This document shows positions 1-64,000 of a stretch of DNA of 64,000 nt, piece by piece. Under the pieces are notes generated by a model. That model was not told the origin of the DNA, searched no databases, and was given only the letters and a program-made list of their open reading frames with translations. The stretch covers positions 1 through 64,000 of the forward strand of contig CANGKZ010000023.1 in the NCBI GenBank assembly GCA_947454705.1, read 5' to 3'. The position numbers were made by a program, and so were the translations under genes. This DNA is from Verrucomicrobiota bacterium (GTDB lineage Bacteria > Verrucomicrobiota > Verrucomicrobiia > Limisphaerales > UBA9464). Position 1 is the first letter of the stretch. Each line of letters starts with the position of its first letter.

Positions 1-480
1 ACGGACGCCAACTTCACGGCCAACGTGACCACCATCAATCCGAGCAGCTCGGCGACCAGCTACACCGACACCCCGGTGACCGCTGGCACGACCTACTACT
101 ACCGGATCCTCGCCTCCAACGGCGCCGGATCTTCCGCCTACAGCACCGCGATCACGGTTGCAGTGCCCTCGGCCAACGCCCCGGCGACCTTCACAGCTTC
201 GGCTGGCGGTGGAACCGGACTCTTGGCATCGGTGAATCTGGCTTGGACCATCAGTGCCGCCCCGACGGCAACTTGGACCGTCCAGCGTTCCGCGGATCCC
301 ACGTTCCAAACCGGTGTGACCACTTCGAATCCCGCCATTACGGCTAGAACTGCTGCTCAGACTCTTCTGAACGGCATCGCCTCGAAGACCACCTACTACT
401 TCCGAATCCGGGCAAACTACAGCAACGGCACCAGCTCGGCCTGGTTGAAGTCCAACCCGGTGTCGGTGACGACGAACTAA
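1..480 (+). CDS. Fibronectin type III secreted protein, C-terminal fragment
   Basis: The reading frame is open from base 1, so the gene begins upstream of the window and only the last 159 codons are visible. They contain two fibronectin type III-like beta-sandwich modules. The first ends near residue 55 and carries the typical GTTYYYRI strand. The second covers roughly residues 62-158 and has the matching KTTYYFRIRA strand. Such modules are usual at the C-terminus of large secreted or cell-surface proteins of Verrucomicrobiota, where they act as spacers or carbohydrate-binding units. There is no PEP-CTERM tail or membrane anchor at this end. A strong hairpin terminator lies 22 bases after the stop. 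The catalytic or main domain lies outside the window, so no specific function can be given. Confidence 0.8.
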   Translation, partial: TDANFTANVTTINPSSSATSYTDTPVTAGTTYYYRILASNGAGSSAYSTAITVAVPSANAPATFTASAGGGTGLLASVNLAWTISAAPTATWTVQRSADPTFQTGVTTSNPAITARTAAQTLLNGIASKTTYYFRIRANYSNGTSSAWLKSNPVSVTTN

Positions 481-502
481 CAAGTCGTTAGCGAACCTCA
501 CA

Positions 503-536
503 CGCCCGCCCCGCACTGGGGCGGGCGTTTTTGTTT
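503..536 (+). terminator. Rho-independent terminator
   Basis: A perfect 10-bp GC-rich stem (503-512 paired with 518-527) with a 5-base loop is followed directly by TTTTTGTTT. It lies just after the stop of the fibronectin III gene and ends that transcript. Confidence 0.93.
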
Positions 537-540
537 CCAG

Positions 541-1748
541 GGTTCTCCCGGCGCTGGCGGTCCGGACTGGTCAGGGAGTTGAGTGAAGACTGCTTGGAAT
601 AGCCTCAATTCCAGTTTGAAGAAGGGCTCTGCTGGGCGAGGCCGATGATTCAACCGGAACGCAGCGCATTTTCGGTTGAACCCAGAATCATACGCAAGGA
701 GGAGAATCCCTGCCCCGAGGTCTCAAAGGTTGATCCTTCGCAGACCGGTGAAGCAGGACGCCTACGATCCTTGGCTTCCGGATTCGCTGATCCGAAAGGC
801 AAGCGCTTGTGACGAATGACCAGATTTGGCCCCGCCACTACCGGGTGGCAGCGCGGAACTCCGACTTACGTCCCGATCTCTGTATCAGCCCGCAGCACAG
901 CGGGGATCCAGCGAAATAACCTAGGTGCTATTTGGCTGAGGGATAGGGTAACCCGACAGACAGGGCCGGCGTTTGCATCCCGGCACTGGATTGACTCTCC
1001 TTGCGTTGTGGCTGGGAGTAAAACGCAGGTTCGGGCGGCCGGACTTGCCGTTCGCGTGAAAACGCTAAGGAGTCGAGGCGAAGTGCGATCGCCGCAGCAC
1101 CCCGGGGGGCACGCGCCGGGGAGAAATATCGAAGAGGGGAGGACATGAGGGTGGGATGCATGCCTGAGAACTGGTCACCTCAAAGCGGCCTTCACGATTC
1201 TGCCGTAATAACGGCCGGAGCGGAAAGTCACCGTGCGGCAGTGAGGAAAAGCCAGACGGAGCCGCGGGGCTTGGAGTTCTTACAATTATGCTGGGTCTAT
1301 TTTAATAAAACTTACTGAATCGAGTGGCATCGTTTGCAGAAGGCAATGCAACCCGTCTTCACGCCCATAGGTTTCACTCTCAGCATCAACCCGCGAGCTA
1401 AAAGTAGGTTCCAAGAATAAACCTTAGATGTACATTTAGCGATTCTGCTCACAAGGATGCTCCCTACGGCGTAGTCAGCGTTTTTACACGAGGTAAGTGG
1501 ATCTAGGAATAAGCGGGCGGCCCGGCGGGTGTGGACGCTTGGCGGTCCTGGTCAAAAAACGCTCAATGGTTTGTAAAGTGTTGTGGTCGAGATGTCTCAG
1601 TGGATTAAAAGGTCGCCCTAGTGCCCGTGATGGGCCTCCTAAAAACCGCCTGTTTAAAACTCGAAAACGATCCCAATTGGTTTCGAACCTTAGTCCAAAA
1701 ATGAACTTGGTCCCGGGACAACACAGGGTTAAATGAAACCGTCAAAAG
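541..1748. other. 1.2 kb stretch without a convincing gene
   Basis: Short open frames at 816-1148, 928-1161 and 1497-1736 lack ribosome-binding sites, recognisable domains and the codon pattern of neighbouring genes. Around 1270-1480 the sequence is clearly more AT-rich than the rest of the window. No tRNA, riboswitch or transposase remnant could be recognised. It may be a decayed gene, a long untranslated leader or an unrecognised structured RNA. Confidence 0.5.
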
Positions 1749-1777
1749 TTGTTCGATAGTTCCAAACGTGATACACT
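1749..1777 (+). promoter_or_regulatory. Sigma70-like promoter of the FKBP-cus operon
   Basis: TTGTTC (1749-1754) and TACACT (1772-1777) are separated by exactly 17 bases. They lie 46 bases upstream of the chosen ATG at 1824. This placement argues against the longer reading frame that would start inside the promoter at 1749. Confidence 0.5.
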
Positions 1778-1823
1778 CTCTGTTACTAATGGAATGTATC
1801 GTTCAGCACAGAAGATCAGGTAT

Positions 1824-2573
1824 ATGTTGAATCTAAAAAAGACTCTTTCAGCCGTCATTGCTCTCGGTGTAGCGGGGGGATCCGCGTCCTTCATCGCGGG
1901 TCAGGCCGCCAATCCGCCAGCGACGAACCAGGTCGTCCTATCCAGCCCCCTGGTTGAAGATCCGGTGGTCCGCGACAATGACATCAGTTACGCCATTGGC
2001 GTGGATATCGCGCGTCATTTCCGGGGCATGGGAATCAACGTGATCGAGGAGGAGGTTCGCCGCGGTTTGAGTGACGGACTTTCGGGGGATCATTTGAGGA
2101 TTCCCGAGAAGGAAGTGAAGGCCCTGGTGATCCGGGTTCAGAACGACAATCTGCGCCGCTCGTCGGCCGCCCGCAGGAATCCGGCGGGATTGAACCAGTA
2201 TGATGCCGACCGCTTCCTGGAAATGAACAAGAAGCGCAAAGGAGTGGTGAGCCTCCCGAGCGGCCTGCAGTACTCGGTGCTGAAGAAGGGAAAGGGTTCT
2301 GCGGTTGGGAAGGATGCCCCGGTTTTTGTGAGCTACCGGATGACCTATCTGGACGGAACTGAATTCTTTGCATCCGAACCCACGAAGCCCATTTCGGTGC
2401 AGGCCGGGTCCGCTCCGCTCAAGGCTTGGGCTGAGGCGCTCCCATTGATGGAAAAGGGCGCGAAGTGGCGTTTGTTTGTTCCGCCTGACCTGGCCTACGG
2501 ACCGGGCGGCTTCGGAAAGGAAATCGGACCGAACCTCGGCCTCGTCTACGACATCGAAATCCTCGAGCGATAA
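1824..2573 (+). CDS. FKBP-type peptidyl-prolyl cis-trans isomerase, Mip/FkpA-like, exported
   Basis: Exported proline isomerase of the Mip/FkpA type (249 aa), expected to assist folding of secreted proteins. Residues 1-28 form a signal peptide (basic start, then a hydrophobic stretch). Residues about 48-115 resemble the helical dimerisation domain of Mip/FkpA (DNDISYAIGVDIARHF). The C-terminal about 100 residues are the FKBP fold, with the usual PSGLQYSVLKKG entry, a YLDGTEF strand, and the PPDLAYGPGG active-site loop. The ATG at 1824 is preferred over in-frame starts further upstream because the signal peptide begins there and a promoter lies just before it. The stop TAA overlaps the ATG of the next gene by one base, so it is the first gene of a tightly coupled operon ending in a metal efflux pump. 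Confidence 0.88.
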   Translation: MLNLKKTLSAVIALGVAGGSASFIAGQAANPPATNQVVLSSPLVEDPVVRDNDISYAIGVDIARHFRGMGINVIEEEVRRGLSDGLSGDHLRIPEKEVKALVIRVQNDNLRRSSAARRNPAGLNQYDADRFLEMNKKRKGVVSLPSGLQYSVLKKGKGSAVGKDAPVFVSYRMTYLDGTEFFASEPTKPISVQAGSAPLKAWAEALPLMEKGAKWRLFVPPDLAYGPGGFGKEIGPNLGLVYDIEILER

Positions 2574-4528
2574 TGTATAAAAAATCCCCCACTTTCATGG
2601 GTAACTGCCTTCGCGCCCTCGCTGTTTGCGGGAGCCTGTTCTGGGGGCTGGAGACCCTCGGGCAGTCGGCGAGTTTCAATTTTGATCCCGGTACGCCGGC
2701 GCTGCAGCCGAGGGCGGCGATTTCTGCCACGCTTCCAACCGTGCAATCCGCCCCGGGCCTCAGCCTGGGGCTGGTTGCGGTCTCCGGTTCGTTGTCCTTC
2801 CAGACGGCGGCCACCTTTGGATCCGCCGGGCTGCCGGTGCCGGTGAATCTGCCTGGAATCTCGGGGAACTTTATCTACGGCGGCGGCACCACGAATGTTT
2901 TGGAGCTCCGTTTTGACAGGCCTGTTATCCGCGTTTCGCTGAGCTTCGCCACGCCGGATATTCAAGGAACGAGGGATATTCCGACCACGGTGGCGCTTGC
3001 AGCCAATGCCTCCCCCGGGGTGACACTGGTGAACGGGTTGGTCTCGACCAACGGGACGTATGTCGATGACGTTTTTGCAGCAGGCGAGCTGACGCTTGAC
3101 TCGGCAACCCCGTTTTGTTCCGCGCAGGTCCTGATTCCTTCCGGGCAGGCGATGAGCACCCCGTTTTTTCTGGTCGATTCCATCACCGCGGTGCCTTCGA
3201 GCGATGCCCGCCGACTGGTGAGCGCGATTGCCTATCCCTCGTACGCCGGAACGGTGAGCGGAGCCGCCTTTTCGCAACCGGGAACCGCGGTGAACCTGAC
3301 CGCTTCCCCGAGGCCGGGTTATGGATTTGTGAATTGGACCGAGAATGGGGTCGTTCTCGGAACGAATTCGGTTCTTGCCCTGCAGTCGAGCAGCAATCGG
3401 TGGATCAATGCGAACTTTGATCTCCTCAGCAAGATTACGATCACCGCCTCCCCCTTCGATGGCGGGACCTTCAAAGGCGACGGCAACTACATCAATGGTT
3501 CTGTTGCCTCTGTAACTGCCATTCCTGCTCCGGGTTATTCTTTCTCCGCCTGGACCGAAAAGGGTAAGACCATTTCCACAAGCACGAATCTGACCTGGAC
3601 CGTCTCCGGCAGTCGTACGTTGGTGGCGGTTTTCCAGCTCGGAAGCCCCGTCACTGCTTCCGCTGATCCCTCCTTTGCCGGGACGGTTCAGGGGGCTGGA
3701 ATCTACAGCAACGGCAAACCCGTCAATTTGATCGCGAATCCGATTTTCGGCTACACGTTCTCCAGCTGGACGGAAAACAACGCGGTGGTTTCGACCAACG
3801 CAATTCTCAGTTTTGTTGCCTCAGGCCCCCGTGCGCTGGTGGCGCATTTTGTCGCTTCCCCCCGGTACTCGATCACCGCCCTTGCCAATCCAGGCGCTGG
3901 AGGGTCGGTCTCGGGTGGCGGTTCGTACAGCCCCCAGGACGCCGTCACGCTCACCGCAATTCCTGCCGCCGGTTACGTGTTCCGCAATTGGACTGCGGTA
4001 AGCGGTTTTGTGAACGAGGTGGTGAGCGTCAATCCGGTATTCACCTTCAACCCTTCGGCCAGCCGGACTTATACCGCCAACTTCGTCCCCGGATCGGACA
4101 CCACGGTCGTCATCGGGCTCGGACAAAACGCGCCGGGCGGGACCCTTGCCGGCGGCGGAAGCTATAAGAGCGGCGACCGCGTCACGGTAACTGCGGTGGA
4201 ATCCAACGGCTGGAAGTTCTCTGGCTGGTCTGGCGGCAGCCAAACCGTTTCCACCAACGCCGCCTTCCAATTCCTCGCCAAGACGAACCAAACCCTCGTC
4301 GCGGTCTTTCAACCGGTCCTGCAGATCCTCCCTCAACCCGCTGGGGGAATGCTTCTCTTCTGGCCGGCTCCGGCCGGATTGAGTGGGTTCGTCCTCGAGG
4401 CTTCGGATCCGCTGGCTCCGGCGGTCTGGGCTCCCGTGACCAACCCAACCGCAGCCAACCAGAGCTGGACCGAGACGCTTATCGGCGCCGATGGCGCACA
4501 ACGGTTCTTCCGCCTTCGTCAACCATGA
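2573..4528 (+). CDS. Secreted protein with five InlB-B-type beta repeats
   Basis: 651-aa exported protein. An N-terminal signal peptide (residues about 1-30) is followed by a 180-residue beta-rich domain of unknown type. Residues about 215-575 hold five tandem repeats of some 70 residues, each with a GYxFxxWTE-like core and ending in ...LVAVF. These resemble the divergent InlB B-repeat / Flg_new_2 beta-grasp family. The last about 75 residues (FVLEASDPL...RFFRLRQP) look like a C-terminal beta module that also closes the glycine-rich protein at 20702-23068. It overlaps the FKBP gene by one base and the next gene by four (ATGA). Its presence in a copper-efflux operon is unexplained. A surface or periplasmic structural role is inferred only. 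Confidence 0.75.
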   Translation: MYKKSPTFMGNCLRALAVCGSLFWGLETLGQSASFNFDPGTPALQPRAAISATLPTVQSAPGLSLGLVAVSGSLSFQTAATFGSAGLPVPVNLPGISGNFIYGGGTTNVLELRFDRPVIRVSLSFATPDIQGTRDIPTTVALAANASPGVTLVNGLVSTNGTYVDDVFAAGELTLDSATPFCSAQVLIPSGQAMSTPFFLVDSITAVPSSDARRLVSAIAYPSYAGTVSGAAFSQPGTAVNLTASPRPGYGFVNWTENGVVLGTNSVLALQSSSNRWINANFDLLSKITITASPFDGGTFKGDGNYINGSVASVTAIPAPGYSFSAWTEKGKTISTSTNLTWTVSGSRTLVAVFQLGSPVTASADPSFAGTVQGAGIYSNGKPVNLIANPIFGYTFSSWTENNAVVSTNAILSFVASGPRALVAHFVASPRYSITALANPGAGGSVSGGGSYSPQDAVTLTAIPAAGYVFRNWTAVSGFVNEVVSVNPVFTFNPSASRTYTANFVPGSDTTVVIGLGQNAPGGTLAGGGSYKSGDRVTVTAVESNGWKFSGWSGGSQTVSTNAAFQFLAKTNQTLVAVFQPVLQILPQPAGGMLLFWPAPAGLSGFVLEASDPLAPAVWAPVTNPTAANQSWTETLIGADGAQRFFRLRQP

Positions 4529-5190
4529 ATCCGAACAGCCAAGTCAATCGACGCACCGAGACGGGTCAGGTGCGGTCAGGAGTAAAACTCTTTGTTGCCG
4601 CTGCGGCAGCCGTTTTTCTCGGAGCCTTGATCCAAAGCTTCGTGGGTAAGAAGCCGGAAATCAGCCCGGTTCAGCCCGAGGTTGAGACGGCGCCTGTCGC
4701 AGCGGAGAAACCGAAGCCCCAGCCGCGGGTTACCCCGGCAGCCCGGGTCGAGGTTACGCCGACGGACCCTAATGCAGAGCTCAATCAGTCCGGTGGAATT
4801 CATGTGATTTCCGCTCGACGCAATTCCAAGGATTCCACTGTCGAGATTCTATATACGATCACCGACATCAAAAAGGCGAGCGACCTCGCCATGAAGGAAT
4901 CCGCTCCCCACGTGCTCGACCTCGCCACGGGGGATAGAGTGGGCGTGGGAAGTAGCGTGGTCTTGCCCAAGGGGATCAATAATCACACCCGCCTGCGCGC
5001 AGCCATGATGTCGAATCCGCAGGGTCAGGGATTTCCTCCCGCGCCCTATCGCATGGTGGTTGGAAAGTCTTATCAATTGCTCGTTCCTGCCAACGGAGGC
5101 TCGCTCACGGAGGGTTCCACCTGTGTGTTGGTTTGCGCAGGGATGCGGAGTTCCCCGGTGGTGATCGAGGAAGCTGGAGGACAACCATGA
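4525..5190 (+). CDS. Hypothetical membrane-anchored protein
   Basis: 221 aa. One N-terminal transmembrane segment (residues about 21-40, KLFVAAAAAVFLGALIQSF) is followed by a Pro/Val/Glu-rich linker (about 45-85) and an extracytoplasmic beta-rich domain of about 130 residues. I do not recognise the domain. The order (anchor, stiff linker, small domain) resembles accessory proteins of envelope complexes. It starts inside the end of the preceding gene (ATGA overlap), and the CusB-like gene starts inside its own stop (ATGA at 5187-5190), so its translation is coupled to both. By context it may be an accessory part of the metal efflux system. Confidence 0.65.
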   Translation: MNPNSQVNRRTETGQVRSGVKLFVAAAAAVFLGALIQSFVGKKPEISPVQPEVETAPVAAEKPKPQPRVTPAARVEVTPTDPNAELNQSGGIHVISARRNSKDSTVEILYTITDIKKASDLAMKESAPHVLDLATGDRVGVGSSVVLPKGINNHTRLRAAMMSNPQGQGFPPAPYRMVVGKSYQLLVPANGGSLTEGSTCVLVCAGMRSSPVVIEEAGGQP

Positions 5191-7700
5191 ACTGGCGTTT
5201 ATTTGCAGTCATTCCTGTCGCCATTGTCGTTGGCTTCGTCGCCGGGTTCCCCAGCAAATGGGGAAAGATCGGCACGGAAAAGCGTCCCAAGTATTATCAG
5301 GATTCGATGCATCCCTGGGTCAAGAGCGACCAGCCTGGAATGTGTCCGATCTGTTCGATGGAGCTATCCCCGATCTTTGACGACAAGGCGAGCTCGCCCG
5401 CGGGCAAGGATTCCAAGGGACGTCAGACGGTCACCCTCTCGAAGGATGGGGTCACAGTTGCGCATGTTCAGACTGAAAAGGTCCGTCGACGGACAATCCT
5501 GAAGACGCTCCGGGTTTCCGGGACCATTGAGCCCGAGGAAAGCCGAACCGCCATGCTCGCCTCCCCTGCGAACGCCCGCGTCGATTCCATTCAGGTCAAG
5601 CACGTCGGGGTCTGGGTGAACAAGGGCGATCCCGTGGTCAAACTGTTCAGTCCGGATCTGGCGCAGCGCGCGCGTTTTCTGAGGCTCGCAAGTTCCAACC
5701 GAACGGTCGGAACGGCCGCCTTGCAGACAAATCCCCGCGCTGACGCCGCGATGCCGGGAGGAAATCCATCCATGAACCATTCCGGAGGAAGCATGGAGAA
5801 CCGGATGGAATCTGCACTAATGCCAGCGACGACCGGAAATGACCTTTTCTCGACCGACCTCGGAGCCCCCAGTGCCGGTATTGTTACCGAAAGATCCGTC
5901 ACCTTGGGGCAGTACCTGATGGAGGGGCAAAAAATCCTAACCCTTGTGGATCCAAGCGTGGTGTGGTTTCGCTTTGAAGTTTCCCCGGCGAATCTCGATT
6001 TGATCCGTATCGGCCAGGGCATCCGCGTCCGTGGTGTGAATGCATCGGCTCGGGAGTTTCCGGGGAGCGTCGCGCTCATCGAACCGCTTCTGGATGATCA
6101 AAAGCGCTTTGTGAAGATCCGCGCCGCAATCACCAATCGGCCTTCCGGCGCGAGCTCGCAACACGGGTATGAACTCAACCTTGGAACCCTGGTCGAAGGA
6201 GAGGTTCTGATCAAAGTGAGCGACGTGGTTGCCATTCCGCGCTCCGCGATCCTTTACCCTGGCCATCAAGCGTGGGCCTATGTTCAGACCGCCGAGGGCA
6301 CCTATGAACGGAGGCGCCTAAAGGTGGGGCGTGAGGGGGACCAGTATTGGGAAGTCCGGTCGGGTCTCAAGGAGGGTGAACTGGTGGTCACCTCCGGGAA
6401 TCTCTTGATTGATGCCCAGGCGTCCATTGAACGGGGCCCCGACGACATGGAGAGCGCAGCGGAAGGGGCGGAAGCCGCTTCGGGAGAAGGATTCATGTCC
6501 ATGGAGGAACCCCATTCTGCGAGCCATTTCAAGCCGACCGCGGCGGAGTTGGCTGAAGTCCGAAAAGCCCTCGTCCTCGCTTCCAAGATCTCGGAATCCC
6601 TCGCCGCGGATGATCTCAAGACGTTCAACAAGTCCGTGAACGCGCTCCGCTCCGCATCTTCGGGAATCGAAGCAGGGATGGTGAGCCGTCCGCTGATCAT
6701 GGGAATGAACGACCTGCTTTCGAAGACACCGGCAGGAGCCTCCAAGGATCTGAAGCAGGCCCGGGAGGCGTTCCTCACGTTTGGCGAGTCAGCCTCAAAG
6801 TTGGTCCGGACCGTGAAGACGGATGGAGCGGGCGATGTTCCGGTCCACATCTATCATTGTCCCATGGCTCCGCAGCCCGGCCTCTGGGTTTCCGAGTCGG
6901 AAAAGATCGCCAATCCATTCTTCGGAAAAAGCATGTTGAGGTGTGGGGAGGAAGTGACCGTGGATTCCAGCCCCAGCGACGAAAAGGACGCCGAGTCTCC
7001 AAAAGAGGAGCCGGTAAAATCCCCCGCAGCGCAATTGCCGGCGGATGACAAACGGATGACCAACGCCGCCGCGGGGCGTTCCGAGGAAGCGGCTGGCACC
7101 AAGGAAACAAACGGTCGTCAGGCCACGAATCGCGCTGCGCGGATCACTCCGAATGCCCATGCCGACCTGTCGTTTTCGTTGATGACCGCGCGGGATGAGA
7201 TGAAGAGCCAGATGCGGGCTCGGGCCATTGCCACAGCGGGTGGTCTGAAGGCTCCGCCGGCCCCCACGCTCACCGACGCCCAATCCGCGGTCCTGCGCGA
7301 CTTTTTCGACGATACCGAGAAGCTGGGCCGACTCCTTGCCGCGGGAAGTTGGGGTGGATTTGACGCGGAAACATTGAAGCTTGACCGCCATTTCGAACCG
7401 TTTCTCCGGCAGCTTGCGGCACCCCCCAAATGGGGCCCTGTGGTCGAGGCTCTCCGGGTTCTGATCACCTTTGGACCTTCCGAGAACCTCGAGGACGCGC
7501 GCCGTCGCTTTGCGCCCTTTGCGCAATCCTCGAGCACGCTTCTTCAGGAAGTCGTGGCGATCCGTCCTGAGTTCAAGTCCTACGGGATTTATTCCGATTC
7601 GGCAGACAGTGGCAATCGGCGGTGGATTCAGTCCGGGGACCGGTCCTTCAATCCGTTTACCGGCACCAATTCCCAGAAGGCGATGAAGATCAGTCTTTAA
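5187..7700 (+). CDS. cusB: CusB-like RND efflux periplasmic adaptor with heavy-metal-binding domains
   Basis: Membrane-fusion protein linking an RND pump to the outer membrane in Cu(I)/Ag(I) efflux. The ATG at 5187 has a good GGAGG six bases upstream and overlaps the preceding stop (837 aa). Residues 1-22 form the membrane anchor. Residues about 38-62 are a heavy-metal-binding domain with the MHPW...GMCPICSMEL pattern (Cys53, Cys56). Residues about 90-420 are the HlyD-like hairpin/lipoyl/beta-barrel body. A DUF3347-like helical domain follows at about 445-550. Next comes a second metal-site-like motif (IYHCPMAPQPG...MLRCGEE) near 555-590. The last 250 residues are a low-similarity extension not found in E. 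coli CusB (about 400 aa). No CusC-type outer membrane channel lies nearby. Confidence 0.88.
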   Translation: MNWRLFAVIPVAIVVGFVAGFPSKWGKIGTEKRPKYYQDSMHPWVKSDQPGMCPICSMELSPIFDDKASSPAGKDSKGRQTVTLSKDGVTVAHVQTEKVRRRTILKTLRVSGTIEPEESRTAMLASPANARVDSIQVKHVGVWVNKGDPVVKLFSPDLAQRARFLRLASSNRTVGTAALQTNPRADAAMPGGNPSMNHSGGSMENRMESALMPATTGNDLFSTDLGAPSAGIVTERSVTLGQYLMEGQKILTLVDPSVVWFRFEVSPANLDLIRIGQGIRVRGVNASAREFPGSVALIEPLLDDQKRFVKIRAAITNRPSGASSQHGYELNLGTLVEGEVLIKVSDVVAIPRSAILYPGHQAWAYVQTAEGTYERRRLKVGREGDQYWEVRSGLKEGELVVTSGNLLIDAQASIERGPDDMESAAEGAEAASGEGFMSMEEPHSASHFKPTAAELAEVRKALVLASKISESLAADDLKTFNKSVNALRSASSGIEAGMVSRPLIMGMNDLLSKTPAGASKDLKQAREAFLTFGESASKLVRTVKTDGAGDVPVHIYHCPMAPQPGLWVSESEKIANPFFGKSMLRCGEEVTVDSSPSDEKDAESPKEEPVKSPAAQLPADDKRMTNAAAGRSEEAAGTKETNGRQATNRAARITPNAHADLSFSLMTARDEMKSQMRARAIATAGGLKAPPAPTLTDAQSAVLRDFFDDTEKLGRLLAAGSWGGFDAETLKLDRHFEPFLRQLAAPPKWGPVVEALRVLITFGPSENLEDARRRFAPFAQSSSTLLQEVVAIRPEFKSYGIYSDSADSGNRRWIQSGDRSFNPFTGTNSQKAMKISL

Positions 7701-7717
7701 CGCATCCCAGGTTACCA

Positions 7718-10700
7718 ATGATCGATCGTCTTATTAGCTGGTCACTGCACAATCGCACCATCGTTGCGATCGTGGCGCTCTTCCTGGCCGTCTGCGGCGC
7801 GTTCCAGATGAAGAGTGCGCGTGTGGATGCGATTCCCGATTTGAGCGAGAATCAGGTGATCGTCTTTGCCGATTGGCCGGGCCGGAGCCCTCAGGAGGTG
7901 GAAGACCAGATTACCTACCCGCTGTCGACCGGCCTGCAGGGGTTGGCGGGCGTGAAGACGGTTCGCGCTTCGTCCATGTTCGGATTCTCCTTTGTCACCG
8001 TTATTTTCGAAGATTCGGTCGACAACTATTTTGCGAGGTCCCGAATCCTCGAGAAGCTGAATTACATCGGAGAACAGCTTCCCGAGGGCGCCAAGCCGCA
8101 GTTGGGCCCGGACGCAAGCGGGTTGGGTTGGATCTACCAATACTACCTCAGGGTGGATCCGGCGAAGGCTCCCCAGGGCGGATATGATCTGGCCACTCTT
8201 CGATCCATCCAGGACTGGCAGATTCGCTATCAGTTGAATGGGATTCCCGGCGTCTCGGAAGTGGGAAGCCTAGGAGGATTTGTCCGGCAGTATCAGGTGG
8301 ATGTGAATCCGGCGAAGCTGCGTTTCCTGAAGGTGGGAATCCGGGAAGTGTCCGAGGCGCTTGAAAAGGCGAATGCCAACATCGGTGGCAAGACGCTCGA
8401 TGAAGGGAAAATGGAATTCATCGTTCGGGGAATCGGCCGTCTCAAGAACATCGAAGACATCGAAAACGTGGTCATCAAGGGAGGATCCCCCTCTCCGATT
8501 CGCGTTCGTGACGTGGCCCGTGTTGTGGTGGGCGGTGATTTTCGCCGCGGGGCCCTGGACTTCAATGGATCCGAAGCCGTGGGCGGAGTCATTGTGATGC
8601 GCAACGGTGGAAACTGTCGTGAAATCCTCGAACAGGTGAGGTCGAAGGTCACGGACCTGAATTCCACGCTCCCCGCGGGATTGTCGATTCAACCGTTTTA
8701 TGACCGGGGTCAGTTGATTGACCGGGCGGTGTCAACCCTGCGCCGCGCTCTGGTGGAGGAGGTTGTACTCGTTGCCCTGGCTCACATTCTCTTCCTCTGG
8801 CACTTCAGAAGCATCATCGCGGTCACGCTGCCGCTGCCGCTCGCCATCCTCGGGTCGTTTATCCTCATGCGGTACTTTGGTGTGGCGTCCAATATTATGT
8901 CCCTCGGAGGCCTGGCGATCGCAATCGGCGTGCTGGTCGATGCGGGAATCGTGGTCACCGAGAATGTCATCCGACACTTTGAAACCCTTGAAAACAAGCT
9001 TGGGCGACCCCTGAACCGGACGGAAGCGTTTGAAACCACCCTTCTCGCGTCGAAGCAGGTCGGCCGGCCCGTCTTCTTTGCGATGGTCATCATCCTCCTC
9101 GCCTTCATGCCGGTGTTCGTTCTCTCGGGTGAGGAGGGCAAGATGTTTCATCCCCTCGCGTTGACCAAGACCTTCGCCATGGCGCTTTCAACGGTGCTTT
9201 CCGTCACATTGGTTCCGGCACTTTGCACGGTTCTGGTGCGGGGGCCCTTCAAGAGCGAGGAGCAGAACTGGATCATGAACGGACTGCTGACGTTCTATAA
9301 GCCGGTCCTTCGATTTGCCCTGGGACGCGGGAAGTTAATTCTGTCGGTGTCATTGTTCACCCTCGGCGTGTCGCTCGCGCTGGTGATCGGGCTTCCCAAT
9401 TTACTCGTTCGGGGGATCAACGCAAACGACCACAAGTGGCTGGCCAGACTGGTATCCGGAGTTGGAAGCGAGTTCATGCCGACGCTGAACGAGGGAAGCT
9501 ACCTTTACATGCCGGTGCTGCCTCCTTCGCTCTCCATAACGGAGATCAAGCGCATCGTTTCGCTTCAGGACCAAATTCTTGCGGGCATTCCCGAAGTCCA
9601 ATCCGCCGCCGGAAAGCTGGGAAGATCGGAAACCGCCACCGATCCGGCTCCGGTTGAAATGATCGAGACGACGATCGAGCTGAAACCCTCCTCGGAATGG
9701 CGAAAGGGAAAAACCCAGGAGGACATCGTCAACGAGATCAATGAATCGTTGTCCAAGATTCCCGGATGCGTCCCGGGACTGCTGCATCCCATCGAAGGTC
9801 GAATCCTGATGCTGAACACCGGAATCCGGGCCCAGTTTGGCGTCAAGGTATTCGGGGATGACTTCAACAAGCTGCAGGATAAAGCGATGGAGATTGAGTC
9901 GGTGCTTCGCTCAATTCCGGGCGCCGCGGGTGCAGCCGCCATCCGGGTCAATTCTAAGCCGTATTTCAACGTGGAGTTGGATCACGAAGCGCTCTCCAAG
10001 TATGGAATTCCGCCGAGGGATGTTTTGGATGCTCTGGAACATGGAATTGGCGGACGCAGCGTGACGAAGGTATTGGAAGGCCGGGCCCGCTTTCCGGTTC
10101 AGGTTCGGTTTCAGGCCGAGGAACGCGAGGATTTGCAGCGCCTTGGGGACATCATCATCACCGGGGATGGCGGCGTTGCCGTTTCCCTGCGTGATGTGGC
10201 GAAGTTGCGGAGGGAAGTGGGGCCCACTGAAATCGGAAGCGAAAACGGCAAGCTTCGGGCCACCGTGCAGGCGAATGCGACGGGAAGAGATCCGGGAGGG
10301 TTTGCCAAGGAGGCCCTGAAACGAGTTCAGGAGTCGGTGAAACTTGATTCGGGAATGTTCCTCGAGTGGACCGGGCAGTATGAAAACCAGCTGCATGCCC
10401 AGAAGACCTTGCTTTGGATCGTTCCAACTGCGATCCTGATCATCTACCTCCTGTTGGTAAATGTGTACCGCTGTTTTGGGGAAGCGCTGCATGTGCTGCT
10501 TGCAGTGCCATTTGCCCTGACCGGTGGTTTTATCTTCCAATACCTCATGGGTTACCGGTTCAGCGTCGCTGTCTGGGTGGGGTATATCGCCCTCTTCGGT
10601 GTGGCGATCCAGACCGCCGTGGTGATGGTCATTTATCTGGACGAGGCGGTCGTGAAAATGAAGGCAATTCATGGCGCCCTTTTCAACCGCGAGCATCTCA

Positions 10701-10954
10701 GGGAGGCCGTGCTGCAAGGCGCGGTGCTGAGGTTGCGCCCCAAAATCATGACGGTTGCAACCACGGTCGCGGGACTTCTTCCGATCCTTTGGAGTTCGGA
10801 GGTCGGCTCGGAGATCATGAGAGCCCTCGCGGTTCCGGTGGTCGGTGGAATGCTGAGCAGTGCGGTTCACATCCTGATTATTACTCCGGCGATATTCTAT
10901 TGGATTCGACTTCGTCGGCTTGCGAATGAGGTCGATCGAGCGGTGGAGCGTTGA
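7718..10954 (+). CDS. cusA: CusA/CzcA-family heavy-metal RND efflux pump, probably Cu(I)/Ag(I)
   Basis: Inner-membrane proton-driven pump (1078 aa; MIDRLISWSLHNR start, 17 bases after cusB). Twelve hydrophobic segments and two large periplasmic loops match the HME-RND family. The three methionines that bind Cu(I)/Ag(I) in E. coli CusA (Met573, 623, 672) align with Met598 (YLYMP), Met648 (PVEMIETT) and Met698 (RILMLNTG) at nearly the same spacing, so copper or silver is a better guess than Zn/Co/Cd. Of the proton-relay residues, Asp405 corresponds to Asp408 (GVLVDAG) and Lys984 to Lys1009 (RLRPKIMT). The position of Glu939 is a glutamine, Gln965 (GVAIQTAVV). The gene ends the cus operon; a response regulator follows on the same strand. 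Confidence 0.93.
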   Translation: MIDRLISWSLHNRTIVAIVALFLAVCGAFQMKSARVDAIPDLSENQVIVFADWPGRSPQEVEDQITYPLSTGLQGLAGVKTVRASSMFGFSFVTVIFEDSVDNYFARSRILEKLNYIGEQLPEGAKPQLGPDASGLGWIYQYYLRVDPAKAPQGGYDLATLRSIQDWQIRYQLNGIPGVSEVGSLGGFVRQYQVDVNPAKLRFLKVGIREVSEALEKANANIGGKTLDEGKMEFIVRGIGRLKNIEDIENVVIKGGSPSPIRVRDVARVVVGGDFRRGALDFNGSEAVGGVIVMRNGGNCREILEQVRSKVTDLNSTLPAGLSIQPFYDRGQLIDRAVSTLRRALVEEVVLVALAHILFLWHFRSIIAVTLPLPLAILGSFILMRYFGVASNIMSLGGLAIAIGVLVDAGIVVTENVIRHFETLENKLGRPLNRTEAFETTLLASKQVGRPVFFAMVIILLAFMPVFVLSGEEGKMFHPLALTKTFAMALSTVLSVTLVPALCTVLVRGPFKSEEQNWIMNGLLTFYKPVLRFALGRGKLILSVSLFTLGVSLALVIGLPNLLVRGINANDHKWLARLVSGVGSEFMPTLNEGSYLYMPVLPPSLSITEIKRIVSLQDQILAGIPEVQSAAGKLGRSETATDPAPVEMIETTIELKPSSEWRKGKTQEDIVNEINESLSKIPGCVPGLLHPIEGRILMLNTGIRAQFGVKVFGDDFNKLQDKAMEIESVLRSIPGAAGAAAIRVNSKPYFNVELDHEALSKYGIPPRDVLDALEHGIGGRSVTKVLEGRARFPVQVRFQAEEREDLQRLGDIIITGDGGVAVSLRDVAKLRREVGPTEIGSENGKLRATVQANATGRDPGGFAKEALKRVQESVKLDSGMFLEWTGQYENQLHAQKTLLWIVPTAILIIYLLLVNVYRCFGEALHVLLAVPFALTGGFIFQYLMGYRFSVAVWVGYIALFGVAIQTAVVMVIYLDEAVVKMKAIHGALFNREHLREAVLQGAVLRLRPKIMTVATTVAGLLPILWSSEVGSEIMRALAVPVVGGMLSSAVHILIITPAIFYWIRLRRLANEVDRAVER

Positions 10955-10973
10955 TGCCTTCCACCGCCATCCC

Positions 10974-11002
10974 TTGACGATGCTCCGTGTGTTTCTTTTT
11001 AA
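10974..11002 (+). promoter_or_regulatory. Possible promoter of the response regulator gene
   Basis: TTGACG (10974-10979) and TTTTAA (10997-11002) are 17 bases apart, shortly upstream of the ATG at 11018. An AGGA ribosome-binding site lies at 11011-11014. This would let the regulator be expressed apart from the upstream pump genes. Confidence 0.4.
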
Positions 11003-11017
11003 CAATTTACAGGATAT

Positions 11018-11734
11018 ATGAATAAAATATTGGTCGTGGAAGACGATGTTCTTCTATTGGGCGCGATTGAGACCTTGCTGAAGCTTAGCGGTTTCGATGT
11101 GAAAACCTCGGTCGATGCGGAGAGCGCGATGGGGTTGATGGATTCCTTCAGGCCCGACCTGGTGGTTTGTGATCTGACGCTCCCTGGAAGCTCCGGTTTC
11201 TTACTGCTCCAGTGGATCCGCTCCTGCCCGGCGTACGACAGGGTTGCGTTCATCATTCTCACCGCGCGTACCGAACAGAAAATCTTCAGGGATGCGATGG
11301 GAGGCGGTGCGGACGATTTCCTGACCAAGCCTGTCACTTCGGAAGATCTCTTGGCGGCAATTAAATCACGTCTTGCCCGGGTTCCCAGGGAGGTTGTGTC
11401 CACCGGAATCTTGAACCAGCCAAAGGTCGATCTTTCGAATTCCCCGGTTGCGGGTTCCGGAGAGGGGGTTGCGACGAATCCATGGAACCTGACCCGACGC
11501 GAACAGGAATGCCTCAAGTGGTTGATTCGCGGAAAGACGAACGAAGATGTCAGCAAAATCCTTGGAATCGCCATCGGCACTCTGAAGCGTCATAATTTTA
11601 GCATCTTCTCGAAGCTTGGAGTGGAAAGCCGAACTGCGGCGGTGGTGTCAGTTCTGACCAATCCGGCACTCGTTCGATTGCTCAACGGGCTTCCCGATGG
11701 TGCTTCAATTCCAGCTGAGGAGGAGAAGGTCTGA
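11018..11734 (+). CDS. Two-component response regulator, NarL/FixJ type with LuxR HTH
   Basis: 238-aa cytoplasmic transcription regulator. Residues 3-120 are a receiver domain with the acidic pocket ED (residues 8-9), phosphoacceptor Asp52 (VVCDLTLPG), Thr82 (ILTAR) and Lys104 (FLTKP). After a linker, residues about 155-220 form a LuxR-type helix-turn-helix (LTRREQECLKWLIRGKTNEDV, then IGTLKRHN). No sensor kinase lies beside it, so it is an orphan in this window. It follows the metal pump by 63 bases, and control of that operon is a reasonable but unproven idea. An alternative is that it serves an unlinked kinase. Confidence 0.88.
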   Translation: MNKILVVEDDVLLLGAIETLLKLSGFDVKTSVDAESAMGLMDSFRPDLVVCDLTLPGSSGFLLLQWIRSCPAYDRVAFIILTARTEQKIFRDAMGGGADDFLTKPVTSEDLLAAIKSRLARVPREVVSTGILNQPKVDLSNSPVAGSGEGVATNPWNLTRREQECLKWLIRGKTNEDVSKILGIAIGTLKRHNFSIFSKLGVESRTAAVVSVLTNPALVRLLNGLPDGASIPAEEEKV

Positions 11735-12071
11735 AAGGGCGGTTCCATGCTCGGCGGCGAGCGGTTGGATCTAAATCTGGAAGTCAGCATCGGGACCCAT
11801 GCTGATGGACTCTGATCCCGATGCGTGGCCGGAGGATTTCAGTCTGACTCTTCGGTGAACCGATTCGCGACGGCCTCGTTGAGGGCTTCTGACCTCGGGC
11901 ACTGAAGCGTGCAGGACGCAAGTTTCGGTCGCTGTTCACCGAAGTTCGCCCTTTTGCCATCAAAGGCTTCGCCTGGTCCAGGCCGGAGCTTTTTCCAATC
12001 CGACTTGTGGGATCCTCCGCGCAAGCAGAGTCCTGCCGAATGGCGAGGCGCCAGCCGCGCCGGCGACACCT
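11735..12071. other. Intergenic region between convergent genes, with an inverted repeat
   Basis: It separates the response regulator from the convergent DUF1552 gene. A perfect 9-bp inverted repeat (GCATCGGGA at 11787-11795, TCCCGATGC at 11816-11824) with a 20-base loop could be an imperfect bidirectional terminator, but no T-run follows. Nothing else is recognisable. Confidence 0.45.
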
Positions 12072-13382
12072 TCAGATTTCTTCGAGCGCGCGGGTGGCGT
12101 CGCCGAACTTCGGGAGGCGCACGTTCATCTTGTCCATCATGGACAGGTAGAGACGGCACATCTGGCGTTCGGATTTGCCGGTGTAGTCGAGCACGCGTCC
12201 GCCGCGGATCCGTCCGCCGCCGCCGCCCAGCATCACCACCGGGAGCTGATCGGCATTGTGATTTCCGCTCATCATGCTCGAGCAATAGAGGATCATCGAG
12301 TTGTCGAGCAGCGTGCGCGGGCCTTCCTGGATTCCATCGAGCTTCTTCGCGATGTAGGCCAGTTGCTCGAGGAAGAACTGATTCACCTTGAGCCAGTCGG
12401 CGGTGTCGGAATGCGACAGCAAGTGGTGGATCATGTAGTCCACGCCCAGATGCGGGAAGCGCAGGGAAGAGTGGTCGTTGTTCAGCTTCAGCGTGCTGAT
12501 CCGCGTGGAATCGGTCTGGAATCCGAGCACCAGGATGTCGCACATGAGGCGCATGTGGTCGGCAATGTTCTGCGGGATGCCATCGGCCGGCCGGGGAATG
12601 TTCGGCTGGCTGAGGGTGGGTCGCCATCCCTGGAGCTCGCCTTTTTTGCCGGCGTTCTCGATGCGCACTTCGACGTCGCGAACCGAGTCGAGGTATTCGT
12701 CGAGCTTGCGCTGGTCGTTGCCGCTGATTTTGCGACGGAGATCGCCCGCATCGGCGATGACCGCATCGAGCACGCTCTTGTCGCCGCGGCTGACGCCATC
12801 CTTGAACAACCGGTCGAACGCGAGCGCGGGATATAGTTCCAGCGGCGTCGGAGTGGTCGGCGAGCTCCACGAGATGTGGGAGCTGTAGAGCATCGAGTAA
12901 TTCTTGTGCACCGACGGGTTCGACTTCTCGCAGGCCAGCACGAGGCTCGGCACCTTGGTGGACCGGCCGTAGCGCTGGGCCATCAACTGATCGATGCTGG
13001 TACCCGATTTGATCTCACCCCCGGAGGCCAGCGGCGCGCCGGAGAGGAGGTTGCCGGTCTGGGAGCTGTGGATGTTTCCCTTGAGCGCCTCCTCGTTGTA
13101 GAGGCCGCGGATGAACAGCATTTTCTCGCGAACGTCGTTCAACGGCGCGAGCACCTTGCCGAGTTCCATCTGGCGTCCCTCGCCCTTGGCCCACCATTCG
13201 CGGCTGTGAAATCCGTTGCCGGAAAACAGCACGGCGAGCCGCACCGGAGCTTCGCTTCCCGCAGTACCCGCGACCGCGGGTGCGGTGTCGCCCCACACGG
13301 GGAGCGATTCCATCCACGGGAGGGCGATCGACACGCCGACGCCGCGAAGGAAGGTGCGGCGACTGAAGGGGTGGGAGTTCAT
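12072..13382 (-). CDS. DUF1552 family protein, exported
   Basis: 436 aa, belonging to the DUF1552 family that is abundant in Planctomycetota, Verrucomicrobiota and Myxococcota; its biochemical role is unknown. The ATG at 13382 gives a twin-arginine-type leader (SRRTFLRGVGVSIALPW), so export of a folded protein by Tat is likely. The body contains the family's GNGFHSREWW region near residue 65, SIDQLMAQRYG in the middle, and LPVVMLGGGGGRIRGGR near the C-terminus. It lies 37 bases downstream of the DUF1592 cytochrome-like gene on the same strand. This pairing is common in these phyla and suggests a joint redox or degradative function in the periplasm. Confidence 0.88.
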   Translation of the reverse strand: MNSHPFSRRTFLRGVGVSIALPWMESLPVWGDTAPAVAGTAGSEAPVRLAVLFSGNGFHSREWWAKGEGRQMELGKVLAPLNDVREKMLFIRGLYNEEALKGNIHSSQTGNLLSGAPLASGGEIKSGTSIDQLMAQRYGRSTKVPSLVLACEKSNPSVHKNYSMLYSSHISWSSPTTPTPLELYPALAFDRLFKDGVSRGDKSVLDAVIADAGDLRRKISGNDQRKLDEYLDSVRDVEVRIENAGKKGELQGWRPTLSQPNIPRPADGIPQNIADHMRLMCDILVLGFQTDSTRISTLKLNNDHSSLRFPHLGVDYMIHHLLSHSDTADWLKVNQFFLEQLAYIAKKLDGIQEGPRTLLDNSMILYCSSMMSGNHNADQLPVVMLGGGGGRIRGGRVLDYTGKSERQMCRLYLSMMDKMNVRLPKFGDATRALEEI

Positions 13383-13419
13383 GGGATGATGCCTATGGGG
13401 TTTGAAATCAGCGGAAAGG

Positions 13420-16400
13420 TCAATCTTCAGGCGCGTGATCCGCACCGCGGATCTCCCGGAACTGACGGCTCCGGACCAGGACTTCGACGGCGGCTCCGAC
13501 GCGATAGTCATTCTGCTTCAGGCTTTCGCGCATGGATTGAATCAGCGGTCCGTCGGAGAGCTGGACCGAACGACCGAGCGCGTAGCCCAGAAGCTTCCGG
13601 CAGAACTGGCGCAGGAAGGCATCGCCCCGGCGGTGGAGCAGGTAATCGCGCAGCCCGTCCAGCCCCTCAAACTCCGCGCCATCGAGCACCTTCACGCGGG
13701 TGTCGATCTTGCGTCCGCCGAGGTCCAGATCGCGTTTGCGTCCGATGGCATCAAACGACTCCATGGAAAACCCAAAGGCGTCGATCCGCCGGTGGCACCC
13801 GGCGCAGCGCGGATCGGTGCTGTGCTTTTCGGTCAGCTGGCGGACGGTGAGCGTTTCCGTGGCCTCGTCCTCGGGCAGGCGTGGAACGTCCTTCGGCGGC
13901 TTGGGCAGCTTGTCGCCGAGGATGACTTCCGTGAGCCAGTTGCCGCGGAGGATCGGGCTGGTGCGCGACGCTCCGGACTGGGTGGAGAGGGTGCTGGCCT
14001 GGGCGAGGATGCCGCCGCGGGATTGGGCGCGGACGCCGTCCACCTTGCGCCACGCATCGCCGGTCACGCCGGGGATCCCGTAGTGCGCCGCCAACGGGCC
14101 GTTGAGGAAAGTGTAATCGGCATCGATCAAATTCGATACAGGCCGGTCCGATTGGAACAGGTCGGTGAGGAACTGGATGGTTTCCTCGTACATGGCGCCC
14201 TTGAGCGCGGTGAAGGTGGGGAAGTGGCGTTCGCTCTTTTCGCTCGATTGGTCGAAGGCGTACACGTGCAGCCAGGCGCATCCGAACTCGGTGGCCAGCC
14301 GGCGCACCTGTGGGGCTTTCAACATTCGGCGCGCCTGCGCGGCGAGCACATCGGGCTGCGTGAGGGTGCCGTTGGCCGCGAGTTTCTTGAGCTCGGCATC
14401 GGGCGCTGAGGACCACAGGAAGTAGCTGAGTCGATTCGCGAGTTCCCAGCTGCCGACCGGACCGGAATCCTTGCCGACGACAGGTGCTTCAGCCCGGTAG
14501 AGGAAGGCGGGCGACACCAGCACGCGGGCGAGGGCGAGGCGGATGGAATCTTCGTGCGACAAGTCCTCCTTGCGCAGCGCGGCGACCAGCGATTTGAGAT
14601 CGGCCCGTTCCGATTCCTTCAACGGCCGGCGGTACGCGCGTTCGGCGAATTCAATTACGGCATCGACATGACGCGGCTTGGTTTCCTCCAGTGTTTTCCG
14701 GAATTCCGCGGCGCGGCGCTGGATGGGTTCGCGTAGGGGTTCGAAGACCTTGGGATCCGCATCCTGCGTGGCGAACTGCCAGAGCTGCTCGAAGGCATCG
14801 ACCAGCGTGAGGGCATCCTGACTGACGAAGTGAAGCTCGGACCACAGCCGGTCGAGCGTGGCGCGCTGGGCGTCATCGAGCATCAGCCGGGCGAGGTGAT
14901 GATCCTCGCGGTAGAAGAGCGTGAGGGTGACCACCTCATCGACCGGCACGATCTTCGTGTAGCAAAGCGCGGCCGGGAAGAGGTCCCGGAATTGCGACAT
15001 GGCCGCTTCCATGCGTTTGCGCGCGGCACTGCCGTCGGTGACCAGCACCGGGTTATCCGATGCCACTTCACGGGCGCTGGTGGTCCATGGACCCGCGGCC
15101 GCGATCACCCGCGCATCGCCGGCCACCAGTCCACCGGTCAATCCCGCCGGAACCGCGCGGGAGCCGGGCGAGTCGCTGCCTTCGACGAGTCGCAACTGGA
15201 CGCTGCCCTCCGCTCCCTCGCCCGGGGCGAGGGTGCCGGTGGTGACGAGTTCGTATCCGGCGGCGAGTGAGGCCGGAATGCGAACCTCCATCACCGACGG
15301 TGCCTGCACCGCGAGGTCGAGCGGATCGATCGCGGCACCGCCGGGAAGGTGCCCGAAATCTCGGGCGCTCAAAATCGGTACGGATCCGGCGGCTCCGGAT
15401 TTGGCGCTGCGGGAGGAGCGCGAGGGTTTGGCCGCGGCGATTTCCTTCACCACTCCTGCGAGCGTGCCGCGGAGCAGGGGGCCGGAAGGGTTGGAGAGCT
15501 GGCGAAGCAATTGCGCGTCGGGACTGCCGGGGGCGGCGATCGTTTTGCCGGTCAGCAGCGCGCGCAGTTCCGCAGCGTGTTTCGTACGGGACTTGGGATC
15601 GGTCTCCGAACGCCAGCGGGCGAGCAACGATCCGGCCGGGGCCACGGGATCGGCCTCGGCGCCGCCCTTATCGGGTTCGGTGTAGAAGACCCACACGCCG
15701 GGATTGCCCAGGGCATCGGCGTGCGGATTCGCCGCGATGCCGTCGCCGGACACCTCGCGGGTGAGATTCCATTCGCGTCCGCCCTCGCGGGTTTCGCGGA
15801 GGACGAGTTCGACCGATGTGAGATCGCAGGAGTGATTGCCATCGCGCGGTCCTACGCGGAGCGAGACCAAGTCGCCGGGGCGGACGGTGATGGAATCAAC
15901 CGGGGCCGACTTGACCTCCTTGCCGCCCTGGGAGGTGCCGGCGCCGAGGCGCTGACGCATCGATCCGTGCTGGAGTTCCAACACCCAGGTTACGCCGTTG
16001 CCGCATTCCGGATGCGCGTGGGTGATCCGGGCCTCGACCCGAAGTGTACCAGAAATGGGGCTCTTCCAACCGACCGCAGCCTGGAGGGTGGGCGAGGGAT
16101 GCACGACCACCCCGTGGGCCTTGAGATTTCCCGGGATGCGAACCGCCTTGTCGGAGCGGTTGGCGAACACATTCGGTGTTTCCGGATTTCCCCAGCCCTG
16201 GACGAAGTCGAATCCGGAAACGTTCTCCACGCGGCGGGTGAACAGCGACTCGATGCGGACCGCAGTGTTGGTTTGGAGGCCGAGTCCGTCGAGCCAGGCC
16301 ACGAGCACCGCCGGTTCCACGCCGTGTTTGCGGGCGAGGACCGCGGGATCGAAGCCCTTTTCCGAGACCGCGGCCTCCGCAGCGGCGGCGAGGGCCTTGT

Positions 16401-17739
16401 CTGCACCAGAAAAGATACGCGTGCGGCGGCGGTCCAATTCCGTGCTGACGGCGGCGAGATCGCGGAGGGGAATTTCGGGCCGGCCCGGGGCGACGAGGCG
16501 CGGCTGCTTCCAGAGCACGACGTCGTGGGCGCTGCCGTCGCCGGCGTCCCCTGCGACGAGGTAAACAGCGCGATCCGCTGCGCCGTTGGTGGGGGCGGAC
16601 AGTTTCAGCCGGAACTCTTGTTTGGCGACCAACGGGACGACGGGTTCCATCCAGGCGGAGGGGCCGCCCGCCTTGCCGATGTGGCCCACGCTGGTGAAAC
16701 GCCAGAGCGCTTTTTGCCATCGCCCGATGTCGGCGGCGAGTCCGGCAATGGCGGCTGGAGTGGTGGCCGTTTTCCAACTGGCGCGCAGGGGATCGAGCAG
16801 CGCCGAGGGCTCGCGGCTTTGGAGGACGGAATACAGCGTGGCGAGATACTTCGCGCTGAGGCCGTGTCGATCGGCGACCGCACGGATTGCGGCGGCGTCG
16901 GTGGCCGACACGCCTGCGGAGCCGGGATCTCCGCGAAGTTCGAGCGTGGCCTGGAGGTACTTTTCCAACGGGAGGCGCCCGCCTTCGTTGGTTTGGAAGA
17001 CGATTCCCTGGAGGTTGACGGTGTCGCCGCCCTTGGGATCGGTGAACCCGCGGTAGAAGGTTCGGATGTCGCCGAGGATTTCCTCGGTCCAATCGCGTCG
17101 GGTGGACTTGGCCGAGAAGCGGATGCCATCGGGCAGCAGCACGGCGTGGCTGGCGATGTCCTTGCCGGCGTCGAGGTACTTGGTCACCAGCGCGGGCGAC
17201 ATGACCAGGGCGTTGCCGGTGTTCATGAAGCCTTCGCCGGCGGCGCCATCGACCGGGAACTCGCGGGCGGGGTCGAGCGAGGGAACGCCGGTCAGATCGC
17301 GGATGGTGTAGGTGTACTCCGCATTGGAAAGGCGTCGCAGCACGACCGGCCCGGGATCGCCGGCTCGGGAGCGGGCGACTTCATCGAGCATGGCATTGAC
17401 CGCGGCGAGGAGGGCCTCGCGTTCCGCGGGCGAGGGCTGGGGTTTGTCCTTGGGCGGCATTTCCCCGTTGGCGATCTGCTCGGCCACGCCCTGCCAGATC
17501 TTGGGATGCTTCTGCACGTCGGCCCAGCGGTTGACCGATTCGAGATCGAGGTCGCCCTTGTGTTTCTCGATCGAATGGCAACCCAGGCAGTATTGCTTGA
17601 GGGCGGGTTCGACGCGTGAGGTGTAGTCTGAAGCGGTGAAGGTGGGCAGGCCGGCCGGATCGGCGGCGCGCAGGGACCCGAGGGTCAGCGTGGCCACGGC
17701 AACACGGACTCCGTGAGCAAGGAGGGCGGGAGATTTCAT
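13420..17739 (-). CDS. Giant DUF1592/DUF1587 planctomycete-type cytochrome c protein
   Basis: 1439-aa exported protein. A signal peptide (residues 1-26) is followed by a Planctomycete cytochrome c domain with the haem-binding motif CLGCH (51-55). A DUF1587-type module (VVLRRLSNAEYTYTIRDLTG) lies near 130-160. DUF1595/DUF1592 modules occupy roughly 1035-1250 (RLSYFLWSSAPDAEL, NGPLAAHYGIPG). A DUF1588 module with a second haem-like motif CAGCH (1312-1316) comes next, and DUF1585 ends the protein. The usual DUF1592 protein is 700-900 aa. The extra length comes from a 600-residue insert (about 400-1000) that includes a predicted carbohydrate-binding or PA14/NPCBM-like beta region (EARITHAHPECGNGVTWVLEL). 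Such proteins are thought to act in periplasmic electron transfer, but no substrate is known. It is followed by DUF1552, so the two form an operon. Confidence 0.87.
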   Translation of the reverse strand: MKSPALLAHGVRVAVATLTLGSLRAADPAGLPTFTASDYTSRVEPALKQYCLGCHSIEKHKGDLDLESVNRWADVQKHPKIWQGVAEQIANGEMPPKDKPQPSPAEREALLAAVNAMLDEVARSRAGDPGPVVLRRLSNAEYTYTIRDLTGVPSLDPAREFPVDGAAGEGFMNTGNALVMSPALVTKYLDAGKDIASHAVLLPDGIRFSAKSTRRDWTEEILGDIRTFYRGFTDPKGGDTVNLQGIVFQTNEGGRLPLEKYLQATLELRGDPGSAGVSATDAAAIRAVADRHGLSAKYLATLYSVLQSREPSALLDPLRASWKTATTPAAIAGLAADIGRWQKALWRFTSVGHIGKAGGPSAWMEPVVPLVAKQEFRLKLSAPTNGAADRAVYLVAGDAGDGSAHDVVLWKQPRLVAPGRPEIPLRDLAAVSTELDRRRTRIFSGADKALAAAAEAAVSEKGFDPAVLARKHGVEPAVLVAWLDGLGLQTNTAVRIESLFTRRVENVSGFDFVQGWGNPETPNVFANRSDKAVRIPGNLKAHGVVVHPSPTLQAAVGWKSPISGTLRVEARITHAHPECGNGVTWVLELQHGSMRQRLGAGTSQGGKEVKSAPVDSITVRPGDLVSLRVGPRDGNHSCDLTSVELVLRETREGGREWNLTREVSGDGIAANPHADALGNPGVWVFYTEPDKGGAEADPVAPAGSLLARWRSETDPKSRTKHAAELRALLTGKTIAAPGSPDAQLLRQLSNPSGPLLRGTLAGVVKEIAAAKPSRSSRSAKSGAAGSVPILSARDFGHLPGGAAIDPLDLAVQAPSVMEVRIPASLAAGYELVTTGTLAPGEGAEGSVQLRLVEGSDSPGSRAVPAGLTGGLVAGDARVIAAAGPWTTSAREVASDNPVLVTDGSAARKRMEAAMSQFRDLFPAALCYTKIVPVDEVVTLTLFYREDHHLARLMLDDAQRATLDRLWSELHFVSQDALTLVDAFEQLWQFATQDADPKVFEPLREPIQRRAAEFRKTLEETKPRHVDAVIEFAERAYRRPLKESERADLKSLVAALRKEDLSHEDSIRLALARVLVSPAFLYRAEAPVVGKDSGPVGSWELANRLSYFLWSSAPDAELKKLAANGTLTQPDVLAAQARRMLKAPQVRRLATEFGCAWLHVYAFDQSSEKSERHFPTFTALKGAMYEETIQFLTDLFQSDRPVSNLIDADYTFLNGPLAAHYGIPGVTGDAWRKVDGVRAQSRGGILAQASTLSTQSGASRTSPILRGNWLTEVILGDKLPKPPKDVPRLPEDEATETLTVRQLTEKHSTDPRCAGCHRRIDAFGFSMESFDAIGRKRDLDLGGRKIDTRVKVLDGAEFEGLDGLRDYLLHRRGDAFLRQFCRKLLGYALGRSVQLSDGPLIQSMRESLKQNDYRVGAAVEVLVRSRQFREIRGADHAPED

Positions 17740-18107
17740 CGATCGCTAAACGTCATCGCGAAGATGGGACTGGGGCGGAGGTGCGGGAATTCGGGTGGAT
17801 TCTTGCGAATCGTGAAGCACTCGGTCGAGCGGCAAAGCGGATGATTCGGAAGGGGGCGGGTTTTCCAGCCTGGCAACGACGGCGCTGACGCGGGTCGTTT
17901 TGTAGTATCGGCTGCGCAGCAGCACAGCCCCACCCCGCAAGGGAAGGGCGGCGTTGCCGCGCCGCCGCGGCTGTATTCCCCCTCAACGCTTCAACGTTCA
18001 ACGCTTCAACGTTTCAACCCTTCAACTCCCGTTTTAGTTCAACCCTTCAACTGCCTCTCCGCGGTTCGATCCTTTTCCAACCGCCGCTTTTGAGATCCAG
18101 TCGGGGC
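17740..18107. repeat. Intergenic region with TTCAAC octamer tract
   Basis: It separates the start of the DUF1592 gene from the membrane protein at 18108. Bases 17981-18053 are a run of degenerate octamers with the core TTCAAC. The same kind of tract occurs at 23546-23580, 39436-39510, 39830-39850, 50383-50445 and 52514-52560. The remaining sequence holds nothing recognisable. Confidence 0.7.
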
Positions 18108-18671
18108 ATGACTGCTTCGCAACGCGCCGCCGTGGCGCGATTCCGCTGGTGGCTGGGGTTGTTTTGGATCGGCCTCGTGCTGAGCGGCGTCACCGCCTTT
18201 CCGCTGCTGACGGAACTTCGGGTGCTGGTGGACGTCCTCGGGCTCGACCGGGCGGATCGTTCCGTTTTTGGGGCAGCGGAGGGAATCGTCACCTGGGTGC
18301 TCCGGGTGAGAGCGGGTTTGGAAGATGTTTACGTGCGTTATCCCTGGCTTGCCTACGGGACCGATTGGCTGGCGTTCGGGCATTTGGCGATCTCCCTGTT
18401 TTTCATCGGACCCTGGATTCGTCCGGCGGGAAGTCGCGGTGTGCTGCTGGCCGGGATGGCGGCGTGTGTGGCGGTAATTCCCACCGCCCTGATCTGCGGG
18501 CAGATCCGAGGGATTCCGCTCGGCTGGCGCATGATCGACTGCTCGTTCGGGGTGTTCGGAATCGTCCCCTTGATCGCGTGTTACCGGCTGCTTTCGATCA
18601 TCGAGTCCACGGGCTCTGATGGACCCACAGCTGAAGACGCGGACGGGGAAACAAAAAAGCGAAGGCAGTGA
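18108..18671 (+). CDS. Conserved hypothetical integral membrane protein, four TM segments
   Basis: 187 aa with four predicted transmembrane helices: FRWWLGLFWIGLVLSGVTAF, WLAFGHLAISLFFIGPWI, GVLLAGMAACVAVIPTALI and SFGVFGIVPLIACYRLL. Charged pairs next to the helices (DWLAFGH, IRGIPLGWRMIDCSFG) look like conserved features of a small bacterial family I know only as hypothetical. The C-terminal 18 residues are polar. The ATG at 18108 is preceded by GGGG, a weak ribosome-binding site. The stop codon lies in the loop of a terminator hairpin. No function can be assigned. Confidence 0.7.
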   Translation: MTASQRAAVARFRWWLGLFWIGLVLSGVTAFPLLTELRVLVDVLGLDRADRSVFGAAEGIVTWVLRVRAGLEDVYVRYPWLAYGTDWLAFGHLAISLFFIGPWIRPAGSRGVLLAGMAACVAVIPTALICGQIRGIPLGWRMIDCSFGVFGIVPLIACYRLLSIIESTGSDGPTAEDADGETKKRRQ

Positions 18672-18686
18672 GCCTTCGCTTGTTTT
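18651..18686. terminator. Bidirectional terminator overlapping a stop codon
   Basis: AGCGAAGGC (18658-18666) pairs with GCCTTCGCT (18672-18680), flanked by AAAAAA on the left and TTGTTTT on the right. It therefore can end transcripts from both sides (membrane protein on plus, adenylating enzyme on minus). The stop codon TGA at 18669-18671 of the plus-strand gene sits in the loop. Confidence 0.88.
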
Positions 18687-18730
18687 GGGGAACTGGAATC
18701 GGCCGCAAGGCCGGGGCGTGTCAGATCAGA

Positions 18731-19813
18731 TCAGTACACGCCTTCGACGATGTTCTTCTCCATCGCGCCGAACGGACGGACGTCGCCCACGCCGTCCCAG
18801 GCGTACGGAGGACGCGGAGCGCGGCGGATCGCCTCATCGCGCTCGAGGAAGCGCGGCATGAAGAATTCCTTGGTGAGGGTGGTGAGTTCCACCCGGCCGA
18901 ATTCACCGTAGCCGACGAGTTCCGCAGTCGAGTTTGGCTTCACCACACGCAGCACGGCGCGGGGCTGGGGAGCGTAGTAGGTGACGCTGAAATTGTCCTC
19001 GGGCTGGAGCGGCACGCTGGCGGCGAGACCCATGAGGGTGTTGCCGTAGGTGGGATAGAAGCCAATGCGGCCTTCGAGCAGTTCTTCGACGAGGAACCGC
19101 ACTTCCTGCGGCTTCATGGAGGTGCCGCCGCAGAACACGCCGCGGATGCCGGCATCCCAGAGGTTCACCTGTTCGGCGAGGGCTTCGAGAAGCTTCGGGG
19201 TGGTGAACAAACCGGAGACCTTGCGGTGCTTGAGAATGGTGGCGGCCTGGTCGACGACGTGGGCCATGTACTGCTTCGCCACATCGAACTGCTTGTTCGT
19301 GATCAGCTTTTTCACGAAGCGCGGATCGAGATCGATGAAGTAGCAGGAGCTGCCGCGCACGTTGGCGAGGTGCTCGATGGCGAGGCGCAACCGGCGGGGA
19401 CCGGTGGGGCCCATCATCAGCCACGCGCCGCCCTTGGGGAAATGCGCGTCGGCGATTTTGTCGGAGAACTCGGAGTAATCGACCTTGTAGTCGTTCCAGC
19501 CGATGCGTTGTTTCGGCATGCCGGTGGTGCCGCCGGTTTCAAAGATGTTGAACGGCTTGCCCTTGAACGCGGCGGGAACCCACACCTCGGGCTGGAGGTC
19601 GCGCAGGAATTCGTCCTGGAAATGGGGGAACTTCTGCATGTCCGCGAAGGACTTCACTTCTTTGCGCGGATCGAAGTTCTTCGAGGCCCAGTCGAGCCAG
19701 AAGGGGCAACCGGTTTCTGGGCTGAAGTGCCACTGGATGATTTCAGCCAGGTGGGCTTCAAGCTGTGCCTGAGCGGCCGCAACGGCGTCGGGAGAAACGG
19801 TGGGGATCGGCAT
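18731..19813 (-). CDS. AMP-binding (ANL superfamily) enzyme, PaaK-like, short form
   Basis: 360-aa soluble enzyme related to phenylacetate-CoA ligase (PaaK) within the adenylate-forming ANL superfamily. The P-loop-like signature ETGGTTGMPKQR is at residues 92-103. A second typical region, YPTYGNTLMG, and the FGRVELTTLTKEF strand follow. It is shorter than PaaK (about 430 aa) and seems to lack most of the C-terminal lid domain. This resembles EhpF-like short ANL proteins, so it may activate an aryl or fatty acid, or may have lost thioester formation. It is a single gene bounded by a terminator downstream and a promoter with an operator-like dyad upstream. The substrate is unknown. Confidence 0.75.
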   Translation of the reverse strand: MPIPTVSPDAVAAAQAQLEAHLAEIIQWHFSPETGCPFWLDWASKNFDPRKEVKSFADMQKFPHFQDEFLRDLQPEVWVPAAFKGKPFNIFETGGTTGMPKQRIGWNDYKVDYSEFSDKIADAHFPKGGAWLMMGPTGPRRLRLAIEHLANVRGSSCYFIDLDPRFVKKLITNKQFDVAKQYMAHVVDQAATILKHRKVSGLFTTPKLLEALAEQVNLWDAGIRGVFCGGTSMKPQEVRFLVEELLEGRIGFYPTYGNTLMGLAASVPLQPEDNFSVTYYAPQPRAVLRVVKPNSTAELVGYGEFGRVELTTLTKEFFMPRFLERDEAIRRAPRPPYAWDGVGDVRPFGAMEKNIVEGVY

Positions 19814-19832
19814 AGGTTAAATGACGGGCGGT

Positions 19833-19861
19833 AGTATAGTACGTGTTCGTATGGTTGAAAA
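19833..19861 (-). promoter_or_regulatory. Promoter with operator-like dyad ATACG-N4-CGTA
   Basis: On the minus strand TTTTCA (19861-19856) and TATACT (19838-19833) are 17 bases apart, 20 bases before the adenylating enzyme gene. The spacer carries the dyad ATACG-AACA-CGTA (19837-19854 region). This core matches the palindrome in the promoter of the PQQ-propeller operon beside marR (32340-32369). Confidence 0.45.
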
Positions 19862-19886
19862 CCGCAATTCTGTCGGCCCGCCGTGG

Positions 19887-19942
19887 AAAAACAAAAACTC
19901 CTCCGAACGGACGACCGCGTGGTCGCCTGCCCGGAGGAGTTT
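19887..19942 (-). terminator. Terminator of the PEP-CTERM gene
   Basis: Read on the minus strand, AAACTCCTCCG (19895-19905 complement) and CGGAGGAGTTT (19932-19942) form an 11-bp stem, followed by TTTTTGTTTTTCC. The long loop is itself GC-rich. It lies 17 bases after the stop of the PEP-CTERM gene. Confidence 0.85.
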
Positions 19943-19959
19943 GAGGTCGTGGATGCGGG

Positions 19960-20643
19960 TTAGGCGGAACGACGGGTGCGACGCCACCAGGTGAGTCCGG
20001 TGACGCCGACGAGGGCTCCGATCGCGCCCCAGGTGCTGGGTTCGGGAACCACTGCGGCTTCACCGGTGAGGGTGAGGCTCCAGCTTTGGATGCGCATGGT
20101 GCCGCCGAGTTCGAGGTCCGCGATGGCCAGACGCCAGTCGCCGTTGCCGGCTCCGCCGTTGAAGACGGAGAGCATCTCGGGACGCAGGGTGTCGGACGGC
20201 AGCACGCGGCCGTCGGGTTGGTAGGTTCCGCTCAGCACGCCCGAGCCGAGGGTGGCGAGGTGGATGTCACTGCCGGCGTTGTCATCGAAGGTGACGTTCC
20301 AGCCGTCGTAGGACTGCCCGATGGCATCGGTTCCGCTGATTCCAACGCGGTTCAACAGCATGGCGGAGGAACCGAGGTCCTTGTTGAGGAACACGGTCAT
20401 TTCGCTGGCGAATCCGCTGCCGGACGGGGTTCCCACCAGGTTCAGGCTCACCTGAACCTGGGTGAGCGAGACGATCAGCGAGTCGCTGACGGTTTGCAGG
20501 AACGTCTGCGGGGGATCCTGGAGGTCGGGGATGTCCAGGTTGACCGTGAACGTGCGGGTGGCTTCGGTGACAATGGCAGCCGAAGCGGTCGCAAGGGACA
20601 GGGCGGCGACGGTGCCGAACACTGCGGAGCGAATGAATTTCAT
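19960..20643 (-). CDS. PEP-CTERM sorting-domain protein with P/Homo-B-like domain
   Basis: 227-aa exported protein. Residues 1-22 are a signal peptide ending ASA. The body (about 30-195) resembles the P/Homo-B beta-sandwich found next to subtilisin-like proteases: SYDGWNVTFDDNAGSDIH and then NGDWRLAIADLELGGTMRIQSW. The last 27 residues are a full PEP-CTERM signal: PEP motif (VVPEPSTWG), hydrophobic helix and Arg-rich tail (WWRRTRRSA). This directs cleavage and anchoring by exosortase, which is not encoded in this window. No protease domain is present, so this is a stand-alone surface domain. It has its own terminator. Confidence 0.88.
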   Translation of the reverse strand: MKFIRSAVFGTVAALSLATASAAIVTEATRTFTVNLDIPDLQDPPQTFLQTVSDSLIVSLTQVQVSLNLVGTPSGSGFASEMTVFLNKDLGSSAMLLNRVGISGTDAIGQSYDGWNVTFDDNAGSDIHLATLGSGVLSGTYQPDGRVLPSDTLRPEMLSVFNGGAGNGDWRLAIADLELGGTMRIQSWSLTLTGEAAVVPEPSTWGAIGALVGVTGLTWWRRTRRSA

Positions 20644-20701
20644 GGCGATGATCTGAAGGAGGTTTGGAGTCTCGCGCGGTTAAAGGTCCTTGAGGATTGA
20701 A

Positions 20702-23068
20702 TCAGGCATTCGCAATGGCGCGGTAGAGACGTGAGGTTTCCGCCGGGTTGACATCGGTGTGTTCGAAGACGCCGGTGTCCGGGGCCGTGTACGTGGCCTG
20801 CGGGCTGAATTCGCTCCACGTGTAGGGCGGGTTGAGATCGGTGGTGTACTGAATCCGATACGGATTTCCAGGAACGCCGATGAAGGTGACGACGAAGTCC
20901 AGGCCGGAGGGCAGGATTCGAATCGCGTTGGGGGCACCGACGGGAGTCGTCGCGGAGATCTCCGAGACAGTGACGCTGCCGGTGACGGTGTGGCCGCCCG
21001 AGCCGTCGCTGAGCGTGTAGTCGAAGCTGCCATTGCCCGCCGTCGTGGTCGGAGCGGTGAACACGACGAAGTTACCTGCGATCACCACCGTGGCCCCGGA
21101 GGGCTGCGGATTGCTGACCGCCGTGATGCTGAGGGTGTCGCCGTCGGGGTCCGTGTCATTGGCGATCAACGCGCTCTTCAGCACCTTGGCCACTTTGGTG
21201 TTGTTGGCGCGGGTGAGGGTGTCGGCGCTCGCCACCGGCGGGTTGTTTACCGGCGCGGAGCGGGTCACCGAGATCTGATAGGTCTTCGTGGTCGTGCCGT
21301 TGGAGGCGGTTCCGACCACCGTGATGGTGTTGGCGCCAACGTTCAGGGCGATCGATCCGCTGGCTGTTCCGGAGGTGACCAGCGTGCCGTTGACGCGGAC
21401 CGTGGCGCCGCCTTGAAGAACGGTCGGAGTGACCGTGATCGAGGTGACGCTCGCGGCGACGGTCGCCGTGTAGCTGGTCCCGGTGGCGGAGAAGGCCGGG
21501 TTAAGCGTGCCCGTGCTCAACACCAGGGAGGACAACTCGGCGCCGCTCGGACGCGAGAGGGTCACGTCGTTGCCGGTGCCACCCACGTAGCTGAGGATGA
21601 GGCTGATTCCGTTGAAGGTCACGATCGAGCCTTCGGGAAGGCCGCTGAAGGTTCCGTTGATGGCGTCGGTTCCGTCGTTGTCCACGAGAACCACCGATTC
21701 ACCGGTGGCCAATTGGTAGCTGCCGTTGAGAACGAGCGTGGCGTCGCCGAGGCTGACGCTGCCAGTGACGGAAAGCTGGCTGTAAGAGGTGCCCGCGGTT
21801 GTGGCGCCATTGATGCCCAGACCCAACGTTGTGTTGGCATTCAGATCGGCTCCGCTTGCCATGGTGATTCTGCCGATCGCGCTGATTCCATCGAGGAACA
21901 CGTCCGGTGCCAATCCGGAGCCGCTGCTCGCGCCAGCGCCGCCGGTTACGGAGCTTCCGCTGTAGCTCACGCCGCTGCTGACGCTCAGGCCTGCTCCGGA
22001 GCGCACAAAGGCTGCTCCACCCATGGCTGCGCCGCCGCCGCCGTTACGGGCAGTTCCGCTGGAAGCTGCGTTTCCGCCGCCGAAGCCGGGAGGTTGGGAG
22101 TTGCCGCCACCGCCACCACCGCCGAACCCGCCGGTACTTCCCGCACTGGCGTCGACACCGCCGACTCCACCACCACCACCTCCTGGAATACTGCCGACCC
22201 AAGGGCCACCACCTCCGCCACCTCCGTTTGCGCCACCCGCGCCGCCAGGGTTTGATGAGATGCCGCCCGTGCCGCCAGACGCACCACCGAACGTTCCATT
22301 GAAGAAGGCGCCAGTGAAGCCGGCCGCATGAGAGGCGGCCGCTGCCCCGCCGTCCGCTCCAATGCCGAACCCGCCGCCACCTCCGGTGCCGGCAGCGCCA
22401 CCGTTGCCACCCATGCCGCCGCCGCCACCGTGCGGAGTCGAGCTTCCCCCGGCCGTGCCGCCAGCGCCGCCGACGGCGATGTTGCCGACGAAGGACACGT
22501 TGGCGAGGGAAAGGGTCCCCGCGTTGACAAAGATTGCGCCGCCGAGACCGGCGCCGCCGCCACCCGCATTGCGACCGCCACCGCCACCCTTGCCCCCCCG
22601 GGCATTGCCGTGAGCCAGCGTGAGGTTGCTGATCGAGAAAGTGGTGCTCGGGGTCGCCGGAAGGTTGGCGTTGGCGGTGTCAGAGCTGATGCCGACGAAG
22701 AAGATGCGATCGCCCGTCGAGGCGCTGGTCGAGCCGCCATCGATGGTGATCGTTCCCTGGCCGCCGTTGGCACCGTCAATGGTGATGCCGTTGGGGTTGG
22801 TCAGGAGCGGCAGCATCGAACTCAGCGTGATGGTTCCGCCGCCGGCGATGTTGAAGTTGATGATGGCCGCTGCGGAGTCGGTGTTCGCAGAAACGATCGC
22901 AGCACGGAGGGCGGCATCGGATGCGGTGGTCACCGTGTAGGTGCCGGCCCGCAGGGACGGGGCGAGGAATGCCAGGGCACCGGCAATCAGCACGGATGTG
23001 CGCAAGGCGGTCATCCGGCTGGCAGCTCGCGCGGAAGCTCTGGAAGGAATGGGAGTGAGTGAGTCCAT
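20702..23068 (-). CDS. Glycine-rich secreted adhesin-like protein with cadherin-like domains
   Basis: 788 aa. An N-terminal signal peptide may start at Met1 or, more typically, at Met19 (MTALRTSVLIAG). Residues about 45-150 look like the start of a parallel beta-helix (TITLSSMLPLLTNPNGITIDG). Residues about 160-360 are extremely Gly/Ala-rich (runs such as GGGGGMGGNGG), as in PE-PGRS-like and autotransporter-like surface proteins. After a beta-helix-like stretch comes a cadherin-like beta-sandwich domain (LSSLVLSTGTLNPAFSATG). It is followed by a Big_9/VCBS-like domain (ANDTDPDGDTLSITAV) and the C-terminal module PYRIQYTTDL...RLYRAIANA, similar to the end of the protein at 2573-4528. A surface or matrix role is inferred. 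No PEP-CTERM tail is present. Confidence 0.78.
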   Translation of the reverse strand: MDSLTPIPSRASARAASRMTALRTSVLIAGALAFLAPSLRAGTYTVTTASDAALRAAIVSANTDSAAAIINFNIAGGGTITLSSMLPLLTNPNGITIDGANGGQGTITIDGGSTSASTGDRIFFVGISSDTANANLPATPSTTFSISNLTLAHGNARGGKGGGGGRNAGGGGAGLGGAIFVNAGTLSLANVSFVGNIAVGGAGGTAGGSSTPHGGGGGMGGNGGAAGTGGGGGFGIGADGGAAAASHAAGFTGAFFNGTFGGASGGTGGISSNPGGAGGANGGGGGGGPWVGSIPGGGGGGVGGVDASAGSTGGFGGGGGGGNSQPPGFGGGNAASSGTARNGGGGAAMGGAAFVRSGAGLSVSSGVSYSGSSVTGGAGASSGSGLAPDVFLDGISAIGRITMASGADLNANTTLGLGINGATTAGTSYSQLSVTGSVSLGDATLVLNGSYQLATGESVVLVDNDGTDAINGTFSGLPEGSIVTFNGISLILSYVGGTGNDVTLSRPSGAELSSLVLSTGTLNPAFSATGTSYTATVAASVTSITVTPTVLQGGATVRVNGTLVTSGTASGSIALNVGANTITVVGTASNGTTTKTYQISVTRSAPVNNPPVASADTLTRANNTKVAKVLKSALIANDTDPDGDTLSITAVSNPQPSGATVVIAGNFVVFTAPTTTAGNGSFDYTLSDGSGGHTVTGSVTVSEISATTPVGAPNAIRILPSGLDFVVTFIGVPGNPYRIQYTTDLNPPYTWSEFSPQATYTAPDTGVFEHTDVNPAETSRLYRAIANA

Positions 23069-23589
23069 CGTTTGGGGATCTGGGTTGGGTTTCTGAACGC
23101 TCCGCGAATTAGGCGGAGACGGACTGCTGCAAGGAGGACGCCAGGCGCCCTCCCGGAAGGATCTGAAGCTTCATGGAGGTCGAGGACCCCGCGGCACCGT
23201 CAGGGAGGGTTGATTCCCCAGAAATGGTACGCGCTGAGTCTGTTACTTTTGGAGTAGGGAACCCCCCGCGGAATCTTACCGGGAAACTTCAGGTTTTTTT
23301 CCGGGATCTTTTTTGGAACCCCCTCCGGTGGGCGGAATCCGGGAGTCTGAATCTGAGAAGGGCGGTTGAAACCGCGGACGAACGCAGAGTTTGAAGCGGA
23401 TGGAGAGGAAGATGAATCGTTGGACGCGGGGCCATCGAACGGTTGAAAATCAACCGCCTGCATGCCTCGAGACACGCCTCCCAGAACCGTCTGAAGACGG
23501 GACTCCAAACGAGTGAGGGAATCCTGGCGCCAGCGTCGAATTCCCCTTCAACGCTTCAACTTTTCAACCCTTCAACTGCCGTCGTTCCG
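23069..23589. repeat. Intergenic region with a mosaic repeat (complement orientation)
   Basis: Bases 23421-23580 contain one copy of the long mosaic repeat in complement orientation: GGACGCGGGGCCATCGAACG, ACGCCTCCCAGAACCGTCTG, AAGACGGGACTCCAAACGAG and a terminal TTCAAC octamer tract. Closely similar blocks are at 39436-39670, 39830-39972 and 50221-50445. The part at 23069-23420 is the upstream region of the glycine-rich gene, and no clear promoter is visible there. Confidence 0.75.
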
Positions 23590-25002
23590 CTATTGCGCAA
23601 CCCCAGGCGCTTCCCAGGCCTCGAGGGCGTGCTTCGGCGCGCAGTGAAGGAGGACCCGATCTTCATTGGCGAAGCGGATCCAGTTGCGCGGGGCGATCGG
23701 GCTGATGCGAAGCCGCAACTGACGGTGCTCACCGCCGGAGGGCATGGCGTTCCAAAAATGGAGCGTCTGGTCCCCGGAGGTGGCCACGATCCGGCCGTCC
23801 TGGGAAACGGCGAGCGCGGTGACCCCGCCGGTCTGCGCGCGCCAGGCCTCGGAGGGGAGTTCCTGCCGTGTGGCCACGTCGAACACGCGGACCCATCCGT
23901 CCTCGTTGCCGACAAAAAGCCGCTTTCCATCGGGATGAAACGCGATGGCGGTGTCGTAGTCCTCCGCCTGTCCGAGCGGGAAAAAGCCTTCGTTGACGGC
24001 ATCGGTCCGGTAGAGCCGGGCGCGCCGGCCGATGAATCCGGTGACGGCAATCCACCGGCCATCGGGGGACAGGTCGAGGCAATTGACCCCGCTGGCACCG
24101 TAGAGCATGCGTTGGTCGTCGGTGCCCGAGGTGGTGCGGGTCTCCAGGTTCAGCACGATGAGTTTTCCCGGGATGAGTCCCACGACGATGCGTTCATCGG
24201 CCGAGATCGCGCCGCGAATGCCCTGTCCGAATCCTGGATACGACCGAGTGCCCTGGATTCTCCAAAGTTCGTTCGGACCGTCCGCTGCCACGCCGGCGTC
24301 GATGGAGGACCAGATGAAGATCTCTCCGGTGTCGGAATCGCGCGTGACTGACCGCCCATCCTTCAGCATCGCGAGCGGGAAATGCCGCTCCGGGTAGCGA
24401 TGGGTCCGGTTGGAGTTTCGATCCCAGAGTTCCGCTCGGAGGGCAAGGGTTTGGTACAGGGTGAATCGACCGTCGGAAGAGGCGGAAGGATGCTCCCAGG
24501 TGTTGAAGGTGGAGATGCCGCCGATGCGGGAGGCCGGTGCTGGAGCGGATACGGGCCAGGTTCGCAGCGTTCCATCGTCGCTCACGGTCGCCAGCGATGG
24601 CGATCCCGGAATGAAGGCGAGATCCCGAATCCGCTCCGTGTGGCCCAGCAGGAATCCATAGCGTCCCTTGCCCGCAGTCCGGCTGAGCAGTTCGAGGGGC
24701 GGGGTCTGGGGGCCGGCTTCACCTGCCGGCTGGCTCAATCCGGGAGAAGTGTCGTCGTCGTACGAAACGGGACCAGAATTGGTCATTCCCACCCGGAAGG
24801 TTCGCAACGAGGTGTCGCTGCTCGCCACCGCCACCACGGGATCGTTCGGGGCGAAGGCGATGGAATGGGCCTGCGAGGAAAGCGGCGCATCGAAGACCGT
24901 GCGGTGGATTGATGTATCAAAAATGGTCAGATCGGTGGCGCTGCGTGCCTGGCGTCCGGTCACAACCGCGAGATAGCGGCGATCCGGTGAGAGGGTGCAC
25001 AA
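23590..25002 (-). CDS. WD40 beta-propeller segment, likely the 3' part of the interrupted kinase gene
   Basis: 470 codons of WD40-type repeats (for example HTERIRDLAFIPGSPSLATVSDDGTLRTWPV and later DGRIVATSGDQTLHFWNAM), enough for one seven-bladed propeller. It has no ATG start at its 5' end; the first possible start is a TTG at 25002. The frame is the same as that of the upstream kinase. The 14 codons between the kinase's TAG (25045-25047) and this point read PPAEKLLFTNWAPA without another stop. Kinase-WD40 fusions of about 1100-1200 aa are common in this phylum, so this is best seen as the separated C-terminal half of one gene. The propeller would bind partner proteins. Separate translation from the TTG cannot be excluded. 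Confidence 0.7.
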   Translation of the reverse strand: MCTLSPDRRYLAVVTGRQARSATDLTIFDTSIHRTVFDAPLSSQAHSIAFAPNDPVVAVASSDTSLRTFRVGMTNSGPVSYDDDTSPGLSQPAGEAGPQTPPLELLSRTAGKGRYGFLLGHTERIRDLAFIPGSPSLATVSDDGTLRTWPVSAPAPASRIGGISTFNTWEHPSASSDGRFTLYQTLALRAELWDRNSNRTHRYPERHFPLAMLKDGRSVTRDSDTGEIFIWSSIDAGVAADGPNELWRIQGTRSYPGFGQGIRGAISADERIVVGLIPGKLIVLNLETRTTSGTDDQRMLYGASGVNCLDLSPDGRWIAVTGFIGRRARLYRTDAVNEGFFPLGQAEDYDTAIAFHPDGKRLFVGNEDGWVRVFDVATRQELPSEAWRAQTGGVTALAVSQDGRIVATSGDQTLHFWNAMPSGGEHRQLRLRISPIAPRNWIRFANEDRVLLHCAPKHALEAWEAPGVAQ

Positions 25003-25044
25003 AGCCGGGGCCCAGTTCGTAAACAGCAGTTTTTCCGCAGGCGG

Positions 25045-25047
25045 CTA
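25045..25047 (-). other. In-frame TAG interrupting a kinase-WD40 reading frame
   Basis: A single amber codon separates two segments in the same frame (23590-25044 and 25048-27042). No other stop occurs across 3.45 kb, and propeller-type sequence lies on both sides. Confidence 0.7.
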
Positions 25048-27042
25048 CTTTCGGGTGGCGACGGCGAGCAAATTGGTGAGTGGCAGGACCTCCATTTCGG
25101 TGCCCAGCGGATGATCCCGTGACCAGACGACCCAGTTCCGATCCGGCGTGATCGCCATTGGGCCGAAGATATCCTCCAGCTTCCGCTCCACCGAGCGCGT
25201 GGTGAGATTGTAGATGCCGGAGGGTGCTGTGTAGGTGGCGCCCCAGAGGTTATTTCCCGCGAACAGCACGCGTTCGTTGTCGATCCAGAGCCCTCCCATC
25301 CGCCGGCACGCGGTGGAGTAGATCAACTCGCCGCTTTCCGAATTGGCGATGATGAGGATGTCGCCATCGCCGCACAGGAAATGCCGTCCATCGGGCGAAA
25401 AGGCCAGGGTGTGAAAGCCGTCGTCGAGAGCGACGTCGGTGTGTTTTGCGCGTGGATCCGGAACGGTGGGGCCCGGGGTGATGGATCCGGAGTGGGGATC
25501 GGCCCACCGAAGGACCCGGTCACTCATGAGCACGGCGAGCCGGCGTCTCACTGGTTCCCAGGCAATGCATCGCGGAAGCTCCGGATGGAGATTCAACGAG
25601 GTCACTTCATCCCCGCGGCACAACCATTGAAGCAGCCGCCACTCAAAGCCGCGCCGGCCGGCGTCGAGCGATGCGAGCAGTTCGCGTGCGTGGCCCAGGT
25701 TGCCCTGCTGGCGCGAGGAGAATGCCTGCGCCACGGTGGCGAAATAGGCGTGGTCGAGGGCGTTTGTTTCGGCGGCAAGGGCGCGGTGGGCGTTGCCGTC
25801 GGCATATCGACGCGCGGCTTCGGCGCGACGCCAGAACACGGTGGAGAACACGGCTCCGGTGATCAGGGCCAGCAGCAGCGAAGCCGAGAGGAAGGAGATC
25901 TTTTTGTTTCTGCGAACCCACTTGCCGGCACGTTCCAGCGGTGTAACCGGACGCGATTGAATCGGTTCACCGCGGAGCCATCGGTCGAGCTCATCGGCCA
26001 GCTCGCCGGCGCTTGTGGGGCGTCGGGCTGGATCTTTTTCGAGGCACCGGAGACAGAGCGTTTCCAGGTCGCGGTAGGCCGAGCGGGACGAATCCGAGAT
26101 GGCGGATGACCTGTCGCCGCGTCGGGAGGCGGCGAGCGCACGCGCCTGGCCCGGCGGGGCAGGATCGGTGTCGATGATCTTTCGAAAAATCTCCTCCTGA
26201 CTCTCTCCGGCAAAGGGAAGCTGTCCGGTGGTGAGTTGATACAGGATGGTTCCGAGGGCCCAAAGGTCGCTCGCCGTGCTGATGTCGCGCACCCGACCGG
26301 CAGCCTGTTCGGACGACATGTAATGCGGCGTCCCCAGATGCGCCGAGGAGAGCGTGATTGAGCTGTCCTGGTTGACGAGTTTCGCGAGGCCGAAATCGCT
26401 GAGGTAGGGTTTGCCCTTGGAATCAAACAGCACGTTGCCGGGCTTGAGATCGCGGTGAAGCACGCCGTGCTGATGCGCGTGCTGCACCGCACGGGCGATG
26501 GTGGAAACGAGCCCTGCTGCGTCGCGATCCGAGATTCGCGGAAGCGGCGAGGTCATCCGCTGCGCGAGCGAGCCGCCCTCCATGAGTTTCATGGAAATGA
26601 ACGGCTGGCGCCGGTGTTCGCCAACTTCATACACCGGCACGATGTTGGGATGATCGAGGCGGGCCGCGGTCTCTGCCTCCAATTTGAAACGTGCCTTGTC
26701 CGACTCCCCTACCAGCAGGAGGCTGCGGAACAGTTTCAAGGCCACGAGGCGGCGCGTGCGCGTGTCCTCGGCCTCGTACACGGCGCCGGATCCGCCCAGG
26801 GCGATCTCGCGTCGGACAATGTACGGCCCCAGGGCGCAGGGCAGTGCGGTGGCATCGAAGCCGGTGTCGATCTGCAGCGCATCGTCCATCGTCGCCGAGG
26901 CGGATTCTGGCCCGGGGGACTCCGCGGGAAAGGCGTCTTCGAACAGGACCTGTGAAAGGGCGCAGGCGGCGCACGGCTGGTCCGCAGGTGCGCGCGCGCC
27001 GCAGGTGCGGCAGGTGCGCGTGGGGCTGGACTCGGGATTCAT
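25045..27042 (-). CDS. Serine/threonine protein kinase (PknB type) with zinc ribbon and TM segment
   Basis: 665 aa up to an in-frame TAG. Residues 11-27 form a zinc ribbon (Cys11, Cys14, Cys24, Cys27). Residues about 73-345 are a Hanks-type kinase with the P-loop LGGSGAVYEA (82-91), catalytic Lys103, HRDLKPGN (Asp198) and DFG (216-218), so all key residues are present. A transmembrane helix (SFLSASLLLALITGAVFSTVFW) lies near 385-407. The remainder is the start of a WD40-type extracytoplasmic propeller that stops abruptly; the same frame continues in the next segment. An ECF sigma factor gene is 118 bases upstream on the same strand, a pairing typical of ECF groups regulated by kinases. Native length without the TAG would be about 1150 aa. 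Confidence 0.9.
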   Translation of the reverse strand: MNPESSPTRTCRTCGARAPADQPCAACALSQVLFEDAFPAESPGPESASATMDDALQIDTGFDATALPCALGPYIVRREIALGGSGAVYEAEDTRTRRLVALKLFRSLLLVGESDKARFKLEAETAARLDHPNIVPVYEVGEHRRQPFISMKLMEGGSLAQRMTSPLPRISDRDAAGLVSTIARAVQHAHQHGVLHRDLKPGNVLFDSKGKPYLSDFGLAKLVNQDSSITLSSAHLGTPHYMSSEQAAGRVRDISTASDLWALGTILYQLTTGQLPFAGESQEEIFRKIIDTDPAPPGQARALAASRRGDRSSAISDSSRSAYRDLETLCLRCLEKDPARRPTSAGELADELDRWLRGEPIQSRPVTPLERAGKWVRRNKKISFLSASLLLALITGAVFSTVFWRRAEAARRYADGNAHRALAAETNALDHAYFATVAQAFSSRQQGNLGHARELLASLDAGRRGFEWRLLQWLCRGDEVTSLNLHPELPRCIAWEPVRRRLAVLMSDRVLRWADPHSGSITPGPTVPDPRAKHTDVALDDGFHTLAFSPDGRHFLCGDGDILIIANSESGELIYSTACRRMGGLWIDNERVLFAGNNLWGATYTAPSGIYNLTTRSVERKLEDIFGPMAITPDRNWVVWSRDHPLGTEMEVLPLTNLLAVATRK

Positions 27043-27160
27043 CAGGGTCGGTTGCGAACCGTGGCGGATGCGTGTGGAACTCGGCGCGGCGGATCAACAG
27101 GGAGCAGGGGAAACCGGACGAAATCTTACTGCTGCGGTGCGGATCCCTTCGAGCGGCCGG

Positions 27161-28039
27161 TCAGGTTCGCAGGAGTCGCACGAGGTGGCGGAGTTCATCA
27201 TCCACCTCGGATTCGTGCGGCACGGTGGCCCGGATTTCCATGCGGACGCGTGCGGCGAACTGTTGTCGAAGGTCGTGCGCTGCCTTTCCGACCGCGCCTT
27301 CCGTGGTGCCGAGCCGTAGGGCGATGTCGCGGTAGTTCTCCGCATCGGGGCTGCCTTCGAGGGAGAGTCGGAGCGCAGCGAACAATTCACCGCGCCCAGC
27401 CCAAGCTGTAGCGACTTGGTTCAATGCGCGTGAAAACACCCCGCGGGCCCAGGCGCGTTCGAAGGCGACATCGGGCGAATCCCCGTCGCGCGCCAACGGT
27501 TCTGCGCGGAGGGCTTCGAGTTCATCCAGCGGCAGGGGAGAGATTCCTCCGCCGCGTTTGGCGGCCTGGTCGCGTTCGGTTTGGTCGCGCACCCAGCGTC
27601 GGAGCGCAACGAGCAGGAAGTTGCGAAACCGTCCATCGCCGGGCCTCAGCTCGCGGAGAAACTCGCGGCTGAGCAGATGCGCAAAGAATCCCTGCACCTG
27701 GTCCGCCGCCGCGTCGGGATCGGCTCCGCGTTGACGCAGGAAAATGTACAGCGGCTGCCAGTAGGCGCGCGCCAGGCGTTCCAACGCCTGCAACGACGCC
27801 GGTGCGTCTGCATCGCCGACGGCAAGGATCGCCGACCACATGGTGGCCGGAAACAATCCCGCCTGGCCGGGTGCAGGCGCAGGTGCGGGTGCGGGTGCGG
27901 GTGCGGGTGCGGGTGCGGGTGCGGGTGCGGGTGCGGATTCAGTCGCAGCCGCGGCCTTGGAGGCGTGCGGTTGTGCGGCGGTGGGGCTCAATCTCGATCT
28001 GATTCGATGGCGCGGAATCACCGGTGTTCCGCGAACCAA
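27161..28039 (-). CDS. ECF-type RNA polymerase sigma factor with Ala-Pro repeat leader
   Basis: Sigma-70-family factor of the Planctomycetes/Verrucomicrobia ECF type, up to 292 aa. Region 2 begins with FPATMWSAILAVGDADAPASL and contains YWQPLYIFLRQRGADPDAAADQVQGFFAHLL. The sigma-4 helix-turn-helix lies near the C-terminus (YRDIALRLGTTEGAVGKAAHDLRQ). The start is uncertain: no ATG precedes region 2, so a TTG at 28039 or a GTG at 28021 is needed; Met at 27841 would cut into the conserved FPATMW start. The leader encodes (Ala-Pro) x 11 from a hexanucleotide repeat. The kinase gene follows 118 bases downstream, and phosphorylation control of this sigma factor by the kinase is a likely but unproven link. 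Confidence 0.82.
   Translation of the reverse strand: MVRGTPVIPRHRIRSRLSPTAAQPHASKAAAATESAPAPAPAPAPAPAPAPAPAPAPGQAGLFPATMWSAILAVGDADAPASLQALERLARAYWQPLYIFLRQRGADPDAAADQVQGFFAHLLSREFLRELRPGDGRFRNFLLVALRRWVRDQTERDQAAKRGGGISPLPLDELEALRAEPLARDGDSPDVAFERAWARGVFSRALNQVATAWAGRGELFAALRLSLEGSPDAENYRDIALRLGTTEGAVGKAAHDLRQQFAARVRMEIRATVPHESEVDDELRHLVRLLRT
27870..27935 (-). repeat. Hexanucleotide microsatellite inside the sigma factor gene
   Basis: Eleven tandem GGTGCG units (plus-strand reading). The nine at 27882-27935 are perfect and the first two are degenerate. On the coding strand each encodes Ala-Pro. Because the unit is six bases, slippage changes length in steps of two residues without changing the frame. 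Confidence 0.95.
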
Positions 28040-28074
28040 GTTTCAGAATTGGGCCACTTGGTTCGCAGCGAAAA

Positions 28075-28113
28075 GAAAAAAGCGGATCCCGCGCGTGCAG
28101 GATCCGCTTTTTT
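28075..28113. terminator. Bidirectional terminator after the PQQ-propeller operon
   Basis: AGCGGATCC (28081-28089) pairs with GGATCCGCT (28100-28108), with A6 to the left and T6 to the right. It ends the minus-strand propeller operon 40 bases after its stop and could also work on the plus strand. Confidence 0.9.
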
Positions 28114-28152
28114 GAGGGCCGCAATGGGGAGGAGTTCCCCGAAGAACGGCGA

Positions 28153-29835
28153 CTACTTCGCCTGGACTTCGTCCTTCTTCGGCGCGTCGGTCACGACAGG
28201 CTTGGCATTGGCGCCCACGGCGAACAAATGCGTTTGCGAGGCGATGTACATCGTTCCGTTGGCGATCACCGGAGTGCTATAAACCGGTGCACCAAGATTG
28301 GTCTCGCTCAGCACTTCGGCCTTGGCGCCACCCTTGGCGGCGAGCACGACGAAATCACCGTCCTCGTCACCCACATACACCTTGCCGTCGGCGACCATGG
28401 TGGAGCCCCACATGTGGGCCTTCATGTCGTACACCCAGTGCAGCTTGCCGGTCTCGGCGTCGAGGCAGTGCACGAATCCGGAGAAGTCACCGATGAACAG
28501 GAGCCCGGTCTTCGGATCGATGCTCACCGAGGAGATTGAGCGCTTGATGCCCTTGTAGTCCCAGATCACACCGGTCTTGGTGATGTCCCCGGTCTTGGTG
28601 GCATCGAGGCAGACCAGATGGCCCACGCCTTCGCCGTGTTCGGGATCCTGGCCGGTCGGCACGTACACGCGGTTTTTATAGAACACCGGCGTGGAGTTGA
28701 TTTCGCTCGGGCCTTCCGCAGCGGGGTACTTGTAGGGCTTGCCGTTCTTGTCGGTCTTGTACTCGGGCGGATTGAGGTCGGCCCAGAAGACCTTCTTCAA
28801 ATACGAGTTGTCCTTCTCTTCCTCGCGGTCGAGCACCGGTCCTGGAAGCACGGGAACGATCTTGGATCCGTCGCCCTTCTGGGGCTTGGCATCGAGCGCA
28901 TAGAGCACGCCGTCGCCACCGCCGAAGAAGACCAGGTTCTTGTCCCCGATCTTGCCGGTGGAGGGTGAGGTCCACTGACCGTGAAAGATGCGCGGTCCGA
29001 TCCCGGCGTTGTCCTCGGCGAGGAGCTTGCCGGTCTTTGGATCGAGCGCGATGAAGCTCGGCGAGGTCGGGGAGGGAATGTTGACGTGCGTCCAGTCCTG
29101 ACCGTTGGAGGTGCAGACGTAGAGGATGCCATCGACCATCAGGACGGAGCAGTTCGACGCGTTGTGCGGGAACACGCCCAACTCGTCCATCATGTCGTAG
29201 CGCCAGATGATGTCGGCATCAGTCTTGCCGGGTTCCACCGGGGGCTTGCCGGTGTCGAGGGCCAGATACTTGGCCTCGTCGGTGTAGGGGCCTTCGTTGC
29301 CGTTGGCCATGCCCTCGGTGTCGAGGCACAGCACTTCGCATCGGCTGGTGACCACGTACAGGCGCTTGCCATCCACGAGGGGCGAGGCGAGGAGGCCCAG
29401 GTTCTCCCAGTCGTTCACCTTGCCGGACTTCAACTTCGGCACCACGAGCTGCCAGAGGAAGGCACCGGTCTTTTCGTCGAAGCAATACAGCACGCTGCGG
29501 TCGCCCACGTGGCGTTTGTCACGGGGCGTTTCATTGTTGGTGCCCACGTACACCTTGCCGCCGGCGACCACGGGATTGCCGTAGCTCTGGGAGCCGAGCT
29601 TGACCGCCCACTTCACATTCTTGGTGGTGGCGAGGTCGATCTCTTCGGTGCCGGACTTCACCTTGCCGGGGTTGAAGGACTCGGGCAGGCCGGTGGCGGT
29701 GGAGAAGAAATTCCGTCCTGGATCGTTGCCGCCCCACTGGGGCCAATCCTCGGCGGTGGTTGCGGCCGCGAGGGCCAGGCTGCACGCAGCGGCCCAGTGC
29801 AGGGCCGACATCGGGCGATTGAAAGTCTGCTTCAT
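28153..29835 (-). CDS. PQQ-binding-like beta-propeller protein (BamB/quinoprotein-like)
   Basis: 560-aa exported beta-propeller protein. The ATG at 29835 gives a signal peptide (MKQTFNRPMSALHWAAACSL, cleavage near TTAEDWPQWGG). The WPQWGGxxxGR start is typical of verrucomicrobial and planctomycete PQQ-like proteins. Repeated blades contain FDEKTGAFLWQL, LDPKTGKLL and LDAETGKLHWVYD. This repeat unit is shared by quinoprotein dehydrogenases and BamB. No CxxCH haem site or disulphide typical of alcohol dehydrogenases is visible, so enzymatic activity is unproven; it may be a structural or binding propeller. It follows a second propeller gene by 50 bases on the same strand and shares its promoter and terminator. 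Confidence 0.85.
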   Translation of the reverse strand: MKQTFNRPMSALHWAAACSLALAAATTAEDWPQWGGNDPGRNFFSTATGLPESFNPGKVKSGTEEIDLATTKNVKWAVKLGSQSYGNPVVAGGKVYVGTNNETPRDKRHVGDRSVLYCFDEKTGAFLWQLVVPKLKSGKVNDWENLGLLASPLVDGKRLYVVTSRCEVLCLDTEGMANGNEGPYTDEAKYLALDTGKPPVEPGKTDADIIWRYDMMDELGVFPHNASNCSVLMVDGILYVCTSNGQDWTHVNIPSPTSPSFIALDPKTGKLLAEDNAGIGPRIFHGQWTSPSTGKIGDKNLVFFGGGDGVLYALDAKPQKGDGSKIVPVLPGPVLDREEEKDNSYLKKVFWADLNPPEYKTDKNGKPYKYPAAEGPSEINSTPVFYKNRVYVPTGQDPEHGEGVGHLVCLDATKTGDITKTGVIWDYKGIKRSISSVSIDPKTGLLFIGDFSGFVHCLDAETGKLHWVYDMKAHMWGSTMVADGKVYVGDEDGDFVVLAAKGGAKAEVLSETNLGAPVYSTPVIANGTMYIASQTHLFAVGANAKPVVTDAPKKDEVQAK

Positions 29836-29885
29836 AGTCGAATCTGGTTCCTGAAATCGTGTCGTGCTTCTGCTGCTGCCGAAAC

Positions 29886-32273
29886 TCAATTTGCGGTGAC
29901 GCTGATGTTGTCGATGGCTATGCGCATGTCCTGCGGGGCGAACCCGTACAGGCCCGGCGAGCCCTCGGTGTGGGCGTGCTTGTGGGGCACTTCGATGTTC
30001 CACCCCTCGGGTTCGGCATCGCCCTTCTTCCACGCCTTGGCGCGGACTACGCCGGAACCATCGGCCGCGACATCGACGCGGGTCTTCAGATGATACCATG
30101 TCTCGGGCGACCACTTGAACGGCACGGCGACCTTGATGCGCTCCTGGTTGGAGTTGACCTCGATCTGCTGCGAGTTGCCCTTGAGGATGATGATGTAGCG
30201 CTGATTGATCAGGCCCACTTCCGACATCTTGCGCTTGTTGCCTTCGGTGAGGACGTCGGCCTCGACCGTGTAGTTCTTCATGTCGGGGAAGCCGAAGAAG
30301 ACCTGTCCGCGCTGGAACAGTTTGTTGTCGATCGTCTTCACCAGCGCCTGGTTGGTGCCGCCGTCGAGATCCTTGGCGCGGACTTCAAAGCGGAAGCGCG
30401 CGGAATTCCACGGGAGCGGCGGATAGGCAAAGGCGGTCGGGGATTCCACCGTGTTGGTGGTGATGTTGGTGAGCGCGAAGGTCTGGAAATTCTGATTCAA
30501 GGGAATGCCCGGAAGCACGCGACCCTTGATGTATCCCGACACTTCCGAACCGTCGGCGAGCTTCAACGTGGCCTTGAACTGACCGGCGCTGCCCACCGGA
30601 ACGCGATCTGCCACGAGCTGTCCGGCGGCGTTGAAGCTGCCCTTCATGGTGGCCTTCACCAGCGCGGTGGGAGGGATGAACGGTTCCCACTTCAACGTGG
30701 TGGGATCGACCGATTCGGTGACGGTGAAGCCGTTGGCGTCGAGCACGCGAATGCGGAAGGACTGGGTCTGGCCGGGGCGGAGGAGCACTTCGTACGGGAT
30801 GGCCTGGAGCTGCTTGGCGGCTCCCGGAGCGGGCCACTCGGGAGCGGCCGGAGCGGCGGCCACGCCCGCATTGGCCCCGGCCTTGCCGAAGGCGTAGAGC
30901 TTCTTGTCGGTCTGCAGGTAGAGCTTGCCGTTGTAGCCCACAGGCGAACCGAAGACGCGTCCGGTGACCTGCGTACGGCTGATTTCCTCAGCGCCATCGG
31001 CACCGGGCTTGAGCACGATCAGGTCGCCATTGGCCACGCTGTCGGAATCGGTCGAGGCCGCGGTGGACGCGTCCTTCATCGTCACGTACATGCCGACGTA
31101 GAGGAGTCCGTTGGCGTAAAACGGGGTGCTCTGGCGTTGTTCGATGCCCACCTTCTTTTTCCACAGCACCTTGCCGGTTTCGGCATTCACGGCGCAGAGA
31201 TCGCCGGTGCCGGTGACTTCGTACACGGTATCGCCCACGGGAACCGGAGAGCTGGCGAGGGAACCCACGGCATTGCGCCAGAGTTCAAACGTGGTGGGAG
31301 GGAAGACGTGCGGGGTGGTCGAATTGGTCGGATGCACCTGCGCCGGGGGAGGAATCCGGAACGCCGCCATGCGGCCGATTTCCGAGGAGTCGAGGTTCTC
31401 CGATTCGTGAAGGGCGATCAGGCGATCCTTGTAGCGGATCAACGCGGCGTTGATGCCGCCCTTGGCGCCGGCCTTGGCGAAGGCGAAGCGCCACAGGGGT
31501 TCGCCGGTGCGGGCGTTGATGGCGAGCACCGAGCTGTCGCCACCAGCGCTGTAGAGCACGCGCTTTCCATCCCAGAGGTCGAGCCAGGGCTGGGAGAAAG
31601 TGTTGTCCTGCGGACGGTCACCGGGGGCGCTCGACCAGACGAGCTGACCGGTCTTTTTGTCGAAGGCGTAGAAGCGGTCACCGGCCGCGCCGTGGGCGCC
31701 CCAGGCGCTGGTGATACCGCGGGTGATGACCAGTTCCTTGTCGATCACCGGCGAGGCGGTGCGGGAATTGGGGAAAGTGAGGCGGCCGAACTCCTCCATC
31801 ATGGAGTGTTTCCAGAGCAGTTTGCCATCGGCGCTGAAGGCCATGAGCAGGCCCTGGGTGTGGAGCGCGTACACGTTGCCGGTCTCGGGATCGACTGAAG
31901 GCGACGAAGTGGCGTAGCGGGAATAAACGGTATCGCTGAGGAAATCGTTCTCAGCGTGTTGCCAGATCTGCGCACCGGTTTCGGCATCGAAGCAGGCGGT
32001 GATCTCGCGAAGTTCGGGTCCGTCGCCGAGGTAGCCGTTGATGTAGAGTTTGCCATCGGCGATGACCGGGCTGCTCTGACCGGGGAAGTCGATTGACCAC
32101 AGCGGGGCCTTGGCATCGACCTTGGAGGGGAGACCCGTCTCGCGGGAGACCGAGGTTTGCTCGGGTCCGCGCCAGCTCAGCCAGCCAGTGGCGGCGGAGA
32201 GGGAACCCAGGGAAGCGACAGAGAAGTGGAGTGCGGCGTAGGCCGCGACAGCCGGGAAAAGGGAACGGTTCAT
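29886..32273 (-). CDS. PQQ-binding-like propeller protein with C-terminal lectin-like domain
   Basis: 795-aa exported protein, starting at the ATG at 32273 with a signal peptide (RSLFPAVAAYAALHFSVASL). Residues about 25-520 form a PQQ-like propeller (AATGWLSWRGPEQTSVSRE opening; blades with FDAETGAQIWQH, FDKKTGQLVWSS, VNAETGKVLWKKK). A linker with an Ig-like region (about 545-640) leads to a C-terminal beta-sandwich (about 650-795; NYTVEADVLTEG...IAIDNISV), similar to the concanavalin-like sugar-binding domains of DUF1080 proteins. The domain mix suggests a periplasmic propeller that binds a polysaccharide or glycan. It is the first gene of the two-gene operon; its promoter overlaps a strong palindrome next to marR. 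Confidence 0.85.
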   Translation of the reverse strand: MNRSLFPAVAAYAALHFSVASLGSLSAATGWLSWRGPEQTSVSRETGLPSKVDAKAPLWSIDFPGQSSPVIADGKLYINGYLGDGPELREITACFDAETGAQIWQHAENDFLSDTVYSRYATSSPSVDPETGNVYALHTQGLLMAFSADGKLLWKHSMMEEFGRLTFPNSRTASPVIDKELVITRGITSAWGAHGAAGDRFYAFDKKTGQLVWSSAPGDRPQDNTFSQPWLDLWDGKRVLYSAGGDSSVLAINARTGEPLWRFAFAKAGAKGGINAALIRYKDRLIALHESENLDSSEIGRMAAFRIPPPAQVHPTNSTTPHVFPPTTFELWRNAVGSLASSPVPVGDTVYEVTGTGDLCAVNAETGKVLWKKKVGIEQRQSTPFYANGLLYVGMYVTMKDASTAASTDSDSVANGDLIVLKPGADGAEEISRTQVTGRVFGSPVGYNGKLYLQTDKKLYAFGKAGANAGVAAAPAAPEWPAPGAAKQLQAIPYEVLLRPGQTQSFRIRVLDANGFTVTESVDPTTLKWEPFIPPTALVKATMKGSFNAAGQLVADRVPVGSAGQFKATLKLADGSEVSGYIKGRVLPGIPLNQNFQTFALTNITTNTVESPTAFAYPPLPWNSARFRFEVRAKDLDGGTNQALVKTIDNKLFQRGQVFFGFPDMKNYTVEADVLTEGNKRKMSEVGLINQRYIIILKGNSQQIEVNSNQERIKVAVPFKWSPETWYHLKTRVDVAADGSGVVRAKAWKKGDAEPEGWNIEVPHKHAHTEGSPGLYGFAPQDMRIAIDNISVTAN

Positions 32274-32339
32274 ACGGCAACGAAATCGTCCTGCAGACAT
32301 GGCGCACCATGGCCACCTCCCCCCTCGCTGGCAACCCAA

Positions 32340-32369
32340 ATGATACGGGTGCGTATCAATTCAGATCAA
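32340..32369 (-). promoter_or_regulatory. Promoter overlapping an 18-bp perfect palindrome, likely MarR operator
   Basis: TGATACG (32341-32347), spacer GGTG, CGTATCA (32352-32358) is a perfect 7+7 palindrome. On the minus strand a TTGATC box (32369-32364) and TATCAT box (32345-32340), 18 bases apart, embrace it. It lies between the divergent propeller operon and marR, the usual place for a MarR-family operator. Confidence 0.6.
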
Positions 32370-32540
32370 CCTTGGCGGAACCATGTGAAGCCCCCTTCGG
32401 CGTGGAGCGAATCCCGGTAGAGAATGGTTTCTGAGCATCGAGGGGCGTGGGATTGAGATGCCGAAGGCCGCGTGTTCTTGGCAAGGGGGTGGGTTCCGGG
32501 ATACACCGAGCGCGTCGTGGCCGCCAAAAAAAGTTCCCCC

Positions 32541-33038
32541 ATGCCTGAGAAGGCGGAGTCGGAATCCCTTCCCGTGGATTCGCCGCAGCGTCGTCGTCTG
32601 CCGCTTCTGCTGCGACGGGCTTGGTATGGATTGAACCAGGCGTTCCGCCGTCGCATCGCCCACACCGGGGTGACGCCCGATCAATTCACCGCCATGCGAA
32701 CGCTCACCGAGGGGGATCCCGAGGGCATGACCCAGCGGGAGTTGACTCTGGCCATGTCGAGCGACCCCAACACCGTCGCATCTCTTTTGGAACGCATGGA
32801 GGATGCAGGTTGGGTGGACCGCAAACCGCACGAGCGGGATCGGCGCGCCTATCGCATCCGACTCCTGCCCGCCGGACGCCAGCGTTTTGAGGAAGTCCGC
32901 GAACTCGCCATCGGGCTTCAGTCCGACATTCTCACCGTGCTGCCCGAGTCGGAACGCGAGACCTTCCTGGCCCAGCTCGATCTGGTGGCCACCGGGTGTC
33001 GCAAGGCGGCCGATGAGGCACCACGCTCGCGCTCCTGA
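32541..33038 (+). CDS. MarR family transcriptional regulator
   Basis: 165-aa cytoplasmic DNA-binding protein. The ATG at 32541 is chosen because upstream in-frame codons show no family similarity. Residues about 20-150 form the winged-helix MarR fold: LNQAFRRRIAHTGVTPDQFTAMRTL, recognition region MTQRELTLAMSSDPNTVASLLERME and the wing with VDRKPHERDRRAYRIRLLPAG. MarR proteins are dimers that bind palindromes and are released by small ligands such as phenolics. The divergent propeller operon and its palindromic promoter (32340-32369) are the likely target, together with its own expression. A similar half-site arrangement occurs before the adenylating enzyme gene at 19813. Confidence 0.9.
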   Translation: MPEKAESESLPVDSPQRRRLPLLLRRAWYGLNQAFRRRIAHTGVTPDQFTAMRTLTEGDPEGMTQRELTLAMSSDPNTVASLLERMEDAGWVDRKPHERDRRAYRIRLLPAGRQRFEEVRELAIGLQSDILTVLPESERETFLAQLDLVATGCRKAADEAPRSRS

Positions 33039-33079
33039 TCGGATTGGATCGGTGACTCGGACACCTCCGGAAAAATCTC

Positions 33080-33973
33080 ATGGACCAGACCCCGCAGCCG
33101 CCTCCGTTGATGTCGGAGCCACCGTTCGTCGCGGCCCCGCCGGTGATGCCGGAAGCTCCGGTTCCGGACGCGTCGGCCCCGCTGCCGAAGTGGCGTGCGT
33201 GGGTGCTGTTGTTGGTGATGGCGGCGTACCCGTTGAGCCTGGGTCTCATCGGCGCGCACGGGCAGGAGGCGAGTTCCTCGCCGCAGGCCATGTTGCCGGA
33301 GACGGTGAAGGAATTGTGGATCAGCTGCGGGCAGAACCTCGGAATTTTCGCGGCGTTTTTTGTTCTCGCGTGGGGAGTCGCGCGTCCCGGGAAAGAGCGT
33401 CTTTACCTAAAGTGGCGCAATCCGTTTGTCGCCCTCGGATTGGGCATCGTGTGGTCCATCGGACTGCGCATCCTGGTGGCCGCGCTGGTGCTGGTGGCGG
33501 TGGCAGGGGTGTGGATCTGGGGGCATTTCCATGGTCAGTCGCCCGATGCCATGGAGGGGCTGCGTCCCAAAATTGAAAACGTCATTTCCCCCGCTGCGCT
33601 GCACAATCCGCTTTACCTGCTCATGATCCTCACGGTGGTGAGTTTCGTTCTGGCGGGTCTGCGCGAGGAGTTATGGCGAGCGGCGATGATCGCCGGCGTG
33701 GTGGGCGTGCTGCCCGTCCGGTGGCAGGGCCGACGCGGCGAGATTCTCGCGGTGGTGCTTGGGGCGATCGTCTTCGGGCTGGGGCATCTTCCCCAGGGAG
33801 TTGGCGGCGTGTTCCTCACCGGCGTGCTGGGGCTGGGCCTGGGAGGAATTCTGATCGGCCACCGTTCGTTGTGGATCGCGGTGCTGGCTCACGGGTTTTT
33901 CGATGCCACGTCGTTCCTTGGCCTGTGGGCTGCGGACCGTGCGGGTCTGCTCAAGCAAGTGCTGGGAGGGTAA
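33080..33973 (+). CDS. CPBP family intramembrane metalloprotease (CAAX-like)
   Basis: 297-aa integral membrane protein of the CPBP/Abi (Rce1-like) family, glutamate-type intramembrane proteases. A Pro-rich cytoplasmic tail (residues 1-32) precedes about seven transmembrane helices. The conserved catalytic motifs are present: Glu196-Glu197 followed by Arg (REELWRAA), His236 (GLGHLPQG) and His271 (LAHGFFDA). The family includes CAAX prenyl proteases and bacteriocin-maturation or immunity proteins; the substrate here is unknown. It lies 41 bases downstream of marR on the same strand, so co-transcription is possible, but no functional link is obvious. Confidence 0.88.
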   Translation: MDQTPQPPPLMSEPPFVAAPPVMPEAPVPDASAPLPKWRAWVLLLVMAAYPLSLGLIGAHGQEASSSPQAMLPETVKELWISCGQNLGIFAAFFVLAWGVARPGKERLYLKWRNPFVALGLGIVWSIGLRILVAALVLVAVAGVWIWGHFHGQSPDAMEGLRPKIENVISPAALHNPLYLLMILTVVSFVLAGLREELWRAAMIAGVVGVLPVRWQGRRGEILAVVLGAIVFGLGHLPQGVGGVFLTGVLGLGLGGILIGHRSLWIAVLAHGFFDATSFLGLWAADRAGLLKQVLGG

Positions 33974-33989
33974 ACATCGAAGTTCGGAG

Positions 33990-34086
33990 ACACGGATTGC
34001 ACGGATTGCACGGATTTTCACGGATTCGGAGCCCGTGATCCTGCTGTGTTTCGAATCAATCCGTGTGGGTCCGTGAAATCCGTGTC
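33990..34086. repeat. CACGGATT tandem/inverted repeat
   Basis: Four CACGGATT copies (33991-34027) face copies in reverse orientation at 34057-34086 (AATCCGTG...GTCCGTG...AATCCGTGTCT). The two clusters can pair as a long hairpin. The right half lies inside the 3' end of the neighbouring minus-strand gene. Confidence 0.85.
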
Positions 34087-34910
34087 TTTCCCTCCCGCTG
34101 TACCAGGATTGGGAGGAGGTCGCCGTCGTTTGCGATTCGGCTGCGGCGGGTTCCCAGCGCGGATTGAATGGACCGGCGGGTCTCGGCCTTGTCGTTCCAC
34201 CACCGACTCGAAAGGTGCACCCAGACGATCTGCCCGATCGCGCAGGGTTTCAGTCGTTCGAACAATTCCGGCGGGGCCACGTGGGAAAGTTCCGACACGA
34301 GCAAATCCAGGGGTTTCTCCAGCAAGGGTTCGAGATCGCGGACGTGTCCGATGTCGGCCGTGTGGCCGATGCGCAGGGAACGGCTTTCGATCAGAAAACT
34401 GTATGCCTCAAAACAGATCGCAGGATGCGCGGCGGAGAACCGCCGGCGGAGTCCGTCGAGATGGGTCGTGGGAAAAGCGGTGACGGTGGCGTGCCGGCAC
34501 TCGACCGGAACGCCGGGCTGGATGGGGTGCCACTCGATTGGAAATCCCAGCAGGCCGGCGGGAAGGAGTGTGGCCTCGAGCCAGGCCTGCAGTGCGGGGA
34601 TCGCTCCGCCGGGGGCGTGAACGTGGAGCGGTTTGCGTCGGCGACCCAGCCACAGTCCTTGGATGAAGAGCGAGAATCCCCCCACGTGGTCGCTGTGCAT
34701 GTGGGAGATCCAAAGATGGTCCACCTCCTCGGGGCCGAGTCCGGACGCCTGGTAGCCCTGGCTGAGTCCATCGCCGCAATCGACGAGCAGACGCGTGGAG
34801 CCGAGCCGGTAGTGGTACGAAGAATGACGGCGATCCGAACTGGGCCAGCCTTCGCCGACTCCGAAGCATCGCAACCACCCTGCGGGCCTGGGATCTGATT
34901 GGGCAGCCAT
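34056..34910 (-). CDS. MBL-fold metallo-hydrolase, ribonuclease Z-like
   Basis: 284-aa cytoplasmic hydrolase of the metallo-beta-lactamase fold. The ATG at 34910 starts the fold (WLRCFGVGEGWPSSDRRHSSY). The zinc-binding motif is SHMHSDHVGG, with downstream metal ligands likely in the PTTHLDGL and GHTADIGH regions. These match the RNase Z / arylsulfatase / phosphodiesterase branch, which cleaves tRNA 3' trailers or cyclic or small phosphodiester and ester substrates; the exact substrate is open. The last about 12 residues (KTRISRTHTD) are encoded by the CACGGATT repeat at 34057-34086, so the natural C-terminus has probably been replaced or extended by repeat sequence. It is convergent with the CPBP gene. 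Confidence 0.83.
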   Translation of the reverse strand: MAAQSDPRPAGWLRCFGVGEGWPSSDRRHSSYHYRLGSTRLLVDCGDGLSQGYQASGLGPEEVDHLWISHMHSDHVGGFSLFIQGLWLGRRRKPLHVHAPGGAIPALQAWLEATLLPAGLLGFPIEWHPIQPGVPVECRHATVTAFPTTHLDGLRRRFSAAHPAICFEAYSFLIESRSLRIGHTADIGHVRDLEPLLEKPLDLLVSELSHVAPPELFERLKPCAIGQIVWVHLSSRWWNDKAETRRSIQSALGTRRSRIANDGDLLPILVQREGKTRISRTHTD

Positions 34911-35055
34911 GCAGTGGTTCCGGGATCCTATCCTACGCCGATCGTACCCACAAGCGGCAGCCGGAACCCGTGTCCGCGCCGTGCCGGGCGGGAGGGAAAG
35001 GTTCCCGGGCGATTCGTCGTTCGACAACCCGCGGTCGGGCTTGCAGCCTTGAGAC

Positions 35056-36105
35056 ATGAAACGTTTGCAGCAGCATGGATGCCGGGGGGCGATTTGGACG
35101 TGGCTGGCTGTGGCGGGTTGGGCGTTGGCGACCGGATGGGGCCACGCCTGGGATTATGAGTTTCATCGAATGGTGAACCAGGTGGCGCTGAAATCCCTAC
35201 CGGGGGATTTCCCTAACTGGATCCAAGATCCCGCAGTGCGCGAACGCATCGCCTTCCTCTCCGGGGAGCCGGACCGGTGGCGGAATATTCCCGATCCCAC
35301 GTTACGGCATGTGAACGCGCCGGAGCATTTCATCGATCTCGATGATCTCCCGTTGTACGGGCTTTCTGCATCCAGTTTAAGCCCGTTTCGCAGCGATTAC
35401 GTAGCCCAGCTGGCCATCGCCCGGAGCAAGGATCCTTCGCGGTTTCCCGGGGCGAATCCGAAGGACGATCCGGACCACAATCGATGGATCCCGGGGCTGC
35501 TCCCGTGGCGCATCACGGAGGATTACGCGCGGCTGCAATCGACCTTCAGTGCGCTCAAGGCGTATGAGGAATTTGGCGGAACCGCAGATGAAATCGCCAA
35601 CGCGCGGGCGAACGCGGTCTACCTCATGGGGGTGATGGGACACTTCGTGGGCGACACCGCGCAACCGCTCCACACGTCGCGTCACTACAACGGCTGGGTG
35701 GGGAATAACCCCCAGGGGTACACCACCAACAAGACCTTCCACGGTTGGATCGATGGCGGGTTCCTGCACGCGGCGGGGTTCAAGTTCGACGAGATCTCCG
35801 GATCGGTTCAACCGGCGCGAAATGTCTGGGATCTTAATCCGGGGCCGTCCCGGGAAAGTGTCTTTCCGGTGGTGATGCGATACGTGCTGGAGCAGGGCGA
35901 GCAGTTGGAGTGGGTGTACGTAATGGACAAATCTGGATTGTTGGATCCGAAGAACCCCCGGGCTGGCGAGGGACGAAAGTTTCTGGGGAAGCAGATCCTC
36001 CGCGGGGGGCAGATGCTGGGGGATCTTTGGCTTACCGCGTGGAAGACGGCGCCGAAGGACACGTTTCTGCAGTCGCAATTGGCACGCAGAGCGGTGCCTC
36101 GGTGA
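35056..36105 (+). CDS. S1/P1-type zinc nuclease, exported
   Basis: 349 aa. A signal peptide (residues about 1-31) ends HA|W, so the mature protein begins WDYEFH. A mature N-terminal Trp and a nearby His are zinc ligands in S1/P1 nuclease and phospholipase C, which fits exactly. Further ligands are in the NAPEHFIDLDDLP region and in GHFVGDTAQPLHTSRHYN (residues about 195-212), the most conserved family segment. The enzyme would hydrolyse single-stranded nucleic acids or phosphate esters outside the cytoplasm, for nutrient uptake. It is divergent from the MBL-fold gene with a 145-base gap and is followed by a repeat region. Confidence 0.86.
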   Translation: MKRLQQHGCRGAIWTWLAVAGWALATGWGHAWDYEFHRMVNQVALKSLPGDFPNWIQDPAVRERIAFLSGEPDRWRNIPDPTLRHVNAPEHFIDLDDLPLYGLSASSLSPFRSDYVAQLAIARSKDPSRFPGANPKDDPDHNRWIPGLLPWRITEDYARLQSTFSALKAYEEFGGTADEIANARANAVYLMGVMGHFVGDTAQPLHTSRHYNGWVGNNPQGYTTNKTFHGWIDGGFLHAAGFKFDEISGSVQPARNVWDLNPGPSRESVFPVVMRYVLEQGEQLEWVYVMDKSGLLDPKNPRAGEGRKFLGKQILRGGQMLGDLWLTAWKTAPKDTFLQSQLARRAVPR

Positions 36106-36155
36106 ACCGGGTTGGGGAGGAGGTTGCCGGTCGGTGTGGGGTTCCACCCGGACTC

Positions 36156-36291
36156 AAAAGCGGCGTCGACGCTGCGCTCTGCCGCCGCACTCCAAAAGAA
36201 CGAGGCGTGCCGTGGGAGGGGCGTCCAACACGGAGCCGCCTAAACGCGGTCCTGCAAGTCTGATCGCTTCGGACTTTGGACTTTGGACTTT
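36156..36291. repeat. Intergenic mosaic of three repeat families
   Basis: Three elements lie side by side. At 36156-36197 is a copy of the AAAGCGGCGTCGACGC...GCACTCCAAA element also seen at 52679 and 52849. At 36205-36255 is a GAGCCGCCTAAACGCGGT fragment of the long mosaic repeat. At 36271-36291 are three tandem GGACTTT heptamers. Confidence 0.75.
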
Positions 36292-36305
36292 CCGGTCTTC
36301 TCCGA

Positions 36306-36788
36306 TCAGCAACTGGTGGGGACTTGTTGAAGCACCTTCACGCAGTGGGGAATCGCGCCAACTACAAACCCAAGGCACTCCACCGCACCAGAGGGTTTGC
36401 CCGGGAGGCAAATCACGAGCGTGGATCCAACCGCCGCCGCGAGGCTGCGCGAGAGAATCGCATTCGGAGTGATGGCGAGGGATTTCATCCGCATCGCTTC
36501 GCCGAAGCCCGGGATTTCGCGATCGGCGATCTGCAGAACGGCCTCCGGGGTGACGTCGCGCCGGGCCACGCCGGTGCCGCCGGTGGTCAGCACGAGCTGG
36601 CAGCCCTGATTGATCTGCGTCCGCACGGCGCGCTGGATCTCGGATTGGTCATCGGGAACCACGACTTCCGCCGCGACCTGCCATCCGTAGCCCGTCGCTG
36701 CCGCCTTGAGGGCCGGACCCCCGAGGTCTTCGTACACGCCCTGCGAGGCCCGGTCGGAAATGGTGATGATGCCACAAACGATCTGCAT
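36306..36788 (-). CDS. mogA: Molybdopterin adenylyltransferase, MogA/MoaB family
   Basis: 160-aa cytoplasmic protein of molybdenum cofactor synthesis; it adenylates molybdopterin before metal insertion. The ATG at 36788 begins MQIVCGIITISDRASQGVYED, the standard MogA start. The conserved nucleotide-binding segments are QLVLTTGGTGVARRDVTPEA (residues about 65-85) and LPGKPSGAVECLGF (about 130-143). Length fits the family (150-195 aa). No other moa/moe genes are nearby, so it is a lone cofactor gene here. MoaB, which shares the fold, is the main alternative name. Confidence 0.9.
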   Translation of the reverse strand: MQIVCGIITISDRASQGVYEDLGGPALKAAATGYGWQVAAEVVVPDDQSEIQRAVRTQINQGCQLVLTTGGTGVARRDVTPEAVLQIADREIPGFGEAMRMKSLAITPNAILSRSLAAAVGSTLVICLPGKPSGAVECLGFVVGAIPHCVKVLQQVPTSC

Positions 36789-36874
36789 GCCGGAAGGCTG
36801 CCACAGCGGGATTTCGGGCGGGAGGAGAAATCGGACTCCTCGCCTTTTCTCGGGCAATTCCTATAGTCGCGGTC

Positions 36875-38533
36875 ATGTCGGATCCGAATTCCGGTGGGTT
36901 TCAACGGCTGCAGAACGAGGTGAGCGTCCTGATCGACGAGGACGCCGTCGCGGCGGAGGAACCGCGGCTGAGCCGGCTGCACCGGTTTGTCCATTTTTGG
37001 ATTCTGGTGGGACGCAATTTCATGCGCAACCGGTGTCCGGTTCGCGCCTCGGCGCTGGCCTACACGACACTTCTCGCCCTGGTTCCGCTGCTCGCTGTAT
37101 CGATCAGCGTGGCCTCCCTCTTCCTGCCGCGCGATGAGGCGAAGCAGAAGGAACAACTCCTTCACCTGATCGATTCGAGCATCTCCAGCTTTGCTCCCAC
37201 GCTTGGCCTCGGTGATCCGTCGTCCAATGCCAGCACGGGAAACTCGGGAACCGCCGGCTCCAACGCCCCGACCACTGCGGCCTCAAAGGCAGCCTCGCTG
37301 CAGGAGGCCCGTGAGAAGCGGTTGAAGATGGCGGAGAAGATCGTGGAGTTCGTGGGCAACATCCGATTCGGAACGCTCGGCGCCACCGCGATGGCGGGTC
37401 TTCTGTTTGTCGCCATCTCGCTGCTGCGAACGGTCGAGGCGGCGTTGAACGACATCTGGGGAGTCCCGCGCGGACGCACCTGGTTCATGAGCATCGTGCT
37501 GTATTGGGCGGTGATCACGCTCGGGCCGGTCGTGGTGCTGATGGCCAAAGGCGCGAATTACCTGCACGTGCTGCAGCCTGCGGCGGCCACCGCCTTGCAT
37601 GAATCCGCAACCAAGGGTGAAGCCGCTTCGGCTGCCAATGGATCGTCCACCAACACCAACACGACCGCCGCTGGCAAAAGCAACGAGACCGTGCTTCCGG
37701 TGGTGGGGCTCAAATTCTCGGCGAATTGGATGCAGAAGACCTTCGTGGGGCATGTCCTCACTTCGGGCGCGTGGGTACTGTCCATCGGGTTGATGGGAGC
37801 TGCATTTGGAGCGTTGTACCTGTGGATGCCCAACACGCGGGTCACCTGGCAGGCGGCGGCTGTGGGAGGAATTGTGGCGGCGGGATTGTGGACGGTGAAT
37901 GGGCACCTGGCGGCGCTCTACAATTCCCGCGTGGTGACCTACAACGCGATCTACGGCTCGCTCGGCATTCTACCGCTGTTCCTGGTGGGGATGTATTTCA
38001 CGTGGCTGATCCTGCTGTTCGGAGCGCAGACGTCGTACGTGTTTCAGCATCGTCGCGCGTACCTGCAGGAGCGTCGCGCGGGGCGGGTGCACCAGTACGG
38101 ACGCGAGTTCATTGCGGTCCGTTTTTGCACGCATCTGGCCGCGCGTTTTCGCGACGGACTGCCGCCGCTGAGCGGATCGCAGCTGGCGGATCAATTCGGC
38201 GTCCCTCCGAAACTGGCCAAGGACATCCTTCAATCTCTGGTCGCAGGAAAGGTCCTGATGGAAGCCGCCGGGCCGGAAACCACGTACGCCCCGGCGCGTC
38301 CGCCGGAACGCATCCGCGTGTCCGATGCCCTGGCCGCGTTGCGGTCCGGCACCGGGGTGGAGTTCCCCACCACGGCCGATGCGGCACGTCCCATCGTGCG
38401 TGCTCAGATCGAAGCGATTTGGTCCGCCGACGCCGCAAGGGCTTCGACCGTCACCTTCGAAGACCTCGCCCGGGCCGCTTCCGATTCGAACCCAGGTGCC
38501 GTCGCCGCCTCCTCCTCCAGCGCCAAGGCCTGA
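36875..38533 (+). CDS. YihY/BrkB family membrane protein with extended inserts
   Basis: 552 aa. Inner-membrane protein of the YihY/virulence factor BrkB family (once wrongly called RNase BN), with about six transmembrane helices. The conserved core begins FMRNRCPVRASALAYTTLLALVPLLA and continues with RTVEAALNDIWGVPRGR and YNAIYGSLGILPLFLVGMYFTWLILLFGAQ. Two low-complexity Ala/Ser/Thr/Asn-rich inserts, near residues 112-148 and 245-270, are not typical. The C-terminal 120 residues carry a winged-helix-like segment (LSGSQLADQFGVPPKLAKDILQ), as in longer family members. Function in the family is unresolved. The gene is divergent from mogA by 86 bases. Confidence 0.87.
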   Translation: MSDPNSGGFQRLQNEVSVLIDEDAVAAEEPRLSRLHRFVHFWILVGRNFMRNRCPVRASALAYTTLLALVPLLAVSISVASLFLPRDEAKQKEQLLHLIDSSISSFAPTLGLGDPSSNASTGNSGTAGSNAPTTAASKAASLQEAREKRLKMAEKIVEFVGNIRFGTLGATAMAGLLFVAISLLRTVEAALNDIWGVPRGRTWFMSIVLYWAVITLGPVVVLMAKGANYLHVLQPAAATALHESATKGEAASAANGSSTNTNTTAAGKSNETVLPVVGLKFSANWMQKTFVGHVLTSGAWVLSIGLMGAAFGALYLWMPNTRVTWQAAAVGGIVAAGLWTVNGHLAALYNSRVVTYNAIYGSLGILPLFLVGMYFTWLILLFGAQTSYVFQHRRAYLQERRAGRVHQYGREFIAVRFCTHLAARFRDGLPPLSGSQLADQFGVPPKLAKDILQSLVAGKVLMEAAGPETTYAPARPPERIRVSDALAALRSGTGVEFPTTADAARPIVRAQIEAIWSADAARASTVTFEDLARAASDSNPGAVAASSSSAKA

Positions 38534-38876
38534 GTCGACCGATGGGGCGGATCGGGATTTGGAGTCCCGTCTTCAAACGGTTCTGGTGGGCGGGTGAAAC
38601 GGTGTCGAAGGGGATGAATGCAGCCCCCGGACTTCCTGTCGCGTCCAACATCCGAGCCGCGTAAACGCGGTGCTCCATACCTGATTGCAAATGAAGTGAA
38701 CCCAATGGCCCGGTGTTCGACTTCGGACGTTGAAAACTGGGCGGTCCCGATTTTGCGCTCATTGTGCGCGCAAAACACACATGGAGGTGTTGCAAAGAGG
38801 GGTTCAAAAGGGGTGAAACTAAGGGCAATCGTTTCTTCTCGATCCCAACGTTCAAACCTCAATCCCGATCCATTCC
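38534..38876. repeat. Intergenic region with mosaic repeat and a perfect hairpin
   Basis: Bases 38551-38675 hold a diverged copy of the long mosaic repeat in plus orientation (TTTGGAGTCCCGTCTTCAAA, then GAGCCGCGTAAACGCGGTGC). TTTTGCGC (38753-38760) and GCGCAAAA (38770-38777) form a perfect 8-bp hairpin with a 9-base loop and no T-run. No gene is seen. Confidence 0.7.
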
Positions 38877-39167
38877 ATGAGCCTTTTTTTGAAATCGATG
38901 TGTGTGCTGGGACTGCTGGCTGGTTCGGTGAGAGCGGGTTCGATGGAGGGCGCCGCTTGCGGGTCGGAGATGACGATCGAGCGGCTTTGGCAGGATCAGA
39001 GTTTGGAGAGTGCGGAATCGATTTTGAAAAAGCGGGCGGTGGCATCGCCGGACGCGTCGCACCCGTCCTGGTTCCGCGCGATTCCAGAACCTGCGATTCA
39101 CGCCATTATTGCAGGAATTGGACTGGAAGCATTCGGGGCCTGGCGCATGCGCCGGCGGAAGTCCTGA
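38877..39167 (+). CDS. Miniature PEP-CTERM protein
   Basis: 96 aa, made of a signal peptide (residues 1-20, LFLKSMCVLGLLAGSVRA), a polar middle of about 45 residues with no known domain, and a complete PEP-CTERM-like tail. The tail has PEP (IPEPAIH), a hydrophobic helix (AIIAGIGLEAFGAW) and a basic end (RMRRRKS). It would be exported, cut and anchored by exosortase, leaving a mature peptide of only about 45 residues. The presence of both export signals in the right order on a short frame argues that it is real. No clear ribosome-binding site is visible, so confidence is moderate. Confidence 0.6.
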   Translation: MSLFLKSMCVLGLLAGSVRAGSMEGAACGSEMTIERLWQDQSLESAESILKKRAVASPDASHPSWFRAIPEPAIHAIIAGIGLEAFGAWRMRRRKS

Positions 39168-39279
39168 CGCTTTCGACGGAACGCGGAGAGAAGATCGGGC
39201 TTGGCGCGGTGGCAGGTCTGTGCGAGTTATCCGCCCTCCAAAGAAGAGTAAATCAGTTCAACGCGCCTCTCGATCCTTC

Positions 39280-39426
39280 ATGAATTCCACTCCCACCCCG
39301 AAGACCTCGCGTCGGCGCAGTGGAAACGCCAATCGCAGGCTCAAGCAACGCATTCAAACCGGACTTCAATGGACCGGTGTTTTGGTGCTGGTCGCGATCC
39401 TGTTCGTGTTGTGGCGAAAGAGTTGA
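39280..39426 (+). CDS. Possible small single-pass membrane protein
   Basis: 48 codons encoding a strongly basic N-terminal half (KTSRRRSGNANRRLKQRI) and one transmembrane helix (WTGVLVLVAILFVLW) ending RKS. The pattern of a basic cytoplasmic part and a single anchor is plausible for a small inner-membrane protein. There is no known family, and a ribosome-binding site is not obvious. Confidence 0.4.
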   Translation: MNSTPTPKTSRRRSGNANRRLKQRIQTGLQWTGVLVLVAILFVLWRKS

Positions 39427-40113
39427 GAGGAGACGGGAAACGGCAGTTGAAGGGTTGAACCTGAAAACGGCAGTTGAAGGGTTAAAAAGTTGAAGCGTTG
39501 AAGGGGAATTCGACTCTGCCGCGAGGATTTTCTCCTTCGTTTGGAGTCCCGTCTTCAGACGGTTCGGGTAGGCGCGTCTCGCGGGATGCAGGGGGTTGAT
39601 TTCCAACCGTTCGATGGGCCCGCGTCCAAAAGCAGAGCCGCGTAAACGCGGTACTCCAAACGTGTGAGGAACCCCGTCGCCTAGATCCGGCGTTGCGAGA
39701 GAAAACCACCGTGGGGCAAAGGCCGTGGAGACTCACCCAGCTGGTGAATGAATTGGAGGCGTATCCAACGATTCAGCTCCCTCCCCATCTGCGTTTATCT
39801 GCGTCAATCTGCGGTTTGAACTGCAGTTTCTAGGTTGAAGCGTTGAAGGGGGATCCGACGCTGCGGCGAGGATTTTCTGCTTCGTTTGGAGTCCCGATTT
39901 CAGACGGTTCGGGGAGGCGCGTCTCGAGGCATGCGGACGATTGATGTTCAACCGTTCGATGGACGCCGAATCCTGCGTTCGGTCGGAATGGATCCCCCAC
40001 CGAGGACTTCTCCCTCGCCTGCACGAACCGCCTTTCGAGCCTCTCTGTTCCTGCTTTCCTGCCTTCCAGATTTAACCCTTTGGGTGAGTGCGTAGGCTGT
40101 GGACGTCCACCGG
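39427..40113. repeat. 687-base intergenic region made largely of mosaic repeats
   Basis: Two long mosaic repeats in plus orientation lie at 39436-39670 and 39830-39972. Each starts with GTTGAAG octamers, then TTCGTTTGGAGTCCC.., GACGGTTCGGG.AGGCGCGTC and CAACCGTTCGATGG. Only the first includes the AGAGCCGCGTAAACGCGGTA palindrome. Between them, 39787-39815 is a CTGCGTTTATCTGCGTCAAT repeat, the complement of the motif at 50148-50170. No gene is seen in 39973-40113. Confidence 0.8.
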
Positions 40114-41235
40114 TCAACGGCTCGATGCCAGTTGGCGGATCGCTTCCAGGAGCGCGTCCCAATCCTGGGGCGTGGTGTCCCAACCCGCGCTGAAGCGGAC
40201 GGTTCGATCGCTCGCGTCGCGGGAGTAGCCCATGGCGGCCATGACGTGCGAGGCCTGTTCCTTCCCGCTGGAGCACGCGCTGCCCGAGGAAACGGAAAAC
40301 CCGAGCCGGTCCAGCTTCACCACCCAGCGTTGACGGCAGTCCTCAAACGCCGGGAGTTGCGCCGCCACGGTATTCCACAGCGCCGCAGAGGATCGACCCG
40401 GGATCTCCGTGCTGGGAACCTGTTCCAAAAGGCGCTCGATGAAACGCCCGCGCAGTTTCATCCGTTCGGGAATGGAATCGAGAGACGCCTCGCGTTCGCC
40501 CAGGGCGGCGATCATGGCTAGGATGCCGGGCGTGTTTTCGGTGCCCGCCCGACGCCCATTCTCCTGCGACCCGCCCACGATGGATGGGGTAAATCCCGCG
40601 GGGACCTTCAAGAATCCCACCCCCGGAGGCCCGCCGAATTTGTGCGCGCACCCGGAGACGAAATCGCATTCCCCGAGTCCCGCTGCGGGCATTTTGCCGA
40701 CCCATTGGGCCGCGTCGCAGAAGAACAGGATCCCGGACTCGTGGCACCAATCGCGGATCTGCTGCCAGGGTTGCAGGATTCCGGTTTCATTGTTGGCCGC
40801 CATCACGGCGATGACCGCGGGTCGCGCGTGGGGACCTCGCAGACGATCCTGGATCCAGCCCGCATCCACCACGCCCTCGGGAGTTGCGGGAATGAGGTGG
40901 TGTCGTCCATCCAAATGCCGCCGCGCCGCCGCGAGCACACACGGATGTTCCATCGAGGAAATCCAAACGCTCTCCGTGGGCGAGAGTGTCGCCGCGAGAT
41001 GCTGGAGGATCGCGTTGTTCGATTCGGTGGCGCCGGAAGTGAACACGTAATCCGCGGCCGATCCTCCGAGCCATCCTGCCAACTGTTCCCGGGCGGCGTC
41101 CAAGGCCGCGCTGGCCCGGGAGCCCAGACGGTGCAGGCTCGACGGATTCGCGGGATACTTCTCCACCGCATCGAGCCAGGCGTTCCGGGCTGCGGCGGAA
41201 ACCGGATGGGTGGCGTTGTGATCGAAATACGGCAC
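40114..41235 (-). CDS. Cysteine desulfurase family protein (NifS/IscS-like)
   Basis: 373-aa PLP enzyme that takes sulfur from cysteine for Fe-S clusters or other sulfur carriers. It has the family start YFDHNATHPVS, the cofactor regions SGATESNNAI and FCDAAQWVGK, PLP-Lys199 (CAHKFGG) and catalytic Cys321 (SSGSACSSGKE), so it should be active. Loop and length suggest a NifS/IscS-type (group I) enzyme. It is divergent, by only 86 bases, from the operon 41322-50128, which encodes several Fe-S proteins and a lipoyl-type carrier. Supplying sulfur to them is the natural inference. The start at 41235 gives the expected N-terminus. Confidence 0.9.
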   Translation of the reverse strand: MPYFDHNATHPVSAAARNAWLDAVEKYPANPSSLHRLGSRASAALDAAREQLAGWLGGSAADYVFTSGATESNNAILQHLAATLSPTESVWISSMEHPCVLAAARRHLDGRHHLIPATPEGVVDAGWIQDRLRGPHARPAVIAVMAANNETGILQPWQQIRDWCHESGILFFCDAAQWVGKMPAAGLGECDFVSGCAHKFGGPPGVGFLKVPAGFTPSIVGGSQENGRRAGTENTPGILAMIAALGEREASLDSIPERMKLRGRFIERLLEQVPSTEIPGRSSAALWNTVAAQLPAFEDCRQRWVVKLDRLGFSVSSGSACSSGKEQASHVMAAMGYSRDASDRTVRFSAGWDTTPQDWDALLEAIRQLASSR

Positions 41236-41321
41236 GCGAGGACGGAAGCGGAATGTCCGCGCAAAGGCGAGAATTCAGGTGGCACGGCGGGTTCCCTTTC
41301 GTAGCGTGTACCGAATTCGAC

Positions 41322-41798
41322 ATGAGCCAACCTGAGACCCAACTCTACAAGCGGGCGACCTTCGTGACCCAGCTTCCGGTCTCGCATCTGTATTCGCCCT
41401 CGCACTGCTGGCTTTCGCGCGTGGACGGCACGGAGAAAACCTGGCGCGTGGGGTTCACCAAGTTCGCCCTCCGCATGCTCGGGGAATTGGTGGACGTCCA
41501 ATTCGAATCGCCGGTCGGATCCGTCGTCCGGCCCGGCGATGTGATTGGCTCCATCGAAGGCTTCAAGGCGCTGAGCGATCTTTACTGCGTGGGAACGGGT
41601 CAATTCCTCGGAGGCAATCCCGCCCTGAAGGACGATCTGGAATCCCTGCAACGCTCCCCCTACACCGGCGGCTGGCTGTATTCGTTTGAAGGAGAACCTG
41701 ACCCGCGGTGTCTCACGATCGATGCGTACCGCGACTTGCTGGACGTAACCATTGACCGGATTCTGGAGAAGCAGAAGGCTGACGGAACTGCCGAATAA
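41322..41798 (+). CDS. Glycine cleavage H-protein-like lipoyl carrier
   Basis: 158 aa, related to GcvH, the lipoylated carrier of the glycine cleavage system. The fold is recognisable: KTWRVGFTKFALRMLGELVDVQ, then the hairpin with Lys82 (SIEGFKALSDLY), the position that is lipoylated in GcvH, then GGWLYSF. No GcvP or GcvT gene is near, and GcvH itself is about 125-130 aa, so a dedicated carrier for another enzyme is more likely. H-protein-like carriers are known to work outside glycine cleavage, for example in sulfur-oxidising Hdr-like systems. The ATG at 41322 (MSQPETQLYKRA) opens the operon that continues to 50128; the GTPase gene starts four bases after its stop. Confidence 0.83.
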   Translation: MSQPETQLYKRATFVTQLPVSHLYSPSHCWLSRVDGTEKTWRVGFTKFALRMLGELVDVQFESPVGSVVRPGDVIGSIEGFKALSDLYCVGTGQFLGGNPALKDDLESLQRSPYTGGWLYSFEGEPDPRCLTIDAYRDLLDVTIDRILEKQKADGTAE

Positions 41799-41802
41799 AC
41801 TC

Positions 41803-42960
41803 ATGACGGACACCACGCCAACGCCCCGCACGACCGCCACGACTCCGGCGCGTTATTACATGATCGGCGGGTTCCTCGGGGCCGGGAAAACGACCGCCGT
41901 GGCGGCCCTCGCCCAACGACTGGTTCAGAAGGGCAACCGCGTGGGCCTGATCACCAACGATCAGGGCAGCCACCTGGTGGACACCGCCATGCTCCGCGCC
42001 CGTGGATTCACCACCGAGGAAATTTCCGGCGGATGCTTCTGCTGCCGGTTCAATTCGCTCGTGGACGCGGCCAATCGACTCGATGCCGCATCGCGTCCCG
42101 ACGCCTTCGTCGCCGAGCCGGTGGGTAGCTGCACCGACCTCGTGGCCACCGTCACCTATCCGCTTCGGCGCATCTACGGCGACCGCTTCGTGATCGCCCC
42201 GCTCAGCGTGCTCGTGGACCCCATCCGCGCCGAGCAGGTGTTCGGACTCGCCCCCGCGCGCAAGTTTTCCGACAAGGTCCTCTACATCTGGCGCAAGCAG
42301 GCGGAGGAAGCCGACCTGCTCGTGCTGGCCAAGGTGGACCTCCTCGATCCCGAACGGCGTCAACGCCTCGAACAACGCCTGCGGGAGGAATTCCCCGGGA
42401 AGGAAATCCTCGGCGTGTCGGCCCGCACCGGCGAAGGCATGGACGCCTGGTTCAGCCGCCTCGAATCCGGAATCCAGATCGAGCGCCCGTCGATGGCGGT
42501 GGATTATGACGTGTACGCCGAGGGCGAAGCGCTGCTCGGCTGGCTCAACGGCACCGTGGACGTCTCCGCCACCGCGGCCTTCGATGCCAATGAACTGCTG
42601 CGAACCTTTGCCGGTTCCATTTGCACCGCGCTCGATGGCGCGGAGATCGCGCACTTGAAGATCACCCTCAGTCCCGACGAGGGATTGGGCGACATCGCCG
42701 CAGTGAGCCTGGTTCGGAGCGATTTCATTCCCGAGCTTTCCCTGATTCTCGACGGCCCGGTTACGCGCGGACAAATGATCGTCAACATCCGTGCCGAAGC
42801 CGATCCGGAGCGCCTTCGCAGCGCGGTGGAACAGGCCGTGGCAACCCTCGGCGCGACCACCCCGGGCGTGACCGGCCGATTGGAACACGCCGAACAATTC
42901 CGTCCCGGCCGTCCCACCCCCACGCATCGTGATTCCGTGTTGGAGGCCGTCGCCCCATGA
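41803..42960 (+). CDS. CobW/COG0523 family metal-binding GTPase
   Basis: 385-aa P-loop GTPase of the CobW/COG0523 metallochaperone family. Walker A is GGFLGAGKTT (residues 22-31). The metal-binding CxCC motif is at Cys78-Phe-Cys80-Cys81 (SGGCFCCRFNSL). The base-specific loop is in LLVLAKVDLL. The C-terminal half (about 230-385) is poorly conserved and lacks the usual CobW_C features. Family members load Zn, Co or Fe-type metals into client proteins. Among Fe-S and radical enzymes, a role in delivering metal to one of them is likely. It starts four bases after the lipoyl carrier and overlaps the next gene by ATGA. Confidence 0.87.
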   Translation: MTDTTPTPRTTATTPARYYMIGGFLGAGKTTAVAALAQRLVQKGNRVGLITNDQGSHLVDTAMLRARGFTTEEISGGCFCCRFNSLVDAANRLDAASRPDAFVAEPVGSCTDLVATVTYPLRRIYGDRFVIAPLSVLVDPIRAEQVFGLAPARKFSDKVLYIWRKQAEEADLLVLAKVDLLDPERRQRLEQRLREEFPGKEILGVSARTGEGMDAWFSRLESGIQIERPSMAVDYDVYAEGEALLGWLNGTVDVSATAAFDANELLRTFAGSICTALDGAEIAHLKITLSPDEGLGDIAAVSLVRSDFIPELSLILDGPVTRGQMIVNIRAEADPERLRSAVEQAVATLGATTPGVTGRLEHAEQFRPGRPTPTHRDSVLEAVAP

Positions 42961-43415
42961 GTTCCCCTGCATCCGAAGTGAAATCCTCCCCGCCGGCGTT
43001 GTTGTACTGCCATTGCAAGTACGCGCAGGTGGTTCCCCCCGAGGTAAAGGCTGAGGTTTTGGAGCGGTTGTGCCAATCGGCCCTTCCGTTCGAAGCTGTT
43101 CCCGACCTTTGTGAACTCTCGGCTCGACGCGATCCCGCGCTGCGTCGCATCGCGGGTGCCGGCCCGGTGAAGATCGCCGCCTGTTTTCCGCGTGCAGTGA
43201 AGTGGCTCTTCGCTGCCGGTGGCGCGCCACTCGCGGCCGACACCACGGAGGTCATCAACATGCGCGTCCAACCCGCCGCAGAAGTGGTGGCCAGCTTGCT
43301 CTCCGAAGAACTCAAGGCCAACTTGCCCGCCGGCAAGGCCGTCGCCTCGGACGCCCCAGGCCAGTCGGTACCGCCCGATTCCGCCGACTCCGCTGCATCC
43401 GCCCCGGTCTCCTGA
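42957..43415 (+). CDS. Small HdrA-like Cys-rich protein
   Basis: 152 aa, no assigned family. The first 110 residues show a pattern I read as a compact form of the N-terminal part of heterodisulfide reductase HdrA: LLYCHCKYAQVV (as HdrA's FxCHCG..), LCELSARRDP (as YMCSDPGQ) and VKIAACFPRAVKWLF (as VVAACSPRxHEPLF), then INMR (as NIR). The four cysteines Cys18, Cys20, Cys52 and Cys75 could hold an Fe-S cluster or bind a thiol. There is no FAD domain. The C-terminal about 40 residues are a low-complexity Pro/Ala/Ser tail. It starts within the stop of the GTPase gene (ATGA) and is 22 bases before the ferredoxin gene. The HdrA link is by eye only. Confidence 0.65.
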   Translation: MSSPASEVKSSPPALLYCHCKYAQVVPPEVKAEVLERLCQSALPFEAVPDLCELSARRDPALRRIAGAGPVKIAACFPRAVKWLFAAGGAPLAADTTEVINMRVQPAAEVVASLLSEELKANLPAGKAVASDAPGQSVPPDSADSAASAPVS

Positions 43416-43437
43416 ACGTCACGTACCAAATCTGATC

Positions 43438-44283
43438 ATGGCTCTCACCGACATTCCCCTGCGCGTGGTCCTGTACGAAGGCGCCGGAGCTGCCGAGCTT
43501 CCGGCATCGGATCGCCTGCAGGCGGTTCGCGACCTGTTGGAGCGCGGCTTTGGCGTCACCCGTGCCGGCTCGGAGCGTCCAGTGGCCCCGGCCGATGGCA
43601 GCCCGGTGCTGGTGCTCGGACGCTGGGATGGCCCGGTCCCTGAATCGGAACCCGCCCCCAAGCTTCGCTGGGGTGGATTGAGCGGCGGTTCCGCTTCCGC
43701 CGCCGACCAGGCCGAGGCCGCCTGCGCCGCCTTTTCCGCCCCTGCTCCCGGAGCGTGGAAGCCGTGGTTCCCGGTGATCGATTACGACCGCTGCACCAAC
43801 TGCATGCAGTGCCTGAGCTTCTGCCTCTTCGGCGTGTATGGCGTCGATGCCGGGAAAAAAATCCAGGTCCAGAACAACGACCAGTGCAAGACCAACTGCC
43901 CGGCGTGTTCGCGCGTGTGTCCTGAGGCGGCGATTCTCTTTCCGAAGTACAAGGCCGGGCCGATCAATGGCGACGTGGTGCAGGAGTCCGACCTCAACCG
44001 CGAGAAGATGAAGATCGACATCTCCGCGCTGTTGGGCGGCGACGTGTACTCGCTGTTGCGCACGCGCAGTGACCGGGCCAAATCGCGTTTCTCCAAGGAA
44101 CGCGATTCCGACAAGGCGCTCGCAGAACGGCAGAAGTGCCTGACCAAGCTCGCTGCGATCACGGCGGACATTCCGCCCGAGGTGTTGATGAGCCTGCCGT
44201 CGCCGGAGGAAATCGCCCGCAAGGCCGAGGCGGCTGCGGCCCGTGCCGCTCAGCTGACCGGATCTCCCGCGCCCGGTGCCTGA
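43438..44283 (+). CDS. 4Fe-4S ferredoxin-like protein with two cluster motifs
   Basis: 281 aa. An N-terminal domain of about 100 residues is of unknown fold. It is followed by a ferredoxin region near residues 115-170 with motif CTNCMQCLSFCLFGVYG and a second, variant motif CKTNCPACSRVCPEAAI, enough cysteines for two [4Fe-4S] clusters. The C-terminal 100 residues are helical and charged with a Lys/Arg/Ala-rich end. It probably passes electrons to the radical SAM enzyme encoded next, or between the HdrA-like protein and a later enzyme. Position: 22 bases after the HdrA-like gene and 49 before the radical SAM gene, all on the plus strand. Confidence 0.86.
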   Translation: MALTDIPLRVVLYEGAGAAELPASDRLQAVRDLLERGFGVTRAGSERPVAPADGSPVLVLGRWDGPVPESEPAPKLRWGGLSGGSASAADQAEAACAAFSAPAPGAWKPWFPVIDYDRCTNCMQCLSFCLFGVYGVDAGKKIQVQNNDQCKTNCPACSRVCPEAAILFPKYKAGPINGDVVQESDLNREKMKIDISALLGGDVYSLLRTRSDRAKSRFSKERDSDKALAERQKCLTKLAAITADIPPEVLMSLPSPEEIARKAEAAAARAAQLTGSPAPGA

Positions 44284-44332
44284 CTTTTGACCTCCGAGGC
44301 CTGACCCCAACGATTCCCGATTTTCCCTCCGC

Positions 44333-45652
44333 ATGCTTCCCTCCCTGGTCTATCGAACACTCCGCACCGCGCGGCCCAAGTGCCTGCACAAGTTCTGCTG
44401 GAACTTCGGCGTGAAGGGGCTGGTGTCGGTCGAGAAGTTCAAGAGCCGGATCAAGCGGGGTGAGTACTTCCCGCCCTTCCTCTACCTCTCGATTCTCAAC
44501 TCCTGCAACCTGCGTTGCCAGGGCTGCTGGGTGGACGTCGCGGCGGAGCGGCACGAGATCGATCTCGAGCAACTCAACCGCACCATCGAAGGCGCGAAAA
44601 CGCAGGGGAACTCCTTCTTCGGAATTCTCGGCGGCGAGCCCTTCATGCACTCGCAGTTGATGGACCTGCTGGCGGCGCATCCCGACTGCTACTTCCAGGT
44701 GTTCACGAACGGCCAGTTCATCACCGAAAAGATCGCCACCCGCCTTGCCACGATGGGGCACGTCACGCCGTTGATTTCGATCGAGGGACGCGAGGTCACC
44801 AGCGATGCGCGCCGTGGAAACAAGGACGTGTTGAACCGCACGCTGCGCGGACTCGACCACTGCCTCCGTGCCGGCCTGCTCACCGGTGTGGCCACCAGCG
44901 TGTGCCAGACCAACATCGACGAGCTCCTCACTGAATCCTGGCTCCGCGAGCTGATCGACCGCGGGGTGCACTACGTTTGGTACCACACTTACCGCCCCGT
45001 CGGTCCCAAAATGAATCCCGCGCTCGCGCTGCGACCCGAGCAGCTCGTGCAGGTGCGCAAGTTCGTGGTGGAGATGCGGGCCAAGGTGCCCATCGCCATC
45101 ATCGACGCCTACTACGACCACAAGGGCGAGGCGCTCTGCCCCATGTCCACGGGCATCAGCCATCACGTCGGTCCCACCGGCGGGATCGAGCCCTGCCCCA
45201 TCATCCAGTTTGCCGCCGAGGACATCCGCGATCCGCGCGGCATTGCCATCACCATGCGCGATTCGAAGTTCCTCAAGGACTTCCGCGAACTCAGCGCGCG
45301 ACACACCCGCGGATGCGTGGTGCTGGAGCGTCCCGATCTGGTGAAGGAAATCGTGCTCAAACACGGCGCGCGTGACACCACGCTGCGCGGCACGGCGATG
45401 GCGGAGCTCGATGCCATGAGCCCGCGTTTCAGCCAGTGGCTTCCCGGCGAGGAAGTGCCGGAAAAGCACTGGATGTACCGCCTTTCGAAGAAGTATTGGT
45501 TTTCCGATTTCGGGGCTTATCGCGACACCGCGCAGGACGCGGCCGGCAAGGCCCGGGCCCTGCGCCAGCAACTCCAGCCGGTGTCCGTCGCAAGTTCCAG
45601 CTCCCGCTCCAGCTCTAGCTCCATGTCCACCGAGACCCACTCCACCCCATGA
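44333..45652 (+). CDS. Radical SAM enzyme
   Basis: 439 aa. The [4Fe-4S]-SAM motif is Cys58-Asn-Leu-Arg-Cys62-Gln-Gly-Cys65. The N-terminal 50 residues (SLVYRTLRTARPKCLHKFCWNFGVK) are a leader not seen in minimal enzymes. The TIM-barrel core continues with GNSFFGILGGEPFMHS and VFTNGQFI. A later Cys-containing region (ALCPMSTGISHH...EPCPIIQF) suggests an auxiliary cluster of SPASM type, though the cysteines are few. The last about 25 residues are a Ser-rich tail. Such enzymes make C-C bonds, methylations or rearrangements through a 5'-deoxyadenosyl radical. Its stop overlaps the start of the prenyl-synthase fusion gene (ATGA), so its substrate is plausibly an isoprenoid or a carrier-bound precursor. 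It does not look like HpnH. Confidence 0.88.
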   Translation: MLPSLVYRTLRTARPKCLHKFCWNFGVKGLVSVEKFKSRIKRGEYFPPFLYLSILNSCNLRCQGCWVDVAAERHEIDLEQLNRTIEGAKTQGNSFFGILGGEPFMHSQLMDLLAAHPDCYFQVFTNGQFITEKIATRLATMGHVTPLISIEGREVTSDARRGNKDVLNRTLRGLDHCLRAGLLTGVATSVCQTNIDELLTESWLRELIDRGVHYVWYHTYRPVGPKMNPALALRPEQLVQVRKFVVEMRAKVPIAIIDAYYDHKGEALCPMSTGISHHVGPTGGIEPCPIIQFAAEDIRDPRGIAITMRDSKFLKDFRELSARHTRGCVVLERPDLVKEIVLKHGARDTTLRGTAMAELDAMSPRFSQWLPGEEVPEKHWMYRLSKKYWFSDFGAYRDTAQDAAGKARALRQQLQPVSVASSSSRSSSSSMSTETHSTP

Positions 45653-47448
45653 CCGCGACGCCTATCCAGTTCACGCCCAGCGCGCCCGTCGGGCTGCCCC
45701 GTCTCGTGCCCCAGCAGAAGTGGCGGCCGACCAAGAAGAACATCCCGCCCACCCTCGTTCAGCGTCAGCACATCCTGCACGCGGTGCGCGATTATGTGGC
45801 CGAGCACAACCCGGTGCCGCCGCTGCCCGCGCCCGATCTCAAGGTCCATGCCGACGTCATCGTGGCGAAGCTCGGATGCGATCCCATCTTCCGCGACTTC
45901 ATCGGCGTGCTGCTGAACAACGAAATGTGGCGCGAACAGCTCGCCGGCGTGCCCTTCGAGCGGCGCCTCCTGCTGCTCCCGAAATGCCTGCGCGTCGAGG
46001 CCAAGTGCCCCGCGCCCTTCGATGAATTCGGCCTGCTCTGCAAACAGTGCGGCCTGTGCTCGATTCAGGATCTCACCCAGGAAGCCGAGCGACTCGGCTA
46101 CGCTGTGCTTGTGGCCGAAGGATCGGCCATCGTCATGAGCCTCATCCAGACCGGGAAAATCGAGGCCATCGTCGGCGTCAGCTGCCTCAGCGTGCTCGAG
46201 CGCGCCTTCCCCTACATGGAAGCCGCGGCCATCCCGGGCGTCGCCGTTCCGTTGCTGCAGGATGACTGCATCGACACCAACGTGGATCTCGACTGGGTCT
46301 GGGAATACATCCACCTCACCGCCGATGACCGCACGCGCCGCCTCGATCTCGGCCGCCTGCGCGACGAAGTGGACTTCTGGTTCGCCCCGGCCTCGCTCGA
46401 TCTCATCCTCGGCCCCGCCCAGGGCGAGACGGAACAGATCGCCCGCGAATGGCTCATGCGCGGTGGCAAGCGCTGGCGGCCGTTCCTCACCGTTTCCGCG
46501 TACCAGGCCCTCAGCGGCAAGGCCGATGCGGATCTGCCCACCGATCTCCGCAAGGTGGCCGTCGCGGTGGAATGCTTCCACAAGGCGTCGCTCATTCACG
46601 ACGACATCGAGGACAACGACCGCGTCCGCTACGGCGAGAAAACCCTGCACGAGGAATACGGCGTGGCCGTGGCGCTCAACGTGGGCGATCTCCTCATCGG
46701 CGAAGGCTATCGACTGCTCGCCGCGTGCAAGGCCCCGGCGGACATCAAAGCGGAATTGATCCGCGTGGCCTCCGAGGGACAGCGCGAGTTGTGCCGCGGA
46801 CAGGGCGCCGAACTGCTCTGGTCCCGCAAGCCCGGCGTCCTCACGCCGCTTCAGGTGGTGGAGATCTTCCGTCTCAAGACCGCCCCCGCCTTCGAAGTCG
46901 CCCTGCGCCTCGGCGCGCTCTACGCCGGACGTCACGACGAATGCAGCGACGTGATCGGTGCCTACAGCCGCGCGCTCGGGATCGCGTACCAAATTCGGGA
47001 TGACCTCAGCGACCTCGGGCTTTCGGGCGAGACCGATGACATTGCCGGAATGCGTCCGTCACTCGTGCTGGCCATTGCGCGCGAACGCGCCTCGGGCGAG
47101 AAGCGGGCTTTGTTGGACCGTTTGTGGCGACGCGAGGGTGCGCCGGATTCCCGCGAGATCGAGGCGCTGTGCCGCGAGCTCAAGGCCGACGAGCGCAGCG
47201 AGCACCTGCTGGAGAGCTACAAGGAAGAAGCCATCCGCTCGCTCGCCGAACTGGAGCATCCGAGCCTCAAGGGACTGCTCCGTCGCGTGGTGGGCAAGAT
47301 CTTCAACGACGTCGAGATCCAGGGCTGGTGCAAGGAGCAGGAAGCGCGCAATGCCGCCACCGCCCTCGAAGCGGTCGGAGCCTCCGCCACTGCAGCGCCT
47401 GCAACCATGACTCCGGCAGCGGCAGCGGCAGCGGTTGGTGCGGCGTGA
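45649..47448 (+). CDS. DUF116 - polyprenyl synthetase fusion protein
   Basis: 599 aa with two parts. Residues about 25-225 are a DUF116 domain (LLPKCLRVEAKCPAPFDEFG, LLCKQCGLCSIQDL, GVSCLSVLERAF), Cys-rich and likely to bind an Fe-S cluster. Residues about 245-560 are a trans-isoprenyl diphosphate synthase with both Asp-rich motifs: DDIED (Asp318-Asp322) and DDLSD (Asp451-Asp455), plus the conserved KT pair. The residue five before the first motif is Ala (ASLIHDD), as in synthases making chains longer than C15, so geranylgeranyl-type or longer products are inferred. The tail (residues about 575-599) is an Ala-rich, repeat-coded stretch. The fusion suggests the prenyl diphosphate is passed to a redox step. 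Stop and next start overlap (GTGA). Confidence 0.88.
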   Translation: MTATPIQFTPSAPVGLPRLVPQQKWRPTKKNIPPTLVQRQHILHAVRDYVAEHNPVPPLPAPDLKVHADVIVAKLGCDPIFRDFIGVLLNNEMWREQLAGVPFERRLLLLPKCLRVEAKCPAPFDEFGLLCKQCGLCSIQDLTQEAERLGYAVLVAEGSAIVMSLIQTGKIEAIVGVSCLSVLERAFPYMEAAAIPGVAVPLLQDDCIDTNVDLDWVWEYIHLTADDRTRRLDLGRLRDEVDFWFAPASLDLILGPAQGETEQIAREWLMRGGKRWRPFLTVSAYQALSGKADADLPTDLRKVAVAVECFHKASLIHDDIEDNDRVRYGEKTLHEEYGVAVALNVGDLLIGEGYRLLAACKAPADIKAELIRVASEGQRELCRGQGAELLWSRKPGVLTPLQVVEIFRLKTAPAFEVALRLGALYAGRHDECSDVIGAYSRALGIAYQIRDDLSDLGLSGETDDIAGMRPSLVLAIARERASGEKRALLDRLWRREGAPDSREIEALCRELKADERSEHLLESYKEEAIRSLAELEHPSLKGLLRRVVGKIFNDVEIQGWCKEQEARNAATALEAVGASATAAPATMTPAAAAAAVGAA

Positions 47449-48332
47449 GCCTGCGACTCCAGCTGCTTCAGATCGCCCGGTTGTCCCCGAGACTGCTGGG
47501 CGATTCCACCGATCTGGTCCGGAAGTTCCTGGAACGCCAGTTCGGTCCGGAAGGCGCCGCGCGCGATCGCGGCGGTCGGCCCGATCTTTACTACACGCTC
47601 TTCGCCCTGGCCGGTGCGCAGGCGCTCGATGTTCCGGCTCCCACCGATCGACTGCGTGCGTGGCTCGATTCGCACGGCGACGGCGAGGGGCTCGACTTCG
47701 TTCATTTGGCCACGCTCGCCCGCTGCTGGGCCGCCGTGGGAGGCGAGCCCGTTTCCCCCGCGCGGGCCACCGCGATCCTTGAACGCATCGAAGCCTTTCG
47801 GAAGCCCGACGGCGGCTACGAAGGCGATCGCGCACTGCAGCACGGCACGGCGTATGGCGCGTTTGTGGCGCTTGGGGCGTATCAGGATTTGGGCAGGACA
47901 CCGGGTCGCGTGATCGAATTGATCCGGAGTCTCAAGCGACTCGAAACCCCCGACGGCGCGTGGAGCAACGCGCCCGGCATGCCGGTGGGTTCGCTCAACG
48001 CCACGGGCGGCGCGGTCACGCTGATCCGGCATCTCGGCTTTCCGGTGAATCAGGCGGTGGGCGACTGGCTGCTCGCGCAGTTTCATCCCGAGGGCGGATT
48101 CCTCGCCGTGCCCGGGGCACCGATCCCGGATCTTCTCTCCACGGCCACTGCGCTGCATGCGCTGGCCTCGCTCGAGCGACGCATCCCGAGCGGCGTCCAT
48201 GAGCGATGCCTGGATTTCATCGACACCCTGTGGTCCGCCGAGGGCGGGTTCCACGGCCATTGGGCGGATGACGATCTGGATGCCGAGTACACCTTCTACG
48301 GGCTCCTCGCGTTGGGGCATTTGAGCTTGTGA
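47445..48332 (+). CDS. Prenyltransferase/squalene oxidase repeat protein, prenyltransferase-beta-like
   Basis: 295 aa; GTG start at 47445 inside the previous gene's stop (GTGA). An alpha/alpha-barrel protein with repeated helical units of the prenyltransferase/squalene cyclase superfamily (RPDLYYTLFALAGAQAL, FRKPDGGYEG, TGGAVTLIRHLG, DAEYTFYGLLALGHL). Size and repeat number fit the beta subunit of protein prenyltransferases or a half-size cyclase-like protein rather than a full squalene-hopene cyclase. In prenyltransferases the barrel holds Zn with Asp/Cys/His; a clear set of these ligands was not identified. It probably works with the cyclase encoded next, as a partner or an isoprenoid-modifying enzyme. 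Activity is unproven. Confidence 0.82.
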   Translation: MSLRLQLLQIARLSPRLLGDSTDLVRKFLERQFGPEGAARDRGGRPDLYYTLFALAGAQALDVPAPTDRLRAWLDSHGDGEGLDFVHLATLARCWAAVGGEPVSPARATAILERIEAFRKPDGGYEGDRALQHGTAYGAFVALGAYQDLGRTPGRVIELIRSLKRLETPDGAWSNAPGMPVGSLNATGGAVTLIRHLGFPVNQAVGDWLLAQFHPEGGFLAVPGAPIPDLLSTATALHALASLERRIPSGVHERCLDFIDTLWSAEGGFHGHWADDDLDAEYTFYGLLALGHLSL

Positions 48333-50128
48333 CCGATGCCCTGATCCAGCGAACGCGGGATGCGCGGCGCACTCTCGTTCGAACCCTCCATAACGAGCTC
48401 GGACCGGAAGGGCATTGGTCTGGCGAACTTAGCTCAAGCGCCCTCTCCACGGCCACGGCGGTGACTGCCCTCGCCGAGGTGGATCGCGAGGCGCATGGCC
48501 CGCTGATCCGCGGTGGACTCGCCTGGCTTGCGCGGAACATCAATGCCGACGGCGGCTGGGGCGACACCGTTCGCAGCATCAGCAACCTAAGCACCACCGC
48601 CCTCGTGTGGGCAGCCTTCGGTGCGGCGCGGGCCGATGCGGAATATCGGTCCTGTGTGGATTCCGCGGAATCCTACATTCGCACCCACGCCGGATCGCTG
48701 GAGCGCGTGGTGCCCGAAATTGAGGCACGCTACGGCAAGGACCGAACCTTCAGCGTGCCGATCAGCATGATGCTCGCGCTGAGTGGCCGGCTCGGAGCGA
48801 AGGGCTGGGATCAGGTTCGCTCGCTTCCGTTCGAACTCGCTGCGTTTCCCCGGGGTGTCTTCGGGGCGCTGCGTTTGCCGGTGGTGAGTTATGCGTTGCC
48901 CGCATTGATCGCCATCGGTCAGGTCATCCATTTCCGCACCGGCCGATGGAATCCGCTCCGCTCCCTGGCGCGAGCGAGGACGCTTCGGACGCTGATCACG
49001 CTCCAACCTCCCAACGGCGGATTCCTTGAAGCCACCCCGCTCACCAGTTTTGTGACCATGAGCCTCGCCGGCATGGGACTCGGGGATCATTTGGTGGCGC
49101 GCCGCGGTGTGGAATTCCTGCGTCAATCGGTGCGCCCGGATGGCAGCTGGCCGATCGATACCAACCTCGCCACCTGGGTCACCACGCTCTCGGTGAAAGC
49201 ACTGCACTGGGACGAGGCCGAGATCGCGTCGCCGTCGTTCCGGAAGGAAGTCGTCCGCGATTGGATTCTCGCGCAGCAATACCACGTGGTGCATCCGTAC
49301 ACCGGGGCCGCACCGGGTGGATGGGCCTGGACGGATCTGCCGGGCGGTGTGCCGGATGCCGATGACACGGCCGGCGCGTTGATCGCGCTGCATGCCTTGC
49401 GCGCGGACGTGGATGCCAAAGATGCCGCGCTGGATTCGTCGGTGACTGCTGGAATCGAATGGCTGCTCGGGCTGCAAAATCGCGATGGGGGAATCCCCAC
49501 CTTCTGTCGCGGATGGGGAACGCTTCCGTTCGATCGCAGCACTCCCGAGCTCACTGCGCACGCGCTACGCGCCTGGGCAGTCTGGCATTCGGAACTCGCA
49601 CCGGAACTGGCGTCACGCGTCGGCAAGGCGGCCCGTCGTGCGGTACTTTTTCTGGAACAATCGCAGCGGTCGGACGGTGTGTGGATTCCGCTCTGGTTTG
49701 GAAATGAGGCCGAGGCGGCGCAGGAGAATCCCGTTTATGGAACCGCGCAGGTGCTGATTGCGCTTCACGACATTCGGTCGAGCGGGTTGCTTCCGGGGTC
49801 GACCGGAACGATGGAGTCGCGGGCGGTGGACTACCTGCTTCGGGCGCAGCGGACTGACGGCGGCTGGGGCGGCGCAGTGGGTTTGGTTTCCACCGTGGAG
49901 GAAACTTCGCTCGCGCTGCGGGCATTGAAACCGGTGGTCGATGCCACCGCGGCGGTGGAGCAGGGGACCCGATGGCTTTTGGATCGGCTGGAGGAATCGC
50001 CACTGCCCCAGCCCGCACCCATTGGGTTGTACTTTGCCCGGCTCTGGTATTTTGAGCGGATGTACCCGCTGGTGTTTGCGGCCGATACGCTGGGGGCCCT
50101 GAGCGTCAGCGCGAACCCACGTGGATAA
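48329..50128 (+). CDS. Squalene-hopene cyclase-like class II terpene cyclase
   Basis: 599 aa; GTG at 48329 overlaps the previous stop (GTGA). A two-barrel protein with QW-type repeats (NINADGGWGDTV, SVRPDGSWPID, LLGLQNRDGGIPTF, LLRAQRTDGGWGG). The protonation motif of class II cyclases, DxDDTA, is present as Asp343-Ala-Asp345-Asp346-Thr-Ala (VPDADDTAGAL). Squalene-hopene cyclases are 630-670 aa and share this motif, but the rest is divergent here. A protonation-initiated cyclisation of a linear isoprenoid, possibly the product of the prenyl synthase two genes upstream, is the likely reaction. It is the last gene of the operon and is followed by repeats. Confidence 0.87.
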   Translation: MTDALIQRTRDARRTLVRTLHNELGPEGHWSGELSSSALSTATAVTALAEVDREAHGPLIRGGLAWLARNINADGGWGDTVRSISNLSTTALVWAAFGAARADAEYRSCVDSAESYIRTHAGSLERVVPEIEARYGKDRTFSVPISMMLALSGRLGAKGWDQVRSLPFELAAFPRGVFGALRLPVVSYALPALIAIGQVIHFRTGRWNPLRSLARARTLRTLITLQPPNGGFLEATPLTSFVTMSLAGMGLGDHLVARRGVEFLRQSVRPDGSWPIDTNLATWVTTLSVKALHWDEAEIASPSFRKEVVRDWILAQQYHVVHPYTGAAPGGWAWTDLPGGVPDADDTAGALIALHALRADVDAKDAALDSSVTAGIEWLLGLQNRDGGIPTFCRGWGTLPFDRSTPELTAHALRAWAVWHSELAPELASRVGKAARRAVLFLEQSQRSDGVWIPLWFGNEAEAAQENPVYGTAQVLIALHDIRSSGLLPGSTGTMESRAVDYLLRAQRTDGGWGGAVGLVSTVEETSLALRALKPVVDATAAVEQGTRWLLDRLEESPLPQPAPIGLYFARLWYFERMYPLVFAADTLGALSVSANPRG

Positions 50129-50452
50129 ATCAAAGAACGGCAGTTCGAACCGCAGATGGACGCAGATGGAAAGGGAGATAAGTCGTTCAACTGCCGGATT
50201 TTGGCCCCGGAGTTTTCTCACACGTTTGGAGTCCCTTGTTTACGCGGCTCTGCTGTTGGACGCGGGGCCACCGGAAGGTTGAAAAGTAGCCGTTTGCGTC
50301 CCTCGAGACGCGCCTCCCCGAACCGTTTGAAGACGGGACTCCAAACGAATGAGCAAACCCTCGCGGCAGCGTCGGATTCCCCTTCAACGCTTCAACTTTT
50401 TAACCCTTCAACCGCCGTTTGTAGGTTTAACCCTTCAACCGCCGTTCTCAGT
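50129..50452. repeat. Repeat region after the terpene operon
   Basis: CGCAGATGGACGCAGATGGA (50151-50170, within a motif from 50148) is the complement of the element at 39787-39815. Bases 50221-50445 are a long mosaic repeat in complement orientation with palindrome, GGACTCCAAACGA block and two TTCAAC octamer tracts. No terminator is visible after the cyclase gene apart from these. Confidence 0.8.
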
Positions 50453-50665
50453 CTAGACCAGCGTGCTGCCGTCGCGCTTCTCCAGCTTGATGAGATGCTT
50501 CTTCACCACCTCAACCTGCTTGGTGAGTTCAAACAACGCCTTGATCACTTCGGACTGCGTTGCCGGGTCGTTCAATTTTGCAACGAGCGGGTGCATGTGG
50601 GTGATCTGCGCGGAGATCTGATTGCAATCCGTGCGAAGCTGCTGAATGGCGGTCGAGGAATCCAT
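50453..50665 (-). CDS. Small coiled-coil protein
   Basis: 70 codons starting MDSSTAIQQLRTDCNQ. Heptad-like hydrophobic spacing over residues 5-62 (including VIKALFELTKQVEVVKKHLI) indicates a coiled coil. No family is recognised. It ends next to the repeat at 50445. Reading upstream would add 30 less regular residues; the ATG at 50665 is preferred. Confidence 0.5.
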   Translation of the reverse strand: MDSSTAIQQLRTDCNQISAQITHMHPLVAKLNDPATQSEVIKALFELTKQVEVVKKHLIKLEKRDGSTLV

Positions 50666-50767
50666 TTCCGAAGAAGTCCCTGATCCGCAACCGGACTGGC
50701 AAGCACGATTCGAACGAAGTCGGTAGCGGAGCTTACGGATGGGAGCAGAACCCAACAGTTCGAGAGA

Positions 50768-51589
50768 TCACTTCAACACCGTGGTGCGTTCCTGAATCCA
50801 CTTCAGGTCGCGGCTGTTTGGGACGGTCAGGTTGTGGTCGATCCGCTGTCCAAGGCTGGCCTTGCGAAAGGTCCGCGCATCAAACCACCGATGGGCCTCG
50901 GCGTGTCCATCGGTGAATCCCACCACGCCGCCCTGATTGTGGTGGGTGGCTGGTAAATGAAAGAACTGGTCGTTCGCGTTTCCGGGCATCAACACCACGA
51001 ACGCTGGCGTGCAAAGACTCTGGGGCGTCAGGTCCTGGAATTGAAACGTGTCCGCAGGGGCGGGGATTTGATCCAGCTTCTTGAAGGCCCGGTAGCGCGT
51101 GGAGAGCCGGTCCTGCATGTCCGCGTTCGGCCCGAGATACAAATTCATCGCATAGCTGCGCACCTGCGGCTGCGGACGCCCGCGACTGACGATGTACGTG
51201 GTTTTGTCCGACGGGCACTTGTAAATGTCCTTCGACTGGATGTACGGGGCGAAGGCGGCGTATTTGCGATCGACGAGGTAGCTGACGTTGGTGAAGGCAT
51301 TGACGAAATTGTGGTATCCGCCGAGGACCCAGAGCTTGGGGCCCGTGCCGGAGGCGGAATCCACCTCGCCGTTGGTGACCATCGCATCGCCCGAATCCCC
51401 GGCGTAGAGCAGCGAAGTCAGACCAAGCTGCTTCACATTGTTCAGGCATTTGATCCGCTGGGCCTGCTGCTTGGCGCTGCTGAGGGCGGGAAGAAGCATG
51501 CCCGCGAGGATTGCGATGATCGCGATTACGACCAGGAGCTCAATCAGTGTAAAGGCGCTCCGCCTCGTGCGTGGGTTCTGCAGGGGCAT
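50768..51589 (-). CDS. Type II secretion pseudopilin-like protein with H-X9-DG motif
   Basis: 273 aa. The ATG at 51589 gives a short basic leader, then the type IV prepilin signal [24 protein letters not shown], cut before Phe by prepilin peptidase. A globular domain follows. The tail holds the H-X9-DG motif (His..GGVVGFT-DG) typical of the large pseudopilin families of Planctomycetota and Verrucomicrobiota (DUF1559-related). These are probably surface-associated pseudopilins rather than pilus subunits. It stands alone, with no gsp genes beside it. The gene upstream on the same strand is a DUF4405-like cytochrome b 60 bases away. Confidence 0.88.
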
Positions 51590-51650
51590 GACATGGGAGA
51601 GTTCGCCAGACCCCGGAACGCTTTGCACGATCGAAAAACGGGAAGGGGAT

Positions 51651-52436
51651 TCACCCAGCCTGGGTTGGGCGCTTTCGTTCCAATCGACGTTCGACGATCA
51701 CCGTGCCGAGGGCAAACAGCCCGAGGATTCCAAGGTAGAACCCGGCCGTGGCCAGCGCGCTTGATTGGCCGCGGCGTCCATGTCCATCGCCACCCCGGCC
51801 CTCGCGGCGTCTGGGATTCGGGCGGGCAGGATCCCCACTCTGAAGTTCCCTCGACTCTGAAACCGATGCCGATGCAGGGGTGGACGCAGAGGCGTTGTTG
51901 GAGCGTGGGGTGGACCGAATTCGATACGCCTCCACACCTCCCGCGGCGAGCAGCGTGAGCAGCACTGTGGCGAGCACCCAGGGTCGAATGCGCCGCACGG
52001 TCAGTACGATCCAGTTCCAATGCAGCCCCACGTGAACCCCGACCACGCTGAGGATGAGAAATGCGAGGGTGATATGAACGGCCTGAATCCATCGCGCGTT
52101 GGGGACTCGGAGAGCGGGAAAGGCCACGCGGGAGATGAGGAGTCCGCTCACGAGAATGATTCCCATGGCGAGCAGCAGCAGCGCGTTGAGCTGGTATCCG
52201 AGTTTGACCTTGGGCGGGAGCGACGCGCGGCGGTATCGCATCGTGGTCTGCACCACCCAGTTCCAGTTCAGGAACACATGGAGGGCGAAAACGAATCCGA
52301 TGAGCGTTCCGGCGATCTCATGGAAGGGCAGGCCGCCAAGCACCCGGGTGTTGAGGAGCAGGGCGAAGGTGATGGCCATGACCAGATCGAGGGCCAGTTT
52401 CCATCGGCTGCGACGCGGAGTGGATTCTTCCATCAT
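51651..52436 (-). CDS. DUF4405/cytochrome b561-like membrane protein
   Basis: 261 aa, starting at one of two adjacent ATGs (52433 or 52436). Five transmembrane helices are seen. Two repeated helix pairs hold His residues in equivalent positions: [20 protein letters not shown] and [20 protein letters not shown]. The four histidines fit two b-type haems, as in DUF4405 and cytochrome b561-type electron carriers. The C-terminal region (about 175-230) is a hydrophilic Gly/Arg-rich linker before a final helix ([20 protein letters not shown]). Electron transfer across the membrane is likely, with the partner unknown. It lies upstream of the pseudopilin gene on the same strand. Confidence 0.82.
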
Positions 52437-52954
52437 GCGAGTGGGTACGGACCATGGCACGCGACCCTCGGGCGCGTCACGAGTTTGCCCGCGGAAGGAG
52501 GGGTGGCGGTTCACCTGGGAAACGGGAGTTGAAGGGTTAAAATTGTTGAAGGGTTGAAGGGGAAAAAAGTGTTGTTCCCGTGCGTATGAAGTCCTGCGTT
52601 TACGGGGCTCGGGTAGGCGCGACAGCTCAATGTTGAAGTTGAGCAACACGAGGCGCGAGCGGTTCGAAGCCGCGCCCCTTTGGAGTGCGGCGGGAAGCGG
52701 AGCGCCACGCCGCTTTGGTCAACGCTAACCCGGGAACGAGGCAAATGGACCGCAGAGGCGCGGAGACGCGGAGAAGCAACGGACTGAGGTGTTTCGCTTT
52801 TGATGCGGGTGCGACGGGACCGGTCGGGTTCACATCGCGGGCGGTTTTGAAAGCGGTGTCGACGCTCCGCTCTGCCACCGCACTCCAAAATCACACGGCT
52901 TCCGTGTGAGCCCATTTTTCATTTTGAATTGAGCATTTTTAATTGGCCCCCGCC
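52437..52954. repeat. Repeat-rich intergenic region with an inverted element pair
   Basis: GTTGAAG octamers lie at 52514-52560, followed by a fragment of the mosaic repeat. The element TTTGGAGTGCGGCGGGAAGC (52679-52718) and its inverted, related copy at 52849-52890 enclose 130 bases, including a CGCAGAGGCGCGGAGACGCG repeat (52750-52775). No gene is seen. Confidence 0.8.
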
Positions 52955-53299
52955 TCATCCCACCGCCGCGGCGGCCACCTTCACCTGGTCGAGCAGCTTG
53001 TCCACCACAGTGAGAAACCGCGCCACGCCCTTGGTGACGGCGGCCGCCTTGTCGGCGGTTTTCAACACGTCGGCCAATTCCTCCTTTGCGTCGCGCACCT
53101 TCCCGAGGGAGACCGCGAGTTCGGACACTTCCGTTTTCAACGCCGCGGACATCAGCACCCGCAGCCGATGGCTCACTTCGTCGTGTTCCGTCAGCGCCGC
53201 CAGGCGAACCGGCATGGCCAGATTCGAATCGTTGACCTTCTCAAACAACGAGTCGCGCACTTCGATGAGTTGATCGATCAAATCTGATACCGTGTTCAT
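52955..53299 (-). CDS. Small all-helical protein of unknown function
   Basis: 114 aa, rich in Ala, Val, Leu, Lys and Glu, almost fully helical (LIDQLIEVRDSLFEKV, EELADVLKTADKAAAVTKGV). No signal peptide or membrane segment. It starts 12 bases after the stop of the lipoprotein gene upstream, so the two form a translationally close pair. The pattern (helical bundle next to a helical lipoprotein) suggests they interact, but no family is recognised. Confidence 0.62.
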   Translation of the reverse strand: MNTVSDLIDQLIEVRDSLFEKVNDSNLAMPVRLAALTEHDEVSHRLRVLMSAALKTEVSELAVSLGKVRDAKEELADVLKTADKAAAVTKGVARFLTVVDKLLDQVKVAAAAVG

Positions 53300-53311
53300 G
53301 GGAGGGGTTGG

Positions 53312-54313
53312 TTATTGGGCTCCAGCGCGGACTTCCTTGAAAACCGAGTTGAGAAACTTCACCCGGGCCACCGCGTGTTCCAAATCGGAGAGGTCGAGTT
53401 TTCCGTCGTCCTCGAGCAGCGCGCGATGCGCCTTGGCGATGGAGAGGCAGGATTTGCGCAGACCCACGGCGATGGCGGGACTCAATTCCTTTCCGCGCAG
53501 CGCGGTCACGTAGGCGCGCGCCAAGGCTTCCCGGTGCTCCATCCATTTTTCCCGTTCGAGAATACCGGTCGGTGCCGTGCCCAGTGAGTTCCAACGTGTG
53601 TTGAGCGAATTCATGCGCGACTGGAATTCGTTCTCCAGAACCGCAGCCAGACTCGGGCCCTTGGTGGGCGCTGTTTTGGCGTCGTCGGTTTTTGAGAAGA
53701 TCAGGGCGAGGCCGCCCAGGTAGTCGTCCAGGGGTTGCTGGGTTTTTTGGATCACCTTTCGGGCCCGGGATTGGGTCGATGCATCGATGATTAACTCTCC
53801 GAGCGTGGCGGCCACCGCAGTCAGGGTCCCGGCGCTGCTCTGGATGCGTTTCAGCTCCTCCGCGTTCGCGAAGCTTCCGAGATCGTTCAGGCTTGAGGAG
53901 GCGGCCGTGAATGACTTGGCGAGATTGATCGCGGGATCCTTGAGCTTGCCCTGATATTCGCCCGATGCGATCGCCCGAAGCGTATCGAAATAGCGCTCTA
54001 CTGCGGCCAGTTGCTGGGTGAGTGCGGTGGCGGTCTTGGGATCAATCGCGTGAGCAAAAAGGTCCGGGGTCAGCAGGAGTTGGTCGCTTGCGACCGCGTT
54101 TTGAATCTGGGTTTCGAGCGCGGTGGATTCGATCCGATCGAGGAGTTCTCCCGTGCTCGTGGCGAGTTCCGCGCTGGCGGTGTGAACTGCGGTGGCGCGG
54201 TTGGAGGGAATCGATCGGCAACCCGAATTCACCCACAGAATCGACGAGATGCAGATCCAGAACAGAAGGCTGTTTCTGAACGGTTTTCCGGTGTGAGAAA
54301 GGGACGTCTCCAT
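53312..54313 (-). CDS. Helical lipoprotein of unknown function
   Basis: 333 aa with a lipoprotein-type signal: hydrophobic helix NSLLFWICISSILW followed by VNSGC, with Cys32 as the lipidation site. The rest is largely alpha-helical, with no known domain. A small helical protein gene follows after 12 bases, which suggests they function together at the envelope. No catalytic motif is visible. Confidence 0.65.
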   Translation of the reverse strand: METSLSHTGKPFRNSLLFWICISSILWVNSGCRSIPSNRATAVHTASAELATSTGELLDRIESTALETQIQNAVASDQLLLTPDLFAHAIDPKTATALTQQLAAVERYFDTLRAIASGEYQGKLKDPAINLAKSFTAASSSLNDLGSFANAEELKRIQSSAGTLTAVAATLGELIIDASTQSRARKVIQKTQQPLDDYLGGLALIFSKTDDAKTAPTKGPSLAAVLENEFQSRMNSLNTRWNSLGTAPTGILEREKWMEHREALARAYVTALRGKELSPAIAVGLRKSCLSIAKAHRALLEDDGKLDLSDLEHAVARVKFLNSVFKEVRAGAQ

Positions 54314-54495
54314 GGGGCAACGGGTAATTTCCTCCTGATACCAACGGAATGAGAGAACCCGGCAGGGCTCGCGCCGTCAAGGTGGGACAAAGCAGCGAGT
54401 TTGAACGCCTGCGGATGGGCCCGGTCAGACTGGCTCGGAACCTGTTGCCTTCTGATCTGTAGGTCGCCTTTGCGCCCCAGAGTTCAGCAGATTCC

Positions 54496-55242
54496 TTGAG
54501 CCTCCCTGTGATCGAATCCACCGAACCCGTGTCGAAGTCCAGCGACTTCGCGGCCATTCCCGTGCTGCTGCGCGGTGAGACAGGGCGCCTCATCGGGGCG
54601 ACGCTCCATCCGGACGCGCGACGAATTGGGTTCTTGGTTCTTTGTGTCCTGTGCGGCGCAGGGCTTTACGGGAGTGCGATTGGAAGTTGGCGTGGGGAGG
54701 GACAGATGTTTTACACCGCGGTCAAAATTCCCGGAATCCTGCTCCTCACCGCTGCGGGCAATGCCGCGGTCAACGCCATGATTGCCCCGTTGCTGGGCAT
54801 CCCGATCGGGTTCCGACAGACGATGACGGCGGTGCTTTCGGGGTTCGCCATCACGGCGTTGGTGCTCGCCGCGCTGAGTCCGGTGGTGTGGTTCCAACTT
54901 TGGAACCTCCCCGCCGCCGACGCCGAATGGTCGGCCCGTGGTCGCGCCTTTTATTCCATCCAGGCCACGCAGGTGATGGTCATCGGGTTCGCCGGTGCCG
55001 CGGGAAATGCCCGGCTGTTTCAACTGCTGTGCCAAATCTCGAAGGACTGGCTCGCGGCGGCGCGGGTCTTGTTCGCCTGGCTCGCGGGAAACTTCCTCCT
55101 GGGCACGCAGATCACGTGGATTCTCCGGCCCTATTTCGGATCGCACGCACTGCCGGTGGAATTCCTGCGCGACCATCCGCTGCAGGGAAATTTCTTCGAA
55201 ACCTTTTACTACGGTCTGATGCAAACCCTCGGCGGTTCGTAG
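54496..55242 (+). CDS. YIP1-like multi-pass membrane protein (paralogue 1)
   Basis: 248 codons from a TTG at 54496; a GTG at 54508 is an alternative. Four to five transmembrane helices are predicted. The central region KIPGILLLTAAGNAAVNAMIAPLLG..RQTMTAVLSGFAITALVLAALSPVVW resembles the corresponding region of the next gene, so the two are diverged paralogues. Similar proteins occur in Acidobacteria and Verrucomicrobiota under names such as actin-binding WH2-domain protein, which has no experimental basis. Role unknown. The next gene starts 40 bases downstream on the same strand. Confidence 0.68.
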   Translation: MSLPVIESTEPVSKSSDFAAIPVLLRGETGRLIGATLHPDARRIGFLVLCVLCGAGLYGSAIGSWRGEGQMFYTAVKIPGILLLTAAGNAAVNAMIAPLLGIPIGFRQTMTAVLSGFAITALVLAALSPVVWFQLWNLPAADAEWSARGRAFYSIQATQVMVIGFAGAAGNARLFQLLCQISKDWLAAARVLFAWLAGNFLLGTQITWILRPYFGSHALPVEFLRDHPLQGNFFETFYYGLMQTLGGS

Positions 55243-55282
55243 CGCGCTGAATCCACGCCTTTCCTTTCCCACGTCCCATCGC

Positions 55283-56047
55283 ATGAATCCGAACTCCTCC
55301 ACGCCCCCCGTCCCTCCGCTGATGCCTTCGAACGACACGAGTCCTGGCTTTGGTGGTTTGATGTTCCGGTTGCTGCGTCAGCCGGCCGCACTGATGAGCG
55401 ATTCGAAGGGAGGCGAACCTGCAATGGGTTTGTTTCTGTTTACGGTGATTAGTGCGCTGGCCTACGGAGTGGTGGTGGGATCGTTCTCCAGTGGATCGAT
55501 GATCTGGAAGGTGCCGCTCAAACTGCTTTGGGGACTCGTGGCCAGCGCGGCCATCTGCACGCCGAGCCTGTACGTGTTCAGCGTTCTCGCCGGAGCGACA
55601 ATCCAAGCCCGGCAACTCCTCCGACTGGTGGGAGGGTTGCTCGCGGTTTCCACCTTGCTCCTGCTCAGCATGGCCCCGGTGGCGTGGGTGTTTTCCGAAT
55701 CCTCGAGTTCGGTGGGATTTGTCGGATTCCTGCACTGGAGCTTCTGGTTGCTCTCCATCCTCTTCGGACTGCGCCTGCTCCGCACCTGCAGCCGCGCACT
55801 GGGCGCCACCCATGTGATTCCGTTTATGGCGTGGTCGGTGATCTTTCTTCTGGTGGTGTTTCAAATGGCTACCGCCCTGCGTCCCTGGCTGGGGAAACCT
55901 TCCGGCAATGCGCCGCACGAGAAACTGTTCTTCCTGAATCATTGGTCCAAGGTCATCGATGCTCCCGCGAATCTCGCACCGCCTGAAACAGGAACGGGAG
56001 ATCGCGCCCAGGAATCACGCTCCACGGGAGAACGCTTTCCGCGCTGA
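55283..56047 (+). CDS. YIP1-like multi-pass membrane protein (paralogue 2)
   Basis: 254 aa from ATG 55283. It carries a Pro-rich N-terminal tail of about 25 residues and five transmembrane helices. KVPLKLLWGLVASAAIC..RQLLRLVGGLLAVSTLLLLSMAPVAW lines up with the preceding protein at equal positions (K.P..LL, RQ, PV.W). It lacks any catalytic motif. Tandem arrangement suggests a heteromeric membrane complex. No function is assigned. Confidence 0.68.
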   Translation: MNPNSSTPPVPPLMPSNDTSPGFGGLMFRLLRQPAALMSDSKGGEPAMGLFLFTVISALAYGVVVGSFSSGSMIWKVPLKLLWGLVASAAICTPSLYVFSVLAGATIQARQLLRLVGGLLAVSTLLLLSMAPVAWVFSESSSSVGFVGFLHWSFWLLSILFGLRLLRTCSRALGATHVIPFMAWSVIFLLVVFQMATALRPWLGKPSGNAPHEKLFFLNHWSKVIDAPANLAPPETGTGDRAQESRSTGERFPR

Positions 56048-56129
56048 GTGCATCGTTTTTTTCCCCTCCGGATTCCGCCTCAACCCTTCGCGGTTGAGGC
56101 CCCCTTTCCAGGCTGTTTGAAATGTTTTC

Positions 56130-56175
56130 TTGAAACGATTCCCACCCTCTTCAATAGTTAACCACATGGTTAACT
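56130..56175 (+). promoter_or_regulatory. Promoter and operator-like palindrome over the ArsR start codon
   Basis: TTGAAA (56130-56135) and AATAGT (56153-56158) are 17 bases apart. AGTTAACC-ACAT-GGTTAACT (56156-56175) is a perfect 8+8 palindrome that includes the ATG at 56166. Transcription would start close to that ATG, so the message may be leaderless and autorepressed. Confidence 0.6.
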
Positions 56176-56525
56176 GTTCCCCCAAGATGCTGGACCGGAC
56201 GTTCAGTGCGCTGGCGGATCCGACGCGGCGCAAGATTCTCGCGGAGCTCGCGAATGGAGAGCGCTGCGTCACGGATCTTGCCCGGCCCCACCGGATGTCG
56301 CTGCCGGCAGTTTCGAAGCACCTGCGGGTGTTGGAGCGGGCGGGACTGGTTCGACGCCACCGCTGCGGGCGGGTGCACTCCCTCAAGCTGGAAACGAAGC
56401 CGATGCAGCAGGCACAGGCCTGGATCGAGTCGTACCGCAGGTTCTGGGAGCAGAGCTTTGATCGTCTCGACGACTACCTGAAGGAATTGCAGTCCAAGGA
56501 ATCTTCCAATGAACCCAAACTCTGA
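56166..56525 (+). CDS. ArsR family transcriptional regulator
   Basis: 119 aa winged-helix regulator of the ArsR/SmtB superfamily, of the subgroup linked to SRPBCC/AHSA1 genes. The core is LDRTFSALADPTRRKILAELANGE, then the recognition helix MSLPAVSKHLRVLERAGLVRR and the wing with RCGRVHSLKLE. Metal-binding cysteines in the ELxVCDL position of ArsR are absent (CVTDLA has one Cys), so it may not sense metals. The ATG at 56166 lies inside a perfect palindrome, which suggests autorepression. The gene overlaps the AHSA1 gene by 17 bases. An alternative Met at 56187 is possible. Confidence 0.9.
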   Translation: MVNCSPKMLDRTFSALADPTRRKILAELANGERCVTDLARPHRMSLPAVSKHLRVLERAGLVRRHRCGRVHSLKLETKPMQQAQAWIESYRRFWEQSFDRLDDYLKELQSKESSNEPKL

Positions 56526-57903
56526 TCCGGTCCCGCCCCTCGTGGTCGAGCGCATCCTGAATGCCTCGGTGTCCACGGTGTGGCAGGCGATCACCACGTC
56601 GGACGCCATGAAACGCTGGTACTTCGAGATGGAGGGATTCCGTCCGGAGGTGGGATGCGAATTTGGCTTCACAGTGGAGCATTCGGGGCATCGATACGAT
56701 CACCGGTGCCGCGTGACCGCCGTCGTGCCGCAGCAGCGGCTCTCCTACACCTGGCGCTATGATGGGCACGAAGGGGAGTCGCACGTGGTGTTTGAGTTGT
56801 TTCCGGAGGGCAAGGGGACCCGGCTTAAACTGACGCACACCGGTTTGGAGTCGTTCCCGAAGGTGCCTGCGTTCGATCCGCAGAATTTCAACCGCGGCTG
56901 GAACTCCCTGCTGGGGCAGGAGTTGCCGGATTACGTCGAGAACCTCGATCGCGAGTTGTTCCAATCGCGCGACTTCACCGCTCCGCGGGAATTGGTGTGG
57001 AATTCCATGACCCAGGCGGAACACGTGGTGAAGTGGTGGGGGCCGCGCGGGTTTACCTCGACGGTGGAGACCCTCGATTTCCGCGTGGGAGGCGTCTGGA
57101 GAATCGTGATGCACGGACCGGACGGGACCGATTATCCGAACGAGCATCACTTCCAGGAGATCGTGCCGTTTGAGAAAATTGTCATGACGCATCAGGGCCG
57201 ATGCGAGGGGCGTCCGCAGGTGCTTTCGGTTGCCACCTGGACGTTTGAATCCCTGCCGAACGGTCGTACTCGGGTGAATCTCCGGATGGTGTTTCCGACG
57301 GCCGAGCATCGCGACACGGTGGTGCGCGAGTACGGAGCCATCGAGGGCGCGAAGGAAACGCTCATGCGCCTGGGCGAACGCATTGCGAGTCAGCGATGCG
57401 AGCCCTTCGTCCTCGAACGCGACTTCGCTGCGCCTTTGGAGCGGGTGTGGAAGGCGTGGACCGAAATCGATCAGCTCGCGCGCTGGTTTGGTCCCAAGGG
57501 CTTCACCAACGGGCGCGCCACGCTGGACCTGCGTCCGGGTGGATCCTTCCACTACAGCCAGATCGCGCCGGACGGACGCGAGTTGTGGGGGAAGTTCGAT
57601 TACCTGGAAGTAATCCCGCTGCGAAAACTGACCTGGGTGAATTACTTCTCCGACGCTTCGGGAGGTGTCACGCGGCATCCGTTTACGCAGCTGGAATGGC
57701 CGCTGCGCATGTTTTCCGAGGCGACCTTTGCCGAGAATCAGGGCGGGACCCGGGTGACGCTCCGATGGGTACCGTTGGATGCCACCGAGAATGAAATTGC
57801 CGCCTTCAATTCCATGCGCAGCAGCATGTCCCAAGGTTGGTCCGGGACTTTCGAACGCCTCATCGCCCACCTTGCCGAATCGTCACCTGCTTCCGCCCTT
57901 TGA
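56509..57903 (+). CDS. Triple-domain AHSA1/SRPBCC protein
   Basis: 464 aa, unusual in having three tandem SRPBCC (AHSA1/START-like) domains in one chain, at about 12-150, 152-310 and 313-455. Each begins with the family signature of a strand then ..VWxAxTxxxxxxxWF/YxxxG (VWQAITTSDAMKRWYF; LVWNSMTQAEHVVKWWGPRG; VWKAWTEIDQLARWFGPKG). The fold makes a hydrophobic pocket that binds lipids, polyketides or other ligands. Members next to ArsR regulators are widespread and their ligand is unknown. The gene starts within the ArsR gene and is followed by a single-domain relative. Confidence 0.88.
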   Translation: MNPNSDPVPPLVVERILNASVSTVWQAITTSDAMKRWYFEMEGFRPEVGCEFGFTVEHSGHRYDHRCRVTAVVPQQRLSYTWRYDGHEGESHVVFELFPEGKGTRLKLTHTGLESFPKVPAFDPQNFNRGWNSLLGQELPDYVENLDRELFQSRDFTAPRELVWNSMTQAEHVVKWWGPRGFTSTVETLDFRVGGVWRIVMHGPDGTDYPNEHHFQEIVPFEKIVMTHQGRCEGRPQVLSVATWTFESLPNGRTRVNLRMVFPTAEHRDTVVREYGAIEGAKETLMRLGERIASQRCEPFVLERDFAAPLERVWKAWTEIDQLARWFGPKGFTNGRATLDLRPGGSFHYSQIAPDGRELWGKFDYLEVIPLRKLTWVNYFSDASGGVTRHPFTQLEWPLRMFSEATFAENQGGTRVTLRWVPLDATENEIAAFNSMRSSMSQGWSGTFERLIAHLAESSPASAL

Positions 57904-57917
57904 ATTCTCCCACTCCT

Positions 57918-58418
57918 GTGAACCGATTCTCCACCTCCGAAGTCCACGCCCCGCCCGGGCACGTCCTCGAATTCACGCGCGAGTTTGCAGCTCCGCGGTC
58001 CCTCGTATTCCGCGCGTGGACCGATGCCGAACTCGCGAAACGCTGGTGGGGGTGCAATCAGTTTCCCGCAAGCCACATGGAAATGGACGTTCGCCCCGGT
58101 GGACCCTGGCGTGCGTGCCTTCGCTCCGATGATGGACACGAAATCTGGCTCGGCGGGGAATTCCTGGAAGTGGTCGCGCCGGAGCGGCTGGTCTTCACCT
58201 TCATTCGCGACGCCGCGCCGGAGATCGGGATCGTGCGCGTGGATACACGCGTGAGCCTTCGATTCGAGGAGAACGAGAAGTCGGGCCGAACCGTGATGCA
58301 CTTCCGTCAGGAATTCTTCACCACCGCCGAGCTTCGCAACGACCACCACACCGGCTGGTCCACCGGGTTTGTGCGCCTCGATGGCATCCTTTCCGCATCG
58401 ACAGTCGTATCCACCTGA
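57918..58418 (+). CDS. AHSA1/SRPBCC family protein
   Basis: 166 aa from GTG at 57918 (a TTG at 57900 overlaps the previous stop and is an alternative). Single SRPBCC domain: LEFTREFAAPRSLVFRAWTD, KRWWGCNQFPASHMEMDVRPGG, then a long beta-strand region and HHTGWSTGFVRLDGIL helix. Part of the ArsR-AHSA1 operon and related to the third domain of the preceding protein. Ligand unknown. Confidence 0.85.
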   Translation: MNRFSTSEVHAPPGHVLEFTREFAAPRSLVFRAWTDAELAKRWWGCNQFPASHMEMDVRPGGPWRACLRSDDGHEIWLGGEFLEVVAPERLVFTFIRDAAPEIGIVRVDTRVSLRFEENEKSGRTVMHFRQEFFTTAELRNDHHTGWSTGFVRLDGILSASTVVST

Positions 58419-58474
58419 ACCACCTGAACCGCATTCACACTCTCAACGTAACTCCATTCAATCCTGATATTCCC

Positions 58475-59005
58475 ATGAATCCTCGTTCCCTCATTGCCCG
58501 CTCCCTCCTCGTTGTCGCGGCCGCGCTCCCGCTTTGCGCCGCGGAATCCCAATCTGCGCCTGCGGCGAAGCCCGGCTCTCCGGAATTCGAACGCATGAAA
58601 TCCCTCGTCGGCACCTGGCAGGGGCGCGTCGACGTGGGGCAGGGGCCGGTGGACATGGTCGCCACCTACAAGCTCATCGCCGGCGGAAGCGTGCTGGAGG
58701 AGCGCGTGTTTGCGGGCACGCCGATGGAGATGACCACCATGTATTTCGACAACGGCGGCAAAATCGCCGGCACCCACTACTGCGTGATCGGAAACCGGCC
58801 GCAGTTCCTGTTCAAGGCGGCCGACTCGAAATCCATCACCTTCGAGTTCGATTCGAACTGCGGCATCGATCCCAAGAAGGAATCCCACATGCACAGCATG
58901 AAGATCATCTTCAAGGATGCGAACACCATCGCCACCAGCTGTGGTGCGATCATGGACGGCAAGGAAGTCCCCGCGAAGGAGTCCGAACTCAAGCGGATGA
59001 AGTGA
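58475..59005 (+). CDS. Exported DUF1579-like protein
   Basis: 176 aa with a signal peptide (residues 1-23, LIARSLLVVAAALPLCAAES). The mature part has the lipocalin-like DUF1579 pattern: MKSLVGTWQGRVDVGQ near 41-56, a GGSVLEERVFAGTPMEM strand and THYCVIGNRP. Members bind small hydrophobic molecules or are of unknown function. The gene lies 56 bases after the AHSA1 operon on the same strand and may be co-transcribed with it. The shared theme is hydrophobic-ligand binding. Confidence 0.78.
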   Translation: MNPRSLIARSLLVVAAALPLCAAESQSAPAAKPGSPEFERMKSLVGTWQGRVDVGQGPVDMVATYKLIAGGSVLEERVFAGTPMEMTTMYFDNGGKIAGTHYCVIGNRPQFLFKAADSKSITFEFDSNCGIDPKKESHMHSMKIIFKDANTIATSCGAIMDGKEVPAKESELKRMK

Positions 59006-59168
59006 TCCACTGCGGGATCGGGAATGAGGGTCGGCGAATCAGCGCCGGCCCTCTTCCGATGGAACGCTCTTCGGCGGAAACGCCAACACGCTCGGAAGTG
59101 GCAGGGAGGCTTCCGGGTGAACGGGATTGCGATCCAGAATCCGCAGCGATGGCTCGGACCGGGGCGTG

Positions 59169-59498
59169 CTACGCCCCTGCCGTGGCGGGCTCGTGTTCGA
59201 CGAGCTCCTCCGATTCAGTGGCCGCATGAGCCGGGGCGAATCGTTCGCTGCTGAAGCCGGGTTCGAACCCGTGCTTGGAGAAACGCGCTTCCAAATCCTG
59301 ATTCCGGATTTCTTCCAGCAGCACGCCGATTTCCCCGTCGGCCTCGCCCGGTGATCCCGGCAGGAGTTTTCCGCGGCCGACGTACAGCGCCCGCACCGTG
59401 TAGATCGTCCCCTTCACCGGCAGATTCTGAAACGCAATCCGGGTGATGGAATCGAAGGTGTCGTTGATGCAGACGACGCGCTGGCCTTTGGTGAACAT
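59169..59498 (-). CDS. Conserved hypothetical, SH3/KOW-like start
   Basis: 109 aa from the ATG at 59498. The first 55 residues (MFTKGQRVVCINDTFDSI...LPVKGTIYTVRALYVGRG) have the pattern of a small SH3-like beta-barrel often found as stand-alone bacterial hypothetical proteins. The C-terminal third is acidic and Glu/Ala-rich. It is alone, facing the DUF1579 gene. No function is known. Confidence 0.6.
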   Translation of the reverse strand: MFTKGQRVVCINDTFDSITRIAFQNLPVKGTIYTVRALYVGRGKLLPGSPGEADGEIGVLLEEIRNQDLEARFSKHGFEPGFSSERFAPAHAATESEELVEHEPATAGA

Positions 59499-59613
59499 GC
59501 TCGGGTACGAGTGACGGCCTTCAGGCTGGCACGGAGCTTCCAATCGGGTCCAGTGGCAACTCGATTGGAACCGCAGCCGAAACGCGGGCCACTTGCAGTC
59601 CCATCACGTCAAA

Positions 59614-60729
59614 TCACGCCACGCCCGCCGGGGCGAAGCTGCAGATCGCGGCGCTGGGGTACGACGGCATGGTCTTCGCCTCCGTGAAATAACGGTAGGC
59701 CACGGAAAAATACCCCGCCCGCACCTCGGGACGCATCGGGAGCATGGTTCCCCAGGAGTTTCGGAAAATGAAACGGCCTCCTCCGTCTGCGGGATGCAGG
59801 TCGCCATCCCGATAGCCCACCAACACCACCGCATGAAACCCGTCGCCTGGTTCGAACTTCGGAGTGAAGGCAAAATGCCCGTTGTATTTCGCGGCGGTCA
59901 CCGCCGCTTCCCGCAGGGGAATGTTCTTTGCGATCGCGTAGCCTGCGACCAAGAGACGTTTTAGGGCGTTGAGATCGTTGTGCTCCGTGGGGGCGAGACG
60001 TTGATACAGCGTTGGACGGTACACCGGCTCAGGCCACGGGCCGTTGGGATCAAAGTTGGGCACTCCGGGCTTTGAGGTCCGATAGGGCCATGCATCGATG
60101 GAACAGACTCCGAGTCGCTGCACGACGGGAAAGGTGTTGTGGATCGTGATGCCGCCCCCGGGGAGTGCGACGGGATCCCATTTCATTCCCAACCAATAGA
60201 TCGCCTCCTCGGAGAGCTTCACCTTTGCCCCCGACGTCCGCCAGTTCATGAACTCGACGGTTCCCGCGATGGAAAACGCCGTGCAGGTGTTCCTTGTGGT
60301 GCCCTGATCCTGCGCCTCGGAGAACCCATCGAGATCGAGGAGAAACTCCCCCGGGAGCGGATCGTTTGGGAGGCTGTCGAGGACGGACGCCCCGGGCACG
60401 GCTGGGCTCGCATGAAGAAGTGCTTTGACGTCGTGTCCTGCTGCCTGAAAGGGCGGACTCGGGAAGCGGCCATCCAGGGATTCAATGCGCTCCACGATTC
60501 TCGGATCGACCTCGCGACGCACCATCGCCAGCACCTGGTTCGGATCCAAATCGGAACCCGGCTGGAGTTGTTGAAGAAACGAGCGAAACCGGTCCCGGGA
60601 ATTGGAGTGCGCGAGAACGAGAAGCTCCTCGGCGTTCCGCGGAGCGAACCCTGAAAGGTTCAGCGAATGAACCAGTGAGGACACACGATCATGATCCCTT
60701 AGTGCGGTATAAATGGCCTGGATTTCCAT
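59614..60729 (-). CDS. Papain-like (C1 family) cysteine peptidase
   Basis: 371 aa without signal peptide or TM. The first 120 residues are helical and of unknown type. The C1 peptidase domain follows with the oxyanion Gln and catalytic Cys149 (DQGTTRNTCTAF), His299 (GFHAVVLVGY) and Asn324 (FRNSWGT), so the triad is complete. Start at 60729 follows a strong GGGAGAAGGGG. Lack of an export signal is unusual for this family in bacteria; a cytoplasmic role, or secretion by an unknown route, is possible. It is divergent from the glycosyltransferase gene with a 187-base gap. Confidence 0.85.
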   Translation of the reverse strand: MEIQAIYTALRDHDRVSSLVHSLNLSGFAPRNAEELLVLAHSNSRDRFRSFLQQLQPGSDLDPNQVLAMVRREVDPRIVERIESLDGRFPSPPFQAAGHDVKALLHASPAVPGASVLDSLPNDPLPGEFLLDLDGFSEAQDQGTTRNTCTAFSIAGTVEFMNWRTSGAKVKLSEEAIYWLGMKWDPVALPGGGITIHNTFPVVQRLGVCSIDAWPYRTSKPGVPNFDPNGPWPEPVYRPTLYQRLAPTEHNDLNALKRLLVAGYAIAKNIPLREAAVTAAKYNGHFAFTPKFEPGDGFHAVVLVGYRDGDLHPADGGGRFIFRNSWGTMLPMRPEVRAGYFSVAYRYFTEAKTMPSYPSAAICSFAPAGVA

Positions 60730-60916
60730 AATGAGTCGCCCCTTCTCCCTGATCGAATACGGACCAGACTGGGCCGGGCCGGTCGTCGGTGGCAAGCGTG
60801 CGAAGGACGGAAATCGGTCGCGGGGCGACGAATTTCGTCCAAGAGCGAGACCCGATTCCCTCGGTGTCTCCGGATCGCCATTGACTCCCTTGTCATTGTG
60901 ACGGCACTTGGTTCGG

Positions 60917-62590
60917 ATGCGATCGCTTCCCACGTGGCTTCGTGAGACCGGAGTTCGGATCCGTGCTTCGGACGGAGCCGGCTTCGCAATCCTCCTGCTG
61001 GTCTGCCTCGTGTCCTGGATTCCACGGATGAACGCGGAATGGGCCATAACCCATGACTCGGTGATTTACGTGGGGGGCGCCCGAACGCTCGCGGAATTTG
61101 AGGGATACCGGTACTGGGAATGGATCGGGCGGCCCAAGATTGGTTACTTCCCCCCGCTTCACTCCCTGCTTCTTGCGCCGGCCTTCTGGCTCCGACACGG
61201 ACTTTCCGAGGCCCTGACCATCATTCGATGGACCGTCTTTGCAGAGGGGCTTGTTGCCCTCGGTGGCATCTACACCCTGTTGCGGCTGCTTCGCCTTCCG
61301 TGGTTTGCAGCCGCAGGGATTGTCGCCTCCCTCGGAACCTCCCAGGCGTGGCTCCGATTGCAGGAGGGATTGATGGCGGATTATCTGTTCCTCGCGTTGC
61401 TCTATTGGGGAATTGTCTTCGCCTTCCTGGGGCGCGATCGATCCAAGAGCGCGTTTTATTGGGTCTGCATCGGCACCCTCCTCGGACTGCTCTATCTCAC
61501 GCGGACCGCCGCGGTGGCTTGGTTTCCGCTGTTGATTGCGGGCGTTGCAGTGCCAGCCCTGGGGCGATGGAAGCGGGCTGCGGCCTTCGTTCCACTCGGT
61601 ACGTTGGTGCTTGGCTGGAGTCTCTGGAAGTCCGGAACCACTGGATACTCGGAGGTCCTGAAAGATTGCATTGAACAGGAGGTGGGAGGTCTATCCCGCT
61701 ATCCGGCCTTCTTGTTGCACAATTGGTGGGTCTCGCTTTCCGGAGAACAGTTCGGCGGCGCATTTGCAGGGATCTTTTATCGCCCGCCCCGGGTCTTGCT
61801 CGACCGGATGCCAGGTCTTTCATGGCTTCTTGAGGCGGGGCGTCCGTGCCTCGTTGCCGTCCTGCTCGCTGCGATTGCCCTTGAGCTGTTCGCCCAACTA
61901 AAATCGCTCCGTGGCGCAGCCATCGATTCGTCCAGGCGGGCTGTCCGGTCTGAAGTTCACGTCGGGTTGGATCTCCTGCTTGCCGCCGGTGCATCGCTGT
62001 ACTTGTTCATGATCGTGACCCTTCCATCGCCGGCGTTCGGATGGTCGCGATACTTCCTGGTGGTAATCCCACTGTTTATGGCGTGGGCCTGGCTCGGATT
62101 TTCCAGGAATATGCCCGCTCGAATTCCATGGATGCCGGTTGCTGGCGTGCTGCTGGGGTTGAATACCGGATATAATCTCGCTTTGGAGCGGACTGTGATT
62201 CAACAAAGCGGATTCCTTTCCGACGCACCGCGCCTCGAAATTCGACAGGTAGCGGACTGGATTCGAAACCGTCTGCCGGCCGAAGCCAAAGTTGCCGGGG
62301 ATTTTCGGATTCCGAGTCTCCACCTCGCCGAGGCCCTGGGGCGGCCGCTGGTGATCGATTATCTTGCGCCGGCTTCCAACTGGCAGCCGGCTTCCCATCG
62401 CGATGTCGGCTATTCACGCGCGGACTATGTGGTGGTCACCCGGGAGGATTTACCCTGGCACTTGCAGACCGGCATGTTCACCACCCAATACGACGTCCCC
62501 GGCAATCGTTTTGTAGTGCTTCAAGTGCTGCCATCCGCTGAGGAAGCCTTCCGGTCCAAACGGTCCATCCCTCCTCCTCGCGCAAAATAA
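60917..62590 (+). CDS. GT-C-type membrane glycosyltransferase-like protein
   Basis: 557 aa; the ATG at 60917 is chosen over a TTG three codons upstream. Ten to twelve transmembrane helices and a first extracytoplasmic loop with an acidic residue (EWAITHDSVIYV, then YFPPLHSLLLAP) resemble the ArnT/GT39/GT83 group, which uses lipid-linked sugars. The final 130 residues form a soluble domain (VADWIRNRLPAEAKVAG, SRADYVVVTREDLPW) common in such proteins of Verrucomicrobiota. Acceptor and donor are unknown. No neighbouring cell-wall genes help. Confidence 0.8.
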   Translation: MRSLPTWLRETGVRIRASDGAGFAILLLVCLVSWIPRMNAEWAITHDSVIYVGGARTLAEFEGYRYWEWIGRPKIGYFPPLHSLLLAPAFWLRHGLSEALTIIRWTVFAEGLVALGGIYTLLRLLRLPWFAAAGIVASLGTSQAWLRLQEGLMADYLFLALLYWGIVFAFLGRDRSKSAFYWVCIGTLLGLLYLTRTAAVAWFPLLIAGVAVPALGRWKRAAAFVPLGTLVLGWSLWKSGTTGYSEVLKDCIEQEVGGLSRYPAFLLHNWWVSLSGEQFGGAFAGIFYRPPRVLLDRMPGLSWLLEAGRPCLVAVLLAAIALELFAQLKSLRGAAIDSSRRAVRSEVHVGLDLLLAAGASLYLFMIVTLPSPAFGWSRYFLVVIPLFMAWAWLGFSRNMPARIPWMPVAGVLLGLNTGYNLALERTVIQQSGFLSDAPRLEIRQVADWIRNRLPAEAKVAGDFRIPSLHLAEALGRPLVIDYLAPASNWQPASHRDVGYSRADYVVVTREDLPWHLQTGMFTTQYDVPGNRFVVLQVLPSAEEAFRSKRSIPPPRAK

Positions 62591-62959
62591 TCCCTCTGCC
62601 GAGAATTGGAATTGGGAGTGCATCGGCGATCGAGAAATTCTGGAATCGGGCGAGTGTTTCCGCGGTGCCGCCGCCCGGGGGCGGTAGCGATTCGAAGCGG
62701 GAGGAACGAGGTCTGAGCTAGGTCGTAGTGATTGCAGGTGGCGGGAAGTTTCGGATCCGGGACGTGTTGAAGCCCTTCAGTCGAATCTGTACCGTGATGC
62801 GAAGTCCAAGCGTCGATGGCGTGTGCTTCTCGTTGGCGATCGAAGCGGGTTTCTTCGAACAACGGAATCCTATCGACACACGGACCCGCTGATTCGCCCT
62901 GGCCCTCCTGACTGCTGGTTTCGAGTTCGTGCCCCGGCCCGTACCTTGTTGTCCAAAAT
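62591..62959. other. Intergenic region, nothing recognisable
   Basis: 369 bases between the glycosyltransferase and the CCA-adding gene. No promoter boxes, terminator with T-run or repeat of the local families were found. Reverse-strand open frames are not supported by start signals or similarity. Confidence 0.45.
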
Positions 62960-64000
62960 ATGATCGAACACCTACCCGAGGAGCTCACGGCGGTTCTCAC
63001 CGGGACTCCCGAGCTGGGCGACGCCTACCTGGTGGGTGGCTGTGTGCGGGATTGGGTTCTCGGCGTGCCGAACAAGGATTATGACGTCGAGGTTTTTGGT
63101 CTCGATCTCGACCGGCTTGCTTCAGTGCTTTCCCGTTGGGGGCGCACGGATCTGGTTGGGAGGGCGTTTGGCGTGGTCAAACTGACCACCGCCTCGGGTG
63201 CCATCTACGATTTTACCATTCCACGTCGGGAGTCCAAGGTGGGAGCGGGCCACAAGGGGTTTGTGGTGACGTTTGATCCGACGCTCCAGCCCGAAGAGGC
63301 CGCAGCCCGGCGCGATTACACCATCAACGCCCTGTCCTACGATCCACGGCGTCGTGTGGTCCGCGATTTTTTCGGAGGCATCCAGGATCTCAAGAACAGA
63401 GTCCTGCGTCACACCAGTGGGGCGTTTGCGGAGGATCCGCTGCGGGTCCTGCGGGGCATGCAATTTGCCGGTCGATTCAACCTGACGCTTGCCCCGGAAA
63501 CGATCGCGCTGTGCCGTCAGATCAAGGACGCGTTCCCGGAGCTTGCCAAGGAACGGGTTCGCGAGGAGTGGTTCAAATGGGCGGAGAAGAGCACGGTTCC
63601 TTCGGCCGGGTTGAGATTTCTCGAGGCGACGGGATGGATCGAACACTTCCCGGAGGTGAACGCGTTGCGGGGCGTTCCCCAGGATCCGATCTGGCATCCC
63701 GAAGGGGACGTCTTCACCCACACCTGCCATTGCTGTGACGCGATGGCGCGTTTGCCCGCGTGGCAGCAGTCGGATCCGGAATCCAAGTGCACCTACATGC
63801 TGGCCACGCTGGCCCATGATTTCGCGAAACCCGTGACCACCCATGAAGCCATGCGCGATGGGGTTCTCCGCATTGTTTCGCCAGGACATGAAGAGCAGGG
63901 CGGGCCGTTTGCTGAATCGTTTCTCGCGCGCATCAATGCCCCAAACGCGTTTATCGAACGGGTCGTGCCGCTGGTGATTCATCATCTGGCGCACCTTCAG
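62960..64000 (+). CDS. CCA tRNA nucleotidyltransferase / poly(A) polymerase family, partial
   Basis: The gene runs off the window; 347 codons are visible from ATG 62960. Class II nucleotidyltransferase: YLVGGCVRDWVLG (GGCVRD at 26-31) and the catalytic Asp pair in KDYDVEVFG (Asp40, Asp42). Then ARRDYTINALSYD and LRVLRGMQFAGRF, the conserved arginine-rich neck, appear in order. Then comes an HD domain (LAHDFAKP). Such enzymes add the CCA end to tRNA; in some bacteria paralogues add only C or A, or poly(A). The HD domain resembles that of Cca in E. coli (phosphatase and phosphodiesterase). Whether it is the main Cca cannot be told without the C-terminus. Confidence 0.92.
   Translation, partial: MIEHLPEELTAVLTGTPELGDAYLVGGCVRDWVLGVPNKDYDVEVFGLDLDRLASVLSRWGRTDLVGRAFGVVKLTTASGAIYDFTIPRRESKVGAGHKGFVVTFDPTLQPEEAAARRDYTINALSYDPRRRVVRDFFGGIQDLKNRVLRHTSGAFAEDPLRVLRGMQFAGRFNLTLAPETIALCRQIKDAFPELAKERVREEWFKWAEKSTVPSAGLRFLEATGWIEHFPEVNALRGVPQDPIWHPEGDVFTHTCHCCDAMARLPAWQQSDPESKCTYMLATLAHDFAKPVTTHEAMRDGVLRIVSPGHEEQGGPFAESFLARINAPNAFIERVVPLVIHHLAHLQ

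Follow-up and report, generated by a model that had tools for sequence, protein, structure and literature searches.

A 375-nt intergenic repeat of a Verrucomicrobiota bacterium as a very probable MITE of an IS1380-like insertion sequence with a REPIN-like hairpin pair as cargo

What kind of sequence is the long mosaic of palindromes that recurs between the genes of this Verrucomicrobiota bacterium, and by what means has it multiplied? The question is raised by the window, which is the whole 64,000-nt stretch analysed here (contig C23, positions 1-64000; host genome of 5.45 Mb in 80 contigs, 95.7% complete). A sequence-only reading had described the repeat as blocks in fixed order over 150-230 bases, always intergenic and in both orientations, and had suggested either mobilised non-coding elements or RNA structures. 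The named blocks were found where that reading had placed them, with GGAGTCCCGTCTTCAGACGG matching five times in the window at up to 3 mismatches (0.00 expected) and GAGCCGCGTAAACGCGGT also five times (0.09 expected). The fixed order held only in part, as GAGCCGCGTAAACGCGGT is missing at 39830-39972 and at 23421-23580, and its match at 50221-50445 contains 3 mismatches. We conclude that the repeat is very probably a non-autonomous transposon, namely a miniature inverted-repeat transposable element (MITE) of ~375 nt, belonging to an IS1380-like insertion sequence. Its ordered blocks, two directions, and nesting would arise because it is a gene-less transposon with a hairpin pair as cargo.

The repeat extends past the coordinates first given for it, and its far end repeats the start in inverted form. 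The complete unit, present as an intact copy at 39460-39834 on the plus strand, is 375 nt long and thus exceeds the length first proposed. In our alignments of 30 host copies (the downstream part in 16 of those 30), the module order is an end repeat, an octamer array, ~30 nt, hairpin A, a spacer, an inverted hairpin B, ~100 nt, a decamer array, and an end repeat. In the intact copy, these modules comprise (i) the left terminal inverted repeat CCTGAAAACGGCAGTT (39460-39475, plus strand); (ii) the octamer array GTTGAAGG GTTAAAAA GTTGAAGC GTTGAAGG (39473-39504, plus strand; also seen in the 30-copy alignment); (iii) a REPIN-like cargo (39538-39661, plus strand), with hairpin A, GGAGTCCCGTCTTCAGACGG, at 39543-39562 on the plus strand, a variable spacer, and hairpin B, reading GGAGTACCGCGTTTACGCGGCTC on the minus strand, at 39635-39657; (iv) the right-end decamer array ATCTGCGTTT ATCTGCGTCA ATCTGCGGTT (39787-39816, plus strand); and (v) the right terminal inverted repeat (39819-39834, minus strand; AACTGCAGTTTCTAGG in the plus-strand reading). 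The two 16-nt ends are flanked by a target site duplication, TTGAA, at 39455-39459 and 39835-39839. The unit is short, multicopy, and devoid of a transposase gene, as is characteristic of a MITE.

The repeat is widespread in the host. A BLAST search of the host genome with 39431-39671 found at least 61 matches when 40 of the 317 candidates were scored, which excludes a duplication limited to the window, and copies were found on either strand, as had been described. The 14-mer AAACGGCRGTTSRA from the terminal inverted repeat occurs 119 times in the host genome (0 times for the reversed control), and hairpin-A sites number ~145, as extrapolated from an 864-kb sample that includes the window. Among relatives, 16 of the 58 genomes searched, host counted, match the repeat. 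Outside the host, only G001, a member of the same genus, carries a long match (75% over 193 nt), while the other genomes match single modules.

The 16-nt ends, of the type CCTARAAACGGCRGTT, consist of an inner 11-mer and five outer nucleotides, CCTAR. Their inverted pairs occur at fixed spacing, with 15-16 rows of 179-180 nt and six of exactly 365 nt between the inner 11-mers. Among 40 such pairs in the host genome (some rows have a common end, L158 serving three and L016, L005, and L154 two each), the 5-bp flanks are identical in 25 and differ by at most one mismatch in 34. Exact flank matches of other lengths are confined to two cases of 2 bp, with none at 3, 4, 6, 7, 8, or 9 bp, and shuffled partners gave a mean of 9.8 exact 5-bp matches and a maximum of 18 in 2000 trials. 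Exact duplications flank all nine of the rows that measure 364-367 nt and contain the hairpin pair, and so indicate that the chimeric element has moved as a unit; they also flank 10 of the 16 rows of 179-180 nt. The 15 pairs without an exact duplication include both rows of 355 nt. The left flank is TTGAA or TTCAA in 28 of the 40 pairs; elsewhere, one pair, among the nine rows of 364-367 nt, has ATGAT on both sides, at a target outside the octamer arrays (L026), and another has TTCAT on both sides, in an altered octamer target (L161). Identities are 80-92% for ten copies of the 365-nt class and 65-99% (median, 88%) for 16 copies of the 180-nt class, and the copies are therefore not very recent.

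These features bear on a reading in which slippage and recombination are the sole causes of the spread of the octamer and decamer arrays, and gene conversion carried copies of the hairpin blocks with them. Octamer arrays without other modules do form 19 intergenic clusters in the 864-kb sample, and another genome, G016, matches the octamer part with no match to the end pattern. Against this reading stand the fixed lengths, the inverted ends, and the fact that exact 5-bp duplications occur at sites unrelated to one another, one of them outside octamers; we consider it extremely improbable as an account of the repeat. For the MITE it is refuted by the target site duplications; changes of array length may still come about in this way.

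Nesting of one MITE in another accounts for the most conspicuous arrangement in the window. Joining the flanks 39438-39459 (plus strand; a left-end remnant of an older copy) and 39840-39962 (plus strand; the rest of that copy, with octamers, hairpin A, and spacer, and without hairpin B) restores an older element start with fewer octamers than usual. The apparent tandem of 39436-39670 and 39830-39972 exists because the element at 39460-39834 was inserted in this older copy. A decayed copy on the minus strand at 50135-50447, with a shortened right half and no exact target duplication, lies between the stop codons of convergent genes ending at 50128 and 50453; the orthologous gene pair of G007, read by eye, has a short gap with no element at this site. 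Further copies, or parts of them, comprise (i) a minus-strand copy at 23396-23583, also read by eye, with an internal deletion that took hairpin B and the following part; (ii) a plus-strand REPIN-like hairpin pair at 38556-38681 with a different spacer and without MITE end or octamers, whose site holds no repeat in G001 and unrelated repeats in G007; (iii) octamer arrays without hairpins at 17975-18058 (minus strand); (iv) a fragment with hairpin B at 36219-36262 (plus strand); and (v) an octamer array with a degenerate hairpin B after it, at 52508-52621 (plus strand). The suggestion of mobilised non-coding elements is thus borne out by the end sequences, the 5-bp duplications, an empty orthologous site, a nested insertion, and, as described below, a matching autonomous element.

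Autonomous copies emerged when we searched the order with the end sequence, and the following counts are among the matches listed. CCTARAAACGGCRGTT occurs in 38 of the 293 genomes of the order, most often in the host (29 + 32), G039 (13 + 18), G019 (18 + 8), G143 (13 + 8), and G193 (8 + 7). Between such ends, G193 carries at least six elements of exactly 1730 bp, with an identity of 99.9-100% among them and a 5-bp duplication at each of the 6 sites (TTTAA, ATTAT, TTTAT, and TTGAA three times), and G046 carries at least one element of 1714 bp with the target duplication TTCAC. Their transposases, of 525 and 520 amino acids, respectively, are 57% identical and score above the cut-off of the Pfam model DDE_Tnp_1_4 (PF13701; 53.2 and 90.9 bits versus 34.7). 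The best NCBIfam model for both is IS1380 (NF033539), with scores of 120.5 and 154.6 bits that fall below its cut-off of 180, and we therefore use the label IS1380-like. A plasmid search identified a transposase of 48% identity on a plasmid of Polaromonas sp. P1-6, in an element of 1630 bp with TTAAA on both sides, a right end identical to that of the MITE, and a left end with 4 mismatches. The MITE and the autonomous elements of G193 and G046 have the same end pattern, and a 5-bp duplication flanks the MITE and all of the autonomous elements alike.

A search of 50 genomes from the window's own family yielded transposase matches at 12 loci, which belong to 10 genomes. At five of these loci, in four genomes (G061, with two loci, G034, G029, and G058), such an end lies 45-120 nt from the end of the gene with 1-3 mismatches, and transposase remains adjoin the ends; at the other seven, no such end was found within the stretch fetched. 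Among the first 25 PF13701 loci, ten have 16-mers within 3-4 mismatches of the end, with no end pair recognised around the gene, and an end-like 16-mer stands at the right place only at the G034 locus (L205). The IS1380-like elements of G019 and G005 are bounded by different ends. In the host assembly (95.7% complete), a transposase of this kind was matched in none of 5 and none of 10 candidates, so that the MITE family may now be stranded there; loss of its source, or its absence from the assembly, fits this result. In a viral sequence collection, IMG/VR, the terminal inverted repeat was found in three contigs. One of these, IMGVR_UViG_3300048576_000602, holds such an end together with a transposase start, and may be either host DNA or viral DNA that took up an insertion.

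We propose that a transposase supplied in trans would recognise the 16-nt inverted ends and place the element in a target of 5 bp, with a preference for TTSAA and with duplication of the target; the enzyme step is our extrapolation, and the ends and duplications are read directly from the DNA. The interior would travel as cargo, comprising the octamer arrays, the REPIN-like, GGAG-tagged hairpin pair, and the right end with its decamer array. Since the octamer GTTGAAGG contains the preferred target, octamer arrays tend to serve as landing sites, also where they are part of an older copy. Landing there would build nested mosaics, of which 39438-39962 is an observed case, and we infer from the target preference together with this case that an octamer-bearing MITE would breed its own targets. 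As for the origin of the interior, IS1380 members are reported to mobilise adjacent DNA by misrecognition of their ends (PMC9330008). The hairpins and octamers may have entered the MITE by this plausible route, with misrecognised ends carrying off adjacent DNA.

The hairpin pair was examined in an alignment of 46 rows, namely 45 from the host and one from G001. Across these rows, hairpins A and B hardly vary, and ~50 nt of the spacer are replaced in several copies and in G001. The tag GGAG is present in 44 of the 46 rows at hairpin A and in 44 of the 46 at hairpin B. The 124-nt A-to-B consensus closes with an outer 10-bp stem, CGTTTGGAGT/ACTCCAAACG, and folds with -56 kcal/mol under RNA parameters and -31 under DNA parameters. 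The pair hence shows the two inverted tagged hairpins, conserved ends, and variable spacer of a REPIN across the 46 rows; 5' of the hairpin, it has GGAG instead of GT[AG]G. Among 24 hairpin-A sites in the 864-kb sample (up to 4 mismatches), 18 have upstream octamers, 18 have hairpin B, 8 have inverted octamers to the right, and 4 have neither octamers nor ends; a left end is recognisable at 14 and a right end at 6 of the 24.

The same hairpins exist apart from the MITE. In the GTDB collection, from which the host's own records were possibly left out, the hairpin-A 23-mer occurs exactly in seven contigs of two Verrucomicrobia MAGs, one being G001, which shares an identical contig with MAG CANGMO01, and the other taken to be G007. 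In these seven contigs, the same search gave 21 hits, 11 to hairpin A and 10 to a partner hairpin, and neither octamers nor ends accompany any of the 21, indicating that the pair exists independently of the MITE. Because the hairpin pair thus occurs without MITE ends in two species of the host's genus, we regard the element as a chimera. The partner hairpin of G001 and G007 has a different stem that is still paired (CC/GG versus CG/CG).

A second reading holds that the whole repeat is a BIME/REPIN moved by a RAYT, a Y1 tyrosine transposase acting on the hairpins. Two hairpins in inverted orientation, a tag conserved on their 5' side, and a spacer that is freely exchanged are indeed REPIN anatomy, and tagged hairpins are mostly paired, at 91 of 99 sites in the host and at 15 of 16 in the loci of G001/G007, compared with 33 of 81 for look-alikes that lack the tag (the relatedness of the tagged copies makes their sites non-independent). 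Y1 transposases are also frequent, with 47 of 50 genomes in the family having one, and beside the host's Y1 gene, GGAG and GTAG each stand just 5' of one other hairpin, with GGAG beside that of G001 as well (L092). These two loci, with GGAG before hairpins of other stems, show that a Y1 gene next to GGAG-tagged hairpins exists. However, the inverted ends and 5-bp duplications are not expected from RAYT action, and the host's single Y1 is of IS200/IS605 type by NCBIfam (77.5 versus 55 bits; REP-associated model, 24.4 versus 80). The search for a RAYT-type transposase that the sequence-only reading had recommended covered the host and 50 family genomes and turned up, in the host, only this gene, adjoining other hairpins; hairpin A or B was found at none of 41 Y1 loci, a subset of the family's Y1 matches (30 loci searched for hairpins A/B at up to 4 mismatches and 13 stretches searched for the exact tagged-hairpin pattern, 2 overlapping). 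Furthermore, published REP tags read GT[AG]G (PMC6006769 and PMC3686654), as opposed to the GGAG of hairpins A and B. We therefore judge RAYT mobilisation of the whole repeat very unlikely, the target site duplications having largely refuted it for the 375-nt unit, whereas a Y1 enzyme may move the hairpin pair alone, given the GGAG at two Y1 loci. GGAG might itself be a REP tag; no description of it as such was found in the literature text searched, REP papers by word search included.

Beside these results stands a separate REP-like family at the host Y1 locus (L031, G000:C26:60846-64193), which encodes a protein of 188 amino acids, the only Y1 found in the host. Upstream of the gene are the paired hairpins CCCAGGCC..GGCCTGGG, one after GTAG and one after GGAG, and within the 864-kb sample this hairpin has 23 hits when up to 4 mismatches are allowed, a site counting on both strands in some cases. 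Another GGAG-tagged hairpin family, TTTGGAGTGCGGTGGCAGAGCG..., occurs in the window at 36157-36206 and 52850-52902, and elsewhere in the host also between octamer arrays (C2:118342 and C2:123754).

A third reading regards the repeat as a functional RNA or bidirectional terminator that is kept by selection at gene ends, with mobility being secondary. We assessed gene context with a home-made gene finder in the 864-kb sample, where 28 of 29 hairpin-A/B loci are intergenic; the claim that the repeat is always intergenic thus stands but for one 20-nt match within a predicted gene. Of the 28 intergenic loci, 16 lie between convergent genes, several of them within 10-30 nt of both stops, versus an expected fraction of 0.165 of intergenic bases with repeats removed (p 1e-6) or 0.198 with repeats included. 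This bias, together with the strong folding of the 124-nt core, favours the reading, but a convergent bias is also expected if selection removes insertions near promoters. Orientation relative to genes, which had been proposed for inspection, shows no preference, with five copies with and four against the gene direction in tandem gaps. Moreover, the site of 50135-50447 is empty in the orthologous G007 region, the spacer is not conserved, and Rfam gave no match for 39300-40100. As to the suggested RNA structure, the 124-nt core does fold well and stems differ in compensated ways when hairpin types and species are compared, but RNAalifold found no compensatory change across 13 pairs within the 46 rows, and covariation among host copies is therefore not evidence for it. 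On balance, we consider a selected RNA or terminator very unlikely as the principal explanation, and retain the gene-less IS1380-like transposon, whose copies might have a terminator role.

The ends of this transposon also enclose other interiors. Elements of ~180 nt hold decamers only, and elements of 278-294 nt hold a G+C-rich hairpin pair (L165, L168, and C1:181084); at a further locus (L172), the left end and octamers are followed by still other hairpins. The G+C-rich pair, GGCGTGGCAACGCCGCC ... TTTTTGGAGTTTCGGCGGCG, appears as an alternative cargo within the same MITE end modules (L165, L167, L168, and L169). In G019, from a different genus within the family, these ends surround interiors of another kind, which contain a TCACCC..GGTGA palindrome together with decamer arrays (L175-L194), and the elements often adjoin a repeat resembling the ends of the local IS1380-like element (AACGATTCAGT). 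As a tentative proposal, possible but one that we would not yet favour, the repeat may be a self-feeding modular family, in which the ends carry interchangeable cargoes (the REPIN-like A-B pair, the G+C-rich pair, or decamers only) along with octamers that are their own preferred targets, such that copies breed targets and swap cargo. If this is true, a single mobile unit would join a DDE element to a REPIN-type hairpin pair, mobile systems that are unrelated to each other.

Comparison with known systems places the element as an ordinary kind, a MITE of an IS1380-like element, with an unusual make-up, namely a REPIN-like cargo, interchangeable interiors, and octamer-array nesting. The IS1380 family, with its transposable modules (ISEcp1 and ISPme1), has likewise a DDE_Tnp_1_4 transposase and ends beginning with CC, whereas the moving units here are gene-less and the transposase is only 22-25% identical to annotated IS1380 members, among those listed. 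In two annotated copies examined, the ends begin with CCC in Aliarcobacter, with ATAAT on both sides, and with CCT in ISSsu5, for which no target duplication was seen, unlike the 5 bp of the MITE. TIMEs, the Tn3-derived MITEs, are similarly short, gene-less, and mosaic-forming, with inverted ends and a 5-bp duplication (PMC4133298), but the ends and transposase here are IS1380-like rather than Tn3, and the interior consists of a REPIN-like pair and octamer landing sites. REPINs and BIMEs share the two inverted hairpins, conserved ends, variable spacer, and single fold (PMC3116915); they differ in that the present tag is GGAG and not GT[AG]G, that a cognate RAYT was not found at the 41 Y1 loci, and that the pair is carried inside a MITE bounded by terminal inverted repeats. 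GTAG repeats are reported as abundant in another verrucomicrobium, O. terrae (PMC3733652). Pneumococcal BOX elements are also composite intergenic repeats, in which the end modules are fixed and the middle modules vary in number (PMC3049150), but they have other sequences and another host, and for the present repeat we identify the ends, the target duplication, and an autonomous element that matches. Searches for IS1380 MITEs, Verrucomicrobia MITEs or palindromic repeats, REPIN-MITEs, and modular repeats yielded no description of such an element in the literature covered, which included few subscription journals.

An unexplained mosaic of palindromes in uncultured Verrucomicrobia thereby becomes a defined transposon with ends, a target, and a testable enzyme. 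The element also suggests that REPIN-like pairs can travel inside a classical element with terminal inverted repeats, which bears on the spread of REP-type repeats that have no known RAYT. Finally, the window holds a tandem array of CGGGTG hexamers at 27868-27945.
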